A DNA stretch of 64,000 nt from Oscillospiraceae bacterium (GTDB lineage: Bacteria; Bacillota; Clostridia; Oscillospirales; Oscillospiraceae), in contig JAFPWN010000046.1 in assembly GCA_017412765.1 (NCBI GenBank), positions 1 to 64,000 of the forward strand. Reading direction: 5' to 3'. The notes under the pieces are model-generated. The model saw only the letters and a program-made list of their open reading frames with translations. It was not told the origin of the DNA and ran no database searches. Below, in pieces: positions 1 to 64,000 of this stretch (position 1 is the stretch's first letter; every line of letters begins with the position of its first letter). The translations under genes and the position numbers were made by a program.

Positions 1-15
1 ACTTGTAATTCTGAG

Positions 16-101
16 CAGAAATTGTGCCAGACAAGGCAGAAAAGCAGAGCATAATGGATATATATGGTCAAGGGGGCTAACGCAGTATGGCGCAATTTCT
101 G
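16..101 (-). repeat. D element copy 1 (structured intergenic repeat)
   Basis: Inverted arms at 16-29 and 88-101 match at 13 of 14 positions, the exception being a G-U type pair. Read on the minus strand it carries the boxes ATACTGCGTTAGCC and TGCCTTGTCTGGC. These align with the TACTTCGTT and GCCTCGTAYGGC boxes of the four other copies in the window. It lies just downstream of nagA in nagA's sense orientation. It is the most divergent copy, and its central hairpin is weak. Confidence 0.55.
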
Positions 102-137
102 CCAGAAGGACTGTCAGGTTTCTATTAAGGTTTAGTA

Positions 138-1247
138 TTATACCCTATTCCCGCCGATATATACCGCTTGCGGATGGAGTTCATCGTCACAGACCGCAAA
201 ATCCGCCCTTTTGCCCGCCTCTATCGAGCCGATTTCACCCTCCGCGCCGATAGCGCGGGCGGGGCTCAGCGAAGCGGCAATAATCGCATCCTTCTCCGGT
301 ATTCCGAATCTTACGGCGTTTCTGAGGCAGTCGAAAAGGCTGACCGATGAGCCTGCAAGCGAGCCGTCCGCGAGCCTTGCCGCGCCGTTTTTGAGGTAAA
401 TGCTCTGCCCGCCGAGGGTGTACTCCCCATCGGGCATACCCGCAGTTCGCAGCGAATCGGAGATAAGGCAGATCCTGCCCGGAAAAAGCCGGAACGCCAT
501 TCTGACGGCGCTCGGGTGAACGTGTTCTCCGTCGCAGATAAGCTCAGCTGTAACATTTCCGCGCTCGCTCGCGGCACCGATAACACCCGGCGCGCGGTGG
601 TGAATCTGCGGCATCGCGTTAAACAGATGCGTCAGGTGCCTCGCACCCGCGTCAAAGACCCGCGCCGCCGTATCATAATCCGCATCGGTGTGGGCTACGG
701 AAACGGTGCACAGTGCGCTCGCCTTTTCAACGAACTCTGCCGCGTCCTTCAGCTCCGGCGCGACGTCAACTATCCTGATCAGCCCGTTTGAGGCATTATA
801 CAGCCGCAAAAGCTCCGAAAAGTCGGGATCTCTCAGATATTTTGCGTTCTGCGCGCCCTTTTTCTTCTCCGAGAGGAACGGCCCCTCCATGTGGATCCCG
901 ACAACGCGGGCGCAGTCCGGCTCCGGGTTGCCGGCATATTGCGCGGCGCCCGAAAAAGCCCTCTCAAGCGCCTCGAGGCCAAGTGTCATCGAGGTCGGGC
1001 AAAAGCTCGTAACGCCGTTTTTTGCGAGATAACGCGCCATCGTGCGAAGTCCGTCGCCATCGGAAAAATCCGCGCCGTGAGCGCCGTGGGTGTGAATATC
1101 CACAAGTCCGGGAATAACCCTCGCGCCGCAGAGGTCGACTCCGCCGGAAGCTTCTGTGCCAATCTCCGCAAATCGCCCGTTTTCGAGCTTAAAGCCGCCG
1201 CAGAGCCAGCCCTCGGGCGTAAATATTCTCGCATTCGTAAAAAGCAT
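138..1247 (-). CDS. nagA: N-acetylglucosamine-6-phosphate deacetylase
   Basis: Removes the acetyl group from GlcNAc-6-phosphate in the cytoplasm, giving glucosamine-6-phosphate and acetate for amino-sugar catabolism and wall recycling. The 369-residue product has the family's expected length and features: the HTHGAHG metal motif near residue 60, EGPFLSEKKKGA, HLFNAM, a DGEHVHP motif and a SDSLRTAG motif. I start at the ATG ending at 1247 (MLFTNARIFTPEG), which aligns with the usual NagA N-terminus. A longer open frame runs further upstream but overlaps the next gene and has no family similarity. The ribosome binding site is weak. The upstream metallo-hydrolase ends 16 nt before this start, so the two may be cotranscribed. 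No nagB is present here. Confidence 0.93.
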   Translation of the reverse strand: MLFTNARIFTPEGWLCGGFKLENGRFAEIGTEASGGVDLCGARVIPGLVDIHTHGAHGADFSDGDGLRTMARYLAKNGVTSFCPTSMTLGLEALERAFSGAAQYAGNPEPDCARVVGIHMEGPFLSEKKKGAQNAKYLRDPDFSELLRLYNASNGLIRIVDVAPELKDAAEFVEKASALCTVSVAHTDADYDTAARVFDAGARHLTHLFNAMPQIHHRAPGVIGAASERGNVTAELICDGEHVHPSAVRMAFRLFPGRICLISDSLRTAGMPDGEYTLGGQSIYLKNGAARLADGSLAGSSVSLFDCLRNAVRFGIPEKDAIIAASLSPARAIGAEGEIGSIEAGKRADFAVCDDELHPQAVYIGGNRV

Positions 1248-1263
1248 CGTTCTCAATCGTTTT

Positions 1264-2205
1264 TTATGCGCGGTTGAATTTCTCCTTCGGCTGCTTGCAG
1301 CGCGGGCAGCGCCAGTCGTCCGGCAGCGCCTCAAACGCCACGCCGTCGTGCTCCGCGGGATCGTAGACGTAGCCGCAGATCGAGCAGACGTATTTGCCGG
1401 TCGCCTCAACAGCGGCGAAATCGACCTCGGCAAGCACCGTCGGAACGGGGTCATCAAGATCCATGACCCTCTTCGCCTCGAGGTTTTCATAGCCCTGCGG
1501 CGTGTGCGTGCCGCAGTAGACGGTCGGATGCGAGCGCACGAACTCGCGCACTCTGTCGAGCGTTTCGCGCGCGGCGGCGGGATCGTCAAATACTACGGAG
1601 AGCTTGTTTTCATAGAGCGCCTCGTCGACGTAGGTAATATCGCCGTGGAGCATATAGAAAAGTCCGCCGTCCTCGGCAATTACAATGCTGTTGCCGAGGG
1701 TGTGACCCTTCGCCTTGATGAAATACACGCCCTCGCATATCTTCTCGCTCTCCGGGAAGTTGTAATACGCGCCGGAGGTGAAATATACGGGCGTGATATT
1801 TTTGATATCAGCAAGCTCAGCGGCGCCGGTCTCGTCGGCGTTTACGAAAATCTCCGCGTTCGGAAAGCTCTTAAGCTCGCCCGAGTGGTCGGAGTGCTTG
1901 TGCGTGAGGAGTATCTTCGTCACCCTGTCCGGCGTGTAGCCGAGGGCGGCAAGAGCGTCCATGTAGCTCCGGATGTCCTTTCCGGTGTAGACGAGGCTCG
2001 TTTCGTCGGGCTTCTCCTCCGGCGTTCCGGCGGGCAGGCCGGTATCGACGAGGATAACGTCCGAGCCGGTGTCGATGAGGTAATTCTGCAGAGAGCCGCG
2101 GTAGCGCACGCTTTTGTCGAACTTCTCCATGCCTTCCTCGCCGCCGAAGGCGAAGGGCTGGGTGTAGAAGCCGTCTTTTCTGAACTTTACTGCCTTGATT
2201 ATCAT
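1264..2205 (-). CDS. Metallo-beta-lactamase-fold hydrolase with C-terminal rubredoxin domain
   Basis: A 313-residue fusion. The N-terminal ~260 residues form a metallo-beta-lactamase fold with the metal motif [10 protein letters not shown] (HxHxDH) and later histidines in GHTLGN and HGDITY. The last ~45 residues are a rubredoxin with two Cys pairs (CSICGY and CPRCKQ) that would bind one iron. Fusions of this type are known in anaerobes, but here the hydrolase portion looks like a lactonase/hydrolase rather than a flavodiiron protein, since no flavodoxin domain follows. The ATG ending at 2205 has a GGAGG site 7 nt upstream. Substrate unknown; an electron-transfer or iron-structural role of the rubredoxin tail is inference. 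Confidence 0.85.
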
Positions 2206-2222
2206 ATTATTACCTCCGTTTT

Positions 2223-2873
2223 TTATTTTTGTCCGCATTTTATGGTTTTCCTCAGAAAATCGAGCGCCCGGCCGATAGCGAGAAACGCCGCGAGCATCAC
2301 AATGACCGCGTAGAAAACGCCGATACCGAGCGTTTTTAAATCCGCCGACTCCGGCATAAAGCCGAACCATCCCGCCGGCGCAATGTAGTTGAGGAACGGA
2401 TAGGGCGCGGTCATGCCGTTCCACCGGAAGCCGAAAAGCGAGAGCGCCATGATGAACGCGAAATACGCCATCGGCGGCGCGACCGCAAGCGCGGGCGAAT
2501 GCTCCACGTCCGGCCCGTTCATCAGAAAGTCCGCAATGACGCTGACGGGTGTGATGAAGTGCAGGCATAAGCTCGCGCAGTTATCCTGCGCGTAGGCGGC
2601 GGCAATGCCGCGCGGGTCCATCGGCGCGAGGACGAGGAGAAAGACGAGCATCGTCGCCGTTATCGACACCGCGGCGGAGAATTTCGCCATCCCCGCCGAG
2701 AGCGAGGCGGGTCTTATTATCTGCCGGAGAGAGACGAGCGCGGCAAAGATGTTCGACAGCTGCGTGAAGTATGTAAACCCCACGGGCCAGTGGAGCATAG
2801 CTATTATCGCATACGCCGTCGAGGCGAGCGTGATAAGCTTCGGTATAAGGAATCCGGGGGTGCGCGCGTTCAT
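2223..2873 (-). CDS. Pr6Pr (FAR-17a/AIG1-like) family membrane protein
   Basis: A 216-residue integral membrane protein with about six hydrophobic segments. The pattern FTYFTQLSN in the second segment, the central [13 protein letters not shown] and the late YPFLNY are typical of the bacterial Pr6Pr family, related to FAR-17a/AIG1. The family's biochemical role in bacteria is not settled; some eukaryotic relatives are lipid hydrolases. The start overlaps the cstA stop by 4 nt, so the two genes are translationally coupled. Confidence 0.72.
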
Positions 2874-4276
2874 TTGCTCTTTCTCAGCCGGAAAACGTAG
2901 AAGGCAAAGAGCGCCGCGGCGAAAACGATACCGGCGGGGTAGCCGATAGAGGCGCTGAGGCCGAAGCCCTCGCCCGCCATAAGTATGTAGGTCATGCTGA
3001 CCGCGCTCATAAAGCTCGCGGGCAGGGCGGTTATAAGGCTCGTGAGCTTATTTTCGTGCGTTTTCAGCAGATACGCGGTGGCGACCCACAGCGCGATCAT
3101 CGCAAGAGTCTGATTCGACCAGGAGAAATAGCGCCAGAGGACGTTGAAATCGAGCTGCGTCAGCACAGCGCCAGCCGCGAGGAGCGGAAGCGTTATGAGA
3201 AGGCGGTTGCGGATGCTCTTCTGATCGAGCTTAGTTATCTCCGCGAGGATAAGGCGCGCCGAGCGGAACGCAGTATCGCCCGAGGTTATCGGGCAGGCGA
3301 TAACGCCGATTATGGCGAGGACGCCGCCCACCGGGCCGAGCATTCCGGTGGAAATATCGTAGACAGCGCCGGACTGGCCGAGAGTGGAGAGGGCGTTGTT
3401 CAGTCCTCCGGTCGCGCCGTAGAACGCGACGCCGCCCGCCGCCCATACGAGGGCGATTACGGACTCGGAGAGCATGGCGCCGTAGAACACCTTGCGTCCA
3501 ATCTTCTCAGAGGTGATGCACTTTGAGACCATAGGCGACTGCGTTGCGTGGAAGCCGGAGATGGCGCCGCAGGCGACGGTCACGAACATAAAGGGCCACA
3601 CCGGAAGCCCCTCGGGATGCAGGTTCTCGAGCGTGATCTCCGGAACGGTGTAGCCGCCGGCGATAATGCCGCCGAGGATACCCGCCGCCATGATGATCAG
3701 CACCGCGCCGAACACGGGATAGAGCTTGCCGATGATCTTATCTATCGGCAGAAGCGTTGCGAGGATGTAGTAGATCAGGATAACGACTATCCAGAAGGTC
3801 ACGTTCAGCGTATCGGGCGTGAGCCGCGCGAGAAGCGCCGCCGGGGAGTTTACGAACACCGTGCCGGTCAGAATGAGCAGAACGATCGAGAACACGCGCA
3901 TTATCCATTTCGCCGCGCCGCCGAGGTAGATGCCGCTCAGCTCCGCGATGGAGGCGCCGTCGTGGCGCTCGGAGATCATGCCGCACATATAATCGTGAAC
4001 TCCGCCGCCGAGCACCGAGCCGAAGATTATCCACAGAAACACCACCGGCCCGAAGCACGCGCCCATCAGCGCGCCGAATATCGGCCCCGTTCCGGCGATG
4101 TTCAGAAGCTGAACGAGAAAAGCCTTCCACGTCGGCATCGGCATGAAGTCAACGCCGTCGTTTCTGGTGTAGGCGGGAGTTTTTCGGTCGTCCGGCGCGA
4201 AAACGCCCTCGACGAGTCTGCCGTAAATGAAATATCCCGCGATGAGAACCGCAAATGAAATTACAAGTGATACCAT
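2870..4276 (-). CDS. cstA: Carbon starvation CstA family transporter
   Basis: A 468-residue polytopic membrane protein of the CstA family (peptide and pyruvate uptake in characterised members). The N-terminus contains the family signature around QLLNIAGTGPIFGALMG, then FGSVLGGGVHDYMCGM and IISGFHATQSPM-like segments, followed by many transmembrane helices. It is shorter than the ~700-residue E. coli CstA and matches the compact clostridial form. The next gene overlaps it by 4 nt. The substrate here is inferred as peptides or pyruvate, not shown. Confidence 0.88.
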   Translation of the reverse strand: MVSLVISFAVLIAGYFIYGRLVEGVFAPDDRKTPAYTRNDGVDFMPMPTWKAFLVQLLNIAGTGPIFGALMGACFGPVVFLWIIFGSVLGGGVHDYMCGMISERHDGASIAELSGIYLGGAAKWIMRVFSIVLLILTGTVFVNSPAALLARLTPDTLNVTFWIVVILIYYILATLLPIDKIIGKLYPVFGAVLIIMAAGILGGIIAGGYTVPEITLENLHPEGLPVWPFMFVTVACGAISGFHATQSPMVSKCITSEKIGRKVFYGAMLSESVIALVWAAGGVAFYGATGGLNNALSTLGQSGAVYDISTGMLGPVGGVLAIIGVIACPITSGDTAFRSARLILAEITKLDQKSIRNRLLITLPLLAAGAVLTQLDFNVLWRYFSWSNQTLAMIALWVATAYLLKTHENKLTSLITALPASFMSAVSMTYILMAGEGFGLSASIGYPAGIVFAAALFAFYVFRLRKSK

Positions 4277-4303
4277 AGTTATGCCTTCTTCTTAAATTAT
4301 TGC

Positions 4304-5530
4304 TCAGAATGCCCATCTGCCGCGGCGGAAGACGGGAACGGTCTTTCCGTCGCGCGTAACGGCGTCGATGTCAAGTCCATCAAACCCGATCATGAAATCG
4401 ACGTGGATCATCGAATCGTTTATGCCGAGAGCGCGGCACTCGTCGAGAGTCATCTCCTCAAAGCCGCGGATGGTGTCGGCAAAGCCCATGCCGAGCGCGA
4501 GGTGGCACGCCGCGTTCTCGTCAAAGAGAGTGTTGTAAAAGAGGAGCCCGGATTCCGAGATCGGTGAGTTTACCGGAACGAGCGCGCACTCTCCGAGGTA
4601 GGCGGCGCCCTCGTCCATCGAGATCATCTCCTCAAGGAGCTGCTGATTTTTCTCAGCCTTTACCTCGACCGCCCTGCCGTTTTCAAATCGGACGGAGAAG
4701 TTCTCGATAAGCTGACCCTGATAGCTCAAGGGCTTTGTCGCGTAGACTATGCCCTCCGCCTTGCCGCGCATCGGGGAGATGAAGCACTCCTCGGTCGGTA
4801 TGTTCGGGTTGAAGAACACGCCCGATCCCTTTGTTACGTCGCCGCCGCCCTTGAAAACCGCCTCCGGTATCATGCCGACGGTGAGATCGGTGCCGTTGTC
4901 GCCCTTGTAGCGCAGCTCCGAAATGCCGAGGCTGTTCAGGTACGCGCAGCGGTTTTCGAGGTTTTTATCGTGCCTCTCCCACTCGCCCACGGGATCGTCC
5001 GTGATGCGCGAGGTGAAGAGTATCGCCTCCCACAGCTTTTCGATCGCCCTGCCCTTCGGCAGCTCCGGGAAGAGCTTTTTCGCCCACGCCGCGCCGGGGA
5101 CCGCCGCGATGCACCACTGATACTTGTTCTCCATCTCATCGTGGTAGGGCTTTACGATCGGATAGCGCTTTCTTCGCGCGAGCGCGACCTTCTTCTGATT
5201 TATGCCCCGGAGACCGTCGGGATCGTCGGAATCGAGGTAGATCGTGCAGGGCAGCGTATCGACGCGGTGCTGAAGCTTCGCCTTTTCCCACTCCTCGACC
5301 TTCGCCATCGTAGTAACGCTCTGATGGCGGACGTGCAGCTTTTCGAGCGGCTGATACTCGAACTCGACCCTGACCTTTCTCGCGCCCGCCTTGTAGCACT
5401 CGTCAACGAGCAGCTCGACAAACTTCGGCTGCTCGATGCCGCAGGCGATGATAACGTCCTGCCCCTTCTGAATATTTACGCCCACGCGGGCGATGGTGCG
5501 CGCATAAGCGCGCAGAACTGTCTGTTTCAT
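4304..5530 (-). CDS. Aminopeptidase, peptidase family M29
   Basis: A 408-residue cytoplasmic metallo-aminopeptidase of the M29 (AmpS/PepS/aminopeptidase T) family. The dimetal ligands known for the family are visible: Glu in PTEECFISP, Glu in AYLGECALVP, His in NAACHLALG, and His plus Asp in MIHVDFMIG. Length is normal. It releases N-terminal residues from peptides and fits beside cstA, a candidate peptide importer 27 nt downstream. The ATG ending at 5530 is preceded by AAGGAG. Confidence 0.9.
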   Translation of the reverse strand: MKQTVLRAYARTIARVGVNIQKGQDVIIACGIEQPKFVELLVDECYKAGARKVRVEFEYQPLEKLHVRHQSVTTMAKVEEWEKAKLQHRVDTLPCTIYLDSDDPDGLRGINQKKVALARRKRYPIVKPYHDEMENKYQWCIAAVPGAAWAKKLFPELPKGRAIEKLWEAILFTSRITDDPVGEWERHDKNLENRCAYLNSLGISELRYKGDNGTDLTVGMIPEAVFKGGGDVTKGSGVFFNPNIPTEECFISPMRGKAEGIVYATKPLSYQGQLIENFSVRFENGRAVEVKAEKNQQLLEEMISMDEGAAYLGECALVPVNSPISESGLLFYNTLFDENAACHLALGMGFADTIRGFEEMTLDECRALGINDSMIHVDFMIGFDGLDIDAVTRDGKTVPVFRRGRWAF

Positions 5531-5606
5531 GCAGATTTTTCTCCTTGCTGTCCAATTACCAGCGCTTCATATTTTTCTCTATTCCGAAATCTTCCATTTC
5601 CGGCCT

Positions 5607-5843
5607 TTATCTGCACCAGGTGTGCCACTCGGGCGGCTCGGGCAGCTTTTCGCCCTTTATGAGCGCGGCAATGACCCTCCAATGCACGCCGACGAAAGCT
5701 CCGGCGCAGAAGAGGAGAATGCCCAGAATTACGCGCCTTCTCGCCCTGCGCACCCTCTTGCGCGCCTCCTTCTTCGCCTTTTTCTTCGCTTCCTCGACAA
5801 TTTTATCCTTAACCTTTTCGGTCAGTTCTTCCTTAATATCCAT
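5607..5843 (-). CDS. Small single-pass membrane protein, unknown function
   Basis: A 78-residue protein. Residues 1-38 are highly charged and predicted helical (many Lys, Arg and Glu, RKRVRRARRR at the end). One hydrophobic segment follows (VILGILLFCAGAFVGV) with a short polar tail. An AGGG-type site precedes the ATG, and a consensus promoter lies at 5878-5906. No family recognised. It could be cotranscribed with the aminopeptidase 76 nt downstream. Confidence 0.7.
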   Translation of the reverse strand: MDIKEELTEKVKDKIVEEAKKKAKKEARKRVRRARRRVILGILLFCAGAFVGVHWRVIAALIKGEKLPEPPEWHTWCR

Positions 5844-5877
5844 TTTCAGCCCTCCAAGCTAAATATTTTATGCGATA

Positions 5878-5906
5878 ATTATACACTCTCCGGCGGTATT
5901 ATTCAA
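5878..5906 (-). promoter_or_regulatory. SigA-type promoter for the 5843 gene
   Basis: On the minus strand TTGAAT and TATAAT are separated by 17 nt. It is back to back with the plus-strand promoter at 5914-5943. Confidence 0.75.
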
Positions 5907-5913
5907 TAACATA

Positions 5914-5943
5914 TTGACAACCTGCCGCGCGCAAAAGTAAAAT
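5914..5943 (+). promoter_or_regulatory. SigA-type promoter for the dehydrogenase operon
   Basis: TTGACA and TAAAAT are separated by 18 nt, ending 34 nt before the ATG at 5978, which has an AAGGAGG site. Confidence 0.75.
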
Positions 5944-5977
5944 ATCGGCAGAAAATCGCGCACAAGGAGGCTTTCTT

Positions 5978-6934
5978 ATGGCAAAAAAGCTGACGGTGGT
6001 ATTCCCTTCGCTCACCGAGGCTCAGCGCGGGAGCATACTCTCCGCCGCGCGGGAGGCGGGATACGAGTGCGTATTCGCCGCCGACCCCGAGCTCGACGCC
6101 GCTGACGCGGAAATAATCTTCGGCTACGGCGCGGACTATCTTCATCGTGCAAAGGCGCTGCGCTGGTTCTGCTCCTTTTCCGCCGGGGTCGAGGGTTACC
6201 TCCGGCCGGGGTATTTCGCCTCTCCGGACGTGATCGTGTCGAACTCCTCCGGCGCCTACGGCGTGACGATAGCGGAGCATATCGTGATGGCCGCGCTGGA
6301 GCTTATGCGCCGGCAGGCTGAATATTCGGAGATCGTCGCGCGGCGCGAATGGGTGCGGGATCTCAGTATCCGCTCTCTGCGCGGCGCAAGGATCACCCTC
6401 CTCGGCACCGGCGATATCGGGCGCGAGGCGGCGAAAAGACTGCGCGCCTTCGACCCTGCGCGCATCGTCGGCGTAAACCGCCGGGGCGCGGACTCCTACG
6501 GGCTTTTTGACAGCGTTCTGCCGGTCAGTGAGCTTGAAAAGGCGCTCCCCGAGACCGATCTTCTCATAATGTCGCTGCCCGAGACCGCCGAAACGCGGGG
6601 AATACTCTCCGCCGGGCGCCTGGAGCTTATGCCGCGCGGCTCGTTTATCGTAAACGTCGGGCGCGGGAGCGCCATCGACCAGCCGGCGCTCGAAGCCTTA
6701 CTGCGGCGCGGTCACTTTTCCGGCGCGGCGCTCGACGTTTTCGCCGAGGAGCCGATCCCGCGGGGCAGCTCGCTCTGGAGCTGCCCGAAGCTTCTCATAA
6801 CGCCGCATATCTCCGGCAACGTGACCCTTGACTACACGCAGGAGCGGATAGTTGAGCTGTTTCTCGAGGATTTTGAAAATTACTGCGCCGGAAAGCCGCT
6901 CAAAAGGCTCGTCCGCCGCGAGATCGGGTATTGA
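5978..6934 (+). CDS. D-2-hydroxyacid dehydrogenase family protein
   Basis: A 318-residue NAD-dependent oxidoreductase of the D-isomer-specific 2-hydroxyacid dehydrogenase family. Visible are the nucleotide-binding loop LLGTGDIGREAAKRL near residue 140, the catalytic Arg in VNVGRGSAID, the Glu in DVFAEEPI and the His in ITPHISGN. The N-terminal third has a surface binding-domain half with a FSAGVEGY motif, typical of glyoxylate/hydroxypyruvate reductase-like members. The substrate is probably a small 2-oxoacid. It leads a plus-strand run with the SGNH hydrolase 23 nt downstream. Confidence 0.88.
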   Translation: MAKKLTVVFPSLTEAQRGSILSAAREAGYECVFAADPELDAADAEIIFGYGADYLHRAKALRWFCSFSAGVEGYLRPGYFASPDVIVSNSSGAYGVTIAEHIVMAALELMRRQAEYSEIVARREWVRDLSIRSLRGARITLLGTGDIGREAAKRLRAFDPARIVGVNRRGADSYGLFDSVLPVSELEKALPETDLLIMSLPETAETRGILSAGRLELMPRGSFIVNVGRGSAIDQPALEALLRRGHFSGAALDVFAEEPIPRGSSLWSCPKLLITPHISGNVTLDYTQERIVELFLEDFENYCAGKPLKRLVRREIGY

Positions 6935-6957
6935 TGCCCGAAAAGGAGTCATAAAGA

Positions 6958-7629
6958 ATGTCATTTCGCGATAAAATAGATCGTTTTGTGCTGAAATACC
7001 TCGCCGTTCCGCCCCCGCCGCGCATTAAGTCCGGCGTGCGTCACATAGCCTGCATAGGCGACAGCATCACCTTCGGCGCGGGAGTCGGCGGCGTAAAGCG
7101 CAAAACGTGGGAGTTTTTTCTTGAGGATCGCCTCGGGGACGGCTGGCAGGTCCTGAATTACGGCGCAAGCGGCAGAACGCTCCTCGACAGCGGCGACTAC
7201 CCGTACAGGTCTGAAAAATTCTACCGCGTTTCCATGCGCTGCGGCGCCGATATTTACATCATTATGCTCGGCACGAACGACTCAAAGCCATATAACTGGC
7301 AGCGCGAGAGCTACGAGCGCTCTCTGCGCGCCCTTGCCTCCGGGTATCGCGCTCTGCCGAACTCGCCGCGCGTGATCCTTATGACCCCGCCGCGCTGTTA
7401 TCCCGACGAAAAAGCCGGGAAAGTCCTCTTTGACATCAGCGCCGAGGTCATCGACGGTGACATCGCGCCGATCGTGAGATCCGTCGCCTCGGAGCTTGGT
7501 TTGCAGGTCATAGACCTCAACGCGTTCACGCAGGGTCACGCCGAATGGTTCAATGACGGCGTCCATCCGAACGAAAAAGGAAACCGCGCCATCGCGGAGT
7601 TCATCGCCGGCGCTCTCAGCGAGGTGTGA
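6958..7629 (+). CDS. SGNH/GDSL-family hydrolase (esterase or acetylhydrolase)
   Basis: A 223-residue protein with the four SGNH blocks: IACIGDSITFGAG (nucleophile Ser), LNYGASGRTL (Gly), MLGTNDSK (Asn) and DGVHPNEKG (Asp-x-x-His). No signal peptide, so probably cytoplasmic. Members deacylate sugars or lipids; the substrate cannot be read from the sequence. Start chosen at the ATG at 6958 with AAGGAG 9 nt upstream. Its stop overlaps a potential GTG of the following lipoprotein. Confidence 0.85.
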   Translation: MSFRDKIDRFVLKYLAVPPPPRIKSGVRHIACIGDSITFGAGVGGVKRKTWEFFLEDRLGDGWQVLNYGASGRTLLDSGDYPYRSEKFYRVSMRCGADIYIIMLGTNDSKPYNWQRESYERSLRALASGYRALPNSPRVILMTPPRCYPDEKAGKVLFDISAEVIDGDIAPIVRSVASELGLQVIDLNAFTQGHAEWFNDGVHPNEKGNRAIAEFIAGALSEV

Positions 7630-7631
7630 AA

Positions 7632-8063
7632 ATGAAAAGACTCGCAATTTTTCTCGCGCTCGCGGCGCTTTTAGCCTCATGCGCCGCTCCGCAGGTCGCA
7701 ACAACCGAAATCGAAACGGAGGAAAAAGCCATGACCCTTAAAATAGGCGGCGAAACAGTCGCGGTCGAATGGGAGAATAACGAATCGGTGCGCGCGCTCG
7801 CGGCGCTCTGCCCGCTCGAAATAGATATGCGGATGTACGGCGGCTTCGAGCAGGTCGGCTCCATCGGAGAGCGCATCGCTCGGAGCGATGAGGAGACGGT
7901 GACAGGCCCGGGCGATATAGTTCTCTACTCCGGCGATCAGATCGTCATATTCTACGGCTCGAACGAGTGGGCGTACACGCGCCTCGGGCATATAACGGGA
8001 AAAACCGCCGCCGAGCTAACGGAGCTTCTCGGCAGCGGCAGCGTCACAATTTCGCTTGAATAA
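7632..8063 (+). CDS. Cyclophilin-like fold lipoprotein
   Basis: A 143-residue protein. Residues 1-17 are a lipoprotein signal with the lipobox LLASC. The rest matches the bacterial cyclophilin-like domain (Cyclophil_like2) in pattern: LKIGGETVAVEWENN at the start, then YGGFEQVGSIG, GPGDIVLYSGDQIVIFYGSN and a final LGHITG. Related proteins are often annotated as flavodoxin-associated or hypothetical; isomerase activity is not implied. The preferred start is the ATG at 7632; a GTG at 7626 is also possible. It is directly downstream of the SGNH gene and probably in the same transcript. Confidence 0.82.
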   Translation: MKRLAIFLALAALLASCAAPQVATTEIETEEKAMTLKIGGETVAVEWENNESVRALAALCPLEIDMRMYGGFEQVGSIGERIARSDEETVTGPGDIVLYSGDQIVIFYGSNEWAYTRLGHITGKTAAELTELLGSGSVTISLE

Positions 8064-8092
8064 ACCTCGGGCACCGCGAAAAGGAGATAATA

Positions 8093-8211
8093 ATGAAACA
8101 GATTTTGAGTCGGACAATATCAGCTTTGTCGAGGTTTCGGAGAGTTTAGAGAACGATTATCTCAAAACAGCAGGGCTATCCACAGCGCAGCAGAAAAGAG
8201 GTGCGAGCTAA
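8093..8211 (+). pseudogene. Remnant of a gene 5' end, possibly a GNAT acetyltransferase
   Basis: A strong AAGGAGATAATA site and an ATG at 8093 lead after two codons into a frame broken by one missing base. From 8101 the next frame reads DFESDNISFVEVSES then LENDYLKTAG, resembling the beginning of a clostridial GNAT acetyltransferase family. It then ends in unrelated sequence at TAA 8209-8211, where a terminator hairpin begins. I see no continuation of the domain. The gene therefore looks both frameshifted and truncated. The GNAT assignment is from memory of the family and is tentative. Confidence 0.4.
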
Positions 8212-8230
8212 TGCGGCTCGCACCTCTTTT
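8194..8230. terminator. Bidirectional intrinsic terminator
   Basis: A perfect 15-bp stem (AAAAGAGGTGCGAGC and its complement) with a 7-nt loop and A and T tracts on both sides. It serves the plus-strand run ending at 8063 and the convergent DUF2200 gene. Confidence 0.9.
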
Positions 8231-8234
8231 GGTT

Positions 8235-8561
8235 TTATCTCATTATCTTCTCGAGCGGTCTGCCCTTATCGAGCTGTCTTACGCGCTTCATGAGCGGATC
8301 CTCTATGCTCTCGACCTGCACGCCGCAGACCTTGCCGGTTATCAGCTCCGCGCGCGGATTGTACGCCGGCGCATTCTCCAGAAAGGCGCCGTAAGAGGCG
8401 TCGGACTCGGCAAGCGAAGCAAGCTCCTCCGGCGAACAGCCCGTGAGCCACGCGGTGAGCGCGTCAACCTCGGCGCGCGTTCTGCCCTTTCGCTCAGCCT
8501 TCTGCACGAGCAGCGTGTAGACCTCACCGAAGCGCATATCAAAAACGCTCTTTCTCGGCAT
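8235..8561 (-). CDS. DUF2200 family protein
   Basis: A 108-residue protein matching DUF2200: a VFDMRFGEVYTLLVQKAERK block at the N-terminus, a conserved TAWLTGCSPEEL segment and a C-terminal LMKRVRQLDKG motif. Function unknown for the family. It is a single gene ending at the bidirectional terminator, with a GGTGATGT site upstream of the ATG. Confidence 0.85.
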   Translation of the reverse strand: MPRKSVFDMRFGEVYTLLVQKAERKGRTRAEVDALTAWLTGCSPEELASLAESDASYGAFLENAPAYNPRAELITGKVCGVQVESIEDPLMKRVRQLDKGRPLEKIMR

Positions 8562-8589
8562 AATACATCACCTTTTTCCGAATAATTAC

Positions 8590-8618
8590 TTGACAAACAT
8601 CTCTCGATTATTTATACT
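8590..8618 (+). promoter_or_regulatory. SigA-type promoter of the nucleotidyltransferase-like gene
   Basis: TTGACA and TATACT are separated by 17 nt, about 55 nt before the gene start. Confidence 0.75.
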
Positions 8619-8678
8619 ACAACGATTTAACAACGCAAAGTTAAATGGGCGGCTTGGGCAGAAGAAAGGGTGTGTTAT

Positions 8679-16959: not shown

Positions 16960-17649
16960 TTATAAACTCAATAAATATCTGAGATATTCCGCGCACAGCT
17001 CTGTCCGCTCCGTGTTCGCTATGACCGCGAAGTACACCGGCTCGTCAAAGCCCGGGAGCGAATCGAGCCGCGCGCCGTTTGCCCGCGTTTCCGTTCTGAC
17101 AATATGCTCGCTCGCCTCGTTCAGCGTGTACTCGATCTCGTTATCCTCGAGAACTACCTCGTTTTCCGTCAGAATATCCTCCGGCGCGATACCGTCAAGC
17201 TCCATGAGATACCCCGCCGCCGATAGAATATCGTATCCCTGCCGGCTCAGAAGCACAACGTCGAGTGTCTTGGATTCCACCGCCGCCATGAGCTTTATGC
17301 GCGAGGCGTAGGCTGACTTATGCGCCTCGCCCTCGGCGGAGTCGGAGATGTAGAGGCCGCGGTAGATGAGCACCTCGTTTTTCCTCGCGTCAAGTCCGAG
17401 GCTTTCCGCAAAACCGCCGTCGAGCGCGCTCTCAAGCTCGCTCCCGACGGAGACGTTCACTAGCCCGAGGTACAAAACCGGCTCTTTTCTCGTCGCAAAC
17501 CGCCATATTTCGCCGGAAATAATCACTATCGCGGCGATCCCGAGGATGATGAACCATTTATAGTACGTCCAGATATGGTCGATCTTCTCCCTTGTCGAAA
17601 GGCGCCGGAACGCCTCGCGGCCGTCGCGTCTGTCCTTATCGTCCGCCAT
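16960..17649 (-). CDS. Membrane-anchored protein of unknown function, YesL-associated
   Basis: A 229-residue protein. A charged N-terminus precedes one membrane helix at about 33-48 (FIILGIAAIVIISGEIW), and the remaining ~180 residues are extracytoplasmic with no recognised motif (a VLLSRQGYDIL strand and a C-terminal YFAVIANTERTELCAEYLRY segment). Such proteins accompany yesL-like genes in clostridial sugar loci. Its start overlaps the yesL stop by 1 nt, implying coupling. Confidence 0.7.
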   Translation of the reverse strand: MADDKDRRDGREAFRRLSTREKIDHIWTYYKWFIILGIAAIVIISGEIWRFATRKEPVLYLGLVNVSVGSELESALDGGFAESLGLDARKNEVLIYRGLYISDSAEGEAHKSAYASRIKLMAAVESKTLDVVLLSRQGYDILSAAGYLMELDGIAPEDILTENEVVLEDNEIEYTLNEASEHIVRTETRANGARLDSLPGFDEPVYFAVIANTERTELCAEYLRYLLSL

Positions 17650-18308
17650 TATTCCTCCGTCTCCCCGTCCTCTTTATCCTCGTCGGGGCTGCCGGAGCAG
17701 GCGTCGATTATGCGCCACATGAGCAGCGACGAGAGAAGCGCGCATAGCCCCTCGCCGAGGAGCATGAACGGCGTGAAGAAGCGGACGGTTATAAAGAACA
17801 CCGCAAAATGAATAGCGGCGACGCATATCGTCGCAAAGAGGTAGCGAACGCCGATGAGAAACGAATTTTTGATCATCTCGCGGTTTGTGTTCTGAACGCT
17901 CGCCACGAGCGGGAAGAGCCAGATAAGCAGAATGACGTAGAAAACGCCGAGCGCGATCACCGCCGCTAGCAGAACTGTCCACAAAACCGCCATTGGCCCC
18001 TCCGCGATAAGGCGCAGGTGGTAGAGAACGTAGCCGTCCGCGCCGAGGAACACGCCCACGGCGAGCATAATGAGCCACAGAACGGTGGACTGCTTGAAGT
18101 TTTCCCTGAAGGACTTGAAAAACATCTTCGTGACGTTTCCGTCCTCGTCGCGCGCGAGCCTCAGCATCGCGTAATAAAGCCCCGTGGTCGCGGCGCCGAT
18201 GGTGAAGATCGGGATCGAGCAGATAAACCACAAAAGATTCAGCCAGCAGGCGTAGGAGAATCTTATTAAAATCTGGCTCGCCTTGCTGTCGTAAGATAAA
18301 AATTTCAT
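17649..18308 (-). CDS. YesL family (DUF624) membrane protein
   Basis: A 219-residue protein with about five hydrophobic helices. The N-terminal block WLNLLWFICSIPIFTIGAAT and the following YYAMLRLARDEDG are characteristic of YesL/DUF624 proteins. These are found next to lplABC-type sugar transporters in Bacillota. Function unknown; an accessory role in carbohydrate uptake is commonly inferred from context. It starts 3 nt after the regulator stop. Confidence 0.85.
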   Translation of the reverse strand: MKFLSYDSKASQILIRFSYACWLNLLWFICSIPIFTIGAATTGLYYAMLRLARDEDGNVTKMFFKSFRENFKQSTVLWLIMLAVGVFLGADGYVLYHLRLIAEGPMAVLWTVLLAAVIALGVFYVILLIWLFPLVASVQNTNREMIKNSFLIGVRYLFATICVAAIHFAVFFITVRFFTPFMLLGEGLCALLSSLLMWRIIDACSGSPDEDKEDGETEE

Positions 18309-18311
18309 CTC

Positions 18312-19373
18312 TTATCCCTCGTTTTCAAGTATATCTCCGGTCGATTCGCGGGGAACGACGTCGGTGGAGGTGTACATCGTGCGGAAGTCGAGCGACGGCT
18401 CCTGAATTCGCGTGATGAGCATCTGCGCGGCGGAGTAAGCCATTATCTGAGTGTGGATATGCACGGTCGTGAGCGCGGGGACGAGCATCTTCGACTCCGG
18501 CGCGTCGTCAAAGCCGCAGAGCATAACGTCCTCCGGCACGTTCTTTCCGAGCTTGCGGAGGATCTGCAGCGAATCGTATGCGACAAAGTCGTTCGCGCAG
18601 ATAAACAGCTCCGGCAGCTCCTCGAGCGCCTCCAGCTCGTGGTACAGATCGACCACGTTGATGCTCTTGATTATAAACCGCTCGTCCACCGGCGCGGAGG
18701 CGAGCATCATCGCCGTTCTGAAGGCGATATAGCGCTCAAAGAAGCTCTGGCAGTGGTCGTAATCGCCGATGTAGCCGATTTTCCGTATGCCCTTTCTGAG
18801 CGCGGACTCGACTATGCGGATTATCTCCGTCGTGTTGTCCATAAAGAGCTGATCCGCCGGCAGCGCGCGGCCGCCGGTGCGCACGGGCCCGTCCACGAAA
18901 AGGATCGGCAGACCGAGGTCGCAGAGCATTTTATCGTAATCCCAGTCGAACATCTCTATGCAGACGATCGCTCTCGCCTGCTCGGGCAGGAACGTGAACG
19001 GCAGAACGCCGTTTTTTATGTCCTCCTTGCTGACGTGATGGGTGTTGAGCCGGTATCCGAGCTGACCGAGCTCGCGCTGGAGCCTGTCGAGCATAGTCGC
19101 GGCGAAGTGGCTGCCGCCGAAGTAAAAGGTCGTGAGCAGCGCGATCTCACCGGGCTCCGGCTTCTCCTCGCCGGCCTCGCTCTCGGCGCTGACCGCCTTG
19201 TAGAGCGTCTGAACGTAGGAAAACTGCTTGTAGCCCATCTCGACCGCCTTTTGCAGTATTTTCTCGCGCGTTACCTCCGCAAGACCCTCGGAGTTGTTTA
19301 TCGCCTTGGATACTGTGTTGCGCGAAACGCCGAGCGCGTCCGCTATGTCCTGTATCGTAACCTTTTTGCTCAT
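18312..19373 (-). CDS. LacI-family transcriptional regulator of the sugar locus
   Basis: A 353-residue regulator. Residues 4-50 form the LacI helix-turn-helix (TIQDIADALGVSRNTVSKAI). A sugar-binding periplasmic-protein-like domain follows, with GYIGDYDHCQSF, ELFICANDFVAYDSL and VMLCGFDDAPES. The ATG ending at 19373 places the HTH at the normal position; longer frames run into the promoter. It is divergent from the transporter operon and cotranscribed with the YesL pair. The TGTGCA...TGCACA palindromes at 16731, 19514, 19590 and the half-site at 24552 are the probable binding sites. The effector is unknown. Confidence 0.88.
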   Translation of the reverse strand: MSKKVTIQDIADALGVSRNTVSKAINNSEGLAEVTREKILQKAVEMGYKQFSYVQTLYKAVSAESEAGEEKPEPGEIALLTTFYFGGSHFAATMLDRLQRELGQLGYRLNTHHVSKEDIKNGVLPFTFLPEQARAIVCIEMFDWDYDKMLCDLGLPILFVDGPVRTGGRALPADQLFMDNTTEIIRIVESALRKGIRKIGYIGDYDHCQSFFERYIAFRTAMMLASAPVDERFIIKSINVVDLYHELEALEELPELFICANDFVAYDSLQILRKLGKNVPEDVMLCGFDDAPESKMLVPALTTVHIHTQIMAYSAAQMLITRIQEPSLDFRTMYTSTDVVPRESTGDILENEG

Positions 19374-19407
19374 GAATACACGCCCTTTGCGGTGATTTTC
19401 TGCTTTT

Positions 19408-19436
19408 ATAATAATACCTGAGTTTGCAAATGTCAA
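19408..19436 (-). promoter_or_regulatory. Promoter of the LacI-family regulator gene
   Basis: On the minus strand TTGACA and TATTAT are separated by 17 nt, 35 nt before the regulator ATG. A TTTGCA half-site sits right after the -35 box, so autoregulation is possible. Confidence 0.7.
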
Positions 19437-19513
19437 CGAAATACGCATTAAGCGCACTCTGAACGAGCAGAGTACACATTTTTGGGCGTTTCTATTTGTG
19501 CATTACGATAAAA

Positions 19514-19603
19514 TTGTTGCATTTGCACAATAATTTCGTTGACTTTTACATTTTACAATGCTACTATGACCTTGCGTCAGGGCGAAAATTGTGCATTTGC
19601 ACA
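19514..19603 (+). promoter_or_regulatory. Transporter operon promoter with two LacI-type operators
   Basis: Promoter TTGACT (19539-19544), 17 nt, TACTAT (19562-19567). Operator 1, TTGTTGCATTTGCACAA (19514-19530), lies just upstream of -35. Operator 2, TGTGCATTTGCACA (19590-19603), lies just downstream of the start site. Centres are about 75 nt apart, roughly seven helical turns, suited to looping or double repression. A further TTTGTGCA lies at about 19496. Confidence 0.75.
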
Positions 19604-19662
19604 TTTGGCGGTGCGTGTTTGCGCGATTTTTGCCTAACCCGTAACGAAAAAGGAGGAGTTCG

Positions 19663-20604
19663 ATGAAAAAATCCTTACCGCCAAACGCCTCAGGAGGTAA
19701 GAGCTCCGCGCTGCACAACTTCGGCGTCTACGTGCGGCAGCACTGGCAGCTGTATGTGATCTTCATGCTGCCGGCATTCGCGCTGACTATCATATTCCGT
19801 TACATCCCGATGGGCGGAATCTTGATGGCCTTCACGGAGTACAATCCTATCCGGGGCATCCTGGGAAGTGAATGGGTCGGCTTTGAGCACTTCCAGCGCT
19901 TCCTTTCCTCACCCGACTTCATGACCTATCTCATGAACACCCTCAAGCTCAGTATCTTCGGCCTTCTGTGGGGCTTCCCGGCGCCTATTCTTCTGGCGTT
20001 TCTGCTCAACAGGATCATGTCGAAGAAGACTAAGCAGCGCATTCAGCTCATTCTCTATATGCCGAACTTCATTTCGGTCATAGTCCTCTGCGGTATCGTC
20101 CGTATTCTTCTCTCGCCCACCGGAATGCTCAATTCCCTCCTGGGTACGAACACGAACTTTATGACGATGCCCTCCGCCTTCCGCACGATCTACATCGCGT
20201 CCGGAATCTGGCAGGGAGCCGGCTGGGCGTCCATAATCTACACCGCCGCCCTCTCCAACGCCTCCAAGGAGCTGACTGAGGCCGCCGTTATCGACGGCGC
20301 CAACATCTTCCAGCAGATCAAGGCTGTTGAATGGCCCGCGATCAAGGATACCGTCCTCATCCAGTTCATCATGAGCGTCGGCAACATCATGAGCGTCGGC
20401 TTTGAGAAGGCATACGCGCTCCAGACCGACATGAACCTCGCAACGAGTGAGATCATTTCCACCTACGTTTACAAAAAGGGTCTTCTTGAAGGCGACTACG
20501 GCTTCTCCACCGCCGTCGGACTCTTCAACACCGTCATCAACGTCGTTCTTCTTATCTCGATGAACCAGATCGTCAAGAAGATGAACGAGGGCAAGGGAAT
20601 CTGA
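19663..20604 (+). CDS. Carbohydrate ABC transporter permease (CUT1, LplB type)
   Basis: A 313-residue membrane subunit with six helices. The N-terminal signature MLPAFALTIIFRYIPMGG and the EAA loop (EAAVIDGANIFQQIKAVEWP) for contact with the ATPase are typical of LplB/YtcP-type permeases. The ATG has GGAGGAG 7 nt upstream. It is the first gene of a four-gene import operon. Heavy use of C-ending codons suggests high expression. Confidence 0.93.
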   Translation: MKKSLPPNASGGKSSALHNFGVYVRQHWQLYVIFMLPAFALTIIFRYIPMGGILMAFTEYNPIRGILGSEWVGFEHFQRFLSSPDFMTYLMNTLKLSIFGLLWGFPAPILLAFLLNRIMSKKTKQRIQLILYMPNFISVIVLCGIVRILLSPTGMLNSLLGTNTNFMTMPSAFRTIYIASGIWQGAGWASIIYTAALSNASKELTEAAVIDGANIFQQIKAVEWPAIKDTVLIQFIMSVGNIMSVGFEKAYALQTDMNLATSEIISTYVYKKGLLEGDYGFSTAVGLFNTVINVVLLISMNQIVKKMNEGKGI

Positions 20605-20620
20605 GGGGAGGAGAGAAGCT

Positions 20621-21529
20621 ATGACAAAAAGAAAGAAAAAGAGCGAGTTTCAGAAGCTCCCCACCGGCGACAAGGCTCTGCTTATAGTCGGCTACATAAT
20701 CCTCGGCCTGTTCGTTGTTGCGATCATCATGCCGATGGTCTACATCATTCTCGCCTCCTTCATCGACCCCATAACGCTTCAGAACAGCGGTCTCACCTTC
20801 GACTTCAGCAAGTGGACCACCACCGCCTACGAGCGTGTTCTTGAGAACGCACAGATCTGGGTCGGCTTCAAAAACGCCCTCATCTACTCCGTTCTCTTCA
20901 CAGTCCTCTCCGTCATCGTGACCCTGCTCGCCGCCTATCCTATGAGCCGCAGCGACTTCAAGGGCAGGGGCTTCTTCAACACCATCTTCGTTATCACGAT
21001 GTTCTTCGGCGGCGGACTTATCCCCACCTATCTTCTTATCTCCAATCTCCACATGCTTGACACCATCTGGGCGATCCTTCTCCCCGGCTGCTTCAGCGTA
21101 TGGAACATGATCATCGCCCGCACCTACTACCTCGGCATACCGCGCGACCTTCAGGAAGCCGCCGAGATCGACGGCGCGACCGAGATGACCTACTTCTTCC
21201 AGATCCTTGTTCCGGTCTGCACCCCGATAATCGCCACCATCTCGATGTGGCAGTTCGTCGGAATGTGGAACAGCTACTTTGACGCCATGATCTACCTCAA
21301 TGACGCCGCAAAGCAGCCCCTCCAGCTCGTTCTCCGCTCCATCCTCATTCAGAACCAGCCTGATCCCGGCATGGTAAGCGATATGCAGAGCACCGCTCAG
21401 AGAGCGCAGATGGCGGAGCTTCTCAAATACGCGACCATCATCATCTCCAGCCTTCCGCTTCTTATCATGTATCCGTTCTTCCAGAAGTACTTCGATAACG
21501 GAATCATGGCAGGCGCGGTCAAGGGCTGA
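20621..21529 (+). CDS. Carbohydrate ABC transporter permease (CUT1, LplC type)
   Basis: A 302-residue second permease. Six helices, with an EAA loop (EAAEIDGATEMTYFFQILVP). The C-terminal half has QPLQLVLRSILIQNQ and ends in FFQKYFDNGIMAGAVKG, the standard end of this family. It starts 16 nt after the first permease with a GGGAGGAG site and should form the heterodimeric channel with it. Confidence 0.93.
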   Translation: MTKRKKKSEFQKLPTGDKALLIVGYIILGLFVVAIIMPMVYIILASFIDPITLQNSGLTFDFSKWTTTAYERVLENAQIWVGFKNALIYSVLFTVLSVIVTLLAAYPMSRSDFKGRGFFNTIFVITMFFGGGLIPTYLLISNLHMLDTIWAILLPGCFSVWNMIIARTYYLGIPRDLQEAAEIDGATEMTYFFQILVPVCTPIIATISMWQFVGMWNSYFDAMIYLNDAAKQPLQLVLRSILIQNQPDPGMVSDMQSTAQRAQMAELLKYATIIISSLPLLIMYPFFQKYFDNGIMAGAVKG

Positions 21530-21556
21530 TCTATGAAAAAAGGAGAAAATTTGAAA

Positions 21557-23248
21557 ATGAAAAAGTTCCAGAAAGTTATGAGCGTCCTTCTCGCAGTCGC
21601 CATGCTCGCAGTTATGCTCGCGGCCTGCGGCGGCAGCAATACCGACACCCCCGACCATTCCCAGGCTCTCGATGTCGACCCCGCTTCCCTCGCGTTCCCT
21701 CTCGCTGAGAAGGCTGAGATCTCCGGTCTCACCAGCTTCCCCGTCGGCACCGAGTCCGAGCCGAACAACCGCACCATCTTCAAGCGCCTTGAGGAAAAGA
21801 CCAACGTCCACGTCAACTGGAAGACCATCCAGGGCGACCAGTGGGGCGACAAGATCAGCCTCGAGATGGCTAACCTCAAGACTCTTCCCGAGTTCGTTTT
21901 CAGCGCCGGCTTCTCCGACACCGACCTTCTCAAGTATGCAAAGCAGGGCGTTATCATCCCTGTCGAGGATTACATCGACAAGTACATGCCCAACCTCATG
22001 AAGGTCTTTGAGCAGGCTCCCGAGTACCGCACCATGTGCACCGACGAGAACGGCCACATCTGGGCTCTTCCCTGGATCGAGCAGCTCGGCAGCGAGAAGA
22101 CCGCTATCCAGACCGTCGGCAATATGCCCTTCATCAACGTAGCATGGCTCGACTACCTCGGCCTCAAGATGCCCACCACCGTCGATGAGTTCGAGCAGGT
22201 TCTCATCGCCTTCCGCGACAACGCCGCTGACCTCAAGAGCCACTTCGGCATCGACGGCGACATCATCCCCATGAGCTGCATCATCAACGGCGGCAACGAG
22301 GACTGCACCATCCTCACCAACGGCTTCGGCGAGGGCTACGGCGATCCCGATAGCGGCCGCAAGATCGTAGTTACCGACGACCTCAAGGTCATCTGCCCCG
22401 CCACCACCGAGGGCTGGCGCAAGGGCATCGAGTGGCTCCACAAGCTCTATGCCGAGGACCTCATCGATAAGGAAGCCTTCACTCAGGAGTGGTCCACCTA
22501 CGTCGCTAAGGGCAAGTCCGGCCGCTACGGCGTCTGCTTCAGCTGGGACGTTGCGAACATCGCCGCCATCTCCATGGACGACCTCATCGCAGGCAACGGC
22601 TGGCAGCCGCTTCCCGCTCTTACCGCTGACACCCGCAACATCACCCCGGCTAACGGCTCCTTCACCTCCGGCTTCGACCGCGGCCGCTGCGTAGTCACCG
22701 TCAACGCCAAGAACCCCGCTCTCGTATGCGCGTGGCTCGACCAGATGTATGATCCGATGCAGTCTCCTCAGAACAACTGGGGCACCTACGGCGAGGATGA
22801 CGATTTCGATATCTTCGAGATGGGCACAAACTCCGCCGGCGAGCCGATGCTCAAGCACGCATGGCTTGGCGACGCCTCCCCTGTTGAAGTCCGTGAAGCC
22901 GAATGCGTAGGCGGCCCGCTCGCCATTCTCGACTCCTACTACGGCAAGTACGTCACCTGCCCGGACGACGCTCAGTACCGTCTTGACTGGATCAAGGACG
23001 TCTACACTCCCGATATGAACACCAAGTACGTTTTCCCGAACGTATTCATGACCTCCGACGACACCAAGCAGATCGCAAACCTCAACCCGGATATCTACAA
23101 GTGCGTCAACGCCGCAAAGGCTGACTGGATCATGAACGGCTTCACCGACGCCGATTGGGATAAGCTCCAGTCCGACCTCCAGGCTTACAAGCTCAACGAC
23201 TACCTCGCAATCTTCCAGAAGTACCTCGACGCCTTCTACGGCAAATAA
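21557..23248 (+). CDS. Extracellular sugar-binding lipoprotein (LplA/YtcQ type)
   Basis: A 563-residue cluster-1 solute-binding protein. A signal peptide with lipobox MLAAC (Cys about 25) tethers it to the membrane. The mature part has the family pattern RLEEKTNVHVNWKTIQGDQW, then GHIWALPWIEQ and a long Trp-rich sugar-binding region (ISWDV-like, NNWGTYG). The ATG at 21557 was chosen because AAGGAG sits 11 nt upstream and a signal peptide begins there; an ATG at 21533 would precede the ribosome binding site. Probable ligand is a fructose- or sucrose-containing oligosaccharide, inferred from the GH32 gene downstream. Confidence 0.9.
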   Translation: MKKFQKVMSVLLAVAMLAVMLAACGGSNTDTPDHSQALDVDPASLAFPLAEKAEISGLTSFPVGTESEPNNRTIFKRLEEKTNVHVNWKTIQGDQWGDKISLEMANLKTLPEFVFSAGFSDTDLLKYAKQGVIIPVEDYIDKYMPNLMKVFEQAPEYRTMCTDENGHIWALPWIEQLGSEKTAIQTVGNMPFINVAWLDYLGLKMPTTVDEFEQVLIAFRDNAADLKSHFGIDGDIIPMSCIINGGNEDCTILTNGFGEGYGDPDSGRKIVVTDDLKVICPATTEGWRKGIEWLHKLYAEDLIDKEAFTQEWSTYVAKGKSGRYGVCFSWDVANIAAISMDDLIAGNGWQPLPALTADTRNITPANGSFTSGFDRGRCVVTVNAKNPALVCAWLDQMYDPMQSPQNNWGTYGEDDDFDIFEMGTNSAGEPMLKHAWLGDASPVEVREAECVGGPLAILDSYYGKYVTCPDDAQYRLDWIKDVYTPDMNTKYVFPNVFMTSDDTKQIANLNPDIYKCVNAAKADWIMNGFTDADWDKLQSDLQAYKLNDYLAIFQKYLDAFYGK

Positions 23249-23278
23249 GCTTAAACCTTTTCGGAAGGAGTTACTTAA

Positions 23279-24460
23279 ATGGCAGAAGTTCAACTTAAAA
23301 ATATAAAGAAGGTTTATCCCTTCATCTCCGGCGAGGACAAGAAAAAGTCCAGGAAAAAGGCTGACGAGCCTGAGAAGAAGAAGGCTAATCTTCAGATCAC
23401 CGATGAGGGCGTTGTAGCCGTTCAGGCGTTCAACCTCGACATCAAGGATAAGGAGTTCATAGTTCTCGTCGGCCCCTCCGGCTGCGGCAAGTCCACCACT
23501 CTCCGCATGGTCGCGGGTCTTGAGGAGATCTCTGACGGCGAGCTCATCATCGACGGCAAGGTCATGAACGACGTTGCCCCGAAGGACAGAGATATAGCGA
23601 TGGTATTCCAGAACTACGCTCTCTATCCCCACATGACCGTTTACGAGAACATGGCGTTCTCCCTGAAGCTCCGCAAGGTGCCGAAGGACGAGATCGACAG
23701 AAAGGTGCGCGAGGCCGCCGAGATCCTCGACATCACCCAGTACCTCGACCGTAAGCCGAAGGCTCTCTCCGGCGGTCAGCGCCAGCGCGTCGCCATCGGC
23801 CGCGCGATCGTCCGCGCGCCGAAGGTCATGCTCATGGATGAGCCGCTCAGTAACCTTGACGCCAAGCTCCGCAACGAGATGCGCGCTGAGATCATCAAGC
23901 TCCGCCACCGCATCAACACCACGTTTATGTACGTCACGCACGACCAGACCGAGGCCATGACCCTCGGCGACCGCATCGTCATCATGCGCGACGGCTACAT
24001 TCAGCAGATCGGCACTCCTCAGGAGGTGTTCAACCACCCCTCCAACCTCTTCGTTGCAGGCTTCATCGGAATGCCCGTAATGAACTTCTTCGACGGCAAG
24101 CTCACCCGCGAGGGCGACAAGTTCTTCGTTGAGGTCGGCGGCTACAAGGTAGAGCTCGCAAAGGAGAAGGAAGAGCGCCTTCTCAAGAACAACGTCCAGT
24201 CGCAGCCCGTAACCCTCGGCGTCCGTCCCGAGCACACCGACGTCGGCGAGACCGGCATCGCGGGCAAGGTTGACGTTGCCGAAATGATGGGCTCCTCCGT
24301 CCACCTCCACATCTCCGCGGAGGGCCGCGACGTCATCATCATCGTCCCGACCATCGACATGAAGAAGAACTACGCTCTCGGCGATCCGATCCACTTCACC
24401 TTCGGCGGCAACGTAGCTCACGTTTTCTCCAAGGAAACCGACAAGAACCTCGAGTTCTGA
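23279..24460 (+). CDS. Multi-sugar ABC transporter ATPase (MsmX/UgpC type)
   Basis: A 393-residue ATPase. Walker A GPSGCGKSTT, Q-loop FQNYALYPHMTVYENMAF, signature LSGGQRQRVAIGRA, Walker B VMLMDEPLSNLD and switch His in YVTHDQTEAM are all intact. A TOBE-like regulatory domain follows (LGVRPEHTDVG). A Lys-rich insert at about residues 20-40, between the first strand and the Walker A, is seen in some clostridial MsmX-type ATPases. LplABC-type systems often lack their own ATPase and share one; here it is encoded in the operon. Confidence 0.93.
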   Translation: MAEVQLKNIKKVYPFISGEDKKKSRKKADEPEKKKANLQITDEGVVAVQAFNLDIKDKEFIVLVGPSGCGKSTTLRMVAGLEEISDGELIIDGKVMNDVAPKDRDIAMVFQNYALYPHMTVYENMAFSLKLRKVPKDEIDRKVREAAEILDITQYLDRKPKALSGGQRQRVAIGRAIVRAPKVMLMDEPLSNLDAKLRNEMRAEIIKLRHRINTTFMYVTHDQTEAMTLGDRIVIMRDGYIQQIGTPQEVFNHPSNLFVAGFIGMPVMNFFDGKLTREGDKFFVEVGGYKVELAKEKEERLLKNNVQSQPVTLGVRPEHTDVGETGIAGKVDVAEMMGSSVHLHISAEGRDVIIIVPTIDMKKNYALGDPIHFTFGGNVAHVFSKETDKNLEF

Positions 24461-24486
24461 TCCCCTGTATCTCTTCCTTTTCAAAA

Positions 24487-24519
24487 CCCCCTGCACAGTC
24501 GCCATACCTGTGCAGGGGG
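24487..24519. terminator. Strong hairpin after the transporter operon
   Basis: A perfect 12-bp stem CCCCCTGCACAG with a 9-nt loop, 26 nt after the ATPase stop. No T-tract follows on the plus strand, so it may be a weak terminator or an mRNA-stabilising hairpin that allows partial readthrough into the GH32 gene. Confidence 0.6.
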
Positions 24520-24545
24520 CACACTAATAAGTTGCGCTGAATAGC

Positions 24546-24574
24546 TTTACATTTGCACATTTGTCTGTTACTAT
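24546..24574 (+). promoter_or_regulatory. GH32 gene promoter with LacI-type half-operator
   Basis: TTTACA (24546-24551), 17 nt, TACTAT (24569-24574, same -10 as the transporter promoter). The spacer contains TTTGCACATTTG, matching one arm of the operators at 19514 and 19590. Confidence 0.65.
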
Positions 24575-24650
24575 ATTGGGCAAGTGCTCCAAAAGGCACA
24601 AACTCTTGCGCCTTTTGCAATACCTGCCAATGCGACAATGGAGGATCATC

Positions 24651-26135
24651 ATGAAAGACACTCTTCAAAAGGCGAGAGCCTTTGAGCGAAAATATCTGCC
24701 CTCACTCCTCGGCTCCGAGCTTCAGCCGCGCTTTCACCTCACCGGCGGAGTCGGCTGGATCAACGATCCCAACGGCTTCTCGCTTTACAAGGACGAATAC
24801 CACCTCTTCTTCCAGTACTACCCCTACGACATCAACTGGGGTCCTATGCACTGGGGTCACGTCAAGACCCGCGATTTCATTCACTGGGATCGCCTGCCCT
24901 GCGCCCTCGCGCCCGACGCGCCCTACGATAAAAACGGCTGCTTCTCCGGCGGCGCCATCGAGCTGCCCGACGGCCGTCATCTTCTGATGTACACCGGCGT
25001 GCGCAACGTCCGCCGCTCGAACGGTCTCGTCGCGGGCTATCAGACCCAGTGCCTCGCGGTAGGCGACGGCGTGAACTACGAAAAGCTCGCCGCAAACCCC
25101 GTTCTCGACGCGAAGGATCTCCCTGAGGGCGGCTCCGCCATCGACTTCCGCGACCCGAAGATCTGGTATGAGGACGGAAAATATCTCTGCGTCGTGGGCA
25201 ACCGCCCCGCCGACGGCTCCGGCTCGATACTTCTCTTCGAGAGCGACGACGCCTTTACCTGGCGCTATGCCTCCACCCTCGCCTCCTGCCATAACCAGTT
25301 CGGCAAGATGTGGGAGTGTCCCGATTTCTTCGCGCTCGACGGCAAGCACGTGCTTCTCACGAGCCCGCAGGATATGATGAGCATGGGTCTTGAGTTCCAT
25401 CCCGGCAACTCCACCCTCTGCATAATCGGCGAGTACGACCGCGAGGCAAAGCACCTCCTGCGCGACAACATTCAGGCCATCGACTACGGCACCGACTTCT
25501 ACGCAACGCAGACAGTCCTCACGCCGGACGGCAGAAGAGTCATGATAGCCTGGATGCAGAACTGGGAGACCGCCGGCAGCAAGCTCAAGGAGCTGCCGTT
25601 CTTCGGTCAGATGACCCTGCCGCGCGAGCTTCACGTCCGCAACGGAAGGCTCATTCAGAACCCGGTGCGTGAGATAGAGGATTTCAGAAGGCTCAAAATC
25701 AGCTACAGGGACGTCATGATCACGCAGGAAACGAATCTCCAGGGCGTGAGCGGACGCTTCCTCGATATGACCGTCAAGGTCAGACCCGGCAACAAGAACA
25801 GCATGTACCGCTATTTCCGCATAAACGTCGCAAAGGACGGCGAGTGCGTCACCACGATCCGCCACAAGCCAGAGAACAACACTCTGCGCGTAGACCGCAG
25901 CCGTTCCGGCTTCCCGCACGACATCATCACGAGCCGCGATTTCCCGGTCAGCGCTTACGATGAGCTGAAACTCCGGATCGTTATGGACAGATACAGCCTC
26001 GAGGTGTTCGTAAACGACGGCGAGCAGGCGGCAAGCTTCGTGATCTACACTCCGGTCAGTGCCGATTCCATCTCCTTCTCCTGCGACGGCGCCGCGATCA
26101 TCGACGTTGAAAAATACGATCTTGAAACCGAGTAA
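24651..26135 (+). CDS. Glycoside hydrolase family 32 beta-fructosidase (sucrose/fructan hydrolase)
   Basis: A 494-residue GH32 enzyme with all three catalytic motifs: the nucleophile Asp39 in WINDPNG, the transition-state Asp168 in FRDPK and the acid-base Glu222 in WECPDF. The five-bladed propeller is followed by the usual C-terminal beta-sandwich (LEVFVNDGEQAAS). No signal peptide, so it acts in the cytoplasm on imported fructosides, releasing fructose from sucrose, FOS or similar. The ATG at 24651 has TGGAGG 6 nt upstream; the frame is open further upstream, but across the promoter. It has its own promoter and belongs to the same LacI-controlled locus as the transporter. Confidence 0.93.
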   Translation: MKDTLQKARAFERKYLPSLLGSELQPRFHLTGGVGWINDPNGFSLYKDEYHLFFQYYPYDINWGPMHWGHVKTRDFIHWDRLPCALAPDAPYDKNGCFSGGAIELPDGRHLLMYTGVRNVRRSNGLVAGYQTQCLAVGDGVNYEKLAANPVLDAKDLPEGGSAIDFRDPKIWYEDGKYLCVVGNRPADGSGSILLFESDDAFTWRYASTLASCHNQFGKMWECPDFFALDGKHVLLTSPQDMMSMGLEFHPGNSTLCIIGEYDREAKHLLRDNIQAIDYGTDFYATQTVLTPDGRRVMIAWMQNWETAGSKLKELPFFGQMTLPRELHVRNGRLIQNPVREIEDFRRLKISYRDVMITQETNLQGVSGRFLDMTVKVRPGNKNSMYRYFRINVAKDGECVTTIRHKPENNTLRVDRSRSGFPHDIITSRDFPVSAYDELKLRIVMDRYSLEVFVNDGEQAASFVIYTPVSADSISFSCDGAAIIDVEKYDLETE

Positions 26136-26148
26136 CCAAAAAGCACAA

Positions 26149-26359
26149 GGGCGGGTCATCACGACCCGCCCTCAATGCGTCGACAAAGTCTCCGCATCGA
26201 ACATATTTTGCACTCTCGGAGCGCAAAATATGACGCCTACGGGCGGGTGATGCGACGTGAAGGGGCCTCTTGGCCGGCCCCTTCACAGATCCCCGCCTCC
26301 TATATCCAACGCTTTTTCTTTTTGTCTACAGTCTGAGGGCGGGTCATCACGACCCGCCC
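26149..26359. mobile_element. T element copy 1, bracketed by duplicated hairpin
   Basis: A core of about 164 nt (26172-26335) begins ATGCGTCGACAAAGTC and ends TTTTTGTCTACAGTCT. It is flanked on both sides by an identical 24-nt hairpin sequence starting AGGGCGGGTCATCACG (26148-26171 and 26336-26359). The core contains two strong hairpins, CATATTTTGC/GCAAAATATG and GTGAAGGGGCC/GGCCCCTTCAC. It is about 94% identical by eye to the core at 49534-49695, which is bracketed by a different duplicated hairpin. The core ends are weak inverted repeats (GTCGACAAAG and CTTTTTGTCTAC). No coding capacity. It lies between convergent genes (GH32 and MATE). Confidence 0.75.
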
Positions 26360-26377
26360 GAATTCTTTATATTACCT

Positions 26378-26578
26378 CCGCAAAGCGCGGTGAAGTATGT
26401 AGGAGCAGGCACCGAAAGTTACTTCCGCAGTAAGCGGCCAAGCGTGTTAGATGCTTCGCGTATTATACAACAGCATCGCGCAGATCGGCGCACCCATGTG
26501 TAACGGTCTCAGACAAGAGCTTTTATCTCTCTCTTGGTTCCGTTCTCTCTCTTTTTCCCGAAAAAGAGAGAGAACGAA
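26378..26578 (+). repeat. R200 repeat copy 1
   Basis: A ~200 nt repeat that matches, in inverse orientation, copies at 30017-30216 and 46867-47072. Shared blocks include CCGCAAAGCGCGGTGAA, AGTTACTTCCGCAGTAAGCG, CTTCGCGTAT, AAGAGCTTTTATCTCTCTCT, and a terminal hairpin of GTTCTCTCTCTTTTT type. No open frame is shared between the copies. Confidence 0.8.
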
Positions 26579-26585
26579 CAGAAAC

Positions 26586-26606
26586 GGGCGGGGTATTTCC
26601 CCGCCC
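26586..26606 (-). terminator. Intrinsic terminator of the MATE gene
   Basis: Stem GGGCGGGG/CCCCGCCC with a 5-nt loop, followed on the minus strand by GTTTCTGTTC. It lies 9 nt after the MATE stop. Confidence 0.8.
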
Positions 26607-26614
26607 AAATTTCG

Positions 26615-28012
26615 CTATTCAGCCGAGTCCGTCACCCTCAGCATCCTCTTCTCCCAGCCGGAGCAGAAGTAGTAGACGGCGAGAAGCGCGGAGCATATGC
26701 CCCAGCCGATCGGATAGCCCACGCCGATGAAGATCGGGTCGGAGGTTAGCCGGCTCACTATCGCAAGGTAGATCTGACGGATCACGATGAAGCTCATGAT
26801 CTGTATCAGGGTCGGTATCTTCGTATCGCCCACGCCGCGCAGAGCGCCGGAGAGCACGCTGTTGCCGACGAGCAGGAGGTTCAGCGGCGAGATCACCCGC
26901 AGGAAAATCACGCCGTAATTGATCGTTTCCGCGGCGACCGCGGCGTCGGCGCCGTCCGTCTCGACGAACAGACCGATGAGCGGCTCGGCAAAAATCTCAA
27001 GCGCGAGCGCGACAAGTCCGACGGCGGCGACGGTCAGTATAAACGCGACGAGCGTACCCTTTTTCGCCCGCTCGCGGTTGCCCGCGCCGATATTCTGCCC
27101 GACGAAGGTCGTTGTCGCAAGGCTCAGCGCCTGCTGCGGCACGGCTGTGAATGCGTCGATGCGCGTGTACGCGCCCCAGCCCGCCATACAAGCGGTCTGA
27201 AACGAGTTTATGTAGCTCTGCACGAAGGTATTTGAGAACGAAACGAGCATCTGCTGAATGCTCGATGGCAGTCCGATCTGCACTATTCTGCGCAGCATCG
27301 GGCGGTAAATGCGCATTTTGAGCGGCTCGAGGCGGTAGCTCTCGTCGCTCGTCATCAGCGTCCAGACGACGAGCACGGCGCTCACAAGCTCCGCGACGAC
27401 CGTCGCCCAGCCGACTCCGGCAACGCCCCACTTCAGATACTTCACAAACCATATATCGAGCACTACGTTGACGATTGCCGAAGCAACGAGGAAGTACAGC
27501 GGTCTTTTCGCGTCGCCGACGGCGTTCAGTATTCCGGTGCCGAGATTGTAGACGAGCAGTCCGATACTGCCGGCAAAGTAGATCCGCAGGTACTCCGTCG
27601 CCTCGGGGAAAACGTCGTCCGGCGTGTTCGTAAGGCGCAGCATAGCCGGCGCGAAGAAGTATCCGAGGATCGTGAACGCCACGCCGAAGACGAGCGCAAG
27701 CACCATCGCGGTATGCACAGCCTCGTGAACCCTTCTGTCCTCTCTCGCGCCGAAGTGCTGGCTTATGACTACGCCGGCGCCGTTGGCAAGTCCCATAAAT
27801 GCGCCGATGAGGGTATAGCTGATATTGCCCACGCTGCCCACGGCGGCGAGCGCCGTCATCGAGGCGTATTTGCCGACCGTGATCGAGTCCACCATGTTGT
27901 AAGCCTGCTGGAATACGTAGCCCACCATCAGCGGCAGCGAGAAGGCGACAAGATGGGCGACGACTGAACCCTCGGTCATTATCGTCGCCCGTTTTTTAAC
28001 TGTTTTTTCCAT
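26615..28012 (-). CDS. MATE family multidrug/cation antiporter
   Basis: A 465-residue membrane protein with twelve hydrophobic helices in two similar halves. The N-terminal PLMVGYVFQQAYNMVDSITV and GAFMGLANGAGVVISQHFGA blocks, and their second-half equivalents (QIGLPSSIQQMLVSFSNTF, FVGQNIGAGNRERAKKG), identify the MATE family (NorM/DinF-like, clostridial type). It exports drugs or metabolites using a Na+ or H+ gradient; the substrate is unknown. Single gene with its own promoter and terminator. Confidence 0.93.
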   Translation of the reverse strand: MEKTVKKRATIMTEGSVVAHLVAFSLPLMVGYVFQQAYNMVDSITVGKYASMTALAAVGSVGNISYTLIGAFMGLANGAGVVISQHFGAREDRRVHEAVHTAMVLALVFGVAFTILGYFFAPAMLRLTNTPDDVFPEATEYLRIYFAGSIGLLVYNLGTGILNAVGDAKRPLYFLVASAIVNVVLDIWFVKYLKWGVAGVGWATVVAELVSAVLVVWTLMTSDESYRLEPLKMRIYRPMLRRIVQIGLPSSIQQMLVSFSNTFVQSYINSFQTACMAGWGAYTRIDAFTAVPQQALSLATTTFVGQNIGAGNRERAKKGTLVAFILTVAAVGLVALALEIFAEPLIGLFVETDGADAAVAAETINYGVIFLRVISPLNLLLVGNSVLSGALRGVGDTKIPTLIQIMSFIVIRQIYLAIVSRLTSDPIFIGVGYPIGWGICSALLAVYYFCSGWEKRMLRVTDSAE

Positions 28013-28044
28013 TATTCAGCCTTTCGGGGTATAATAGTCTCACT

Positions 28045-28073
28045 AATATAGCCCCAAAGCAGTTTTTTGTCAA
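28045..28073 (-). promoter_or_regulatory. SigA-type promoter of the MATE gene
   Basis: On the minus strand TTGACA and TATATT are separated by 17 nt, 33 nt before the ATG. Confidence 0.8.
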
Positions 28074-28076
28074 TAA

Positions 28077-28640
28077 TTATTTAAGAATATCCGCCACACT
28101 TTCGAGAAGACCCGACAGCGCCGACTGATACTCCCTCTCCTCCTCGCGCACCGCGCTTCTCCAAACCGCGATATCCTCGCTTTTCAGCTCGCTCGCGCCG
28201 AGAAACGCGAGCGCGGCGGCGGCTTTCTCGGTCTTTATAACGACCTGCGTGTACTCACAGCCGAGCATGAGCGCGCTGAGCGCGGTCTTATCGTCAATTA
28301 GCCCGCTTGTGAGAATGCCCCAGGTGTCGTATATCGTGTCGGGCGCGACGGCGCCGACGATGACGTCGTACTCCGCGAGCGCATCGGGCGCAGAGCGGCG
28401 GTTATTGAAGATATAGCGGAACCACTCATCCCCGCGCGGGAGATATTTCACCTTCAGCCCCGCGAGGTCAAGCTCGTAGGAATTGAGATAAGTCGTCATT
28501 CCGCGCCTCTCTCTTGCCCAGCGGCGCGAAAATTCCTCGCTGTCGGAGAGATAAAACCCCTGCCCGAAGTCGGCGTTCGCTCTGCCTCGGCGAATATCCG
28601 GCGAGGAGATAATATCAAAGCCGGTGTGATAAACTCTCAT
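28077..28640 (-). CDS. DUF3990 family protein (ADP-ribosyltransferase-like fold)
   Basis: A 187-residue protein with the DUF3990 hallmark YHTGFDIISSPDIRRGRANAD then FGQGFYLSDSEEFSRRWA, followed by LKVKYLPRGDEWFRYIFNNR and YDVIVGAVAPDTIYD. The family is predicted to share the ADP-ribosyltransferase fold, with His and Tyr in the opening motif; activity is unproven. It begins 2 nt after the stop of the nitroreductase gene, so it is cotranscribed with it. No obvious antitoxin neighbour. Confidence 0.82.
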   Translation of the reverse strand: MRVYHTGFDIISSPDIRRGRANADFGQGFYLSDSEEFSRRWARERRGMTTYLNSYELDLAGLKVKYLPRGDEWFRYIFNNRRSAPDALAEYDVIVGAVAPDTIYDTWGILTSGLIDDKTALSALMLGCEYTQVVIKTEKAAAALAFLGASELKSEDIAVWRSAVREEEREYQSALSGLLESVADILK

Positions 28641-28641
28641 C

Positions 28642-29442
28642 TTACCACCTGAAAGAAGCTATGTAGTCCACGCCCTCCGGCGTTTTTATGCCGGGGTCGG
28701 CAAGCTCAAAGCGCGGCTCAAAGCCCTTTTCCCGCATCGCAAGCTCGAAGTGGCACAGCGCAATGCCGAGGTCGATCTTCTGCATATCCCAGCCCGTTCC
28801 GGCGCCGTAGCCGCGCGCGTGCTTTATGTAAAAATGCGCTGCGCTGCCGTCGAGCACGACGCGCCACGGCTGCTTATTCACCGCCGAGGGTGCGAGCCGC
28901 ACCGCCTCGAGCGCGTCCTTTATCGCTCCGCCGTCCGAAAGCGGCTTATCGAAAGCGCCGTCGAAGAATATCTCCCCAAAATCAAGGCGCGAATCCGCCT
29001 TTATGCCCGTGCGCATCATGCCCTCGCGGATGCTCATTTTCTTTGCAGGGTAGCCAAGCGGGCTCATGCAGGGCATGACCTCGCCGCTTTTCAGCTCCAT
29101 CGCGCGCTCAAACGCGCCTCTGTCCATAGTGCCCGCGATTATCGTAGTGCCGACGCCGAGCGTTTCGCAGAGCAGCACGATCTTCTCAAAGGAGTAGCCA
29201 AACGCCTCCTCCGCGTGCTCCGCGCGGCGCATTTTTCCCGCGATAAAGCGCTGCGCGCCGACGATCACCGGGCTTGAAAGCCCCTCGTCGGCGCTGAGTA
29301 TGCGCCACTCTATCAGCTGTCCGTATGGATTATCCGCGCCCTTCGCGCACTCCTCGATTTTCTCAAGGTCGCCGGAGTAAAGGTCAATGCCGTCAAAGGT
29401 GCGGACGCTGCGGCGCGCGCGGATCGTGTCAAGTATGCTCAT
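28642..29442 (-). CDS. Nitroreductase family protein
   Basis: A 266-residue protein of the nitroreductase superfamily, of the longer clostridial (TM1586-like) type. The FMN-binding motif ARRSVRTFDG is near the N-terminus, the C-terminal half has RLAPSAVNKQPWRVVLDG, and LGIALCHFELAMREKGFEP corresponds to the dimer helix. Probable FMN- and NAD(P)H-dependent reductase; the substrate is unknown. The ATG ending at 29442 has GGAGGG upstream. First gene of a two-gene operon with DUF3990. Confidence 0.85.
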   Translation of the reverse strand: MSILDTIRARRSVRTFDGIDLYSGDLEKIEECAKGADNPYGQLIEWRILSADEGLSSPVIVGAQRFIAGKMRRAEHAEEAFGYSFEKIVLLCETLGVGTTIIAGTMDRGAFERAMELKSGEVMPCMSPLGYPAKKMSIREGMMRTGIKADSRLDFGEIFFDGAFDKPLSDGGAIKDALEAVRLAPSAVNKQPWRVVLDGSAAHFYIKHARGYGAGTGWDMQKIDLGIALCHFELAMREKGFEPRFELADPGIKTPEGVDYIASFRW

Positions 29443-29470
29443 CGTTGCCCTCCGTTATGTGTTTTGCTAT

Positions 29471-29499
29471 ATTATATCGCGTGCAATCTATCTTGTCAA
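29471..29499 (-). promoter_or_regulatory. SigA-type promoter of the nitroreductase operon
   Basis: On the minus strand TTGACA and TATAAT are separated by 17 nt. The -35 box lies within the last codons of spoVAC. Confidence 0.8.
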
Positions 29500-29931
29500 C
29501 CCGATAAGCCACAGAATGACGCCGTAAGCGGCGGAGGCGAGCGTTCCGTAGACGATGACCGGCCCGGCGATGGAGAACATCTTGACGGCGGTGCCGGTTA
29601 TCAGTCCCTCGGTGCGAAATTCGAGCGCCGGGGCGCAGATCGCGTTGGAGAAGCCTGTTATCGGCACGAGAGTACCGGCGCCGGCGTGTTTTGCGATCTT
29701 ATCGTACACTCCGAGAGCCGTTAGGAGCGCGCCGAGTCCGACGAGCGTCACGCTCGTAAGCGTTCCGGAGGCGGTTTCATCGGCAAGCTTGAGCCAGAAA
29801 TCGCGTATCAGCTGACCCAGAACGCATATCGCGCCGCCGATCAGAAACGCCTTCATCACGTTGAGCGCCGTTTTGGACTTCGGCGCGCGTTTTTCCACTA
29901 ATTTTGCGTATTCCGCGTTAGTTAGCTGCAT
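29488..29931 (-). CDS. spoVAC: Stage V sporulation protein AC
   Basis: A 147-residue membrane protein of the SpoVAC/SpoVAE family, which forms the dipicolinic acid channel of the inner spore membrane. Hydrophobic segments start at about 27, 52 and 92, with the conserved FLIGGAICVLGQLIRDFW, GTLVPITGFSNAICAPALEF and EGLITGTAVKMFSIAGPVIV. Its presence suggests an endospore-former. The usual neighbours spoVAD and spoVAE are absent here. I use the ATG ending at 29931; a GTG three codons upstream is possible. Confidence 0.88.
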   Translation of the reverse strand: MQLTNAEYAKLVEKRAPKSKTALNVMKAFLIGGAICVLGQLIRDFWLKLADETASGTLTSVTLVGLGALLTALGVYDKIAKHAGAGTLVPITGFSNAICAPALEFRTEGLITGTAVKMFSIAGPVIVYGTLASAAYGVILWLIGLTR

Positions 29932-29963
29932 AATAATCACCCGCGATTATTATGCGCCGCGAG

Positions 29964-29992
29964 TATTTGATTATTCAATAAAGATGGTATGC
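29964..29992 (-). promoter_or_regulatory. Possible SigG/SigF-type promoter of spoVAC
   Basis: The minus strand reads GCATA, 18 nt, CAAATA about 33 nt before the start. This approximates the GYATR...CATNNTA forespore sigma consensus. No SigA-type promoter with both boxes was seen there. Match in the -10 box is partial. Confidence 0.4.
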
Positions 29993-30016
29993 GGCGGCAT
30001 TCCAACCGCGCTTATA

Positions 30017-30216
30017 TGTTCATTCTCTCTCTTTTTCGAGAAAAAGAGAGAGAATGAACCAAGAGAGAGATAAAAGCTCTTGGCTGTGACTATCAGACTT
30101 GGCGCCACTTAATGCGCGGTGTACTTTGTCTGATACGCGAAGCGTCTAACTCACTTAGCCGCTTACTGCGTACTCAGTCTTACTGCCTGCTTCTACACAC
30201 CTCACCGCGCTGTGCG
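30017..30216 (-). repeat. R200 repeat copy 2
   Basis: Inverse orientation to copy 1. It starts with the hairpin TTCATTCTCTCTCTTTTTC, then CCAAGAG...CTCTTGG (30059-30083), TCTGATACGCGAAGCG, CTTAGCCGCTTACTGCG, and ends in CTCACCGCGC. It occupies most of the gap between rplQ and spoVAC. I see no gene in that gap. Confidence 0.8.
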
Positions 30217-30262
30217 TTTGTGATTTGCAGCTGTACGATCGCAAAAAGCACACATAATAAAA

Positions 30263-30290
30263 CCCCCCGGGCTGTGAACTGCCCAGGGGG
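30263..30290 (-). terminator. Terminator of the ribosomal operon
   Basis: On the minus strand CCCCCTGGGC, loop, GCCCGGGGGG, followed by TTTTATTATG, 21 nt after the rplQ stop. Confidence 0.9.
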
Positions 30291-30310
30291 TCTCATCTTT
30301 TATTAAGAGC

Positions 30311-30652
30311 TTATACGAGCTCAACAACGCCGATCTCAGCGCTGTCGCCGCGGCGAACGCCGGTGCGGGTGACTCTCGTGTAGCCGCCTTCACGGTCGGC
30401 ATACTTGGCAGCGAGCTCGCTGAACACCTTGGTCACGACGTCCTCGCGGGTGATGAACGCGAGTGCCTGACGGCGGGAGGCAAGAGTATTCTTCTTGCCC
30501 AGAGTTATCATCTTCTCGGCGAGGGGAGCGATCTCCTTGCAGCGGGAGATGGTGGTCTCCATCTTGCCGTTATCAAGGAAGTCGGTGACCTGCTGGCGGA
30601 GCATCGCCATGCGCTGATCGGTGGTCTTGCCGAGCTTACGGGGTCCGGTCAT
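30311..30652 (-). CDS. rplQ: 50S ribosomal protein L17 (bL17)
   Basis: A 113-residue subunit of the large ribosomal subunit near the exit-tunnel rim. Starts TGPRKLGKTTDQRMAMLRQQV and ends with the family's RRGDSAEIGVVELV. Length normal. Last gene of the S10-spc-alpha operon, 38 nt after rpoA and directly before the terminator. Confidence 0.97.
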   Translation of the reverse strand: MTGPRKLGKTTDQRMAMLRQQVTDFLDNGKMETTISRCKEIAPLAEKMITLGKKNTLASRRQALAFITREDVVTKVFSELAAKYADREGGYTRVTRTGVRRGDSAEIGVVELV

Positions 30653-30690
30653 TGGTTTTTCCTCCTTTACAGAAAGATCAGTTCAAACTT

Positions 30691-31641
30691 TTAGTTATCC
30701 TCGGAAGCGAGGCTTAATCCCATCATCGCAAGCTTGTGTACGACTTCCTCAAGGGACTTATGTCCGAGGTTGCGCACCTTGATCATCTCGGACTCGGTCT
30801 TCTGAACGAGCTCCTCGACGGTGTTTATGTTGGCGCGCTTGAGGCAGTTGAAGCTGCGGACGGAGAGGTCAAGCTCTTCGATAGTCATCTCAAGCACCTT
30901 ATCGCGCTGAGTCTCCGCCTTCTCGACCACGAGGCTCTTGGAGCCGGCGGTCTCGGAGAGGTCGGTGAACAGCGTGAAGTGGTCGCAGAGGATCTTGGCG
31001 CCGAGGGAAACAGCGTCTCTTGCGGAGATCGTTTTGTCGGTCCAGACCTCAAGAGTGAGCTTATCGAAGTCCGTCATGTTGCCTACGCGGGTATTCTCGA
31101 CGGAATAGTTGACCTTCGTGACGGGTGTATAGATGGAGTCTACGGGGATAACGCCGATAGCAGGCTGTCTCATCGCCTTGTTGCGCTCAGCGGAGACGTA
31201 GCCGCGGCCGTGATCAAGCGTAAGCTCCATGCGGATATTGGCATCGGCGGCAAGCGTGCAGATGTGGAGCTCCGGATTGAGGATCTCAACGTCGCTGTCC
31301 GTCTTGATGTCACCCGCGGTGACCTCGCCCTCGCCGGTTGCATCGATAAATACGGTCTTTTCGCCCTCGGAGTGCAGCTTTGCGATGATGCTCTTGAGGT
31401 TCAGGACGATCTCGGTGACGTCTTCCTTGACGCCGGGGATCGTGGTGAACTCGTGCTGGACGCCGTTGATCTTAACGCTCGTGATGGCGGTGCCGGGCAG
31501 CGAGGAGAGCAGGATGCGTCTGAGAGCGTTGCCGAGGGTTATACCGTAGCCGCGCTCGAGCGGCTCCACGACGTATTTGCCGTAGGAGTCGTCGCCGGGG
31601 GCTTCTTCGCATTCGATGCGGGGCTTTTCAATTTCTATCAC
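30691..31641 (-). CDS. rpoA: RNA polymerase alpha subunit
   Basis: A 316-residue protein. The N-terminal assembly domain carries [20 protein letters not shown] and the C-terminal domain the (HhH)-type LIKVRNLG-like segment [15 protein letters not shown] that binds UP-element DNA and activators. The domains are joined by a flexible linker around residue 230. Position between rpsD and rplQ is canonical. An AGGAGGG site precedes the ATG. Confidence 0.98.
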
Positions 31642-31712
31642 TAATTATTACCCTCCTTAAAAATGTGCCGGTAAAGCGGCGGTAGATGCGGAATACTGAG
31701 GGCTCAAAGCGA

Positions 31713-32324
31713 TTACTTGGAGTACAACTCGACGATGAGGTGCTCTGCGACCTCGAAGTCGATATCATCTCTCGCGGGCATCGCTACAACCTTGCCTTCG
31801 CCCTTGTTGGCATCGTAATCGAGCCACTTCGGTACGTTGCGGAAGGAATCGGCCTCCATCATAGCCTTGAACTTGGGAAGGCTGCGGCTGGACTCCTTGA
31901 CGCCGATAGTCATACCGGGCTTTACGAGGAAGGAGGGGATGTTGCACTTGTGGCCGTCAACGGTGAAGTGACCGTGGTTGACGAGCTGGCGCGCCTCCTT
32001 GCGGGTATTGGCAAGACCAAGGCGATAGATAACGTTGTCGAGACGGCGCTCGATGGTGGTGAGGAGGACCTCACCGGTAACGCCTGCGGAGCGCTCCGCC
32101 TTCTCATAGTAAGCGCGGAACTGTCTCTCGAGGATACCGTAAATGAACTTTACCTTCTGCTTTTCGTTGAGCTGGATAGCGTACTCGCTCTTCTTAGCTC
32201 TTCTCTGCGCGCCGGGGTTGCGCTTGGTGGAAGTGGACTTGGACTTCTCAGTGTAACCCATAACGGCGGGCGAAATGCCAAGCGCACGGCAGCGCTTGAC
32301 GATGGGCTGCATATTCTTTGCCAT
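31713..32324 (-). CDS. rpsD: 30S ribosomal protein S4 (uS4)
   Basis: A 203-residue protein that nucleates 30S assembly and lines the mRNA entry channel with S3 and S5. The S4 RNA-binding domain is visible at about 90-150 (ERRLDNVIYRLGLANTRKEA). The N-terminus has only one Cys (RCRALGIS), so this is the zinc-free form. In Bacillus-type species S4 is often encoded elsewhere; here it is within the operon between rpsK and rpoA, the clostridial arrangement. Confidence 0.97.
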   Translation of the reverse strand: MAKNMQPIVKRCRALGISPAVMGYTEKSKSTSTKRNPGAQRRAKKSEYAIQLNEKQKVKFIYGILERQFRAYYEKAERSAGVTGEVLLTTIERRLDNVIYRLGLANTRKEARQLVNHGHFTVDGHKCNIPSFLVKPGMTIGVKESSRSLPKFKAMMEADSFRNVPKWLDYDANKGEGKVVAMPARDDIDFEVAEHLIVELYSK

Positions 32325-32345
32325 CTTACTTTCTCCTTTCCGTTA

Positions 32346-32750
32346 TTAGACTCTGCGGCGCTTGGGCGGACGGCAGCCATTGTGGGGGATCGGGGTAACG
32401 TCCTTGATGAGGGTTACCTCGAGACCGACGGTCTGCAGTGCGCGGATAGCGGCCTCGCGTCCGGAGCCGGGTCCCTTGACGTAGACCTCGACGGTCTTAA
32501 GACCGTGCTCCATAGCAGCCTTCGCAGCAGTCTCGGCGGCGGTCTGAGCGGCGAACGGGGTGGACTTTCTGGATCCGCGGAAGCCCATTCCGCCGGCGGT
32601 CGCCCAGCTGAGCGCGTTACCGTTCATGTCGGTAACGGTTACCATTGTGTTATTGAAGCTGGAGCTGATATGCACCTGACCCTTTTCGATATTCTTTCTC
32701 TCGCGGCGTCTGGTTCTTACCTTGCCCTTGACCTGTTTCTGTGCAGCCAT
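32346..32750 (-). CDS. rpsK: 30S ribosomal protein S11 (uS11)
   Basis: A 134-residue platform protein that helps select the mRNA in the E/P region. Conserved [21 protein letters not shown] and [20 protein letters not shown] are present, ending in the basic CRPPKRRRV tail. Fifteen nt from rpsM. Confidence 0.97.
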
Positions 32751-32765
32751 GTGTATATCCCTCCC

Positions 32766-33134
32766 TTACTTCTTCTTGTTGGCGATCGTGCGTTTCGGGC
32801 CCTTGCGGGTGCGCGCGTTCGTCTTGGATCTCTGACCGCGAACAGGGAGACCCCTGCGGTGACGGTTGCCGCGATAGCAGCCGATCTCGGTCAGGCGCTT
32901 GATGTCGAGTGCGACGGAACGGCGGAGGTCGCCCTCAACTACGTAATTCTTGTCGATGACCTCGCGGAGTGCTGCCTCCTGGTCGTCGGTGAGGTCCTTT
33001 ACGCGGGTATCGGGGTCGATACCGGTGGCCTCGAGTATTTTCTTTGCACTTGTTCTGCCGATGCCGTAAACATAAGTGAGGCCGATCTCGATCCTCTTCT
33101 CACGGGGCAGGTCAACGCCGGATATTCTTGCCAT
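32766..33134 (-). CDS. rpsM: 30S ribosomal protein S13 (uS13)
   Basis: A 122-residue head protein contacting the P-site tRNA and forming intersubunit bridges. [20 protein letters not shown] and the C-terminal [19 protein letters not shown] are standard. The basic tail ends in [11 protein letters not shown]. Confidence 0.97.
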
Positions 33135-33155
33135 AGCTTAGCTTAGTCTCCTTTC

Positions 33156-33275
<120 letters not shown>

Positions 33276-33344
33276 TTACCTTCCTTTCATCTGAGGCGAA
33301 TTTAACTTCTGTGGGTTTTTTGTTGTAATATATCAGGATCACTT

Positions 33345-33447
33345 AATCGGATTCGATTTTTTGTCAGGCGATGCGGCGCTCGCCGCAGACAGTATCGTCT
33401 ATACGGCAAGGCGACGCCGCGAAGCATGGCGGAAAATCGGGCCGATT
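33345..33447 (-). repeat. D element copy 3, between infA and rpmJ
   Basis: Outer arms AATCGG/CCGATT, then CGATTTT/AAAATCG; inner arms GCGGCG/CGCCGC and CGCC/GGCG; central hairpin GTATAGACGATAC with the box ATACTGTCTGC. The right end overlaps the first two bases of the infA stop codon (33446-33448). Orientation is that of the operon. Confidence 0.85.
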
Positions 33448-33664
33448 ATTTTGAACGCCAAGTGATGCGTCCGCGAGTCAGATCATACGGGCTCATCTGA
33501 ACCGTGACCTTATCGCCGGGCAGTATCCTGATGAAATTCATGCGAAGCTTGCCGGAAATATGCGCCAGAATCACGTGCCCATTGCCGATATCGACCTTGA
33601 ACATCGTATTCGGAAGCGACTCAACTACGGTACCTTCGATCTCAATTTCGTCCGATTTTGCCAC
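33446..33664 (-). CDS. infA: Translation initiation factor IF-1
   Basis: A 72-residue S1/OB-fold protein binding the 30S A site. Typical [19 protein letters not shown] and the final [11 protein letters not shown] are present. Its stop codon forms one end of the D element that separates it from rpmJ. Confidence 0.97.
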
Positions 33665-33678
33665 TTTGCATACCTCCT

Positions 33679-33948
33679 TTACGCTTCGGAGCTCTCGCTG
33701 AAATCCGCGATCGCTCTTCTGATTTCGCTGTTCGTCACTCTCTCACCCTGACGGAGCTTTTCGGCGGTTCTGCCGCTGCTCACAGCCAAAAATTCGAGGT
33801 GTTTTACCTTCTTGCGCTTGGGATTTTCGAGGCGTCTCGCCCTTCCGTCCGCAATAAGCGCCATTTCTCCGTCCGCTCCGATGACGAAGAACGTCTTTCC
33901 GGCGTCTCTGCCGTTTTTCGAGCGGACCAAGTCCGAAATCTGAATCAT
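33679..33948 (-). CDS. KOW-domain RNA-binding protein (L14e-like, YbzG type)
   Basis: An 89-residue protein. A KOW-like N-terminus ([20 protein letters not shown]) precedes a basic stretch ([16 protein letters not shown]) and a helical tail. In Bacillota such a gene sits between map and infA, as here; B. subtilis ybzG is the equivalent. The role is unsettled, probably a ribosome- or RNA-associated factor. The ATG ending at 33948 is the usual MIQISDLV start and lies 2 nt after the map stop, with GGAGGAAA upstream. Confidence 0.85.
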
Positions 33949-33950
33949 AC

Positions 33951-34709
33951 TCAGATTTCCTCCTCGCAAACTGTCAGGAGCTCAGGCTCCCCGTCTGTGA
34001 TGAGAAGTGAGTTTTCATAGTGCGCCGCCATGGAGCCGTCAACTGTTACGACGGTCCAATCGTTATCCAGCACCCTCACGGCGTAGCCTCCGGCGCAGAC
34101 CATCGGCTCGACCGCGATCGTCATACCCTTTACGAGTCTGGGACCGTGTCCCGGAACGCCGTAGTTGGGTACCTCGGGATCCTCGTGAAGCACCGCGCCC
34201 ACGCCGTGACCGACGTAATCGCGCACTACGGAATATCCGTTCGCTTCAACGTATTTCTGGACGGCAGCTCCGATATCGGAGACCCGGCAGCCAGGTCTGG
34301 CAAATTTGATGCCCTCGAAAAAGCTCTGCCGTGTGACTTCGACGAGCCTTTTCGCCTCCTCGGTAGCAGTGCCTGCGATGAACGTGGCGGCACAATCGCC
34401 CACGAAGCCATCCTTCGTAGCTCCGACGTCGATCTTGACAAGATCGCCGTCCCTGATCACACGCGGTCCCGGGATGCCGTGGATCACCTCGTCGTTTATC
34501 GAGATGCACACGCTCTTTGGAAAGCCGCCGTAGTGGAGGAAGGTCGGAGTAGCTCCCTGCGACTTGATAAATGCCTTTACTGCCTTGTCTATTTCAAGGG
34601 TTGTTACGCCGGGGACTACCATTTTGCCCGCTAATGCACGGGCCGCCGCGGTAATTCGTCCCGCCCGGCGCATGAGCTCTACTTCCTTTGGCGATTTGAC
34701 ACGGATCAT
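33951..34709 (-). CDS. map: Methionine aminopeptidase, type I
   Basis: A 252-residue enzyme that removes the N-terminal Met from nascent proteins. The dinuclear metal ligands of the family are present (DVGATKDGFVGDCAATF, the His in GHGVGAVLHEDPEVPN, Glu in AVEPMVC). The ATG ending at 34709 overlaps the adk stop by one base (TGATG), so the two are coupled. Canonical place after adk. Confidence 0.96.
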   Translation of the reverse strand: MIRVKSPKEVELMRRAGRITAAARALAGKMVVPGVTTLEIDKAVKAFIKSQGATPTFLHYGGFPKSVCISINDEVIHGIPGPRVIRDGDLVKIDVGATKDGFVGDCAATFIAGTATEEAKRLVEVTRQSFFEGIKFARPGCRVSDIGAAVQKYVEANGYSVVRDYVGHGVGAVLHEDPEVPNYGVPGHGPRLVKGMTIAVEPMVCAGGYAVRVLDNDWTVVTVDGSMAAHYENSLLITDGEPELLTVCEEEI

Positions 34710-35344
34710 CAAACGGCCTCCAGTTTCGAGAGGATAGAGGCCGAGGTATGCTCGGGGTCCTGCGTACCGTCGATCTTAACGAGAAGTCCGAGGTCTTCGT
34801 AGAACTTGAGGAGCGGTTCGGTCTCGCGGTGATAGACCTCAAGGCGATGGTTTACGGTCTCGGGGGTGTCGTCCTTGCGGATCGTCAGGCGGGCGCCGCA
34901 GTGGTCGCACACACCCTCCTCCTTCGGAGGATTGTAGAGAACGTGGAAGGTGCCGCCGCAATCGGGGCAGGTGCGCCTTCCGGTCATTCGCCGGCTTATC
35001 ACCTCGTCGGGCACGTCGATGTCGATAACGGCGTCGATGTGTATCCCGGCGTCCTTGATAGCGTTCGCCTGCGCAAGCGTGCGGGGAACGCCGTCAAGAA
35101 TATAGCCCTTGGCGCAGTCGTCGTGCTGGAGCCGCTCCTGGAGGATACCGATTATGATATCGTCCGAAACGAGGCTGCCTGCCTCGATCAGCGCCTTGGC
35201 TTTAAGTCCCACGGGCGTGCCGGCTTTAACGGCAGCCCGCAGGATGTTGCCTGTGGAGATCGTGGGTATGCCGAGCTTCCCGGAGAGTATCTCGGCCTGG
35301 GTGCCTTTGCCCGCACCCGGGGCGCCCATAAGAATAAGCTTCAT
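34709..35344 (-). CDS. adk: Adenylate kinase
   Basis: A 211-residue enzyme interconverting AMP, ATP and ADP. P-loop GAPGAGKGTQAE, the DGVPRTLAQA motif and a LID domain with four Cys in two pairs (CPDCGGTF, CDHCGARL), the zinc-containing Gram-positive form. It lies between secY and map. Confidence 0.97.
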   Translation of the reverse strand: MKLILMGAPGAGKGTQAEILSGKLGIPTISTGNILRAAVKAGTPVGLKAKALIEAGSLVSDDIIIGILQERLQHDDCAKGYILDGVPRTLAQANAIKDAGIHIDAVIDIDVPDEVISRRMTGRRTCPDCGGTFHVLYNPPKEEGVCDHCGARLTIRKDDTPETVNHRLEVYHRETEPLLKFYEDLGLLVKIDGTQDPEHTSASILSKLEAV

Positions 35345-35360
35345 AGCTTTTCCCTCTTAA

Positions 35361-36668
35361 TTATTCAAGAAAGCCCTTGTAGTTGCGCATAACCATCTGA
35401 GCCTCCATGCCCTTGACAGTTTCGAGCGCAACGCCTACGAGAATGATAAGGGAGGTGCCGCCGACGGCGATGCCGCTGCGGGCAGCAGTCTCACTTACAG
35501 CGTTGACGATAAGCGGGACGATGGCGACGATACCGAGGTAAACGGCGCCGAAGAGGGTCACCTTGTTCAGAACCTTGGCGATGAAGTCCGAAGTCGGTCT
35601 GCCCGGGCGGAAGCCGGGGATATAACCGCCGTTGTTGCGGAGGTTATTGCTGACCTCGACGGGGTTGAACTGGATCGTGGAGTAGAAGTAGCTGAAGAAG
35701 ATGATGAGCAGGAAATAGATGACCATGTAGAGGACGGTGTTGGTGTCGAACACGGTCAGAAGTCCGCCCCAGAAGCCGCCGGAATCCTTTGTCTTGCCGA
35801 TGAAGGCTGCGATGGTGGCGGGGAGAGAGGCGATGGACTGGGCAAAGATGACGGGCAGAACGCCGGACATATTTACCTTGAGGGGCAGGTGACTGGCCTG
35901 GCCGCCGTAGACCTTGCGGCCGACGACTCTCTTGGAGTACTGAACGGGGATCCTGCGCTCAGCCTCGGTGACGATGACGATAAGAACGATCATCGCGATA
36001 GCTCCGACGAGCACTCCTAGGTAGATGAGGAGGTACTTCCACCACTCAGCGCCGGCGGAGGTAACGGTGCCGATCGCGGAGACGACGGCGACCGGTACGC
36101 GGCTGACGATACCTACGAAGAGGATGATCGAGATGCCGTTGCCGATGCCGAACTCAGTGATCTGCTCGCCCATCCACATGATGATGGAGGAGCCTGCCAC
36201 GAGGGTCATTACGATAACGATAGCTTCCCAGATTCCGCTGGTGGAAACGAGGCCGTTGGCGCGGCAGATGGTGTAGTAGCCGATGCCCTGAAGAAGCGCG
36301 AGGCCCACGGTGGAATAGCGGGTGATGCGCTCGATCTTCTTTTTGCCCTCTTCGCCGCCCTCCTTGGAGAGTCTCTCAAGGGCGGGGATGGCGATCGTGA
36401 GAAGCTGGATGATGATGCTTGCGTTGATATACGGCTGGATCGAGAGAGCGAAAACGGTAGCCTGTGAGAAGGAGCTTCCGCTCATTACGTTGTAAAGTCC
36501 GAGGACGGTGTTGGAGAACTGATCAAAATACGCAGAGAGGAGCTCGCGGTTGATGTAAGGTACGGGAACCGCGTTACCAAGTCTGTACAGGAGGATCATG
36601 AAAAGCGTGAAGAGGATCTTCTTGCGCAGGTCAACGATCTTCCATGCGTTACGCAATGTTTTCAGCAC
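35361..36668 (-). CDS. secY: Protein translocase subunit SecY
   Basis: A 435-residue, ten-helix pore subunit of the Sec translocon. The plug and signature segments LLYRLGNAVPVPYI, SIQPYINASIIIQLL and IPVQYSKRVVGRKVYGGQ are visible, as is the C-terminal MRNYKGFL. One nt from rplO. No secY2 features. Confidence 0.97.
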   Translation of the reverse strand: MLKTLRNAWKIVDLRKKILFTLFMILLYRLGNAVPVPYINRELLSAYFDQFSNTVLGLYNVMSGSSFSQATVFALSIQPYINASIIIQLLTIAIPALERLSKEGGEEGKKKIERITRYSTVGLALLQGIGYYTICRANGLVSTSGIWEAIVIVMTLVAGSSIIMWMGEQITEFGIGNGISIILFVGIVSRVPVAVVSAIGTVTSAGAEWWKYLLIYLGVLVGAIAMIVLIVIVTEAERRIPVQYSKRVVGRKVYGGQASHLPLKVNMSGVLPVIFAQSIASLPATIAAFIGKTKDSGGFWGGLLTVFDTNTVLYMVIYFLLIIFFSYFYSTIQFNPVEVSNNLRNNGGYIPGFRPGRPTSDFIAKVLNKVTLFGAVYLGIVAIVPLIVNAVSETAARSGIAVGGTSLIILVGVALETVKGMEAQMVMRNYKGFLE

Positions 36669-36669
36669 T

Positions 36670-37110
36670 TCAGATCACCTCGGCCTTTCCTCCGGCTTTC
36701 TCGATCTTCTCCTTTGCGCTCTCGGAGAAGGCGCTGGCCTTAACGGTAAGCTTCTTGGTGAGCTCGCCGCCTCCAAGTACCTTGAATCCGTACTTGCAGT
36801 GGGAGATGATGCCCTTCTCGATGAGAGCGTTGACGTCTACGACGGCGCCATCCTCAAATCTCTCGAGCATGCTGACGTTGATGGAGTCAAGGGGCTTAGC
36901 GAAGATATTGTTGAAGCCTCTCTTCGGGATACGGCGGGCGAGAGGCATCTGGCCTCCCTCAAATCCTACGCGGACTCCGCCGCCGCTTCTGGCCTTCTGG
37001 CCCTTATGGCCGCGGCCGCCGGTCTTGCCGTTGCCGGTGCCGATTCCTCTGCCCTTGCGCTTGGCAACGTGAGTGCTGCCGAGGGCGGGAGAAAGATCTG
37101 ATAATTTCAT
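36670..37110 (-). CDS. rplO: 50S ribosomal protein L15 (uL15)
   Basis: A 146-residue protein. The Gly/Lys-rich N-terminal arm [20 protein letters not shown] reaches into 23S rRNA; the C-terminal globular part ends in [13 protein letters not shown]. Order rpmD-rplO-secY is canonical. Confidence 0.97.
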
Positions 37111-37124
37111 CGACGGTTACCTCC

Positions 37125-37307
37125 TTACTTTACTTCCTCGACCTTGACAAGATAGCCGATCTTGGCGAGCTTGCCCTGGGTCTGGGGGTTTACGGGCTGA
37201 ACGGTCTCGTCACCGATCTTGCGGAGGCCGAGGCTTTCAGCAGTCGCGATATGCTTCTGGAGTCTGCCGTTGAGGCTCTTTACGAGCGTGATTTTTACAT
37301 TAGCCAT
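37125..37307 (-). CDS. rpmD: 50S ribosomal protein L30 (uL30)
   Basis: A 60-residue protein, VKITLVKSLNGRLQKHIATA and a conserved GKLAKIGYLVKVEEV end. Length normal for bacteria. Confidence 0.96.
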   Translation of the reverse strand: MANVKITLVKSLNGRLQKHIATAESLGLRKIGDETVQPVNPQTQGKLAKIGYLVKVEEVK

Positions 37308-37320
37308 TTCTGCGTCCTCC

Positions 37321-37872
37321 TTAGCCCGCGATCTCGGAGACGTCCTTACCGCGGCGGGCAGCTACCTGCTCGGCATTGCGGAGAGCCTTGAGGCCCTCGA
37401 AGGTCGCGGCTACGACGTTGGCGGGATTATTGGAGCGGAGGCACTTGGTACGGATGTCGGAAATACCCGCCGCCTCCATTACGGCACGAACGGCACCGCC
37501 GGCGATAACGCCAGTACCTTCGGGAGCCGGCTTGAGCAGGACCTTGCCTGCGCCGAACTCGCCGATGACCTCGTGGGGAATGCTGGTTCCCTGGAGGGTG
37601 ACGGTGACGAAGTGCTTCTTGGCATCCTCGATGCCCTTGCGGATAGCCTCGGAGACCTCAGCGGCCTTGCCGAGACCGAAGCCCACCTTGCCCTTGCCGT
37701 CGCCGATGACGACGAGAGCGGAGAACTTCATGATGCGACCGCCCTTGACGGTCTTGGATACGCGGTTGAGAGAGACGACCTTTTCGATGTACTCGCTCTT
37801 CGGCTCTTCTCTTCTCTCGCGGCGATCACGGCGCTCACGGCGCTCGTTATTGTTGTTATTTTCGTAAGGCAT
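37321..37872 (-). CDS. rpsE: 30S ribosomal protein S5 (uS5) with Arg-rich N-terminal extension
   Basis: A 183-residue mRNA-entry-channel protein. The usual domain starts at about residue 28 ([20 protein letters not shown]). The RNA-binding loop [13 protein letters not shown] and [13 protein letters not shown] follow. The first ~26 residues are a low-complexity Asn then Arg/Glu-rich extension ([19 protein letters not shown]). There is no better internal start, and AGGAG precedes the ATG. Confidence 0.97.
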
Positions 37873-37889
37873 TCTCGTTTTCTCCTCTC

Positions 37890-38249
37890 TCAGAACTCGA
37901 GGCCGCCCTCGCGGGCGCCTTCTGCGAGCTCCTGAACTCTGCCGTGGTAGACGTAGCCGCCGCGGTCAAAAACGACAGCCTTGATGCCGGCCTTCTCAGC
38001 TCTCTCGGCAAGGATCTTGCCGACCTTGCGGGCAGCTTCCTTGTTTCCGCCGTAGCCGTCAAAATCCTTCTCGAGCGTGTTGGCGCTGACGAGGGTCTTA
38101 CCGGCGACGTCGTCGATGATCTGAGCGTAGATGTTCTGCTTGGAGCGGAAAACGTTGAGTCTGGGTCTCTCAGGAGTGCCGGAGATCTTCGCCCTGACTC
38201 TTACATGTCTCTTAATGCGCTGTGCATTAGTGTCGGGTCTTTTTATCAT
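37890..38249 (-). CDS. rplR: 50S ribosomal protein L18 (uL18)
   Basis: A 119-residue 5S rRNA-binding protein. N-terminal basic region [20 protein letters not shown], then [14 protein letters not shown] and [20 protein letters not shown]. Canonical position. Confidence 0.97.
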
Positions 38250-38265
38250 TTAGGCACACCTCCTT

Positions 38266-38805
38266 TTATTTACCTGTTTTTCCTTCTTTGCGGCGGATGA
38301 ACTCGTCGACGTACTTGATGCCCTTGCCCTTATACGGCTCGGGAGGACGCTTGCCGCGGAGATCCGCTGCAAACTGACCGACGAGCTGCTTATCGGCGCC
38401 CTTGATGTTGATGTGGTTGGGATCGGGTACTTCGATCGTGATTCCGTCTACCTCAGGCATGATGACCTGATGGGAAAAACCGAGGTTCATAACGAGGTTC
38501 TTGCCCTCTTTCGCGGCCCTGTAACCGACGCCGTTGACCTCAAGCTTCTTCTCAAAGCCCTCGGTAACACCGACGACCATGTTGTGAAGCAGGCTGCGGG
38601 TCAGACCGTGAAGAGCACGGTTCTCTTTCTCGTCGTTCGGGCGCTTGACGTGGAGGACAGCGCCGTCATTCTCGATTGTCATAGCGGGGCAGAGGCTCTT
38701 AGTAAGCTCGCCCTTGGGTCCCTTAACGGTAACTACGTTGCCCTCGCCGACGGTGACGGTGACGCCAGCCGGAATGGCGATGGGGGCTCTTCCAATTCGA
38801 CTCAT
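38266..38805 (-). CDS. rplF: 50S ribosomal protein L6 (uL6)
   Basis: A 179-residue two-domain protein near the factor-binding site. SRIGRAPIAIPAGVTVTV at the start and RKPPEPYKGKGIKY-like RPPEPYKGKGIKYVDEFI near the end are diagnostic. Confidence 0.97.
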   Translation of the reverse strand: MSRIGRAPIAIPAGVTVTVGEGNVVTVKGPKGELTKSLCPAMTIENDGAVLHVKRPNDEKENRALHGLTRSLLHNMVVGVTEGFEKKLEVNGVGYRAAKEGKNLVMNLGFSHQVIMPEVDGITIEVPDPNHINIKGADKQLVGQFAADLRGKRPPEPYKGKGIKYVDEFIRRKEGKTGK

Positions 38806-38817
38806 TTTACTACCTCC

Positions 38818-39213
38818 TTACCATACGAACGCAAGGACTTCGCCGCCGACGTGCTCAGCGCGAGCCTTCTTGTCGGTCATGACGCCCTTGGAGGTGGAGA
38901 TGATCGCGGTGCCGAGTCCCTTGAGGACGTAGGGGATCTCCTCGGTGCCGGCGTAAACGCGAAGACCGGGCTTCGATACGCGGCGGAGGCCCTGGATTAC
39001 CTTCTCACCCTGGTTGTACTTGAGAGTAACTTTGATAACTCCCTGACCGCCGTCAGCGACGATCTGGTAGTTCTTGATGTATCCCTCGTCCAGAAGGATC
39101 TGAACGATCGCCTTCTTCATGTTGGAGGCGGGGATATCAACGGTTGCGTGCTTTGCGGTGTTAGCGTTCCTGATTCTGGTCAGCATATCCGCAATGGGGT
39201 CTGTGATCTGCAT
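38818..39213 (-). CDS. rpsH: 30S ribosomal protein S8 (uS8)
   Basis: A 131-residue central-domain assembly protein. [20 protein letters not shown] and the C-terminal [19 protein letters not shown] are typical. It is preceded by an unusually long 303-nt gap from rpsZ, which holds a D element. Confidence 0.97.
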
Positions 39214-39424
39214 AACTGGATTTTCCTCCTAAATTGAAGTTACCGCTCATCTAAGCGGTTCCGGCGGCGAGGTATCCGCGATAATTTTCGATGCGATCTT
39301 AATTACCGCAGACCTTTCGCCATCCGATAATCGGATTTTTTCTAAAATCCGTCAAAACCTTGTGTTGTTTCCACAAATTGTGGGTCTCGTGCTTTCACGA
39401 GGCTCAGCCCCGACAGGCATCTTA
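39214..39424. other. Leader region of rpsH
   Basis: No gene seen. On the operon (minus) strand it contains the hairpins CTCGTGAAAGCACGAG, CCACAATTTGTGG and CGGATTTTAGAAAAAATCCG (about 39328-39347). The last resembles a terminator stem but lacks a T-tract. Together with the D element at 39425-39523 it makes the longest gap inside the ribosomal operon. Confidence 0.5.
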
Positions 39425-39523
39425 TTGGTAAAGATTTTTTTGCGAGACGAGGCGCAGGAGCGAAGCTGTACTTTGTGTACTGCGAGCGACTGCAACGAAG
39501 TATCGCGGAAAAAGATTTACCAA
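39425..39523 (-). repeat. D element copy 4, between rpsZ and rpsH
   Basis: Outer arms TTGGTAAA/TTTACCAA, inner TTTTTTTGCGA/TCGCGGAAAAA, central hairpin GTAC-ACAAA-GTAC, boxes GATACTTCGTT and GCGCCTCGT. The right arm contains the last sense codon (TGG) and stop (TAA) of rpsZ, so coding sequence forms part of the stem. Confidence 0.87.
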
Positions 39524-39702
39524 GACGCCTTCTTGACTCCGGGGATCTCGCCCTTGTAGGCCAGCTCTCTGAAGCAGATACGGCAGATGCCGTAGTTGCG
39601 GAGATAAGAATGGGGTCTGCCGCAGATCTTGCAGCGGTTGTAGTAGCGCGTGGAGAACTTCGGATCGCGCTGCTGCTTTATTTTCATTGAAGTTTTAGCC
39701 AT
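39517..39702 (-). CDS. rpsZ: 30S ribosomal protein S14, zinc-binding type Z (uS14)
   Basis: A 61-residue S14. The two CxxC pairs (RCKICGRPH and [10 protein letters not shown]) bind zinc. [20 protein letters not shown] at the start and GVKKASW at the end are standard. Its last codons are within the arm of D element copy 4. Confidence 0.97.
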
Positions 39703-39717
39703 GATCCAAATTCCTCC

Positions 39718-40260
39718 TTAGTTCTGATAGAAGGGAGCGCCGAGCAGCGTGATAAGCTCGCGGGCTTCCTCATCGGTGTTCGCGGTGGTGCACATTACGA
39801 TGTCCATGCCGCGGATCTTGTCGATCTTATCGTAGTCGATCTCGGGGAAGATCAGCTGCTCCTTAAGGCCGAGCGCGTAGTTGCCGCGGCCGTCAAAGGA
39901 GTTCGGGTTGATTCCGCGGAAGTCGCGGACGCGGGGAAGAGCGACGTTGAAGAGTCTGTCGAGGAACTCCCACATCTTGTCATGGCGAAGGGTGACCTTT
40001 ACGCCGACGTTCATGCCCTCGCGGAGCTTGAAGTTAGCGACGGACTTGCGCGCCTTGGTGATGACGGCGTGCTGGCCGGTGATCTGGCTGATCTCCTTCT
40101 GGACGTTCTCGATCATCTTCTGGTTATCCTTGCAGTCGCCGCAACCGACGTTGACAACGATCTTCTCGAGCTTCGGGATCTGCATAACGCTCTTGTAGCC
40201 GAACTTCTTCATAAGGGCGGGAGCGATTTCCTGATTGTATTTATCCTGTAATCTGGGCAT
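39718..40260 (-). CDS. rplE: 50S ribosomal protein L5 (uL5)
   Basis: A 180-residue 5S rRNA-binding protein of the central protuberance. [32 protein letters not shown] and the end [14 protein letters not shown] are typical. The ATG is 15 nt after rplX. Confidence 0.97.
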
Positions 40261-40275
40261 ATCTCTCTACCTCCC

Positions 40276-40581
40276 TCACATAGTGGCTCCGCACTTCTTG
40301 CAGGTGCGGACCTTCTTGCCGTCGACGACAGTGTGGGCAACTCTGGTCGCCTTGCCGCACTTCGGGCAGACGAGCTGGACCTTGGAGGCGTAGATCGGAG
40401 TCTCAACGGAGATGATGCCGCTCTCCTCGCCCTGCTTGCGAGCCTTCTGATGCTTCTTGGCAACGTTGACGCCCTCAACGACGACCTTCATGCTCTTCGG
40501 ATCGGCGGAGAGGATCTTGCCCTGCTTGCCCTTATCCTTGCCGGAAAGGACCTTAACGGTATCGTTAGTCTTAATGTTCAT
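40276..40581 (-). CDS. rplX: 50S ribosomal protein L24 (uL24)
   Basis: A 101-residue KOW protein that initiates 50S assembly. The KOW motif is KVLSGKDKGKQGKILSADPK. The C-terminus has two Cys pairs (CPKCGKATR, CKKCGATM), the zinc-ribbon-like tail seen in clostridial L24. Confidence 0.97.
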   Translation of the reverse strand: MNIKTNDTVKVLSGKDKGKQGKILSADPKSMKVVVEGVNVAKKHQKARKQGEESGIISVETPIYASKVQLVCPKCGKATRVAHTVVDGKKVRTCKKCGATM

Positions 40582-40594
40582 TACTGAGCCCTCC

Positions 40595-40963
40595 TCAAAT
40601 TACTTCGGGAGCAAGGGACAGGATCTTCATGAATTCCTTGTCGCGGAGCTCTCTTGCAACGGGCCCGAAGATACGCGTGCCGACCGGGTTCTTATCCTCA
40701 CGGACGAGGACGGCAGCGTTCTCATCGAAGCGTACGTAAGTGCCATCTGCACGGCGGACGCCGCGGGCGGAGCGGACGATGACAGCCTTGACTACGTCGC
40801 CCTTCTTGACCTGGCCGCCGGGAGCAGCCTTGCGGACGGAGGCGACGATGACGTCTCCGATGTTTCCGTACTTGCGCTTGGAGCCGCCCAGAACGCGGAT
40901 GCACTTGATTTCCTTGGCGCCGGTATTGTCGGCGACCTTCAGATAAGATTCCTGCTGTATCAT
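40595..40963 (-). CDS. rplN: 50S ribosomal protein L14 (uL14)
   Basis: A 122-residue protein forming intersubunit bridges. [20 protein letters not shown], and [20 protein letters not shown] near the end, are invariant features. Confidence 0.97.
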
Positions 40964-40975
40964 TTAGGCGCCTCC

Positions 40976-41239
40976 TTACTTTGCCTTCTCAACGATCTCT
41001 ACAAGTCTCCAGCGCTTATCCTTGGAAAGCGGGCGGCACTCCATAACGCGGACGGTATCGCCGACGCCGGCGATGTTCTCCTCGTCGTGAGCCTTGAGCT
41101 TGTAGGTTCTCTTAACGATTTTCTTATAAAGGGGGTGAGCTACGCGGTCAGCGATAGCAACAACGATGGTCTTGTCCATCTTGTCGGAAACAACCTTGCC
41201 CACCCTTGTCTTTCTGGAAGACGTTCTTACTTCACTCAT
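40976..41239 (-). CDS. rpsQ: 30S ribosomal protein S17 (uS17)
   Basis: An 87-residue OB-fold protein binding 16S helix 11. [20 protein letters not shown] and the later [20 protein letters not shown] are typical. Confidence 0.97.
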
Positions 41240-41251
41240 CTTCTATCCTCC

Positions 41252-41458
41252 TTACTGCTCGAGTCGCTTTTCGCGGATTATCGTCTGGACTCGGGCAATA
41301 TCCTTCTTTACAAGGGATATTTTAACAGGGTTGTCGAGCTGATTCGTGGCGTGCTGCATGCGGAGCATGAACAGATCCTTCTTGAGATCTGCGAGCTTCG
41401 CCTCCAGCTCAGCGGGGCTCATCTTTCTTACCTCGTTTGCCTTCATCTTATTCACCAC
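41252..41458 (-). CDS. rpmC: 50S ribosomal protein L29 (uL29)
   Basis: A 68-residue two-helix protein at the exit tunnel, the docking site for trigger factor and [23 protein letters not shown] and [15 protein letters not shown] are present. Its start overlaps the rplP end by 11 nt. Confidence 0.96.
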
Positions 41459-41873
41459 CGTTCTCTGTCTCGCTGGCGACTATCTTCGTCTTGCAGGGGA
41501 GCTTGTGAGCTCCGAGGCGAAGAGCCTCAGCGGCATCCTCGGGGGAAACACCGGCGATCTCAAAGAGAACGCGACCGGGCTTCACGACCGCTACCCAGTA
41601 CTCGGGAGCGCCCTTACCGGAGCCCATTCGGGTCTCGGCAGGCTTCTGAGTTACGGGCTTATCAGGGAAAATCTTGATCCAGACCTTACCGCCGCGCTTG
41701 GTGTAGCGGGTGATGGCGACACGGGCCGCCTCGATCTGGTTGGAGGTTATCCAGCAGGGCTCGGTGGCCACGAGGCCGTACTCGCCGTAGGTAACCTTGT
41801 TGCCGCGGGTAGCGACGCCCTTCATGCGGCCGCGCTGTACCTTGCGGTATTTAACTCTCTTAGGCAGAAGCAT
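41448..41873 (-). CDS. rplP: 50S ribosomal protein L16 (uL16)
   Basis: A 141-residue protein near the A-site tRNA elbow. [19 protein letters not shown] and [20 protein letters not shown] are conserved. Overlaps rpsC by one base and rpmC by 11. Confidence 0.97.
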
Positions 41874-42700
41874 TACTTTGCGCCTCCTTCTCTGGGACTG
41901 TCAGCGCGCGGGGCGCGGGGAGCTCTCGGAGCACCGTTCTGCGGGCGCTGGTTGTTGTTGCGGTTAAATCCGCCCTCACGGCGACCTCCGCGGCGATCGC
42001 CGTCGCGTCTCTCGCGCTTCTCACGCGGGGGACGGGAGGTGTCCATGGTGCGGGGAGTGGTGCGGAGAGTCTGGTTGAGGATCTCTCCCTTGTAGATCCA
42101 GACCTTGACGCCGATGCGGCCGTAGGTGGTGGCAGCCTCGGTGAAGCCGTAGTCGATGTCGGCACGGAGAGTCTGGAGGGGGATGGTGCCCTCGTGATAC
42201 TGCTCGTTGCGGGCGATCTCGGCGCCGCCGATACGGCCGGAGATCTTGATCTTGATGCCGCGGACGCCGAGGCGCATTGCGCGCTGCATGGCGCTCTTCA
42301 TGGTGCGGCGGAACGCGACGCGCTTCTCAAGCTGGGAAGCGATGTTCTCAGCGACGAGCTGAGCGTCGGTATCGGGGTTCTTTACCTCGACAATGGAGAG
42401 TGCGACGGGCTTGCCGAACTTCTTCTCGAGGTCAAGACGGAGCTTCTCGATGTCAGCGCCGCCCTTGCCGATGACAAGGCCGGGTCTGGAGCAGTGGATG
42501 AAGACCTTGACCTTCGCGCTGTCGCGCTCGATCTCGATCTTGGGAACTCCCGCTGCGTAAAGGAGCTTCTTCAGATACTTGCGGATGTTGTAATCCTCGA
42601 CGATAAGATCGCCGACTTTGTCGTCGCGGGCGTACCAACGGGAATCCCAATCCTTGATAACGCCGACGCGAAGTCCGTGGGGGTTAACCTTCTGTCCCAT
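41873..42700 (-). CDS. rpsC: 30S ribosomal protein S3 (uS3) with Arg/Gly-rich C-terminal tail
   Basis: A 275-residue mRNA-entry-channel protein. The KH domain ([20 protein letters not shown]) and the C-domain ([19 protein letters not shown]) are intact to about residue 212. The last ~60 residues are a disordered, Arg-, Gly-, Asn- and Pro-rich tail ([28 protein letters not shown]), longer than in typical ~220-residue S3. Together with the basic extension of S5 this places two flexible arms near the entry site. Confidence 0.97.
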
Positions 42701-42702
42701 TT

Positions 42703-43044
42703 TTACGCCTCCTCTCTTTCTTTAACGACGATGGTGATGTGGCTGGTTCTCTTGTTGATGCGGTAGCCGCGGCCCTTGGAAACGGGCTGCATCCTCTTGA
42801 GGATGGGGCCGGGGTTTGCGAAGGTCTCGGATACGTAGAGATTGCTCGCATCCATGCTGAAGTTGTTCTCAGCGTTGGCGGCTGCGGAGTTCAGGAGCTT
42901 TACCATGATCTCGCTGGCTGCCTTCGGGGTGTTCAAAAGTATAGCGCGCGCGGTGCGAACGTCCTTGCCGCGGATAAGATCGCAGACGATCTTGACCTTA
43001 CGCGGGGAGATACGCGCGTATTTAACAGTAGCTCTGGCTTCCAT
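42703..43044 (-). CDS. rplV: 50S ribosomal protein L22 (uL22)
   Basis: A 113-residue protein whose beta-hairpin lines the exit tunnel. [20 protein letters not shown] and [19 protein letters not shown] are conserved. Two nt from rpsC. Confidence 0.97.
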
Positions 43045-43056
43045 TCGATTGCCTCC

Positions 43057-43329
43057 TTATTTGCCCGTCTTGCTGCCGGCGTGGCCGCGGAAGGTGCGGG
43101 TCGGCGCGAACTCGCCGAGCTTGTGTCCGACCATATCCTCGGTGACGTACACGGGAACGTGACGGCGACCGTCGTGGACAGCGATGGTGTGACCAACGAA
43201 GGACGGGAAAATGGTGCTGGAGCGGCTCCAGGTCTTGAGGACCTTCTTATCGCCGGTCTTGTTGAGCTCCTCAACTCTCTTGATGAGCTCGGGTGCCACG
43301 AACGGGCCCTTCTTAATGCTTCTTGACAT
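43057..43329 (-). CDS. rpsS: 30S ribosomal protein S19 (uS19)
   Basis: A 90-residue head protein paired with S13. [20 protein letters not shown] and the end [20 protein letters not shown] are standard. Confidence 0.97.
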
Positions 43330-43342
43330 TTCCTATCCCTCC

Positions 43343-44179
<837 letters not shown>

Positions 44180-44194
44180 TCCTTATTTCCTCCC

Positions 44195-44491
44195 TTATAC
44201 CATTCCCTCGAAGAACTCGATGGGCTTGGAGTCGGCAGCGAGACGAACGACTGCCTTCTTCCAGCTCTTGGTCGTGCCGGCGGGATAGCGGCCGACGCGC
44301 TTTTCCTTACCCATCATGTTGATGGTGGTGACCTTTGCGACCTTGACGCCGAAGATCTGCTCGACGGCGGTCTTTATCTCTGCCTTACCGGCCTCAGGAG
44401 CGACCTCGAAGGCGTACTTCTTAAGGTCGAGCGCCTCCATGGACTGCTCGGTGATGATCGGGCGGAGGATAACGTCATAATTCGATTTCAT
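44195..44491 (-). CDS. rplW: 50S ribosomal protein L23 (uL23)
   Basis: A 98-residue exit-tunnel protein, the binding site for SRP and trigger factor. [20 protein letters not shown] and [20 protein letters not shown] are typical. Overlaps rplD by one base. Confidence 0.97.
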
Positions 44492-45114
44492 TACGCATAA
44501 ACCTCCTCGATGGTGGTAAGTGCGTCCTTCGCAACGACGAGCTTGTCGGCGTTGAGAACGGCGTAAGCGTTGAGGTTGGCGGCGACGGTGGTCGCAACGC
44601 CGGGGATATTGCGGGCGCTCTTGACTACGTTCGCGTCAACAGCGGGGGTAACGACGAGAGCCTTTCTCTCGGCGCCGACGGCGTTAAGGAACTGCTTGAA
44701 CGCCTTGGTCTTGGGCTCTGCGCAGGTGATGGCGTCAACGACGACCACGTTCTCCTCGACAGCCTTCTGGCTGAGAGCGGAGCGGATTGCGAGCTTGCGG
44801 ACCTTCTTGTTAACGGAGAAGCTGTAGCTTCTGGGCTTCGGGGCGAAGGCTACGCCGCCGTGGGTGTAGTGGGGGTTGCGGGTGGAACCCTGACGGGCGT
44901 GACCCGTGCCCTTCTGACGATAGGGCTTTGCGCCGCCGCCGGAGACCTCAGCCTTCGTAAGAGCGCTCTGGGTGCCCTGACGGAGATTGGCGAGGTGGCT
45001 GCGGACTGCCATGTGAAGAACTGCTTCGTTGGGCTCGATTCCGAAAACGGACTCAGGGAGCTCAACACTGCCGACTTCCTTGCCGGACATATTGACAACT
45101 TTAACGGTAGGCAT
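44491..45114 (-). CDS. rplD: 50S ribosomal protein L4 (uL4)
   Basis: A 207-residue protein with an extended tunnel loop ([19 protein letters not shown] followed by [12 protein letters not shown]). In some bacteria L4 also regulates this operon; no evidence for that here beyond the long leader of rpsJ. Confidence 0.97.
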
Positions 45115-45132
45115 TGTTTAACTCTCCTTTCC

Positions 45133-45831
45133 TTAGCCTCTTGCAGATCTCTTCTGCGGGTTGGAGCTGACGGTCTGAGCCGGGCCCTTGATCTTGGAGC
45201 GGTTGATTACGGTGTTCTTGATGTAGACGATGCCGCCCTTGGGTCCGGGAACAGCGCCGCGAACGGCGATCATGTTCTTCTCGGTATCGATGTAGACGAT
45301 ATCGAGGTTCTGAACGGTAACGGTCTCATTTCCCATCTGGCCGGCGCCGATCTTTCCCTTGTAGATGCGGGAAGGAGTCGAGGTCGAACCCATGGATCCG
45401 GCGTGACGGTGAACAGGGCCGCCGCCGTGGCTGGTCGGGGTGCGCTGAGCGTTGAAGCGCTTGATCGCGCCCTGGTAGCCCTTACCTTTGCTGACGCCGG
45501 TGATGTCGAGCTGATCGCCCTTGGCGAACAGGTCGCATCCGATAACGTCGCCCGCCTCGAACTTGGAGCAGTCGTCAAGACGGAACTCCTTGAGGTGGCG
45601 CTTGAGATCCTCGCCGGCCTTCTTGAGGTGGCCGAGCTCGGGCTTGGAGAGCTTTTTCTCCTCGGTGTCCTCAAAACCGAGCTGAACGGCGTTGTAGCCG
45701 TCGTTCTCTACGGTCTTTACCTGGACAACGGTGCAGGGGCCGGCTTCGATAACGGTCACGGGAATGACCTTGCCGGTCTCGTCGAAGATCTGCGTCATGC
45801 CGATCTTCTTGCCGATGATGGCTTTTTCCAT
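45133..45831 (-). CDS. rplC: 50S ribosomal protein L3 (uL3)
   Basis: A 232-residue protein next to the peptidyl-transferase centre. The ATG ending at 45831 gives the standard MEKAIIGKKIGMTQIFDETG start with a GGAGG site; the frame stays open further upstream but into the repeat region. The later GTPTSHGGGPVHRHAGSMG-like block (RTPTSHGGGPVHRHAGSMGS) is diagnostic. Separated from rpsJ by 243 nt. Confidence 0.97.
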   Translation of the reverse strand: MEKAIIGKKIGMTQIFDETGKVIPVTVIEAGPCTVVQVKTVENDGYNAVQLGFEDTEEKKLSKPELGHLKKAGEDLKRHLKEFRLDDCSKFEAGDVIGCDLFAKGDQLDITGVSKGKGYQGAIKRFNAQRTPTSHGGGPVHRHAGSMGSTSTPSRIYKGKIGAGQMGNETVTVQNLDIVYIDTEKNMIAVRGAVPGPKGGIVYIKNTVINRSKIKGPAQTVSSNPQKRSARG

Positions 45832-45975
45832 TTTTACTTTTCCTCCTGAAAGGTTATTGGTCGAGGCCGCCACAGCCGCAACATAAGCTGCCGTACTCCG
45901 ACTTGACCCCGTCCGCTCACGCAAGTCGCGGACGATGGGCTTTAACAAATTTATATAAGGTATCCGACCAACCGA

Positions 45976-46076
45976 AAACGGATGGATTTTTTCGCCGTAC
46001 GAGGCGAGCCGCTGCAGACAGTATCGGGTATACGGCAAAGCGGCTTAACGAAGTACGGCGGAAAAAGACGCCGTTT
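45976..46076 (-). repeat. D element copy 5, between rpsJ and rplC
   Basis: Outer arms AAACGG/CCGTTT, then TTTTTTCGCCGTAC/GTACGGCGGAAAAA; inner arms AGCCGCT/AGCGGCT; central GTAT...ATAC hairpin with ATACTGTCTGC. The right end overlaps the rpsJ stop codon (46075-46077) by two bases. The remaining ~145 nt towards rplC contain only the hairpin GTCCGC/GCGGAC at about 45909-45930. Confidence 0.88.
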
Positions 46077-46389
46077 AGAGTTTGATCTCTATTTCGACAC
46101 CAGCCGGAATCTCAAGAGCCATAAGAGCCTCGACGGTCTTCTGGGTGGGGGAGACGATGTCGATAAGTCTCTTGTGGGTTCTTCTCTCGAACTGCTCACG
46201 GCTGTCCTTATACTTGTGAACTGCGCGAAGAATGGTGACGACCTCTTTCTTGGTGGGAAGGGGGATCGGGCCGGAAACCTTCGCGTCTGTGCGCTTTGCG
46301 GTCTCGACGATCTTCTCGGCGGTCTGGTCGATGAGCTGATGGTCGTAGGCCTTGAGTCTGATGCGGATCATTTTCTTTGCTGCTGCCAT
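46075..46389 (-). CDS. rpsJ: 30S ribosomal protein S10 (uS10, NusE)
   Basis: A 104-residue head protein that also acts as NusE in antitermination. [20 protein letters not shown] and the end [18 protein letters not shown] are conserved. The ATG ending at 46389 has GGAGG 9 nt upstream. First gene of the S10-spc-alpha operon; no tuf, fus or rpsL lies upstream. Confidence 0.97.
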
Positions 46390-46670
46390 AATACTATTTC
46401 CTCCAAATCGTACAGCATTTTTATGCGGTACGGTGAGAAATTTTCTGTACACACATCCGTGCGTATCACTCCCGGGCAGAAATTTAACCGGACATAATCC
46501 GGCTAAAGCTCTGTACAGACGATATACGAAAGTACAAATTTATTCCTCAGCCGCCCGATTGCGCACCCCCAAACAAGGGAATGCCGGACATACTCCCCGG
46601 AAGTTACCGCCTTATGGCGCAATCTCCCGGATCATCGCAGGCGCACTAAGGGCATACTCTGCCCGCGCGC
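46390..46670 (-). promoter_or_regulatory. Long 5' leader of the S10 operon
   Basis: About 280 nt between the promoter at 46677-46705 and rpsJ without a gene. On the transcript strand it has several possible stems, including GGATTATGTCCGG (about 46489-46501) and a CCGGGGAGTATGTCCGG repeat at about 46583-46599. An autoregulatory r-protein site is plausible from length and position but no known motif is recognised. Confidence 0.45.
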
Positions 46671-46676
46671 TACGGT

Positions 46677-46705
46677 AGAATACCATATTGTACCGCCCTT
46701 GTCAA
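46677..46705 (-). promoter_or_regulatory. Promoter of the S10-spc-alpha operon
   Basis: On the minus strand TTGACA and TATTCT are separated by 17 nt, about 290 nt before rpsJ. An A/T-rich tract (AAAAAAATTTCAAATTG) directly upstream of -35 resembles an UP element. Confidence 0.82.
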
Positions 46706-46803
46706 GCACAATTTGAAATTTTTTTCGTTATTTTTGCCAATAGTGAAAACCCTTGAAAATCAACACAATATCTTGTGCCGGCCTAACATTCCGGCTTTAT
46801 AAT

Positions 46804-46850
46804 TTGACAAGTCTACAAAAATGAAGTAGTATGTATGGGCAGGCCCATAC
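46804..46850 (+). promoter_or_regulatory. Candidate dusB operon promoter with palindrome at the start site
   Basis: TTGACA (46804-46809), 17 nt, TAGTAT (46827-46832), directly followed by the palindrome GTATGGGC-AG-GCCCATAC (46833-46850). Transcription would run through R200 copy 3 into dusB. A second -10-like TATAAT lies at 47085-47090 without a good -35. Confidence 0.6.
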
Positions 46851-46866
46851 GACCATTGTTCATTTG

Positions 46867-47072
46867 TTCATTCTCTCTCTTTCTCGCTGAGAAAGAGAGA
46901 GAACGGAACCAAGAGAGAGATAAGAGGCTTTTGGCGGTGACCGTCACACTGAGGCGCCTCTTAATGCGCGGTGCTGTTGTCTGATACGCGAAGCGGCGAA
47001 CGTCGCTTGGCCGCTTACTGCGGAAGTAACTTTCACTGCCTGCTTCTACGGCTTTCACCGCGCTTTGCGGTG
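46867..47072 (-). repeat. R200 repeat copy 3, in the dusB leader
   Basis: Same orientation as copy 2 and inverse to copy 1. It shares the initial CTCTCTCTTTC hairpin, CCAAGAGAGAGATAA, TCTGATACGCGAAGCG, GGCCGCTTACTGCGGAAGTA and the final CACCGCGCTTTGCGGTG hairpin. A perfect match to this last 17-nt hairpin also occurs alone at about 51711-51727 between dnaX and the SRP RNA gene. Confidence 0.8.
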
Positions 47073-47101
47073 GTATCTAAATATTATAATAAGGTATCTT
47101 T

Positions 47102-48070
47102 ATGGACTTTTCACAGATAAAACTTATCCTTGCGCCGATGGCAGGGGTCACCGACCTGGCGTTCCGCACGCTGTGCCGCGAGTACGGCGCAGACTACACG
47201 GTGACCGAGATGATCTCCTCCAAGGCGCTGATGTTCAATGACAAAAAGACCTATGCCCTCATGCGCCTCGGGGACGGGGAGCGCCCCGTCGGCATACAGC
47301 TCTTCGGCTCTGACCCACAGTGCATGGCGGAGGGCGCGCAGAAGGTCGCGGAATACGCTCACCCCGACGTCATCGACGTCAACATGGGCTGTCCCGTCGG
47401 CAAGGTGGTGTCCTCCGGCGACGGCTCGGCGCTTATGAAAAGCCCCGAAAAGGCGCGGAATATCATTGAGGCGATGGTAAAGGCGGTCGATCTCCCGGTA
47501 ACGGTCAAGTTCCGCAAGGGCTTTGACTCCGGCTCCGTCAACGCCGTCGAATTTGCGAAGCTGCTCGAGGAGGCGGGCGCCTCGGCGCTCTGCGTTCACG
47601 GGCGCACCCGGGCGCAGATGTATTCCGGCCGCGCCGATTGGGATATAATAAGGGATGTCAAGGCGGCGGTGTCGATCCCGGTCGCGGCAAACGGCGACGT
47701 CTTCACCGGCGGCGACGCGCGGCACATTCTCGACTACACCGGCTGCGACGCGGTTGCAATAGCGCGGGGGTCGCTCGGCGCGCCGTGGCTCTTCCGCGAC
47801 GCGAAACGCGCGCTCGAGCGCGCGGAGATACCGCCCGCGCCGAAGTATTCCGAGCGGGTCGGGATCGCAAAGCGGCAGTTTTACCTCGCCGCGGAGGACA
47901 GAGGCGAAAAGGTCGCCTGCCTCGAGGCGCGCAAGCACCTGGCGTGGTATTTAAAAGGTATGCCCCACGCGGCGTTTTTCCGCGAGAGGGTGATGAGCGT
48001 AGCAACGCTCAGGGACATAGAAAACGTATCGCGCGACATTCTTGACGCGCTGAGGGAGGTGGAATCGTGA
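47102..48070 (+). CDS. dusB: tRNA-dihydrouridine synthase
   Basis: A 322-residue FMN-dependent enzyme that reduces uridine in tRNA. LAPMAGVTDLAFRTLCREYG at the N-terminus, the conserved NMGCPVGKVVSSGDGSALM loop with catalytic Cys, and KFRKGFDSGS then GRTRAQMYSG match the DusB family. The ribosome binding site is weak (AAGG). It overlaps the sigma factor gene by 4 nt (GTGA). Confidence 0.93.
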   Translation: MDFSQIKLILAPMAGVTDLAFRTLCREYGADYTVTEMISSKALMFNDKKTYALMRLGDGERPVGIQLFGSDPQCMAEGAQKVAEYAHPDVIDVNMGCPVGKVVSSGDGSALMKSPEKARNIIEAMVKAVDLPVTVKFRKGFDSGSVNAVEFAKLLEEAGASALCVHGRTRAQMYSGRADWDIIRDVKAAVSIPVAANGDVFTGGDARHILDYTGCDAVAIARGSLGAPWLFRDAKRALERAEIPPAPKYSERVGIAKRQFYLAAEDRGEKVACLEARKHLAWYLKGMPHAAFFRERVMSVATLRDIENVSRDILDALREVES

Positions 48071-48684
48071 CCGCAGAGGAGGAACTGAAGCTCGTTCATC
48101 GCGCCGCAGGGGGCGACGAGGGCGCATTTGAGAAGCTTGTTATCGAAAACGAGAGGCTCATATACAACGTGGCGCTCAAGATCACGGGAAATCCCGACGA
48201 CGCCGAGGACGTGGCGCAGGAGGCGTTTATCAAGGCTTACCGCAATCTCGGGTCATTTCGCGGCGAGAGCCGCTTCTTCGGCTGGCTCTACCGGCTGTGC
48301 TACAACGCCGCTATGGATCACATCCGCAAAAACCGCGATCCGAACCTGCGCTCGCTGACGAACGACGACGGCTCGGACGCGGAGCTTGACGTAGCTGACC
48401 CCGCGCCCACGCCCGAGGAGAGCGCGGACAGAAAGGAAACTCAGCGTATCGTGCGCGAGGCGGTCGCCATGCTCGACGATGACAAGCGCGAGATCCTCAT
48501 AATGCGCGAGTTTTCCGGCATGAGCTACACCGCGATCGCGGACGCCCTCGGCATCGAGGAGGGTACGGTCAAGAGCCGCATCAGCCGCGCGAGAGCGTCG
48601 CTTGCGGAAATTTTGCGGCAGAGCGGAACTTTTAGCCAGCTCGCTGAGTCAAATAGTCGGAAAGGGGGAAAACGGAATGTGTAA
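48067..48684 (+). CDS. ECF-type RNA polymerase sigma factor
   Basis: A 205-residue sigma-70 of the ECF (SigW/RpoE-like) group. Region 2 is visible (LVIENERLIYNVALKITGNP, DAEDVAQEAFIKAYRNLGSF), as is the region 4 HTH (FSGMSYTAIADALGIEEGTV). The start is GTG within the dusB stop. Its stop overlaps the anti-sigma start by 8 nt. It probably autoregulates with the co-encoded anti-sigma factor; the signal is unknown. Confidence 0.92.
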   Translation: MTAEEELKLVHRAAGGDEGAFEKLVIENERLIYNVALKITGNPDDAEDVAQEAFIKAYRNLGSFRGESRFFGWLYRLCYNAAMDHIRKNRDPNLRSLTNDDGSDAELDVADPAPTPEESADRKETQRIVREAVAMLDDDKREILIMREFSGMSYTAIADALGIEEGTVKSRISRARASLAEILRQSGTFSQLAESNSRKGGKRNV

Positions 48685-49498
48685 CTGCGAACGCGCGCAG
48701 GATCTCATAAGCGCGTACGTCGACGGCGAGATCACCGTCGAAGAGAAGGCGGAGCTCAATGAGCACGTCGCACAGTGCGCCGGCTGCGCCGATATGCTCG
48801 CCGTGTATTCCGAGATCTCCCGCGCTATGGCTGAGGACGTCGAGCCGCCCGCGAGCTTGCGCGAGGGCGTTATGAGCGGCGTCCGCGAGATAAACGCGCA
48901 GAGAAAGCCGAAAAAGGCGAAAATCGTCTGGCTCCGCTGGGCAGCGACAGCCGCCGCGCTTGCGATAGTTTCCTTCGTCGGCGTAATGGCGATCATGCCG
49001 CGCGGCTCGAGCGGCACGCCTCTTATGAAGGCGGCTGACACAAACGAGAGCGCCTATAATCAAGTCTACGACGCACCAGCCGAGACATACAACAAGATAA
49101 CGATGGACACCGCGACCGAAGAGTCTGCCGAGGAAGCTCCTGCCGAGCCGGAGGACAGCGGTCTTGAGGCTTCGCTCTTTTTGTTCCCGGCGGCGCCCGA
49201 CGAGGAGCCGGCGGCTTCAAACTCCGTCAATATGGAGCAGGCGATGAATGATCTCATCGACGCCGCGGAGAGGAAAGCCGACTGGAAAGCCTACATCGTC
49301 CACTGTTCGGTTAACGATAATGCGGAGGTCATCGAGTTATGCAAATCTCTTGGCGCTGAGATCGTCTATGAGTACGATACGATCGGCGGCTGTGCGGTGC
49401 GGATCGCGCCGGAGGGCGCGGAGGATTTCCTCGCTGAGATAGAGGCGAGCGAGCTTGTGCTCGCCGTAAACGAGGACAGCTCCTTTGAGCTGAACTGA
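48677..49498 (+). CDS. Zinc-binding transmembrane anti-sigma factor
   Basis: A 273-residue protein. The N-terminal zinc anti-sigma domain has Cys2 and Cys4, then the HVAQCAGC (HxxxCxxC) motif. A single membrane helix is at about residues 96-117 (AATAAALAIVSFVGVMAIM). An acidic, low-complexity linker follows, then a compact ~90-residue C-terminal domain (YIVHCSVNDNAEVIELCKSL, AVRIAPEGAEDF) that I do not recognise and that may be the sensor outside the cell. Start chosen at the ATG at 48677 with AAAGGGGG upstream. Confidence 0.87.
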   Translation: MCNCERAQDLISAYVDGEITVEEKAELNEHVAQCAGCADMLAVYSEISRAMAEDVEPPASLREGVMSGVREINAQRKPKKAKIVWLRWAATAAALAIVSFVGVMAIMPRGSSGTPLMKAADTNESAYNQVYDAPAETYNKITMDTATEESAEEAPAEPEDSGLEASLFLFPAAPDEEPAASNSVNMEQAMNDLIDAAERKADWKAYIVHCSVNDNAEVIELCKSLGAEIVYEYDTIGGCAVRIAPEGAEDFLAEIEASELVLAVNEDSSFELN

Positions 49499-49502
49499 AC
49501 GC

Positions 49503-49726
49503 AAAAAAGGACGGGAAAAATCCCGTCCTTTTTGATGCGTCGACAAAGTCTCCGCATCGAACATATTTTGCGCTCAGAGAGCGCAAAATATGACGCCTGC
49601 GGGCGGGTTATGCGACGTGAAGGGGCCTCTTGGCCGGCCCCTTCACAGAACCCCGCCTCCTTTATCCAGCGCTTTTTTCTTTTTGTCTACAGTCTAAAAA
49701 GGACGGGAAAAATCCCGTCCTTTTTT
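49503..49726. mobile_element. T element copy 2, bracketed by duplicated terminator
   Basis: The core, 49534-49695, begins ATGCGTCGACAAAGTC and ends TTTTTGTCTACAGTCT like copy 1. It is flanked by two copies of the same canonical bidirectional terminator, stem GGACGGGA with A and T tracts (49503-49533 and 49696-49726). The internal hairpin CATATTTTGCGCTC/GAGCGCAAAATATG is perfect here and imperfect in copy 1. It lies between convergent genes (anti-sigma and ybaB), and each gene ends at one of the two terminators. Confidence 0.8.
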
Positions 49727-49742
49727 ATTGCCGTATAAAGGC

Positions 49743-50093
49743 TCAGAAGCCGAAATTCATGCCGCCGGTGAGCTTCGCCATAGTGCCGCTCATCTCGCTC
49801 TCCGCCTTGCGGAGCGCCTCGTTTACCGCGGCGAGAATGGTATCCTGAAGCATCTCGACGTCCTCGGGATCCGTCATATCGACGACGGCGTCGGCGTCGA
49901 TCTTCAGCTCGGTCAGCTCGCGCTTACCGGTCACGGTCGCCTCGACCATACCGCCGCCCGCTGTGGCGGAGAAGGTCTTTTCCTCGACCTCCTGCTGCAT
50001 GCGGAGCATATCCTGCTGCATCTTCTGTGCCTGTTTGATCATGTTCATGTTCATTCCGCCGGACATTCTGCCCGAAAAACCGCCTTTTGCCAT
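49743..50093 (-). CDS. ybaB: YbaB/EbfC nucleoid-associated protein
   Basis: A 116-residue DNA-binding protein of the YbaB/EbfC family. A Met/Gly-rich N-terminus precedes MIKQAQKMQQDMLRMQQEVE and the conserved TATAGGGMVEATVTG-like strand (SATAGGGMVEATVTGKREL). It usually lies between dnaX and recR; recR is not present here, the operon ending in the duplicated terminator. Confidence 0.93.
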   Translation of the reverse strand: MAKGGFSGRMSGGMNMNMIKQAQKMQQDMLRMQQEVEEKTFSATAGGGMVEATVTGKRELTELKIDADAVVDMTDPEDVEMLQDTILAAVNEALRKAESEMSGTMAKLTGGMNFGF

Positions 50094-50106
50094 CGAAAAA
50101 ATCCTC

Positions 50107-51681
50107 CTATTTGAATGTTACTAAATCACCGAACTGTTTGAAATAATCGAGGTCGGCGCTCTCGCCCTCCGCCCTCGGAAGCGTGTTCTGTATCGCAAGC
50201 TGCATCGGTCTGCCCGCGAGCCTCGACGCTGTTTCGATCAGCGTCCTTGAAACGAGCTGCTGCTCGAGCGTCGTTTTGACGAACGGATTTTCAGTCGCAA
50301 CCGTGAGGATATTGCCCTTGACCCATGCCGCGACGTCCGCCTTGTTTCCGAGTATGTTGATGAAGGTTCCAAGCTCGCTCTTCGCCGCCTCGAGGATCTC
50401 GTCCCACGTAGGCTCGCCCGCCGCCGGCTGCGGCGCTGGCTCTGCTTTTTTCGGCTCGGGCGCGGGTCTCGGCTTTTCCGGCTCGGGCGCGGCTGCGGCA
50501 GCCGGTCTCGGCTCCTGCGCCGGTCTTTGCTGAACTGGCTTCGGCTCCTGCGCCGGTTTCGGAGCCGCCTTCGGCTCCTCATAGCCCTCGAACTGCGCTC
50601 CGCCGAGGACGATACCGAGCTTCACGAGCGCCACCTCCGCCGCTGTCCTGCGGTCGCGCACGTCGCGCATACTGCCGCCGACTGTGCCGAGGTCGCTCGC
50701 AGCGCGTAAGAGCGCGCCGGTCGGAACGCCGCCCGAAAGCTCGTCGAGCGCGGCGCGGGTGAGCGTTCCCGTTATGAGTCCCTCGCCGCCGCTGCCCGCG
50801 ACGCGGACTATGAGCATATCGCGTATGAGGCTCAGAAGCTCACCGAGAGTGCCGGCAGGATCTGCGCCCGAGGCGTAAATGCCCTCAAACTCACCGAGAG
50901 CGCCGGCGGTATCGCCCGCCTTCAGCGCCCGGAAAACCGAGGCGACCCTGCCGCTTCCGGCGATCCCGACGCCGGAGAGGACTCGCTCCTCCGTGACCTC
51001 GCCTCCGCTGAGGCACTGATCGAGCAGGCTCAGCGCGTCGCGCATCGCGCCGTCGGCAAGGCGGGCGAGCAGCGTCACGGCGCCGTCGGTTATTTTGATC
51101 CCCTCGCTCTCGCAGACGAAGCGGATCCTTCCCTCGATGTCCGCGGGCGTGAGGCGCTTGAAATTATAGCGCTGGGTGCGGGAGAGTATCGTCGCCGGGA
51201 CCTTGTTCAGCTCCGTCGTCGCAAGGATAAAGACGAGGTGCTCCGGCGGCTCCTCCATGATCTTCAGCAGCGCGTTGAACGCCGAGGTGCTGAGCATATG
51301 CACCTCATCGATGATATACACGCGCTTGCGAACGCTCGTGGGCGAGAAAACCGCCTCCTCGCGTATCGTCCGGACGTTGTCAACGCCGTTATTCGACGCC
51401 GCGTCTATCTCGACGACGTCGAGGATACTGCCGTCCATGATCCCGAGGCAGCTCGGGCAGGCGTTGCACGGCTCGCCGGACTGCGGATTTTCGCAGTTCA
51501 GTGCGCGGGCGAGTATCTTCGCGCAGGTCGTCTTGCCCGTTCCTCTGCCGCCGACGAAGATATAAGCGTGGCTCGTTCTGCCTGCCGCGACCTGACGGCG
51601 CAGCGTTTCCGTTATATGCTGCTGACCCACTACGTCGCCGAAGCGCATGGGCCGGTATTTTCTGTATAGCGCCTGGTACAT
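50107..51681 (-). CDS. dnaX: DNA polymerase III subunit gamma/tau
   Basis: A 524-residue clamp-loader ATPase. Walker A GGRGTGKTT at 44-52, a zinc module with CENPQSGEPCNACPSC, Walker B YIIDEVHML, and SRC-type sensor LSRTQRYNFKRL. A Pro/Ala/Glu-rich linker precedes a tau-like C-terminal domain. No slippery sequence for a shorter gamma was noticed. The ATG ending at 51681 has AGGAGG; longer frames run into the SRP RNA gene. Classic order SRP RNA-dnaX-ybaB. Confidence 0.96.
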   Translation of the reverse strand: MYQALYRKYRPMRFGDVVGQQHITETLRRQVAAGRTSHAYIFVGGRGTGKTTCAKILARALNCENPQSGEPCNACPSCLGIMDGSILDVVEIDAASNNGVDNVRTIREEAVFSPTSVRKRVYIIDEVHMLSTSAFNALLKIMEEPPEHLVFILATTELNKVPATILSRTQRYNFKRLTPADIEGRIRFVCESEGIKITDGAVTLLARLADGAMRDALSLLDQCLSGGEVTEERVLSGVGIAGSGRVASVFRALKAGDTAGALGEFEGIYASGADPAGTLGELLSLIRDMLIVRVAGSGGEGLITGTLTRAALDELSGGVPTGALLRAASDLGTVGGSMRDVRDRRTAAEVALVKLGIVLGGAQFEGYEEPKAAPKPAQEPKPVQQRPAQEPRPAAAAAPEPEKPRPAPEPKKAEPAPQPAAGEPTWDEILEAAKSELGTFINILGNKADVAAWVKGNILTVATENPFVKTTLEQQLVSRTLIETASRLAGRPMQLAIQNTLPRAEGESADLDYFKQFGDLVTFK

Positions 51682-51737
51682 CGTGAGCCTCCTGATGATG
51701 TTTTGTTCACCGCGCTTTGCGGTGCATGACAAAAATT

Positions 51738-52044
51738 GTGAGCGGAACTGCGCGGGGCCGCACACCTGCCTTTGATGGCGATATCCACCCGTTACATACC
51801 CTCCGGACTCAGAACCGGCGAACCCGCGGCACACAGGCAAGCCCCTGCTTAGTGCTGCTTGGTTCCCCACCTGACACGGTTCACAAGCGCCTGTTGCGCG
51901 GGACCGGCTCTTCAGCATCCTTCAGATAAGGCAGACGACACATATCACCACCGGGGGCAGGGATTCATTCCCACTGTAGCGGATTGTGGGTTACAGGGCA
52001 CCGCTATCTCCCCAACTAGTGCGGCTCGGCGCAATTCCGCTCAC
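51738..52044 (-). ncRNA. ffs: Signal recognition particle RNA, large Gram-positive type
   Basis: About 307 nt on the minus strand. The SRP54/Ffh-binding domain IV is clear: GTGTCAGGTGGGGAACCAAG then CAGCACTAAGC, with the GGAA tetraloop. The two ends pair (GTGAGCGGAATTGCGC with the CGCAGTTCCGCTCAC end), and the 5' half holds the Alu-like domain, as in Bacillus scRNA. It assembles with Ffh for cotranslational membrane targeting. It ends in CAATTTTTG and lies upstream of dnaX, as in many Bacillota. Exact ends are estimated from the pairing. Confidence 0.92.
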
Positions 52045-52056
52045 GAGCCATTTATT

Positions 52057-52085
52057 ATTTTAGCATATTTTTATAGATAAATCAA
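52057..52085 (-). promoter_or_regulatory. Promoter of the SRP RNA gene
   Basis: On the minus strand TTGATT and TAAAAT are separated by 17 nt, with the RNA start about 12 nt downstream. Confidence 0.75.
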
Positions 52086-52087
52086 TA

Positions 52088-52110
52088 CCCCGATGCTCTG
52101 TGCACCGGGG
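52088..52110 (-). terminator. Terminator hairpin of rpsT
   Basis: CCCCG-TGC...GCA-CGGGG stem 9 nt after the rpsT stop, followed on the minus strand by TATTGATTTAT. The SRP promoter begins right behind it. The loop sequence closely resembles the rsmG terminator at 57389-57413. Confidence 0.75.
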
Positions 52111-52119
52111 TTTGGGTTA

Positions 52120-52383
52120 TTACTCCATCGCGTTGAGCTTCTTATCGAGAGCGCTCTTTTTGTTTGCGGCGTTCTTTTTGTGGATAAGACCCTTGACAGC
52201 GGCTTTATCAACTGTCTTAACGGCAACTTTATAGGCGCTTTCGGCCTCGCTACGGCTGCCTTCTGCCACTGCAGTGTCGAACTTCTTAAGAACGGTCTTG
52301 AGCTCGGACTTATCAGCCTTGTTGCGAGCGGCATAGACCTTGGAGAGCTGTACGCGCTTCTCTGCGGACTTGATGTTGGGCAT
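52120..52383 (-). CDS. rpsT: 30S ribosomal protein S20 (bS20)
   Basis: An 87-residue helical protein binding the 16S 5' domain. PNIKSAEKRVQLSKVYAARN, and KAAVKGLIHKKNAANKKSAL near the end, are typical. Strong GGAGGAGG site. Monocistronic with its own promoter and terminator. Confidence 0.97.
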   Translation of the reverse strand: MPNIKSAEKRVQLSKVYAARNKADKSELKTVLKKFDTAVAEGSRSEAESAYKVAVKTVDKAAVKGLIHKKNAANKKSALDKKLNAME

Positions 52384-52429
52384 TTATGGCCACCTCCTCC
52401 TATAAAGATTGCACCTTGTGCGGAATAAT

Positions 52430-52458
52430 ATAATATCAGAGATTTTCAGAAATTGCAA
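52430..52458 (-). promoter_or_regulatory. Promoter of rpsT
   Basis: On the minus strand TTGCAA and TATTAT are separated by 17 nt, about 47 nt before the start codon. Confidence 0.7.
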
Positions 52459-52520
52459 GGGTTTTTTTGAAAAATCTTTAAATAAATTGCAATATCCGCG
52501 ACGTGGAATATTATGTAAAC

Positions 52521-52536
52521 TGTTCCACGTGGAAAA
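52521..52536. other. parS-like site
   Basis: TGTTCCACGTGGAAAA matches the ParB site TGTTTCACGTGAAACA at 13 of 16 positions and lies about 90 nt before parA. Confidence 0.6.
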
Positions 52537-52570
52537 CTGCCGCTACGCGTTTTTACGGGATACTTTGCTC

Positions 52571-52599
52571 TTGAAAAAATCCGTTACCTATTATATAAT
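52571..52599 (+). promoter_or_regulatory. Promoter of parA-parB
   Basis: TTGAAA and TATAAT are separated by 17 nt, 30 nt before the parA ATG. Confidence 0.78.
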
Positions 52600-52629
52600 A
52601 CCCGTACAATCTTTTAGAAGGAACGGAAA

Positions 52630-53400
52630 ATGGGAAAAATAATTGCGGTTGCAAACCAAAAAGGCGGCGTCGGTAAGACTACCACCGCCGTTAATCTGAC
52701 CGCTGCGCTCAAAAAAAGCGGAATGCGCGTGCTCCTCTGCGATTCAGACCCGCAGGGCAACGCCACAAGCGCTATGGGCATCGACAAAAACGCCGTCGCC
52801 CTCGGCACCTACAGCGTCCTCGTGGACGGAACAGCGCCGAAAGCCGCTATCACGCAGACGAAATACGGCGACGTCATGCCGTCCAACAAGGATCTTTCCG
52901 GCGCGGTAGTGGAGCTTGTCGGCAGGGATAACCGCGAGTTTCAGCTGCGCGACGCGCTCAGGAGCGTTTCCGGCGACTACGATTTCATCATAATCGACTG
53001 CCCGCCGAGCCTTGAGCTGCTGACCCTGAACGGGCTGTGCGCGGCGGACTCGGTGCTGATACCCGTTCAGTGCGAATATTTCGCGCTTGAGGGGCTTGCG
53101 GATCTTATGAACACCGTGCGCCTCATTAAAAAGCGCCTCAACCCCGGAATCTCAATCGAGGGCGTTCTGCTCACGATGTACGACGGGCGCACGAATCTCT
53201 GTCTTCAGGTCGCGGGCGAGGTAAAGCGCTACTTCAAGGACGCGGTGTACAAAACGCTCGTACCGCGCAACATCCGCCTCTCTGAGGCGCCGAGCCACGG
53301 GAAACCCGTTACGGAATACGCCTTTTCCTCAAAGGGCGCGCAGGCTTATATGCAGCTTGCCGACGAGGTTGTCAGAAGGAACGGGGTAGACAAGGCTTGA
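52630..53400 (+). CDS. parA: Chromosome partitioning ATPase ParA/Soj
   Basis: A 256-residue ParA-type ATPase. The deviant Walker A is KGGVGKTTTAVNL at residues 12-24, with IIIDCPPSLELLTLNGL and EAPSHGKPVTEYAFSSKGA. Soj controls replication initiation and chromosome segregation with ParB at parS. The 85-nt gap to parB is unremarkable. Confidence 0.95.
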   Translation: MGKIIAVANQKGGVGKTTTAVNLTAALKKSGMRVLLCDSDPQGNATSAMGIDKNAVALGTYSVLVDGTAPKAAITQTKYGDVMPSNKDLSGAVVELVGRDNREFQLRDALRSVSGDYDFIIIDCPPSLELLTLNGLCAADSVLIPVQCEYFALEGLADLMNTVRLIKKRLNPGISIEGVLLTMYDGRTNLCLQVAGEVKRYFKDAVYKTLVPRNIRLSEAPSHGKPVTEYAFSSKGAQAYMQLADEVVRRNGVDKA

Positions 53401-53485
53401 AAAAGAGTCAAAATCGGCAGAGTACGGGCAAATCGCCGTTTATTCAGTTCTGCCGCTGGCTTTAAATGAAAGGAATGGTCACAAA

Positions 53486-54391
53486 ATGCCAAAAGGTGGT
53501 CTTGGAAAGGGACTGTCGGGCGACTTCTTCGGCGGGCAGGGGCTCGCGGCGCTACTCGGCGACGAGGTCGCGCAGGATGAGAGCGACGTCCGCAAGCTGC
53601 CCATATCAAAGGTCGAGCCGCGCGCGGGGCAGCCGCGCAAGGTCTTTGACTCCGAGTCGATCGCAGAGCTTGCCGATTCGATACGCGAGCACGGAGTTAT
53701 GCAGCCTATCGCGGTGCGCAAGGCGGGCGATACCTATCAGATAATCGCAGGAGAGCGCCGCTGGCGCGCGAGCCGCGAGGCGGGGCTTGACGAGATACCC
53801 GCGCTCGTCATCGATTGCGACGATCGCAAGGCGGAGGAGCTGGCGCTCGTCGAAAATCTCCAGCGCGAGGATCTGAAGCCGCGCGAGGAGGCGGACGCCC
53901 TGCGCGTGATGATGGAAAAATACTCTCTGAGCCAGGAAAAGGTGGCGGAGATAATCGGAAAGAGCCGCAGCTATGTCGCAAACTCCATGCGTCTGCTGAA
54001 TCTGCCCGAAACGGTACTCAATATGCTGGACGAGGGCAGGATCTCAACCTCTCACGCAAAAACTCTTCTCGAGCTGAAGCGGCAGGACGACATGATCTAC
54101 GCCGCAAACGAGGTCATCGCGCGGGGACTCGGAGTCAGGGAGCTTTCAAGCCTCGTCAAAAGGCTGAATACGCAGCCCTCTAAGCGCGAAAAGCCCGACC
54201 GCCGGCACGCGGACGGCGTCGATTACTATGCCGAGGCTGAAAAATCGCTCACAAGCACCCTCGGCCGCAAGGTACACATCTCACCGGGCTTCAAAAAGGG
54301 CAGGTTCGAGATCGAATATTACGATAAAGAGGATTTTGAGATCCTCTACAGCGCCCTTTTGGCGATCAAGGCAAGGGAGGCGGAAAAATGA
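53486..54391 (+). CDS. parB: Chromosome partitioning protein ParB/Spo0J
   Basis: A 301-residue CTP-dependent clamp. The CTP-binding motifs are GERRWRASREAGL and LVENLQREDLKPREEADA, followed by the parS-recognising HTH (EIIGKSRSYVANSMRLLNLP) and a C-terminal dimer domain. The ATG has GGAATGG upstream. It overlaps the next gene by 4 nt. Confidence 0.95.
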   Translation: MPKGGLGKGLSGDFFGGQGLAALLGDEVAQDESDVRKLPISKVEPRAGQPRKVFDSESIAELADSIREHGVMQPIAVRKAGDTYQIIAGERRWRASREAGLDEIPALVIDCDDRKAEELALVENLQREDLKPREEADALRVMMEKYSLSQEKVAEIIGKSRSYVANSMRLLNLPETVLNMLDEGRISTSHAKTLLELKRQDDMIYAANEVIARGLGVRELSSLVKRLNTQPSKREKPDRRHADGVDYYAEAEKSLTSTLGRKVHISPGFKKGRFEIEYYDKEDFEILYSALLAIKAREAEK

Positions 54392-54729
54392 GTCTACACA
54401 GACGCGCTGACGCCGATGAGCAGGACGTGACACCGCTCGAGGAAAAGCCGCGCACGAAAAAGCAGAGCCAGGAATCGGTTATAATCTACCTCGTGGTGCT
54501 GTTTACGGCGGTTTTTCTGCTGATACTGCTGAGCTATTTCATGCACCAGCGCCAGAACGAGGCTGAGCTTACGAGCATCAGCGACCAACACACGGAATAC
54601 CGCCTGCGCACCGAGCAGTCCATCGCGGCGCTGCAGGAGGAAAACACGCGCCTCAAAGCAGAGCTTGAGGCCGCAAACGCAAAAATAGAAGAACTTGAAA
54701 AGGAAAAAGAGGTAAAGACCAATGATTGA
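54388..54729 (+). CDS. Single-pass membrane protein with coiled coil, unknown function
   Basis: A 113-residue protein. A charged cytosolic segment of about 30 residues is followed by one membrane helix (VIIYLVVLFTAVFLLILLSY) and a coiled-coil region (about 60-108, heptads in IAALQEENTRLKAELEAANA). The topology resembles FtsB/DivIC, but no family motif was seen. It overlaps parB by 4 nt and serS by 8 nt, so all three are coupled. Confidence 0.78.
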   Translation: MSLHRRADADEQDVTPLEEKPRTKKQSQESVIIYLVVLFTAVFLLILLSYFMHQRQNEAELTSISDQHTEYRLRTEQSIAALQEENTRLKAELEAANAKIEELEKEKEVKTND

Positions 54730-56047
54730 TATCAAGCTTATACGCGAAAACCCCGAGCTCGTCCGCGAAAACATCAGAAAGAAATTCCAGGACGAGAAGC
54801 TCCCACTCGTTGACGAGGCCGCGGAGCTCGACCGCCTCAACCGCGCCGCCATCAACGAGGCAAACGAGCTAAGAGCTAACCGCAACAAGCTCTCGAAGGC
54901 AAACGGCCCGCTTTTCGGCAAGCTCAAGAAGGCCGAGGGCGCGGATAAGGACGCGATTCAGGCAGAGATCGACAAGAATATGGCGCTCGTAAAGGCTGAC
55001 GACGACCGCCTTGCAGAGCTTGAGAAGCTCGAGGCCGAGTACGCCGAGAAGCTGAAAGCCATCATGTACAGGATCCCGCAGATCATCGACGCGAGCGTGC
55101 CCATCGGACACGACGACAGCGAGAACGTCGAGGTCGAGCGCTTCGGCGAGCCGGTAGTGCCCGATTTTGAGATACCCTACCACACCGAGATCATGGAGTC
55201 CTTCGGCGGCATTGACCTCGACGGCGCGAGAAGCGTCGCCGGAAACGGTTTCTATTATCTTGTCGGAGACATTGCACGCCTGCACGAAGCAGTGCTCGCT
55301 TACGCGCGCGACTTTATGATAAACAAAGGCTTCACCTTCATGGTGCCGCCCTTCATGATGCACGGCGACGTGGTCAAGGGCGTTATGAGCCAGAGCGATA
55401 TGGACGCGATGATGTACAAGATCGAGGGCGAGGATCTCTACCTCATCGGCACCTCCGAGCATTCGATGATCGGCCGCTATATCGACCGCATCGTGCCCGA
55501 GGAGACTCTTCCTCACACGCTGACGAGCTATTCGCCCTGCTTCCGCAAGGAAAAGGGCGCCCACGGCATCGAGGAGCGCGGAGTTTACCGCATCCACCAG
55601 TTCGAGAAGCAGGAGATGATCGTCGTCTGCAAGCCCGAGGATTCTATGGCATGGTACGATAAGATGTGGAAATACTCCGTCGAGCTGTTCCGCTCGCTCG
55701 ATATTCCGGTGCGCGAGCTTGAGTGCTGCTCCGGCGACCTCGCCGACCTCAAGGTCAAGAGCTGCGACATCGAGGCTTGGAGCCCCAGACAGAAGAAATA
55801 CTTCGAGGTCTGCTCCTGCACCAATATGGGCGACGCGCAGGCGCGCCGCCTCGGAATCCGCGTCAAGGACAAGGACGGAAAGATCTACCTCGCGCACACG
55901 CTGAACAACACCGTCGTCGCGCCTCCGCGTATGCTCATAGCGCTCCTTGAGAACAACCTCGCAGCCGACGGCTCCGTGAGGATACCCGAGGCGCTCCGTC
56001 CCTATATGGGCGGCAAGGATCATCTCGAGAAATCCAAGGCGTTTTAA
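54722..56047 (+). CDS. serS: Seryl-tRNA synthetase
   Basis: A 441-residue class II synthetase. The N-terminal coiled-coil arm that binds tRNA-Ser is about residues 25-105. Motif 2 is FRKEKGAHGIEERGVYRIHQ with FEKQE; motif 3 is NNTVVAPPRMLIALLENN. Length slightly above the usual 425. No T-box leader is seen, and it is translated from within the parB transcript. Confidence 0.96.
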   Translation: MIDIKLIRENPELVRENIRKKFQDEKLPLVDEAAELDRLNRAAINEANELRANRNKLSKANGPLFGKLKKAEGADKDAIQAEIDKNMALVKADDDRLAELEKLEAEYAEKLKAIMYRIPQIIDASVPIGHDDSENVEVERFGEPVVPDFEIPYHTEIMESFGGIDLDGARSVAGNGFYYLVGDIARLHEAVLAYARDFMINKGFTFMVPPFMMHGDVVKGVMSQSDMDAMMYKIEGEDLYLIGTSEHSMIGRYIDRIVPEETLPHTLTSYSPCFRKEKGAHGIEERGVYRIHQFEKQEMIVVCKPEDSMAWYDKMWKYSVELFRSLDIPVRELECCSGDLADLKVKSCDIEAWSPRQKKYFEVCSCTNMGDAQARRLGIRVKDKDGKIYLAHTLNNTVVAPPRMLIALLENNLAADGSVRIPEALRPYMGGKDHLEKSKAF

Positions 56048-56072
56048 GGAGCGCAGAAACAAGCCCTTTAAA

Positions 56073-56171
56073 CAAATCGAAGCGTCGCTTTACTTCGATT
56101 TGAGAGGAGGCGCAGCGGAATGAATGAGCTTTTTCGCTTTGCGGCAAAGCGAACGATATGAAGCCTGCGCC
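56073..56171. repeat. Nested inverted repeat after serS
   Basis: The hairpin CAAATCGAAG/CTTCGATTTG (56073-56102) is followed by arms GGCGCAG/CTGCGCC (56109-56115, 56165-56171) around a central CGCTTTGCGGCAAAGCG (56135-56151) and a GAACGATATGAAG block. Architecture recalls the D elements, but the sequence boxes differ. No T-tract, so not a clear terminator. Confidence 0.6.
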
Positions 56172-56175
56172 GACG

Positions 56176-56191
56176 AGTTCCACGTGAAACA
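56176..56191. other. parS-like site
   Basis: AGTTCCACGTGAAACA matches the B. subtilis parS variant TGTTCCACGTGAAACA at 15 of 16 positions. It lies between serS and mscL, 3.6 kb from the other candidate. Confidence 0.8.
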
Positions 56192-56223
56192 GTTAACATA
56201 ATTTTATAAAGGAGAGATAACAC

Positions 56224-56667
56224 ATGAAAAAGTTCTTCGCAGAATTCAAGGAATTTATCGCAAAGGGCAACGTGCTCGACATGGCGGTCGGCGTTATCGT
56301 CGGCGGCGCGTTCGGCAAGATCACCTCGACCCTCGTCGCAAACGTGATAACCCCGCTTCTGGCGTTCCTTTTCAATTCCCCCAACACCGACGCGCTGAAC
56401 ATCACCCTGCGCGCGGCTGACGAGGCCGCCGGTACTGAGGCGATAGTCCTCGGACTCGGCACGTTTGTCGGCGCGATAATCGACTTTGTAGTCATCGCCT
56501 TCGTGCTGTTCCTCATCATCAAGTCCTTCAACAAGATGCGCGCGATAGCCGAAGCGAAGAAGAAGGCCGAGGAGGCCGAGCCGGAGCCCGAACCCGAGGC
56601 TGAGCCGGAGCCTTCCGCCGAGGAGAAGCTCCTCACCGAGATCCGCGACCTGCTGAAGAACAAGTGA
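56224..56667 (+). CDS. mscL: Large-conductance mechanosensitive channel
   Basis: A 147-residue channel that opens on osmotic downshock. Helix 1 with IAKGNVLDMAVGVIVGGAFG and the second helix FVGAIIDFVVIAFVLFLIIK are standard. A Glu/Pro-rich linker (EPEPEPEAEPEPSAEE) precedes the C-terminal bundle. It overlaps rsmG by 4 nt. Confidence 0.95.
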   Translation: MKKFFAEFKEFIAKGNVLDMAVGVIVGGAFGKITSTLVANVITPLLAFLFNSPNTDALNITLRAADEAAGTEAIVLGLGTFVGAIIDFVVIAFVLFLIIKSFNKMRAIAEAKKKAEEAEPEPEPEAEPEPSAEEKLLTEIRDLLKNK

Positions 56668-57368
56668 GCGTTAAGGAGATACTGAAAAGCGGCGCGCCCG
56701 AAATGGGTGTGCCGCTCGGCGATATTGAGAAGTTCCGCGTTTACTACGAGCTTCTCGAGCGGCGCAACCGGGAATTCAACCTGACCGCCATCACCGATGA
56801 GAACGACGCGGCGCAGAAGCACTTTCTCGACTCGCTCGGAGTGCTGAAAAGCGCCGATTTTGCGGGAAAGAGCGTTATCGACGTCGGCTGCGGCGCCGGT
56901 TTTCCCGGCTTTCCTATAAGGATCGCGGAGCCGACGGTGAGCCTCACGAGCGTAGACAGCACCGAGAAAAAGGTGGCGTTCCTCGAGGAGGTCAACGCGG
57001 CGCTCTCGCTCGACGTAAAATGCCTGCACGCGCGGGCGGAGGAGCTTGGTCAGGACCCCGCTTACCGCGAAAAGTACGATATCGCGGTGTCGAGAGCGGT
57101 CGCGCGGCTGAACGTGCTCTGCGAGCTGTGTCTGCCGCTTGTGAAGCCCGGAGGAAAATTCCTTGCGATGAAGGCCCTCGACTCCGACGAGGAGATCGGG
57201 GAGGCGCGCGCCGGGATAGAAAAGCTCGGCGGAATGATCGCGCGCGTGGACGAATACGATATACCCGGCACGGAGCTGCGCCGCAGGGTAGTGGTGATCG
57301 AAAAGCACCGCAAAACGCCGGAAAAGTACCCGAGAAGGTTCGGAACGATCAAAAAGCAGCCGTTATAA
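56664..57368 (+). CDS. rsmG: 16S rRNA (guanine-N7) methyltransferase RsmG
   Basis: A 234-residue SAM-dependent enzyme methylating G527 of 16S rRNA. Motif I is VIDVGCGAGFPGFPIRIAEP, followed by SVDSTEKKVAFLEEV and SRAVARLNVLCELCLPLVKP. The start is GTG within the mscL stop. In Bacillota it usually lies near parAB and oriC, as here, though mnmG and mnmE are not in this window. Confidence 0.95.
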   Translation: MSVKEILKSGAPEMGVPLGDIEKFRVYYELLERRNREFNLTAITDENDAAQKHFLDSLGVLKSADFAGKSVIDVGCGAGFPGFPIRIAEPTVSLTSVDSTEKKVAFLEEVNAALSLDVKCLHARAEELGQDPAYREKYDIAVSRAVARLNVLCELCLPLVKPGGKFLAMKALDSDEEIGEARAGIEKLGGMIARVDEYDIPGTELRRRVVVIEKHRKTPEKYPRRFGTIKKQPL

Positions 57369-57388
57369 GTCGAAATTGTAAATATGTA

Positions 57389-57413
57389 CCCCCGGTGCAG
57401 AGCGCATCGGGGG
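57389..57413 (+). terminator. Hairpin after rsmG
   Basis: CCCCCG-TGC...GCA-CGGGGG stem, followed by GTTTGGGGCGTAATTA. Nearly the same sequence forms the rpsT terminator at 52088-52110. Confidence 0.65.
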
Positions 57414-57461
57414 TTTGGGGCGTAATTAGTATGCGCTCAATTCAATATTTAAGGATATTCT

Positions 57462-60400
57462 ATGAAACTTATCACAACAGCACTCAAAAACGACGAGGCT
57501 TTTTCGAGCATAATCGCCGCCATCGACGGCGGAAAGTGTCCGGCGCTGCTGAGCGGGACCGGCGCTGTCTGCCGCGCCCACGCCGCCGGAGCGATCCGCG
57601 CCGAGACAGCGAGACCCGTCATAGCGATATGCTCCGATGAGCAGGAGGCGCGGAAGATGGCGGAGGATCTCACCGCCTTCACCGGCGAGCCTGTCACGCT
57701 GCTCACCGGGCGCGATTTCGTCTTTTACAACGCCGAGAGCGTCAGCCGCGAGGCTGAAAGACGGCGCATCGGCGTATTTTTCGATATGCTGAGCGGCGGC
57801 GCGGGTCTTGTCGTCACAACGCCCGAGGCGCTGATGATACGCGCGATGCCGCCCGACGTGTTCGAGAGCCTCACTATCGAGCTGAAAAACGGCGGCGAAT
57901 ACTCGCTCGACGATATCGTTTCCCGCCTCGTCGCCGCAGGCTACACACGCGCCTCGCAGGTCGAGGGCGCGGGGCAGTTTTCCGTGCGCGGCGGCATACT
58001 CGATTTCTTCTCGCCGGGCGCTGACGAGCCGGTGCGAATCGAGTTTTTCGGCGATGAGATCGACTCGATGGGATATTTCGATCCCCTGACGCAGCGCCGG
58101 ACGGAGCACCTCGACTCGGCGCGCATACTGCCCGTTCAGGAGGCGCCGGTGAGCGCCGCAAAGGGCGGGCGGGACGCCCTCTGCGACCGCATTGAGAGCT
58201 ACGGCAAACGGCTTTTGCGCCGTAAAAATACAAAAAAAGAGCTTTTAGAGGCGATAAACGGCGATCTGAGCCGCATCCGGGACGGAAGAGGTCTGCCCGC
58301 GAGCGACCGCTATCTCGACCTTCTCTACGAGCCGGCGACCGCCGTCGATTACTTCCCGCCGGACGCGGTGGTCATTATGTGTGAGCCGGGGCGCAACGCC
58401 GACACCGCGAAAAACTACCTCTGGCAGCTCTCCGAGGATCTGACCGCGCTTGCGGAAAAGGGCGCGCTCGAGGGCTCTGCCGAGCGCTTTATCGCGCCGT
58501 GGGACGACGTTGTCGAGCGGCTTTCGGACTTTCCGATCGTCATGATGGCGGCGTTTACGACGAGCGCTCTGCCCGTCGCGCCGCGAACGATGGAAACGCA
58601 GACGGTAAAGCAGCTGCCCTCCTACGGCGGCTCGCTCGAGACCGCCGCAAGCGATATACGCCACTATATGAACTCCGGCTTCGGAGTGGTTGTGCTCGTA
58701 AAGGATCAGCGCCGCGCGGAAATACTCTCAGATTACCTCTTTAAGCTCGGCACAAAGGTATCGGTTGACATAAATCTGTCGAGCCTGCCGGAGAAGGGCA
58801 AAACCGTCATCGCCGCGGGCAGCCTCAGCGCGGGGCTTGAATATCCGGCGCTGAAGCTTGCGATACTCTCCGAGGGGCAGTTTCTCAAGGAGACGTTCCG
58901 CAAAAAGGCGAAGCGCCGCCGCGACTCCAACAGGCAGCGGCTCGAGAGCTTCACAGACCTCTCGCCGGGCGATCTCATCGTCCACGAGACCTATGGCATC
59001 GGGCGCTTCGTCGGAATGGTCACGCGCGAGGTGGACTCTGTGCGCCGCGACTATATAAAAATCGCCTACGCCGGCACCGACGCGCTCTACGTCCCCGCGA
59101 CGCAGCTCGACATGATCTCAAAGTACATCGGCGCGGGCGAGGACGCGCCCGTGAAGCTCTCGAAGCTCGGCGGAACCGACTGGGCGAAGGCGAAGATCAG
59201 GGCAAAGCACGCGGCGAAGGATCTCGCGGAGGGACTTCTGAAGCTCCAGGCGGCGCGAAAGGGCGCAGTCGGCTACGCTTTCAGCCCGGACAGCCCGTGG
59301 TACCGTGAGTTTGAGGACAACTTTGAGTATCAGGAGACGGACGATCAGCTCCGCGCGATAAAGGATATAAAGCGCGATATGGAGAGCCCGGTGCCGATGG
59401 ACAGACTTCTCTGCGGCGACGTCGGCTACGGAAAGACCGAGGTCGCGCTCCGCGCCGTTATGAAATGCGTCATGGACGGGCGGCAGGCGGCGATCCTTGT
59501 GCCGACTACGGTGCTCGCGCAGCAGCATTATCAGACCGCGATGCGCCGATTTACGGGCTTTCCGGTCACCATCGAGGTGCTGAGCCGGTTCAGAACTCCG
59601 GCGCAGGTCAAAAAAGCCCTCGCGGGTCTTGAAACCGGCGAGGTCGATATAGTTATCGGCACGCACAAGCTTCTCGGCAAAGAGGTGCGCTTCAAAAAGC
59701 TCGGACTTCTCGTAGTGGATGAGGAGCAGCGCTTCGGAGTTACGCACAAGGAGCGGCTGAAGGAGCTTTCCAAAACCGTGGACGTTCTGACTCTCTCTGC
59801 AACGCCGATACCGCGGACGCTGAATATGGCGCTCTCGGGCGTGCGCGATATGTCTACCATCGAGGAGCCGCCCTCCGACCGCCAGCCGGTGCAGACCTAC
59901 GTCATCGAGCACGATTGGGGCGTTCTCACCGACGCCATACGGCGCGAGCTCGGGCGCGGCGGGCAGGTCTACTACCTCCACAACCGCGTTGACAACATCG
60001 AGCGCACGGCGATGAAGCTCAGGGAGATGCTCGGCGACGTCGCGATAACGGTCGCTCACGGCAAGATGGACGAGGAGAGCCTCGGCAGAGTAATGGAAAA
60101 TATGCAGGCGGGCGAAATTCAGATCCTCGTCTGCACAACGATCATCGAGACCGGCATCGACATTCCGAACGTCAACACCCTCATCATCGAGGACGCGGAC
60201 AGGATGGGGCTTGCCCAGCTCCACCAGATACGCGGGCGCGTCGGGCGCTCGAGCCGCAGGGCGTTCGCGTATTTCACGTTCCGCAAGGATAAGGTGCTGA
60301 ACGAGACCGCGGAAAAGCGCCTCTCCGCGATATGCGAGTTTGCGGAGTTCAACTCCGGCTTCAAGATAGCGATGCGCGACCTTGAGATACGCGGCGCGGG

Positions 60401-60965
60401 CAATATCCTCGGCGCGGAGCAGTCAGGCCACATGATGAGCGTCGGCTACGATATGTATCTCAAGCTTCTCGAGGAGGCTGTTCAGGAGGAAAAGGGCGAG
60501 AGAGTTGAGGCAAAGCCCGAGTGCTCCGCCGATCTTGCGATCAGCGCCAACATTCCGGCAAGCTACGTACAGAGCCAGGAGCAGAGGATGGATCTCTACC
60601 GCCGCATCGCCCACATCCGCACCGAGGAGGACGCCGACGACATGACCGACGAGCTTATCGACCGCTTCGGCGATCCCCCGAGCGCCGTAAACGCGCTCAT
60701 ACAGGTCGCGCTTCTGCGCGGCGAGGCGGCGAGCACCGGCATTTCCGAGATCAGTCAAAAGGACGGAAAGCTCATTTTCGCCCTCTCCGACTTCGAGCCG
60801 GAGCGGCTGAGCAGACTTTACTCTCTGCCGGAGTACAAGCCGCGCATAAAAATCGAGGCCGGCGCGAAGCCGGCGATGAGCTTCCGGCTGAAGCCGACCG
60901 ACCGCGTGCTCGACGTCGCGGTGAAGCTCGTGAGAGATTACAAGGCGGCAAATCTTGTAAAATAG
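57462..60965 (+). CDS. mfd: Transcription-repair coupling factor
   Basis: An 1167-residue helicase-like translocase that dislodges RNA polymerase stalled at lesions and recruits UvrA. Domains in order: a UvrB-like N-terminal part (VTLLTGRDFVFYNAESVS, GQFSVRGGILDFFSPG), the RNA polymerase interaction domain (about 475-560, GDLIVHETYGIGRFVG), the translocase with Walker A GDVGYGKTEVALRA and DEEQRF box, motif VI QIRGRVGRSSRRAFAY, and the C-terminal D7 domain. Length is normal. Confidence 0.97.
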   Translation: MKLITTALKNDEAFSSIIAAIDGGKCPALLSGTGAVCRAHAAGAIRAETARPVIAICSDEQEARKMAEDLTAFTGEPVTLLTGRDFVFYNAESVSREAERRRIGVFFDMLSGGAGLVVTTPEALMIRAMPPDVFESLTIELKNGGEYSLDDIVSRLVAAGYTRASQVEGAGQFSVRGGILDFFSPGADEPVRIEFFGDEIDSMGYFDPLTQRRTEHLDSARILPVQEAPVSAAKGGRDALCDRIESYGKRLLRRKNTKKELLEAINGDLSRIRDGRGLPASDRYLDLLYEPATAVDYFPPDAVVIMCEPGRNADTAKNYLWQLSEDLTALAEKGALEGSAERFIAPWDDVVERLSDFPIVMMAAFTTSALPVAPRTMETQTVKQLPSYGGSLETAASDIRHYMNSGFGVVVLVKDQRRAEILSDYLFKLGTKVSVDINLSSLPEKGKTVIAAGSLSAGLEYPALKLAILSEGQFLKETFRKKAKRRRDSNRQRLESFTDLSPGDLIVHETYGIGRFVGMVTREVDSVRRDYIKIAYAGTDALYVPATQLDMISKYIGAGEDAPVKLSKLGGTDWAKAKIRAKHAAKDLAEGLLKLQAARKGAVGYAFSPDSPWYREFEDNFEYQETDDQLRAIKDIKRDMESPVPMDRLLCGDVGYGKTEVALRAVMKCVMDGRQAAILVPTTVLAQQHYQTAMRRFTGFPVTIEVLSRFRTPAQVKKALAGLETGEVDIVIGTHKLLGKEVRFKKLGLLVVDEEQRFGVTHKERLKELSKTVDVLTLSATPIPRTLNMALSGVRDMSTIEEPPSDRQPVQTYVIEHDWGVLTDAIRRELGRGGQVYYLHNRVDNIERTAMKLREMLGDVAITVAHGKMDEESLGRVMENMQAGEIQILVCTTIIETGIDIPNVNTLIIEDADRMGLAQLHQIRGRVGRSSRRAFAYFTFRKDKVLNETAEKRLSAICEFAEFNSGFKIAMRDLEIRGAGNILGAEQSGHMMSVGYDMYLKLLEEAVQEEKGERVEAKPECSADLAISANIPASYVQSQEQRMDLYRRIAHIRTEEDADDMTDELIDRFGDPPSAVNALIQVALLRGEAASTGISEISQKDGKLIFALSDFEPERLSRLYSLPEYKPRIKIEAGAKPAMSFRLKPTDRVLDVAVKLVRDYKAANLVK

Positions 60966-60972
60966 CAGCAGC

Positions 60973-61000
60973 CATGATATAGTAAGCATGATATAGTAAG
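60973..61000. repeat. Tandem duplication CATGATATAGTAAG
   Basis: Two perfect adjacent 14-nt copies between mfd and the threonine ammonia-lyase gene, at the boundary where composition becomes more AT-rich. Confidence 0.9.
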
Positions 61001-61024
61001 GCAGTGGAGAGAGGGAGGCTTTAT

Positions 61025-61990
61025 ATGAATCAATTTGAAATGATCAGGAACGCTGCGGAAACGCTGCACAATGTTGCAAGACTTACACCCATCATACCTT
61101 TTGACGGCTTGACCCCTAATCTGTTTATCAAAGCTGAAAATCTGCAAAGGACAGGTTCCTTCAAAATCCGCGGCGCTTTTAACAAGCTGAGCAGCCTTTC
61201 CGCCGAGGAAGCCTCAAAGGGCGTCATTGCGTGCTCCGCCGGTAATCATGCGCAGGGCGTGGCTTATTCCGCAATGAGGTTGGGAATGCGCGCAGTCATT
61301 TGTATGCCGGATTACGCGCCGGTCATGAAGATCAAAGGGACGCGCCGCTTTGGCGCAGAGGTCGTTCTGGTCCCCGGCAATTATGATGACTCCGCTAAAG
61401 AGGCGAAAAGGCTGGCAGATGAAAAGGGCTACACCTTTGCCCACCCCTTCAATGACCCCTATGTGATCGCAGGTCAGGGGACCATCGGACTGGAGATCCT
61501 TTCGCAGATGCCGGATGTGGAGCAAGTAGTCGTTCCGATCGGAGGCGGCGGGCTGATCAGCGGTGTCGCCGTCGCCATCAAAAACCTGAAGCCCGATGTA
61601 AAGGTTATCGGCGTTCAAACGGTCAATGTCCCGTCTATGTATGCCTCCTTTGGCTTAAATGAGGTGGAAACGCTTAAAGACAGGGCGACCATCGCCGACG
61701 GTATTCACGTGTTGACGCCGGGAGATCTGACTTTTGAGATCGTCGGAAAGTATGTGGATGATATCGTGACTGTGCGTGAGGACGAGATTGAAGGGGCGAT
61801 GGCCACACTGATGGAACACTCAAAAATGGTAGCGGAAGGAGCAGGCGCTACAAGCGTCGCGGCGTTTATGTATGACCGGATCAATACGGATCTTCGGACG
61901 GTCGCCGTCGTTTCAGGCGGAAACGTGGACATCAGCACGCTGGGGAACATCATTGAAAGGGAATTGAAGCGAAGAACGGATACGATATGA
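61025..61990 (+). CDS. Threonine ammonia-lyase (serine/threonine dehydratase family)
   Basis: A 321-residue PLP enzyme deaminating threonine (and probably serine) to 2-oxobutyrate. The PLP Lys47 lies in TGSFKIRGAFNKL, the phosphate loop is SAGNHAQGVAY, and the Gly-rich PIGGGGLISG is intact. There is no C-terminal ACT regulatory domain, so it resembles the short catabolic (TdcB-like) form. The ATG at 61025 has GGGAGG 7 nt upstream; a GTG at 61004 is less likely. Codon use is more AT-rich than the flanking genes, suggesting recent acquisition. Its stop overlaps the next ATG. Confidence 0.9.
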   Translation: MNQFEMIRNAAETLHNVARLTPIIPFDGLTPNLFIKAENLQRTGSFKIRGAFNKLSSLSAEEASKGVIACSAGNHAQGVAYSAMRLGMRAVICMPDYAPVMKIKGTRRFGAEVVLVPGNYDDSAKEAKRLADEKGYTFAHPFNDPYVIAGQGTIGLEILSQMPDVEQVVVPIGGGGLISGVAVAIKNLKPDVKVIGVQTVNVPSMYASFGLNEVETLKDRATIADGIHVLTPGDLTFEIVGKYVDDIVTVREDEIEGAMATLMEHSKMVAEGAGATSVAAFMYDRINTDLRTVAVVSGGNVDISTLGNIIERELKRRTDTI

Positions 61991-62574
61991 ACTACCTCTG
62001 GGATCTGGACGGAACGCTGCTCGACAGCTACCCCGTCATACTGAAAAGCCTCAAGACTGTCTTAAAAGCGCAGAATTTGCCGATTTCCGAAACTTTGGGC
62101 GAGGAAATACTGCGCTCCTCAGTGCGCGCGTATCTCGGCACAGACGAGCTTTTCAGCCTCTATTACGCGGAAAACGAGCGCCACCAGCGCGACGTTCGCG
62201 CCATGCCCGGCGCCCTCGAAACGCTGAGAGCGTTATCTGAGCGCGGAGACAGACATTTTGTGTACACCCACCGCGGCGAATCGGCGTTTGCTGTGCTCGA
62301 GCAGAACGGGCTTTTGCGGTACTTCACCGAGGTGCTGACCGCGGAGAGCGGTTTTCCGCGCAAGCCCGACCCGGCGGCGCTTCTCTATCTTATGGAAAAG
62401 CACGGCTTTTCGCCGGACGAGGCGTTCTACGTCGGTGACCGCGCGCTCGATATCGAGGCGGCGCGAAACGCGGGAATACCGGCGATCCTCTATCTGCCCG
62501 AGGGCAGTCCGGTGCGCGCCGGCATAGGCGAAGCGAGAGTCGTGCGCGACCTGCGCGAGATAGCAGGGCTGTAA
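61987..62574 (+). CDS. HAD-IA family phosphatase
   Basis: A 195-residue HAD hydrolase. Motif I is WDLDGTLLDSYP (nucleophile Asp), motif II is the Thr in FVYTHRG, motif III a Lys in FPRKPDPAALLYL and motif IV FYVGDRALDIEAARNAG. A phosphoglycolate-phosphatase-like phosphatase; the substrate is open. Starts within the stop of the lyase gene (ATGA). Confidence 0.9.
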   Translation: MNYLWDLDGTLLDSYPVILKSLKTVLKAQNLPISETLGEEILRSSVRAYLGTDELFSLYYAENERHQRDVRAMPGALETLRALSERGDRHFVYTHRGESAFAVLEQNGLLRYFTEVLTAESGFPRKPDPAALLYLMEKHGFSPDEAFYVGDRALDIEAARNAGIPAILYLPEGSPVRAGIGEARVVRDLREIAGL

Positions 62575-62628
62575 CCGCAAAGAAAGCAAAATAGTTCATT
62601 TCGTGCGGCGAAAAACCACAAATTTCAG

Positions 62629-62656
62629 TTGCAATCACTTTTTTAAATGGTATAAT
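62629..62656 (+). promoter_or_regulatory. SigA-type promoter of the first lipoprotein gene
   Basis: TTGCAA and TATAAT are separated by 16 nt, about 39 nt before the ATG. Confidence 0.7.
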
Positions 62657-62694
62657 TTAAATATAAATTGTTCGCGATTCCGGGGGGATTGCCG

Positions 62695-63270
62695 ATGAAG
62701 CGGCTGATTGCAGTCATTCTTTTGCTCGCGCTCACCGGGTGTACTGCGCCCGGCTTCAGCGAGACTACCGGCGGCTTCGTCGGCGGCGGCGACGCTTACC
62801 GCGAAAAGGGCGGCGAGGGCGGCTCCTCCGCGCGCCCCGATTACACCCCCGGAGCTATCGACGGCAGAAGCTACGAAAACGGCTTTTTCGGCTTCGGCTT
62901 CACTCTTCCCGAGGGCTGGGAGTGGAGCGAGAACGAGAAATTCGAGCTGTACACGGTCAAAAGCGGCGGCTCGTCGCTCTCATTCCGCGCCGGCGCGGGA
63001 AGCGCGTCCGGCGTCTACGCCGAGGCGCTTGAGAAAACGCCGCCCGCCCTTGAGGACGCGGGCTTATCCGACGTGAAAGCCGAGGAGATCACGATCGACC
63101 TCGCCGGCGAGCCGACCCACGCCATCAAAATCACGGCAAAAATCGCAAAAACCGGCTCAGAGCTGCATATTCTCACCGTTTTCATCGAGCGCAGCGGCTG
63201 GTACGGCGAGTTCAACGCCACCTCCGCAGGCTCCGACAGCACGCAGGAAATAATCAATATTCTCAATTAA
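62695..63270 (+). CDS. Lipoprotein, paralogue of the gene at 63354
   Basis: A 191-residue lipoprotein with lipobox LALTGC at about residue 18 and a Gly/Ser-rich linker. The folded part begins YTPGAIDGRSYENGFFGF, followed by LPEGWEWSENEKF, a pattern I associate with PsbP-like or DUF-type surface domains, without certainty. It shares this pattern and overall order with the following gene. The ATG at 62695 has GGGGGGA upstream. Confidence 0.75.
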   Translation: MKRLIAVILLLALTGCTAPGFSETTGGFVGGGDAYREKGGEGGSSARPDYTPGAIDGRSYENGFFGFGFTLPEGWEWSENEKFELYTVKSGGSSLSFRAGAGSASGVYAEALEKTPPALEDAGLSDVKAEEITIDLAGEPTHAIKITAKIAKTGSELHILTVFIERSGWYGEFNATSAGSDSTQEIINILN

Positions 63271-63275
63271 CCGCA

Positions 63276-63313
63276 CCCCCGGGATTGCAAAACCCCGGGG
63301 GTTTTGCTATAAT
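63276..63313 (+). terminator. Terminator with an embedded promoter
   Basis: Stem CCCCCGGG/CCCCGGGGG (63276-63301) followed by TTTTG. The loop contains TTGCAA (63285-63290), and 17 nt later TATAAT (63308-63313) completes a promoter for the next lipoprotein gene. So the -35 box sits in the terminator loop. Confidence 0.75.
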
Positions 63314-63353
63314 GTTCACATTATCGGATCGAAACAGACCGTTGGAGGCATAA

Positions 63354-63986
63354 ATGAAAAAAATTCTGCCTGTACTTATGATAATCGCGCTTTTAGCTTC
63401 CTGCGCAGCGCCGGAATCACCGGTTCCTGTCGAGGACGCGCCGGCGGAAGCCCCGGCGGAAACGCCCGCTGAAGCCCCGGAGGAGCCGGAAGAGCCGCCT
63501 GAGCCGCCGCGGCCGGAGTATGAGCCGGGCGTGATCGACGGCGATACCTATATCAGCGACTACTTTTCGGTGCGCTTTAAGCTTCCCGAGGGCTGGCAGT
63601 GGTTTACCGACAGCGCGAACGAAAACGGGCTCAGCGCGGACTTCGAGATGTACGCCTTCGGTGACGAGGGGCTTCAGAGCATGAGCTTCACTGCCGGAGA
63701 GGGCGGCGCCGGGGACGCGTGCGCGACCTATCTTGCCGACCTGCCCGCCGCGCTTGAGGAGTCCGGCTACTCAGATTACGGCTACGCCGAGACGACGGTC
63801 ACGATCGCCGGCAGGGAGTGCCCCGCTGTTTCCCTCGCCGGAACGGTCGAGGTCGTCGAGGGAGTTTCCGCGCCGGTGTACATACTCGCGGTTTTCGTTG
63901 AGCATGAGGGGCGCTACGGCGAATTTACCGCCACAAGCTTCGTCACCGACGCAAACGCAGAGATTATCGAAGGAGTTACCGAATGA
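63354..63986 (+). CDS. Lipoprotein with Pro/Glu-rich linker, paralogue of the gene at 62695
   Basis: A 210-residue lipoprotein with lipobox LLASC at about residue 17, then a repeated Ala/Pro/Glu linker (EAPAETPAEAPEEPEEPPEP). The folded part YEPGVIDGDTYISDYFSV and LPEGWQWFTD align with the previous gene, as does the C-terminal REGRYGEFTATSF-like HEGRYGEFTATSFVTDANAE. Function unknown. The stop overlaps the next ATG (ATGA). Confidence 0.75.
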   Translation: MKKILPVLMIIALLASCAAPESPVPVEDAPAEAPAETPAEAPEEPEEPPEPPRPEYEPGVIDGDTYISDYFSVRFKLPEGWQWFTDSANENGLSADFEMYAFGDEGLQSMSFTAGEGGAGDACATYLADLPAALEESGYSDYGYAETTVTIAGRECPAVSLAGTVEVVEGVSAPVYILAVFVEHEGRYGEFTATSFVTDANAEIIEGVTE

Positions 63987-64000
63987 ACTGGCTTGAGATA
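63983..64000 (+). CDS. Start of the next gene, truncated by the window end
   Basis: ATG at 63983 overlaps the lipoprotein stop; AAGGAG lies 7 nt upstream. Only MNWLEI is visible, so no function can be given. Confidence 0.6.

Follow-up and report, generated by a model that had tools for sequence, protein, structure and literature searches.

Two sites in the 64-kb stretch of Oscillospiraceae DNA analyzed here (the window) carry nearly the same short core between two identical copies of a hairpin, which differs from one site to the other, and this arrangement raises the question of what placed the core and what duplicated the hairpin. At site 1, between a GH32 hydrolase gene (+) and a convergent MATE transporter gene (-), the hairpin AGGGCGGGTCATCACGACCCGCCC lies at 26148-26171 and again at 26336-26359 (24 nt, folding as a 9-bp stem); at site 2, between convergent genes for a zf-HC2 anti-sigma-like protein (+) and YbaB (-), the terminator-like hairpin AAAAAGGACGGGAAAAATCCCGTCCTTTTT lies at 49504-49533 and 49696-49725 (30 nt, with a 12-13-bp stem, A-tract and T-tract). 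Direct reading of the sequence bears out the original prediction that the copies are identical at each site, and also its description of cores of ~163 nt that are ~94% alike (163 and 162 nt, 93-94% alike), whereas the ends required revision: the element proper spans 26173-26335 (+) and 49534-49695 (+), and T26172, where the first core was thought to start, is the base of the hairpin foot and lies outside the element. At site 1 the element reads 5'-CAATGCGTCGACAAA ... TTTGTCTACAGTCTG-3', as delimited by direct reading and core comparison, with terminal inverted repeats (TIRs) at 26173-26187 (+) and 26321-26335 (-), both without mismatches, and with internal hairpins at 26202-26232 (CATATTTTGC...GCAAAATATG, from a self-complementary match and its fold) and 26257-26286 (GTGAAGGGGCC...GGCCCCTTCAC, from direct reading and fold); the limits of site 2 come from direct reading, core comparison and a check of the TIRs. 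A second interspersed repeat family adjoins site 1 at 26373-26591 and recurs at 30006-30221 and 47004-47075, with 72-nt and 49-nt arms that are 85-89% complementary, and the window also encodes a bacterial large SRP RNA (Rfam RF01854) at 51758-52024 (-).

The 163-nt core is a MITE, in that it is short, multicopy, without a transposase gene and bounded by TIRs, and it has both target site duplications and empty sites in relatives. The repeat CARWSYGTMGACAAA is found at both ends, and most copies have 5'-CA...TG-3' termini. The host genome (G000; 2.28 Mb in 74 contigs) contains 40 scored copies and ~60 right ends, and mean core identity is 92.5%. Across 33 sister species of the genus, similar numbers occur in two (G026 and G028), and a search at E 0.001 returned no copies from the remaining 31 genomes; what matched weakly in G011 and G030 proved to be a different GC-rich repeat. 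One copy (L085, 1160-1232) is shortened to ~70 nt, retains both ends and has a 9-nt duplication.

We surveyed the flanks of 97 complete MITE copies from G000, G026, and G028, comparing left with right against a cross-paired null (95th percentile 9; threshold applied 13). The same hairpin stands on both sides of 80 copies, with similarity well above the cross-paired controls, and it is particular to each site and not a conserved part of the MITE, as had been proposed from the two window sites. Direct duplications of 21-35 nt are present in 62 of the 97 copies; in these, the longer the hairpin, the longer the duplication (r=0.90), with duplication ends 0-4 nt from the stem feet. Of the left MITE ends, 76 adjoin a hairpin, as do 77 of the right ends, compared with 36 of 3000 random positions (1.2%). 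Direct duplications of 10-20 nt were not found among the 97 copies, and a minority have duplications of 6-9 nt (L013, L051, L057, L069, L084, L121, L155, L160), usually at AT-rich sites, weak hairpins or a single hairpin arm. The target duplication lacks the constant length of a fixed-duplication DDE element, in that it spans 21-35 nt according to the hairpin and includes a separate 6-9-nt class. As 17 of the 97 copies lack a matching pair, showing differing hairpins, a one-sided hairpin or 6-9-nt duplications, more than one outcome of insertion exists. Two MITEs (L073, L161) and three IS copies (L204, L205, L241) have a different hairpin on each side, perhaps through recombination between element copies.

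The MITE enters DNA hairpins almost exclusively, and most of these are putative gene terminators: the nearest ORF end lies at a median of ~31 nt from the insertions. The convergent setting noted at both window sites does not extend to the family, as a crude ORF survey placed 39 copies between convergent, 40 between co-directional, and 10 between divergent genes. Orthologous sites in sister genomes have one hairpin and no MITE, as anticipated for empty sites, with pairs including L015 vs L139, L035 vs L123, L014 vs L144, L037 vs L165, and L143 vs L177; the L015 and L139 flanks agree at 98%, with no change in the left hairpin copy. The sequence comparisons establish mobility, hairpin targeting and hairpin-length duplication as properties of the MITE. 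Some terminators carry a MITE in two or more species, at times in opposite orientations (L033/L065, L133/L142), and cores that share a target hairpin across species are often not nearest relatives, which together point to repeated targeting. An in-place flip of the MITE between palindromic flanks was considered for the opposite-orientation pairs and set aside, since core similarity fails to pair them; independent insertions are more likely, with the proviso that 160-nt cores yield weak trees. One MITE (L058, 1441-1599) lies within a tRNA-Cys-like sequence that closes a tRNA array, where it interrupts the anticodon arm and the arm is duplicated; ARAGORN does not call this sequence as an intact tRNA.

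A candidate source of transposase is found at the contig breaks of the host assembly. One end of an IS lies at the ends of contigs C42, C49, and C39, and the other end at those of C41, C51, C52, and C68; these ends carry the terminus TTTGTCTACAGTCTG, as in the MITE, next to duplicated hairpins (C39/C51, C49/C52, C41/C42). The terminal ~15 nt are common to MITE and host IS, and only this terminus is shared. For C39/C51 and C41/C42, both flank pairs are neighbors in sister genomes, where the terminator itself has diverged. One host IS end encodes a transposase C-terminus that aligns over 70 aa, with 54% identity, to a full-length IS1182 transposase from a sister species. Searching with profile NF033551 (IS1182) recovered the same host C-terminal fragments, which match the end of the profile at E 4e-5 and, as fragments, fall below the cut-off. 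The full-length relative (L110/L181) scores 440 bits against this profile (cut-off 270), contains DUF772 and DDE_Tnp_1_6 domains, has ends CAGTCTGTCGACAAA...TTTGTCTACAGTCTG, and is flanked by two copies of AACCACTCGTTAAACGAGTGGTT. An intact IS was not assembled from the host genome, where the copies sit at contig breaks, and DUF772 was for this reason not found in the host contigs; no matching transposase was found in the G026 and G028 assemblies. A PF13751 match at C12 was rejected as a partner, being unrelated. The shared termini and the same target behavior suggest that the MITE is moved in trans by the IS1182-family element of the host.

This behavior extends to transposase-encoding relatives. 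In Oscillospirales and the wider Bacillota, IS1182 copies with CAG...GACAAA-type ends have exact hairpin duplications of 22-35 nt that abut the CAG...CTG ends: 22 nt in L235, L236, L244, and L256, 24 nt in L238, 25 nt in L182, 28 nt in L185 and L206, 30 nt in L207, 31 nt in L254, 34 nt in L208, and 35 nt in L239. To judge from the transposase tree, hairpin duplication is concentrated in one IS1182 clade of 19 members (support 100/99), which holds 13 of the 14 duplicators. Its six other members include the three IS copies with unlike left and right hairpins, and two (L240, L246) in which one side runs off the contig. Outside the clade 1 of 20 elements duplicates, and several such elements have GGGGCTGTCC-type ends.

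Together these observations make it very probable that the core is a MITE mobilized in trans by an IS1182 DDE transposase, which targets a hairpin and, through cruciform formation and fill-in, leaves a duplication of hairpin length. The target would be a DNA hairpin recognized by structure rather than sequence, usually an intrinsic terminator and once a tRNA anticodon arm. The palindrome would be extruded as a cruciform, and on each strand a 3' end of the transposon would be joined to the 5' hairpin foot, so that the single-stranded hairpins remain as 5' overhangs, the filling-in of which would yield one complete hairpin per side. Joining at the hairpin feet with subsequent fill-in would give a duplication that equals the hairpin in length (21-35 nt) rather than one of fixed size, and the cut positions are likely to be set by structure, because duplications stop at the stem feet and lengthen with the stem. 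The original prediction of a non-autonomous, hairpin-targeting element with an unusually long target duplication is in this respect upheld, both by the duplications at most other copies found with the core in this genome and its relatives, and by the single-hairpin empty sites. A wider proposition, that this IS1182 clade targets extruded cruciforms and cuts the junction in a resolvase-like manner, such that DNA structure, in place of a stagger set by the protein, determines how long the duplication is and in some cases its orientation, is tentative, and we lean somewhat against it.

The orientation of the duplicated loops bears directly on how such an intermediate might be processed. Were the cruciform resolved in a resolvase-like manner into hairpin-capped flanks, and the caps then opened at either foot, the second copy could be direct or inverted, and 6-7 of ~80 duplicated hairpins (L003, L015, L048, L086, L129, L141) are indeed loop-inverted; the empty site of L015 identifies the right copy as the flipped one, and an autonomous IS1182 copy (L209) likewise has a duplicated hairpin with a flipped loop. 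Yet 69 of the 80 copies are direct (the others being six clearly inverted, one weakly inverted, and four undecidable), and loops also flip at hairpins free of any insertion, in 2-3 of ~36 compared between G026 and G028. In this comparison terminator loops invert while the stems are unchanged, at ~6-8% of compared hairpins, for example L151 (at 6939) vs L171. As insertion-free hairpins flip at a similar rate, the inverted fraction does not exceed background, and flipped loops at orthologous hairpins led us to drop them as a signature of capped intermediates; later loop inversion would be sufficient to explain the flipped duplicates, and we regard hairpin-capped flanks as unlikely. Loop inversion, and the proneness of hairpins to template switching, might also be cited for a replication or repair process that duplicates a local hairpin, with the core as passenger or recombination product, as the original prediction had offered in the alternative. 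Such copying need not be invoked, as full-length IS1182 insertions produce identical kinds of duplication, and it is hard to reconcile with the presence of one core with fixed termini in ~60 different hairpins per genome, or with orthologous sites in sister genomes, which hold one hairpin when empty and at which no paired hairpins lacking the core were seen. We consider it very improbable.

It might instead be transcription that draws the transposase to terminators, through a paused polymerase, an R-loop or an RNA hairpin, and not DNA structure, in keeping with the terminator-like character of most targets and their closeness to ORF ends. The entry of MITEs into the same hairpin in both orientations, the use of a tRNA-Cys-like anticodon arm as a target, and the coincidence of duplication ends with the feet of the DNA stem all speak against this reading, which we think improbable. 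Targeting of the DNA hairpin by an IS1182-type transposase accordingly remains the explanation we prefer.

Hairpin targeting by IS1182 elements is itself already established, through IS1272 and TnSha1, both of which lose the hairpin (PMC5678879; PMC4923244). IS1272, an IS1182-family element of Staphylococcus with ~16-bp IRs, targets inverted repeats and terminators without sequence consensus (Wan et al., 2017; PMC5678879), and resembles the present elements in both family and preference for structure over sequence. It replaces, and so deletes, the hairpin without target duplication, for which a pathway "a" was proposed (PMC5678879), whereas here stem-loop replacement does not describe the outcome: 80 of 97 copies retain the hairpin in duplicate, and what is inserted is a 163-nt MITE with ~60 copies. 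TnSha1 and TnSha2 insert in hairpins that RNA-seq has shown to be terminators (Furi et al., 2016; PMC4923244), and do so repeatedly and in both orientations at one target, with blunt deletion of the stem-loop and no duplication (PMC4923244). The MITE likewise strikes terminator hairpins repeatedly and in both orientations, but duplicates the hairpin that TnSha elements delete. ISfinder may list IS1182-family members with long palindromic direct repeats (DR 0-60 bp), which would then be alike in their target repeats. IS110/IS1111 and other elements insert in REP or attC hairpins by means of a DEDD transposase; they share the structured target and differ in transposase type and in duplication, as they are not known to make such a hairpin duplication. 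In the literature searched, we found no description of hairpin-length duplication, or of its link to a clade or to a MITE. A hypothetical pathway "b", in which attack at the 5' feet duplicates the whole stem-loop, was drawn by Wan et al. (2017; Fig 13, PMC5678879).

The present findings supply that hypothetical pathway with ~80 natural examples, complete with empty sites and tied to one transposase clade. As a hairpin is retained on each side of the MITE, the neighboring genes keep their terminators, which explains how one bacterium carries dozens of gene-adjacent insertions without terminator loss. More broadly, these elements offer a direct means of testing whether DNA structure is read by some DDE transposases, and of approaching the extrusion of cruciforms at terminators in vivo.
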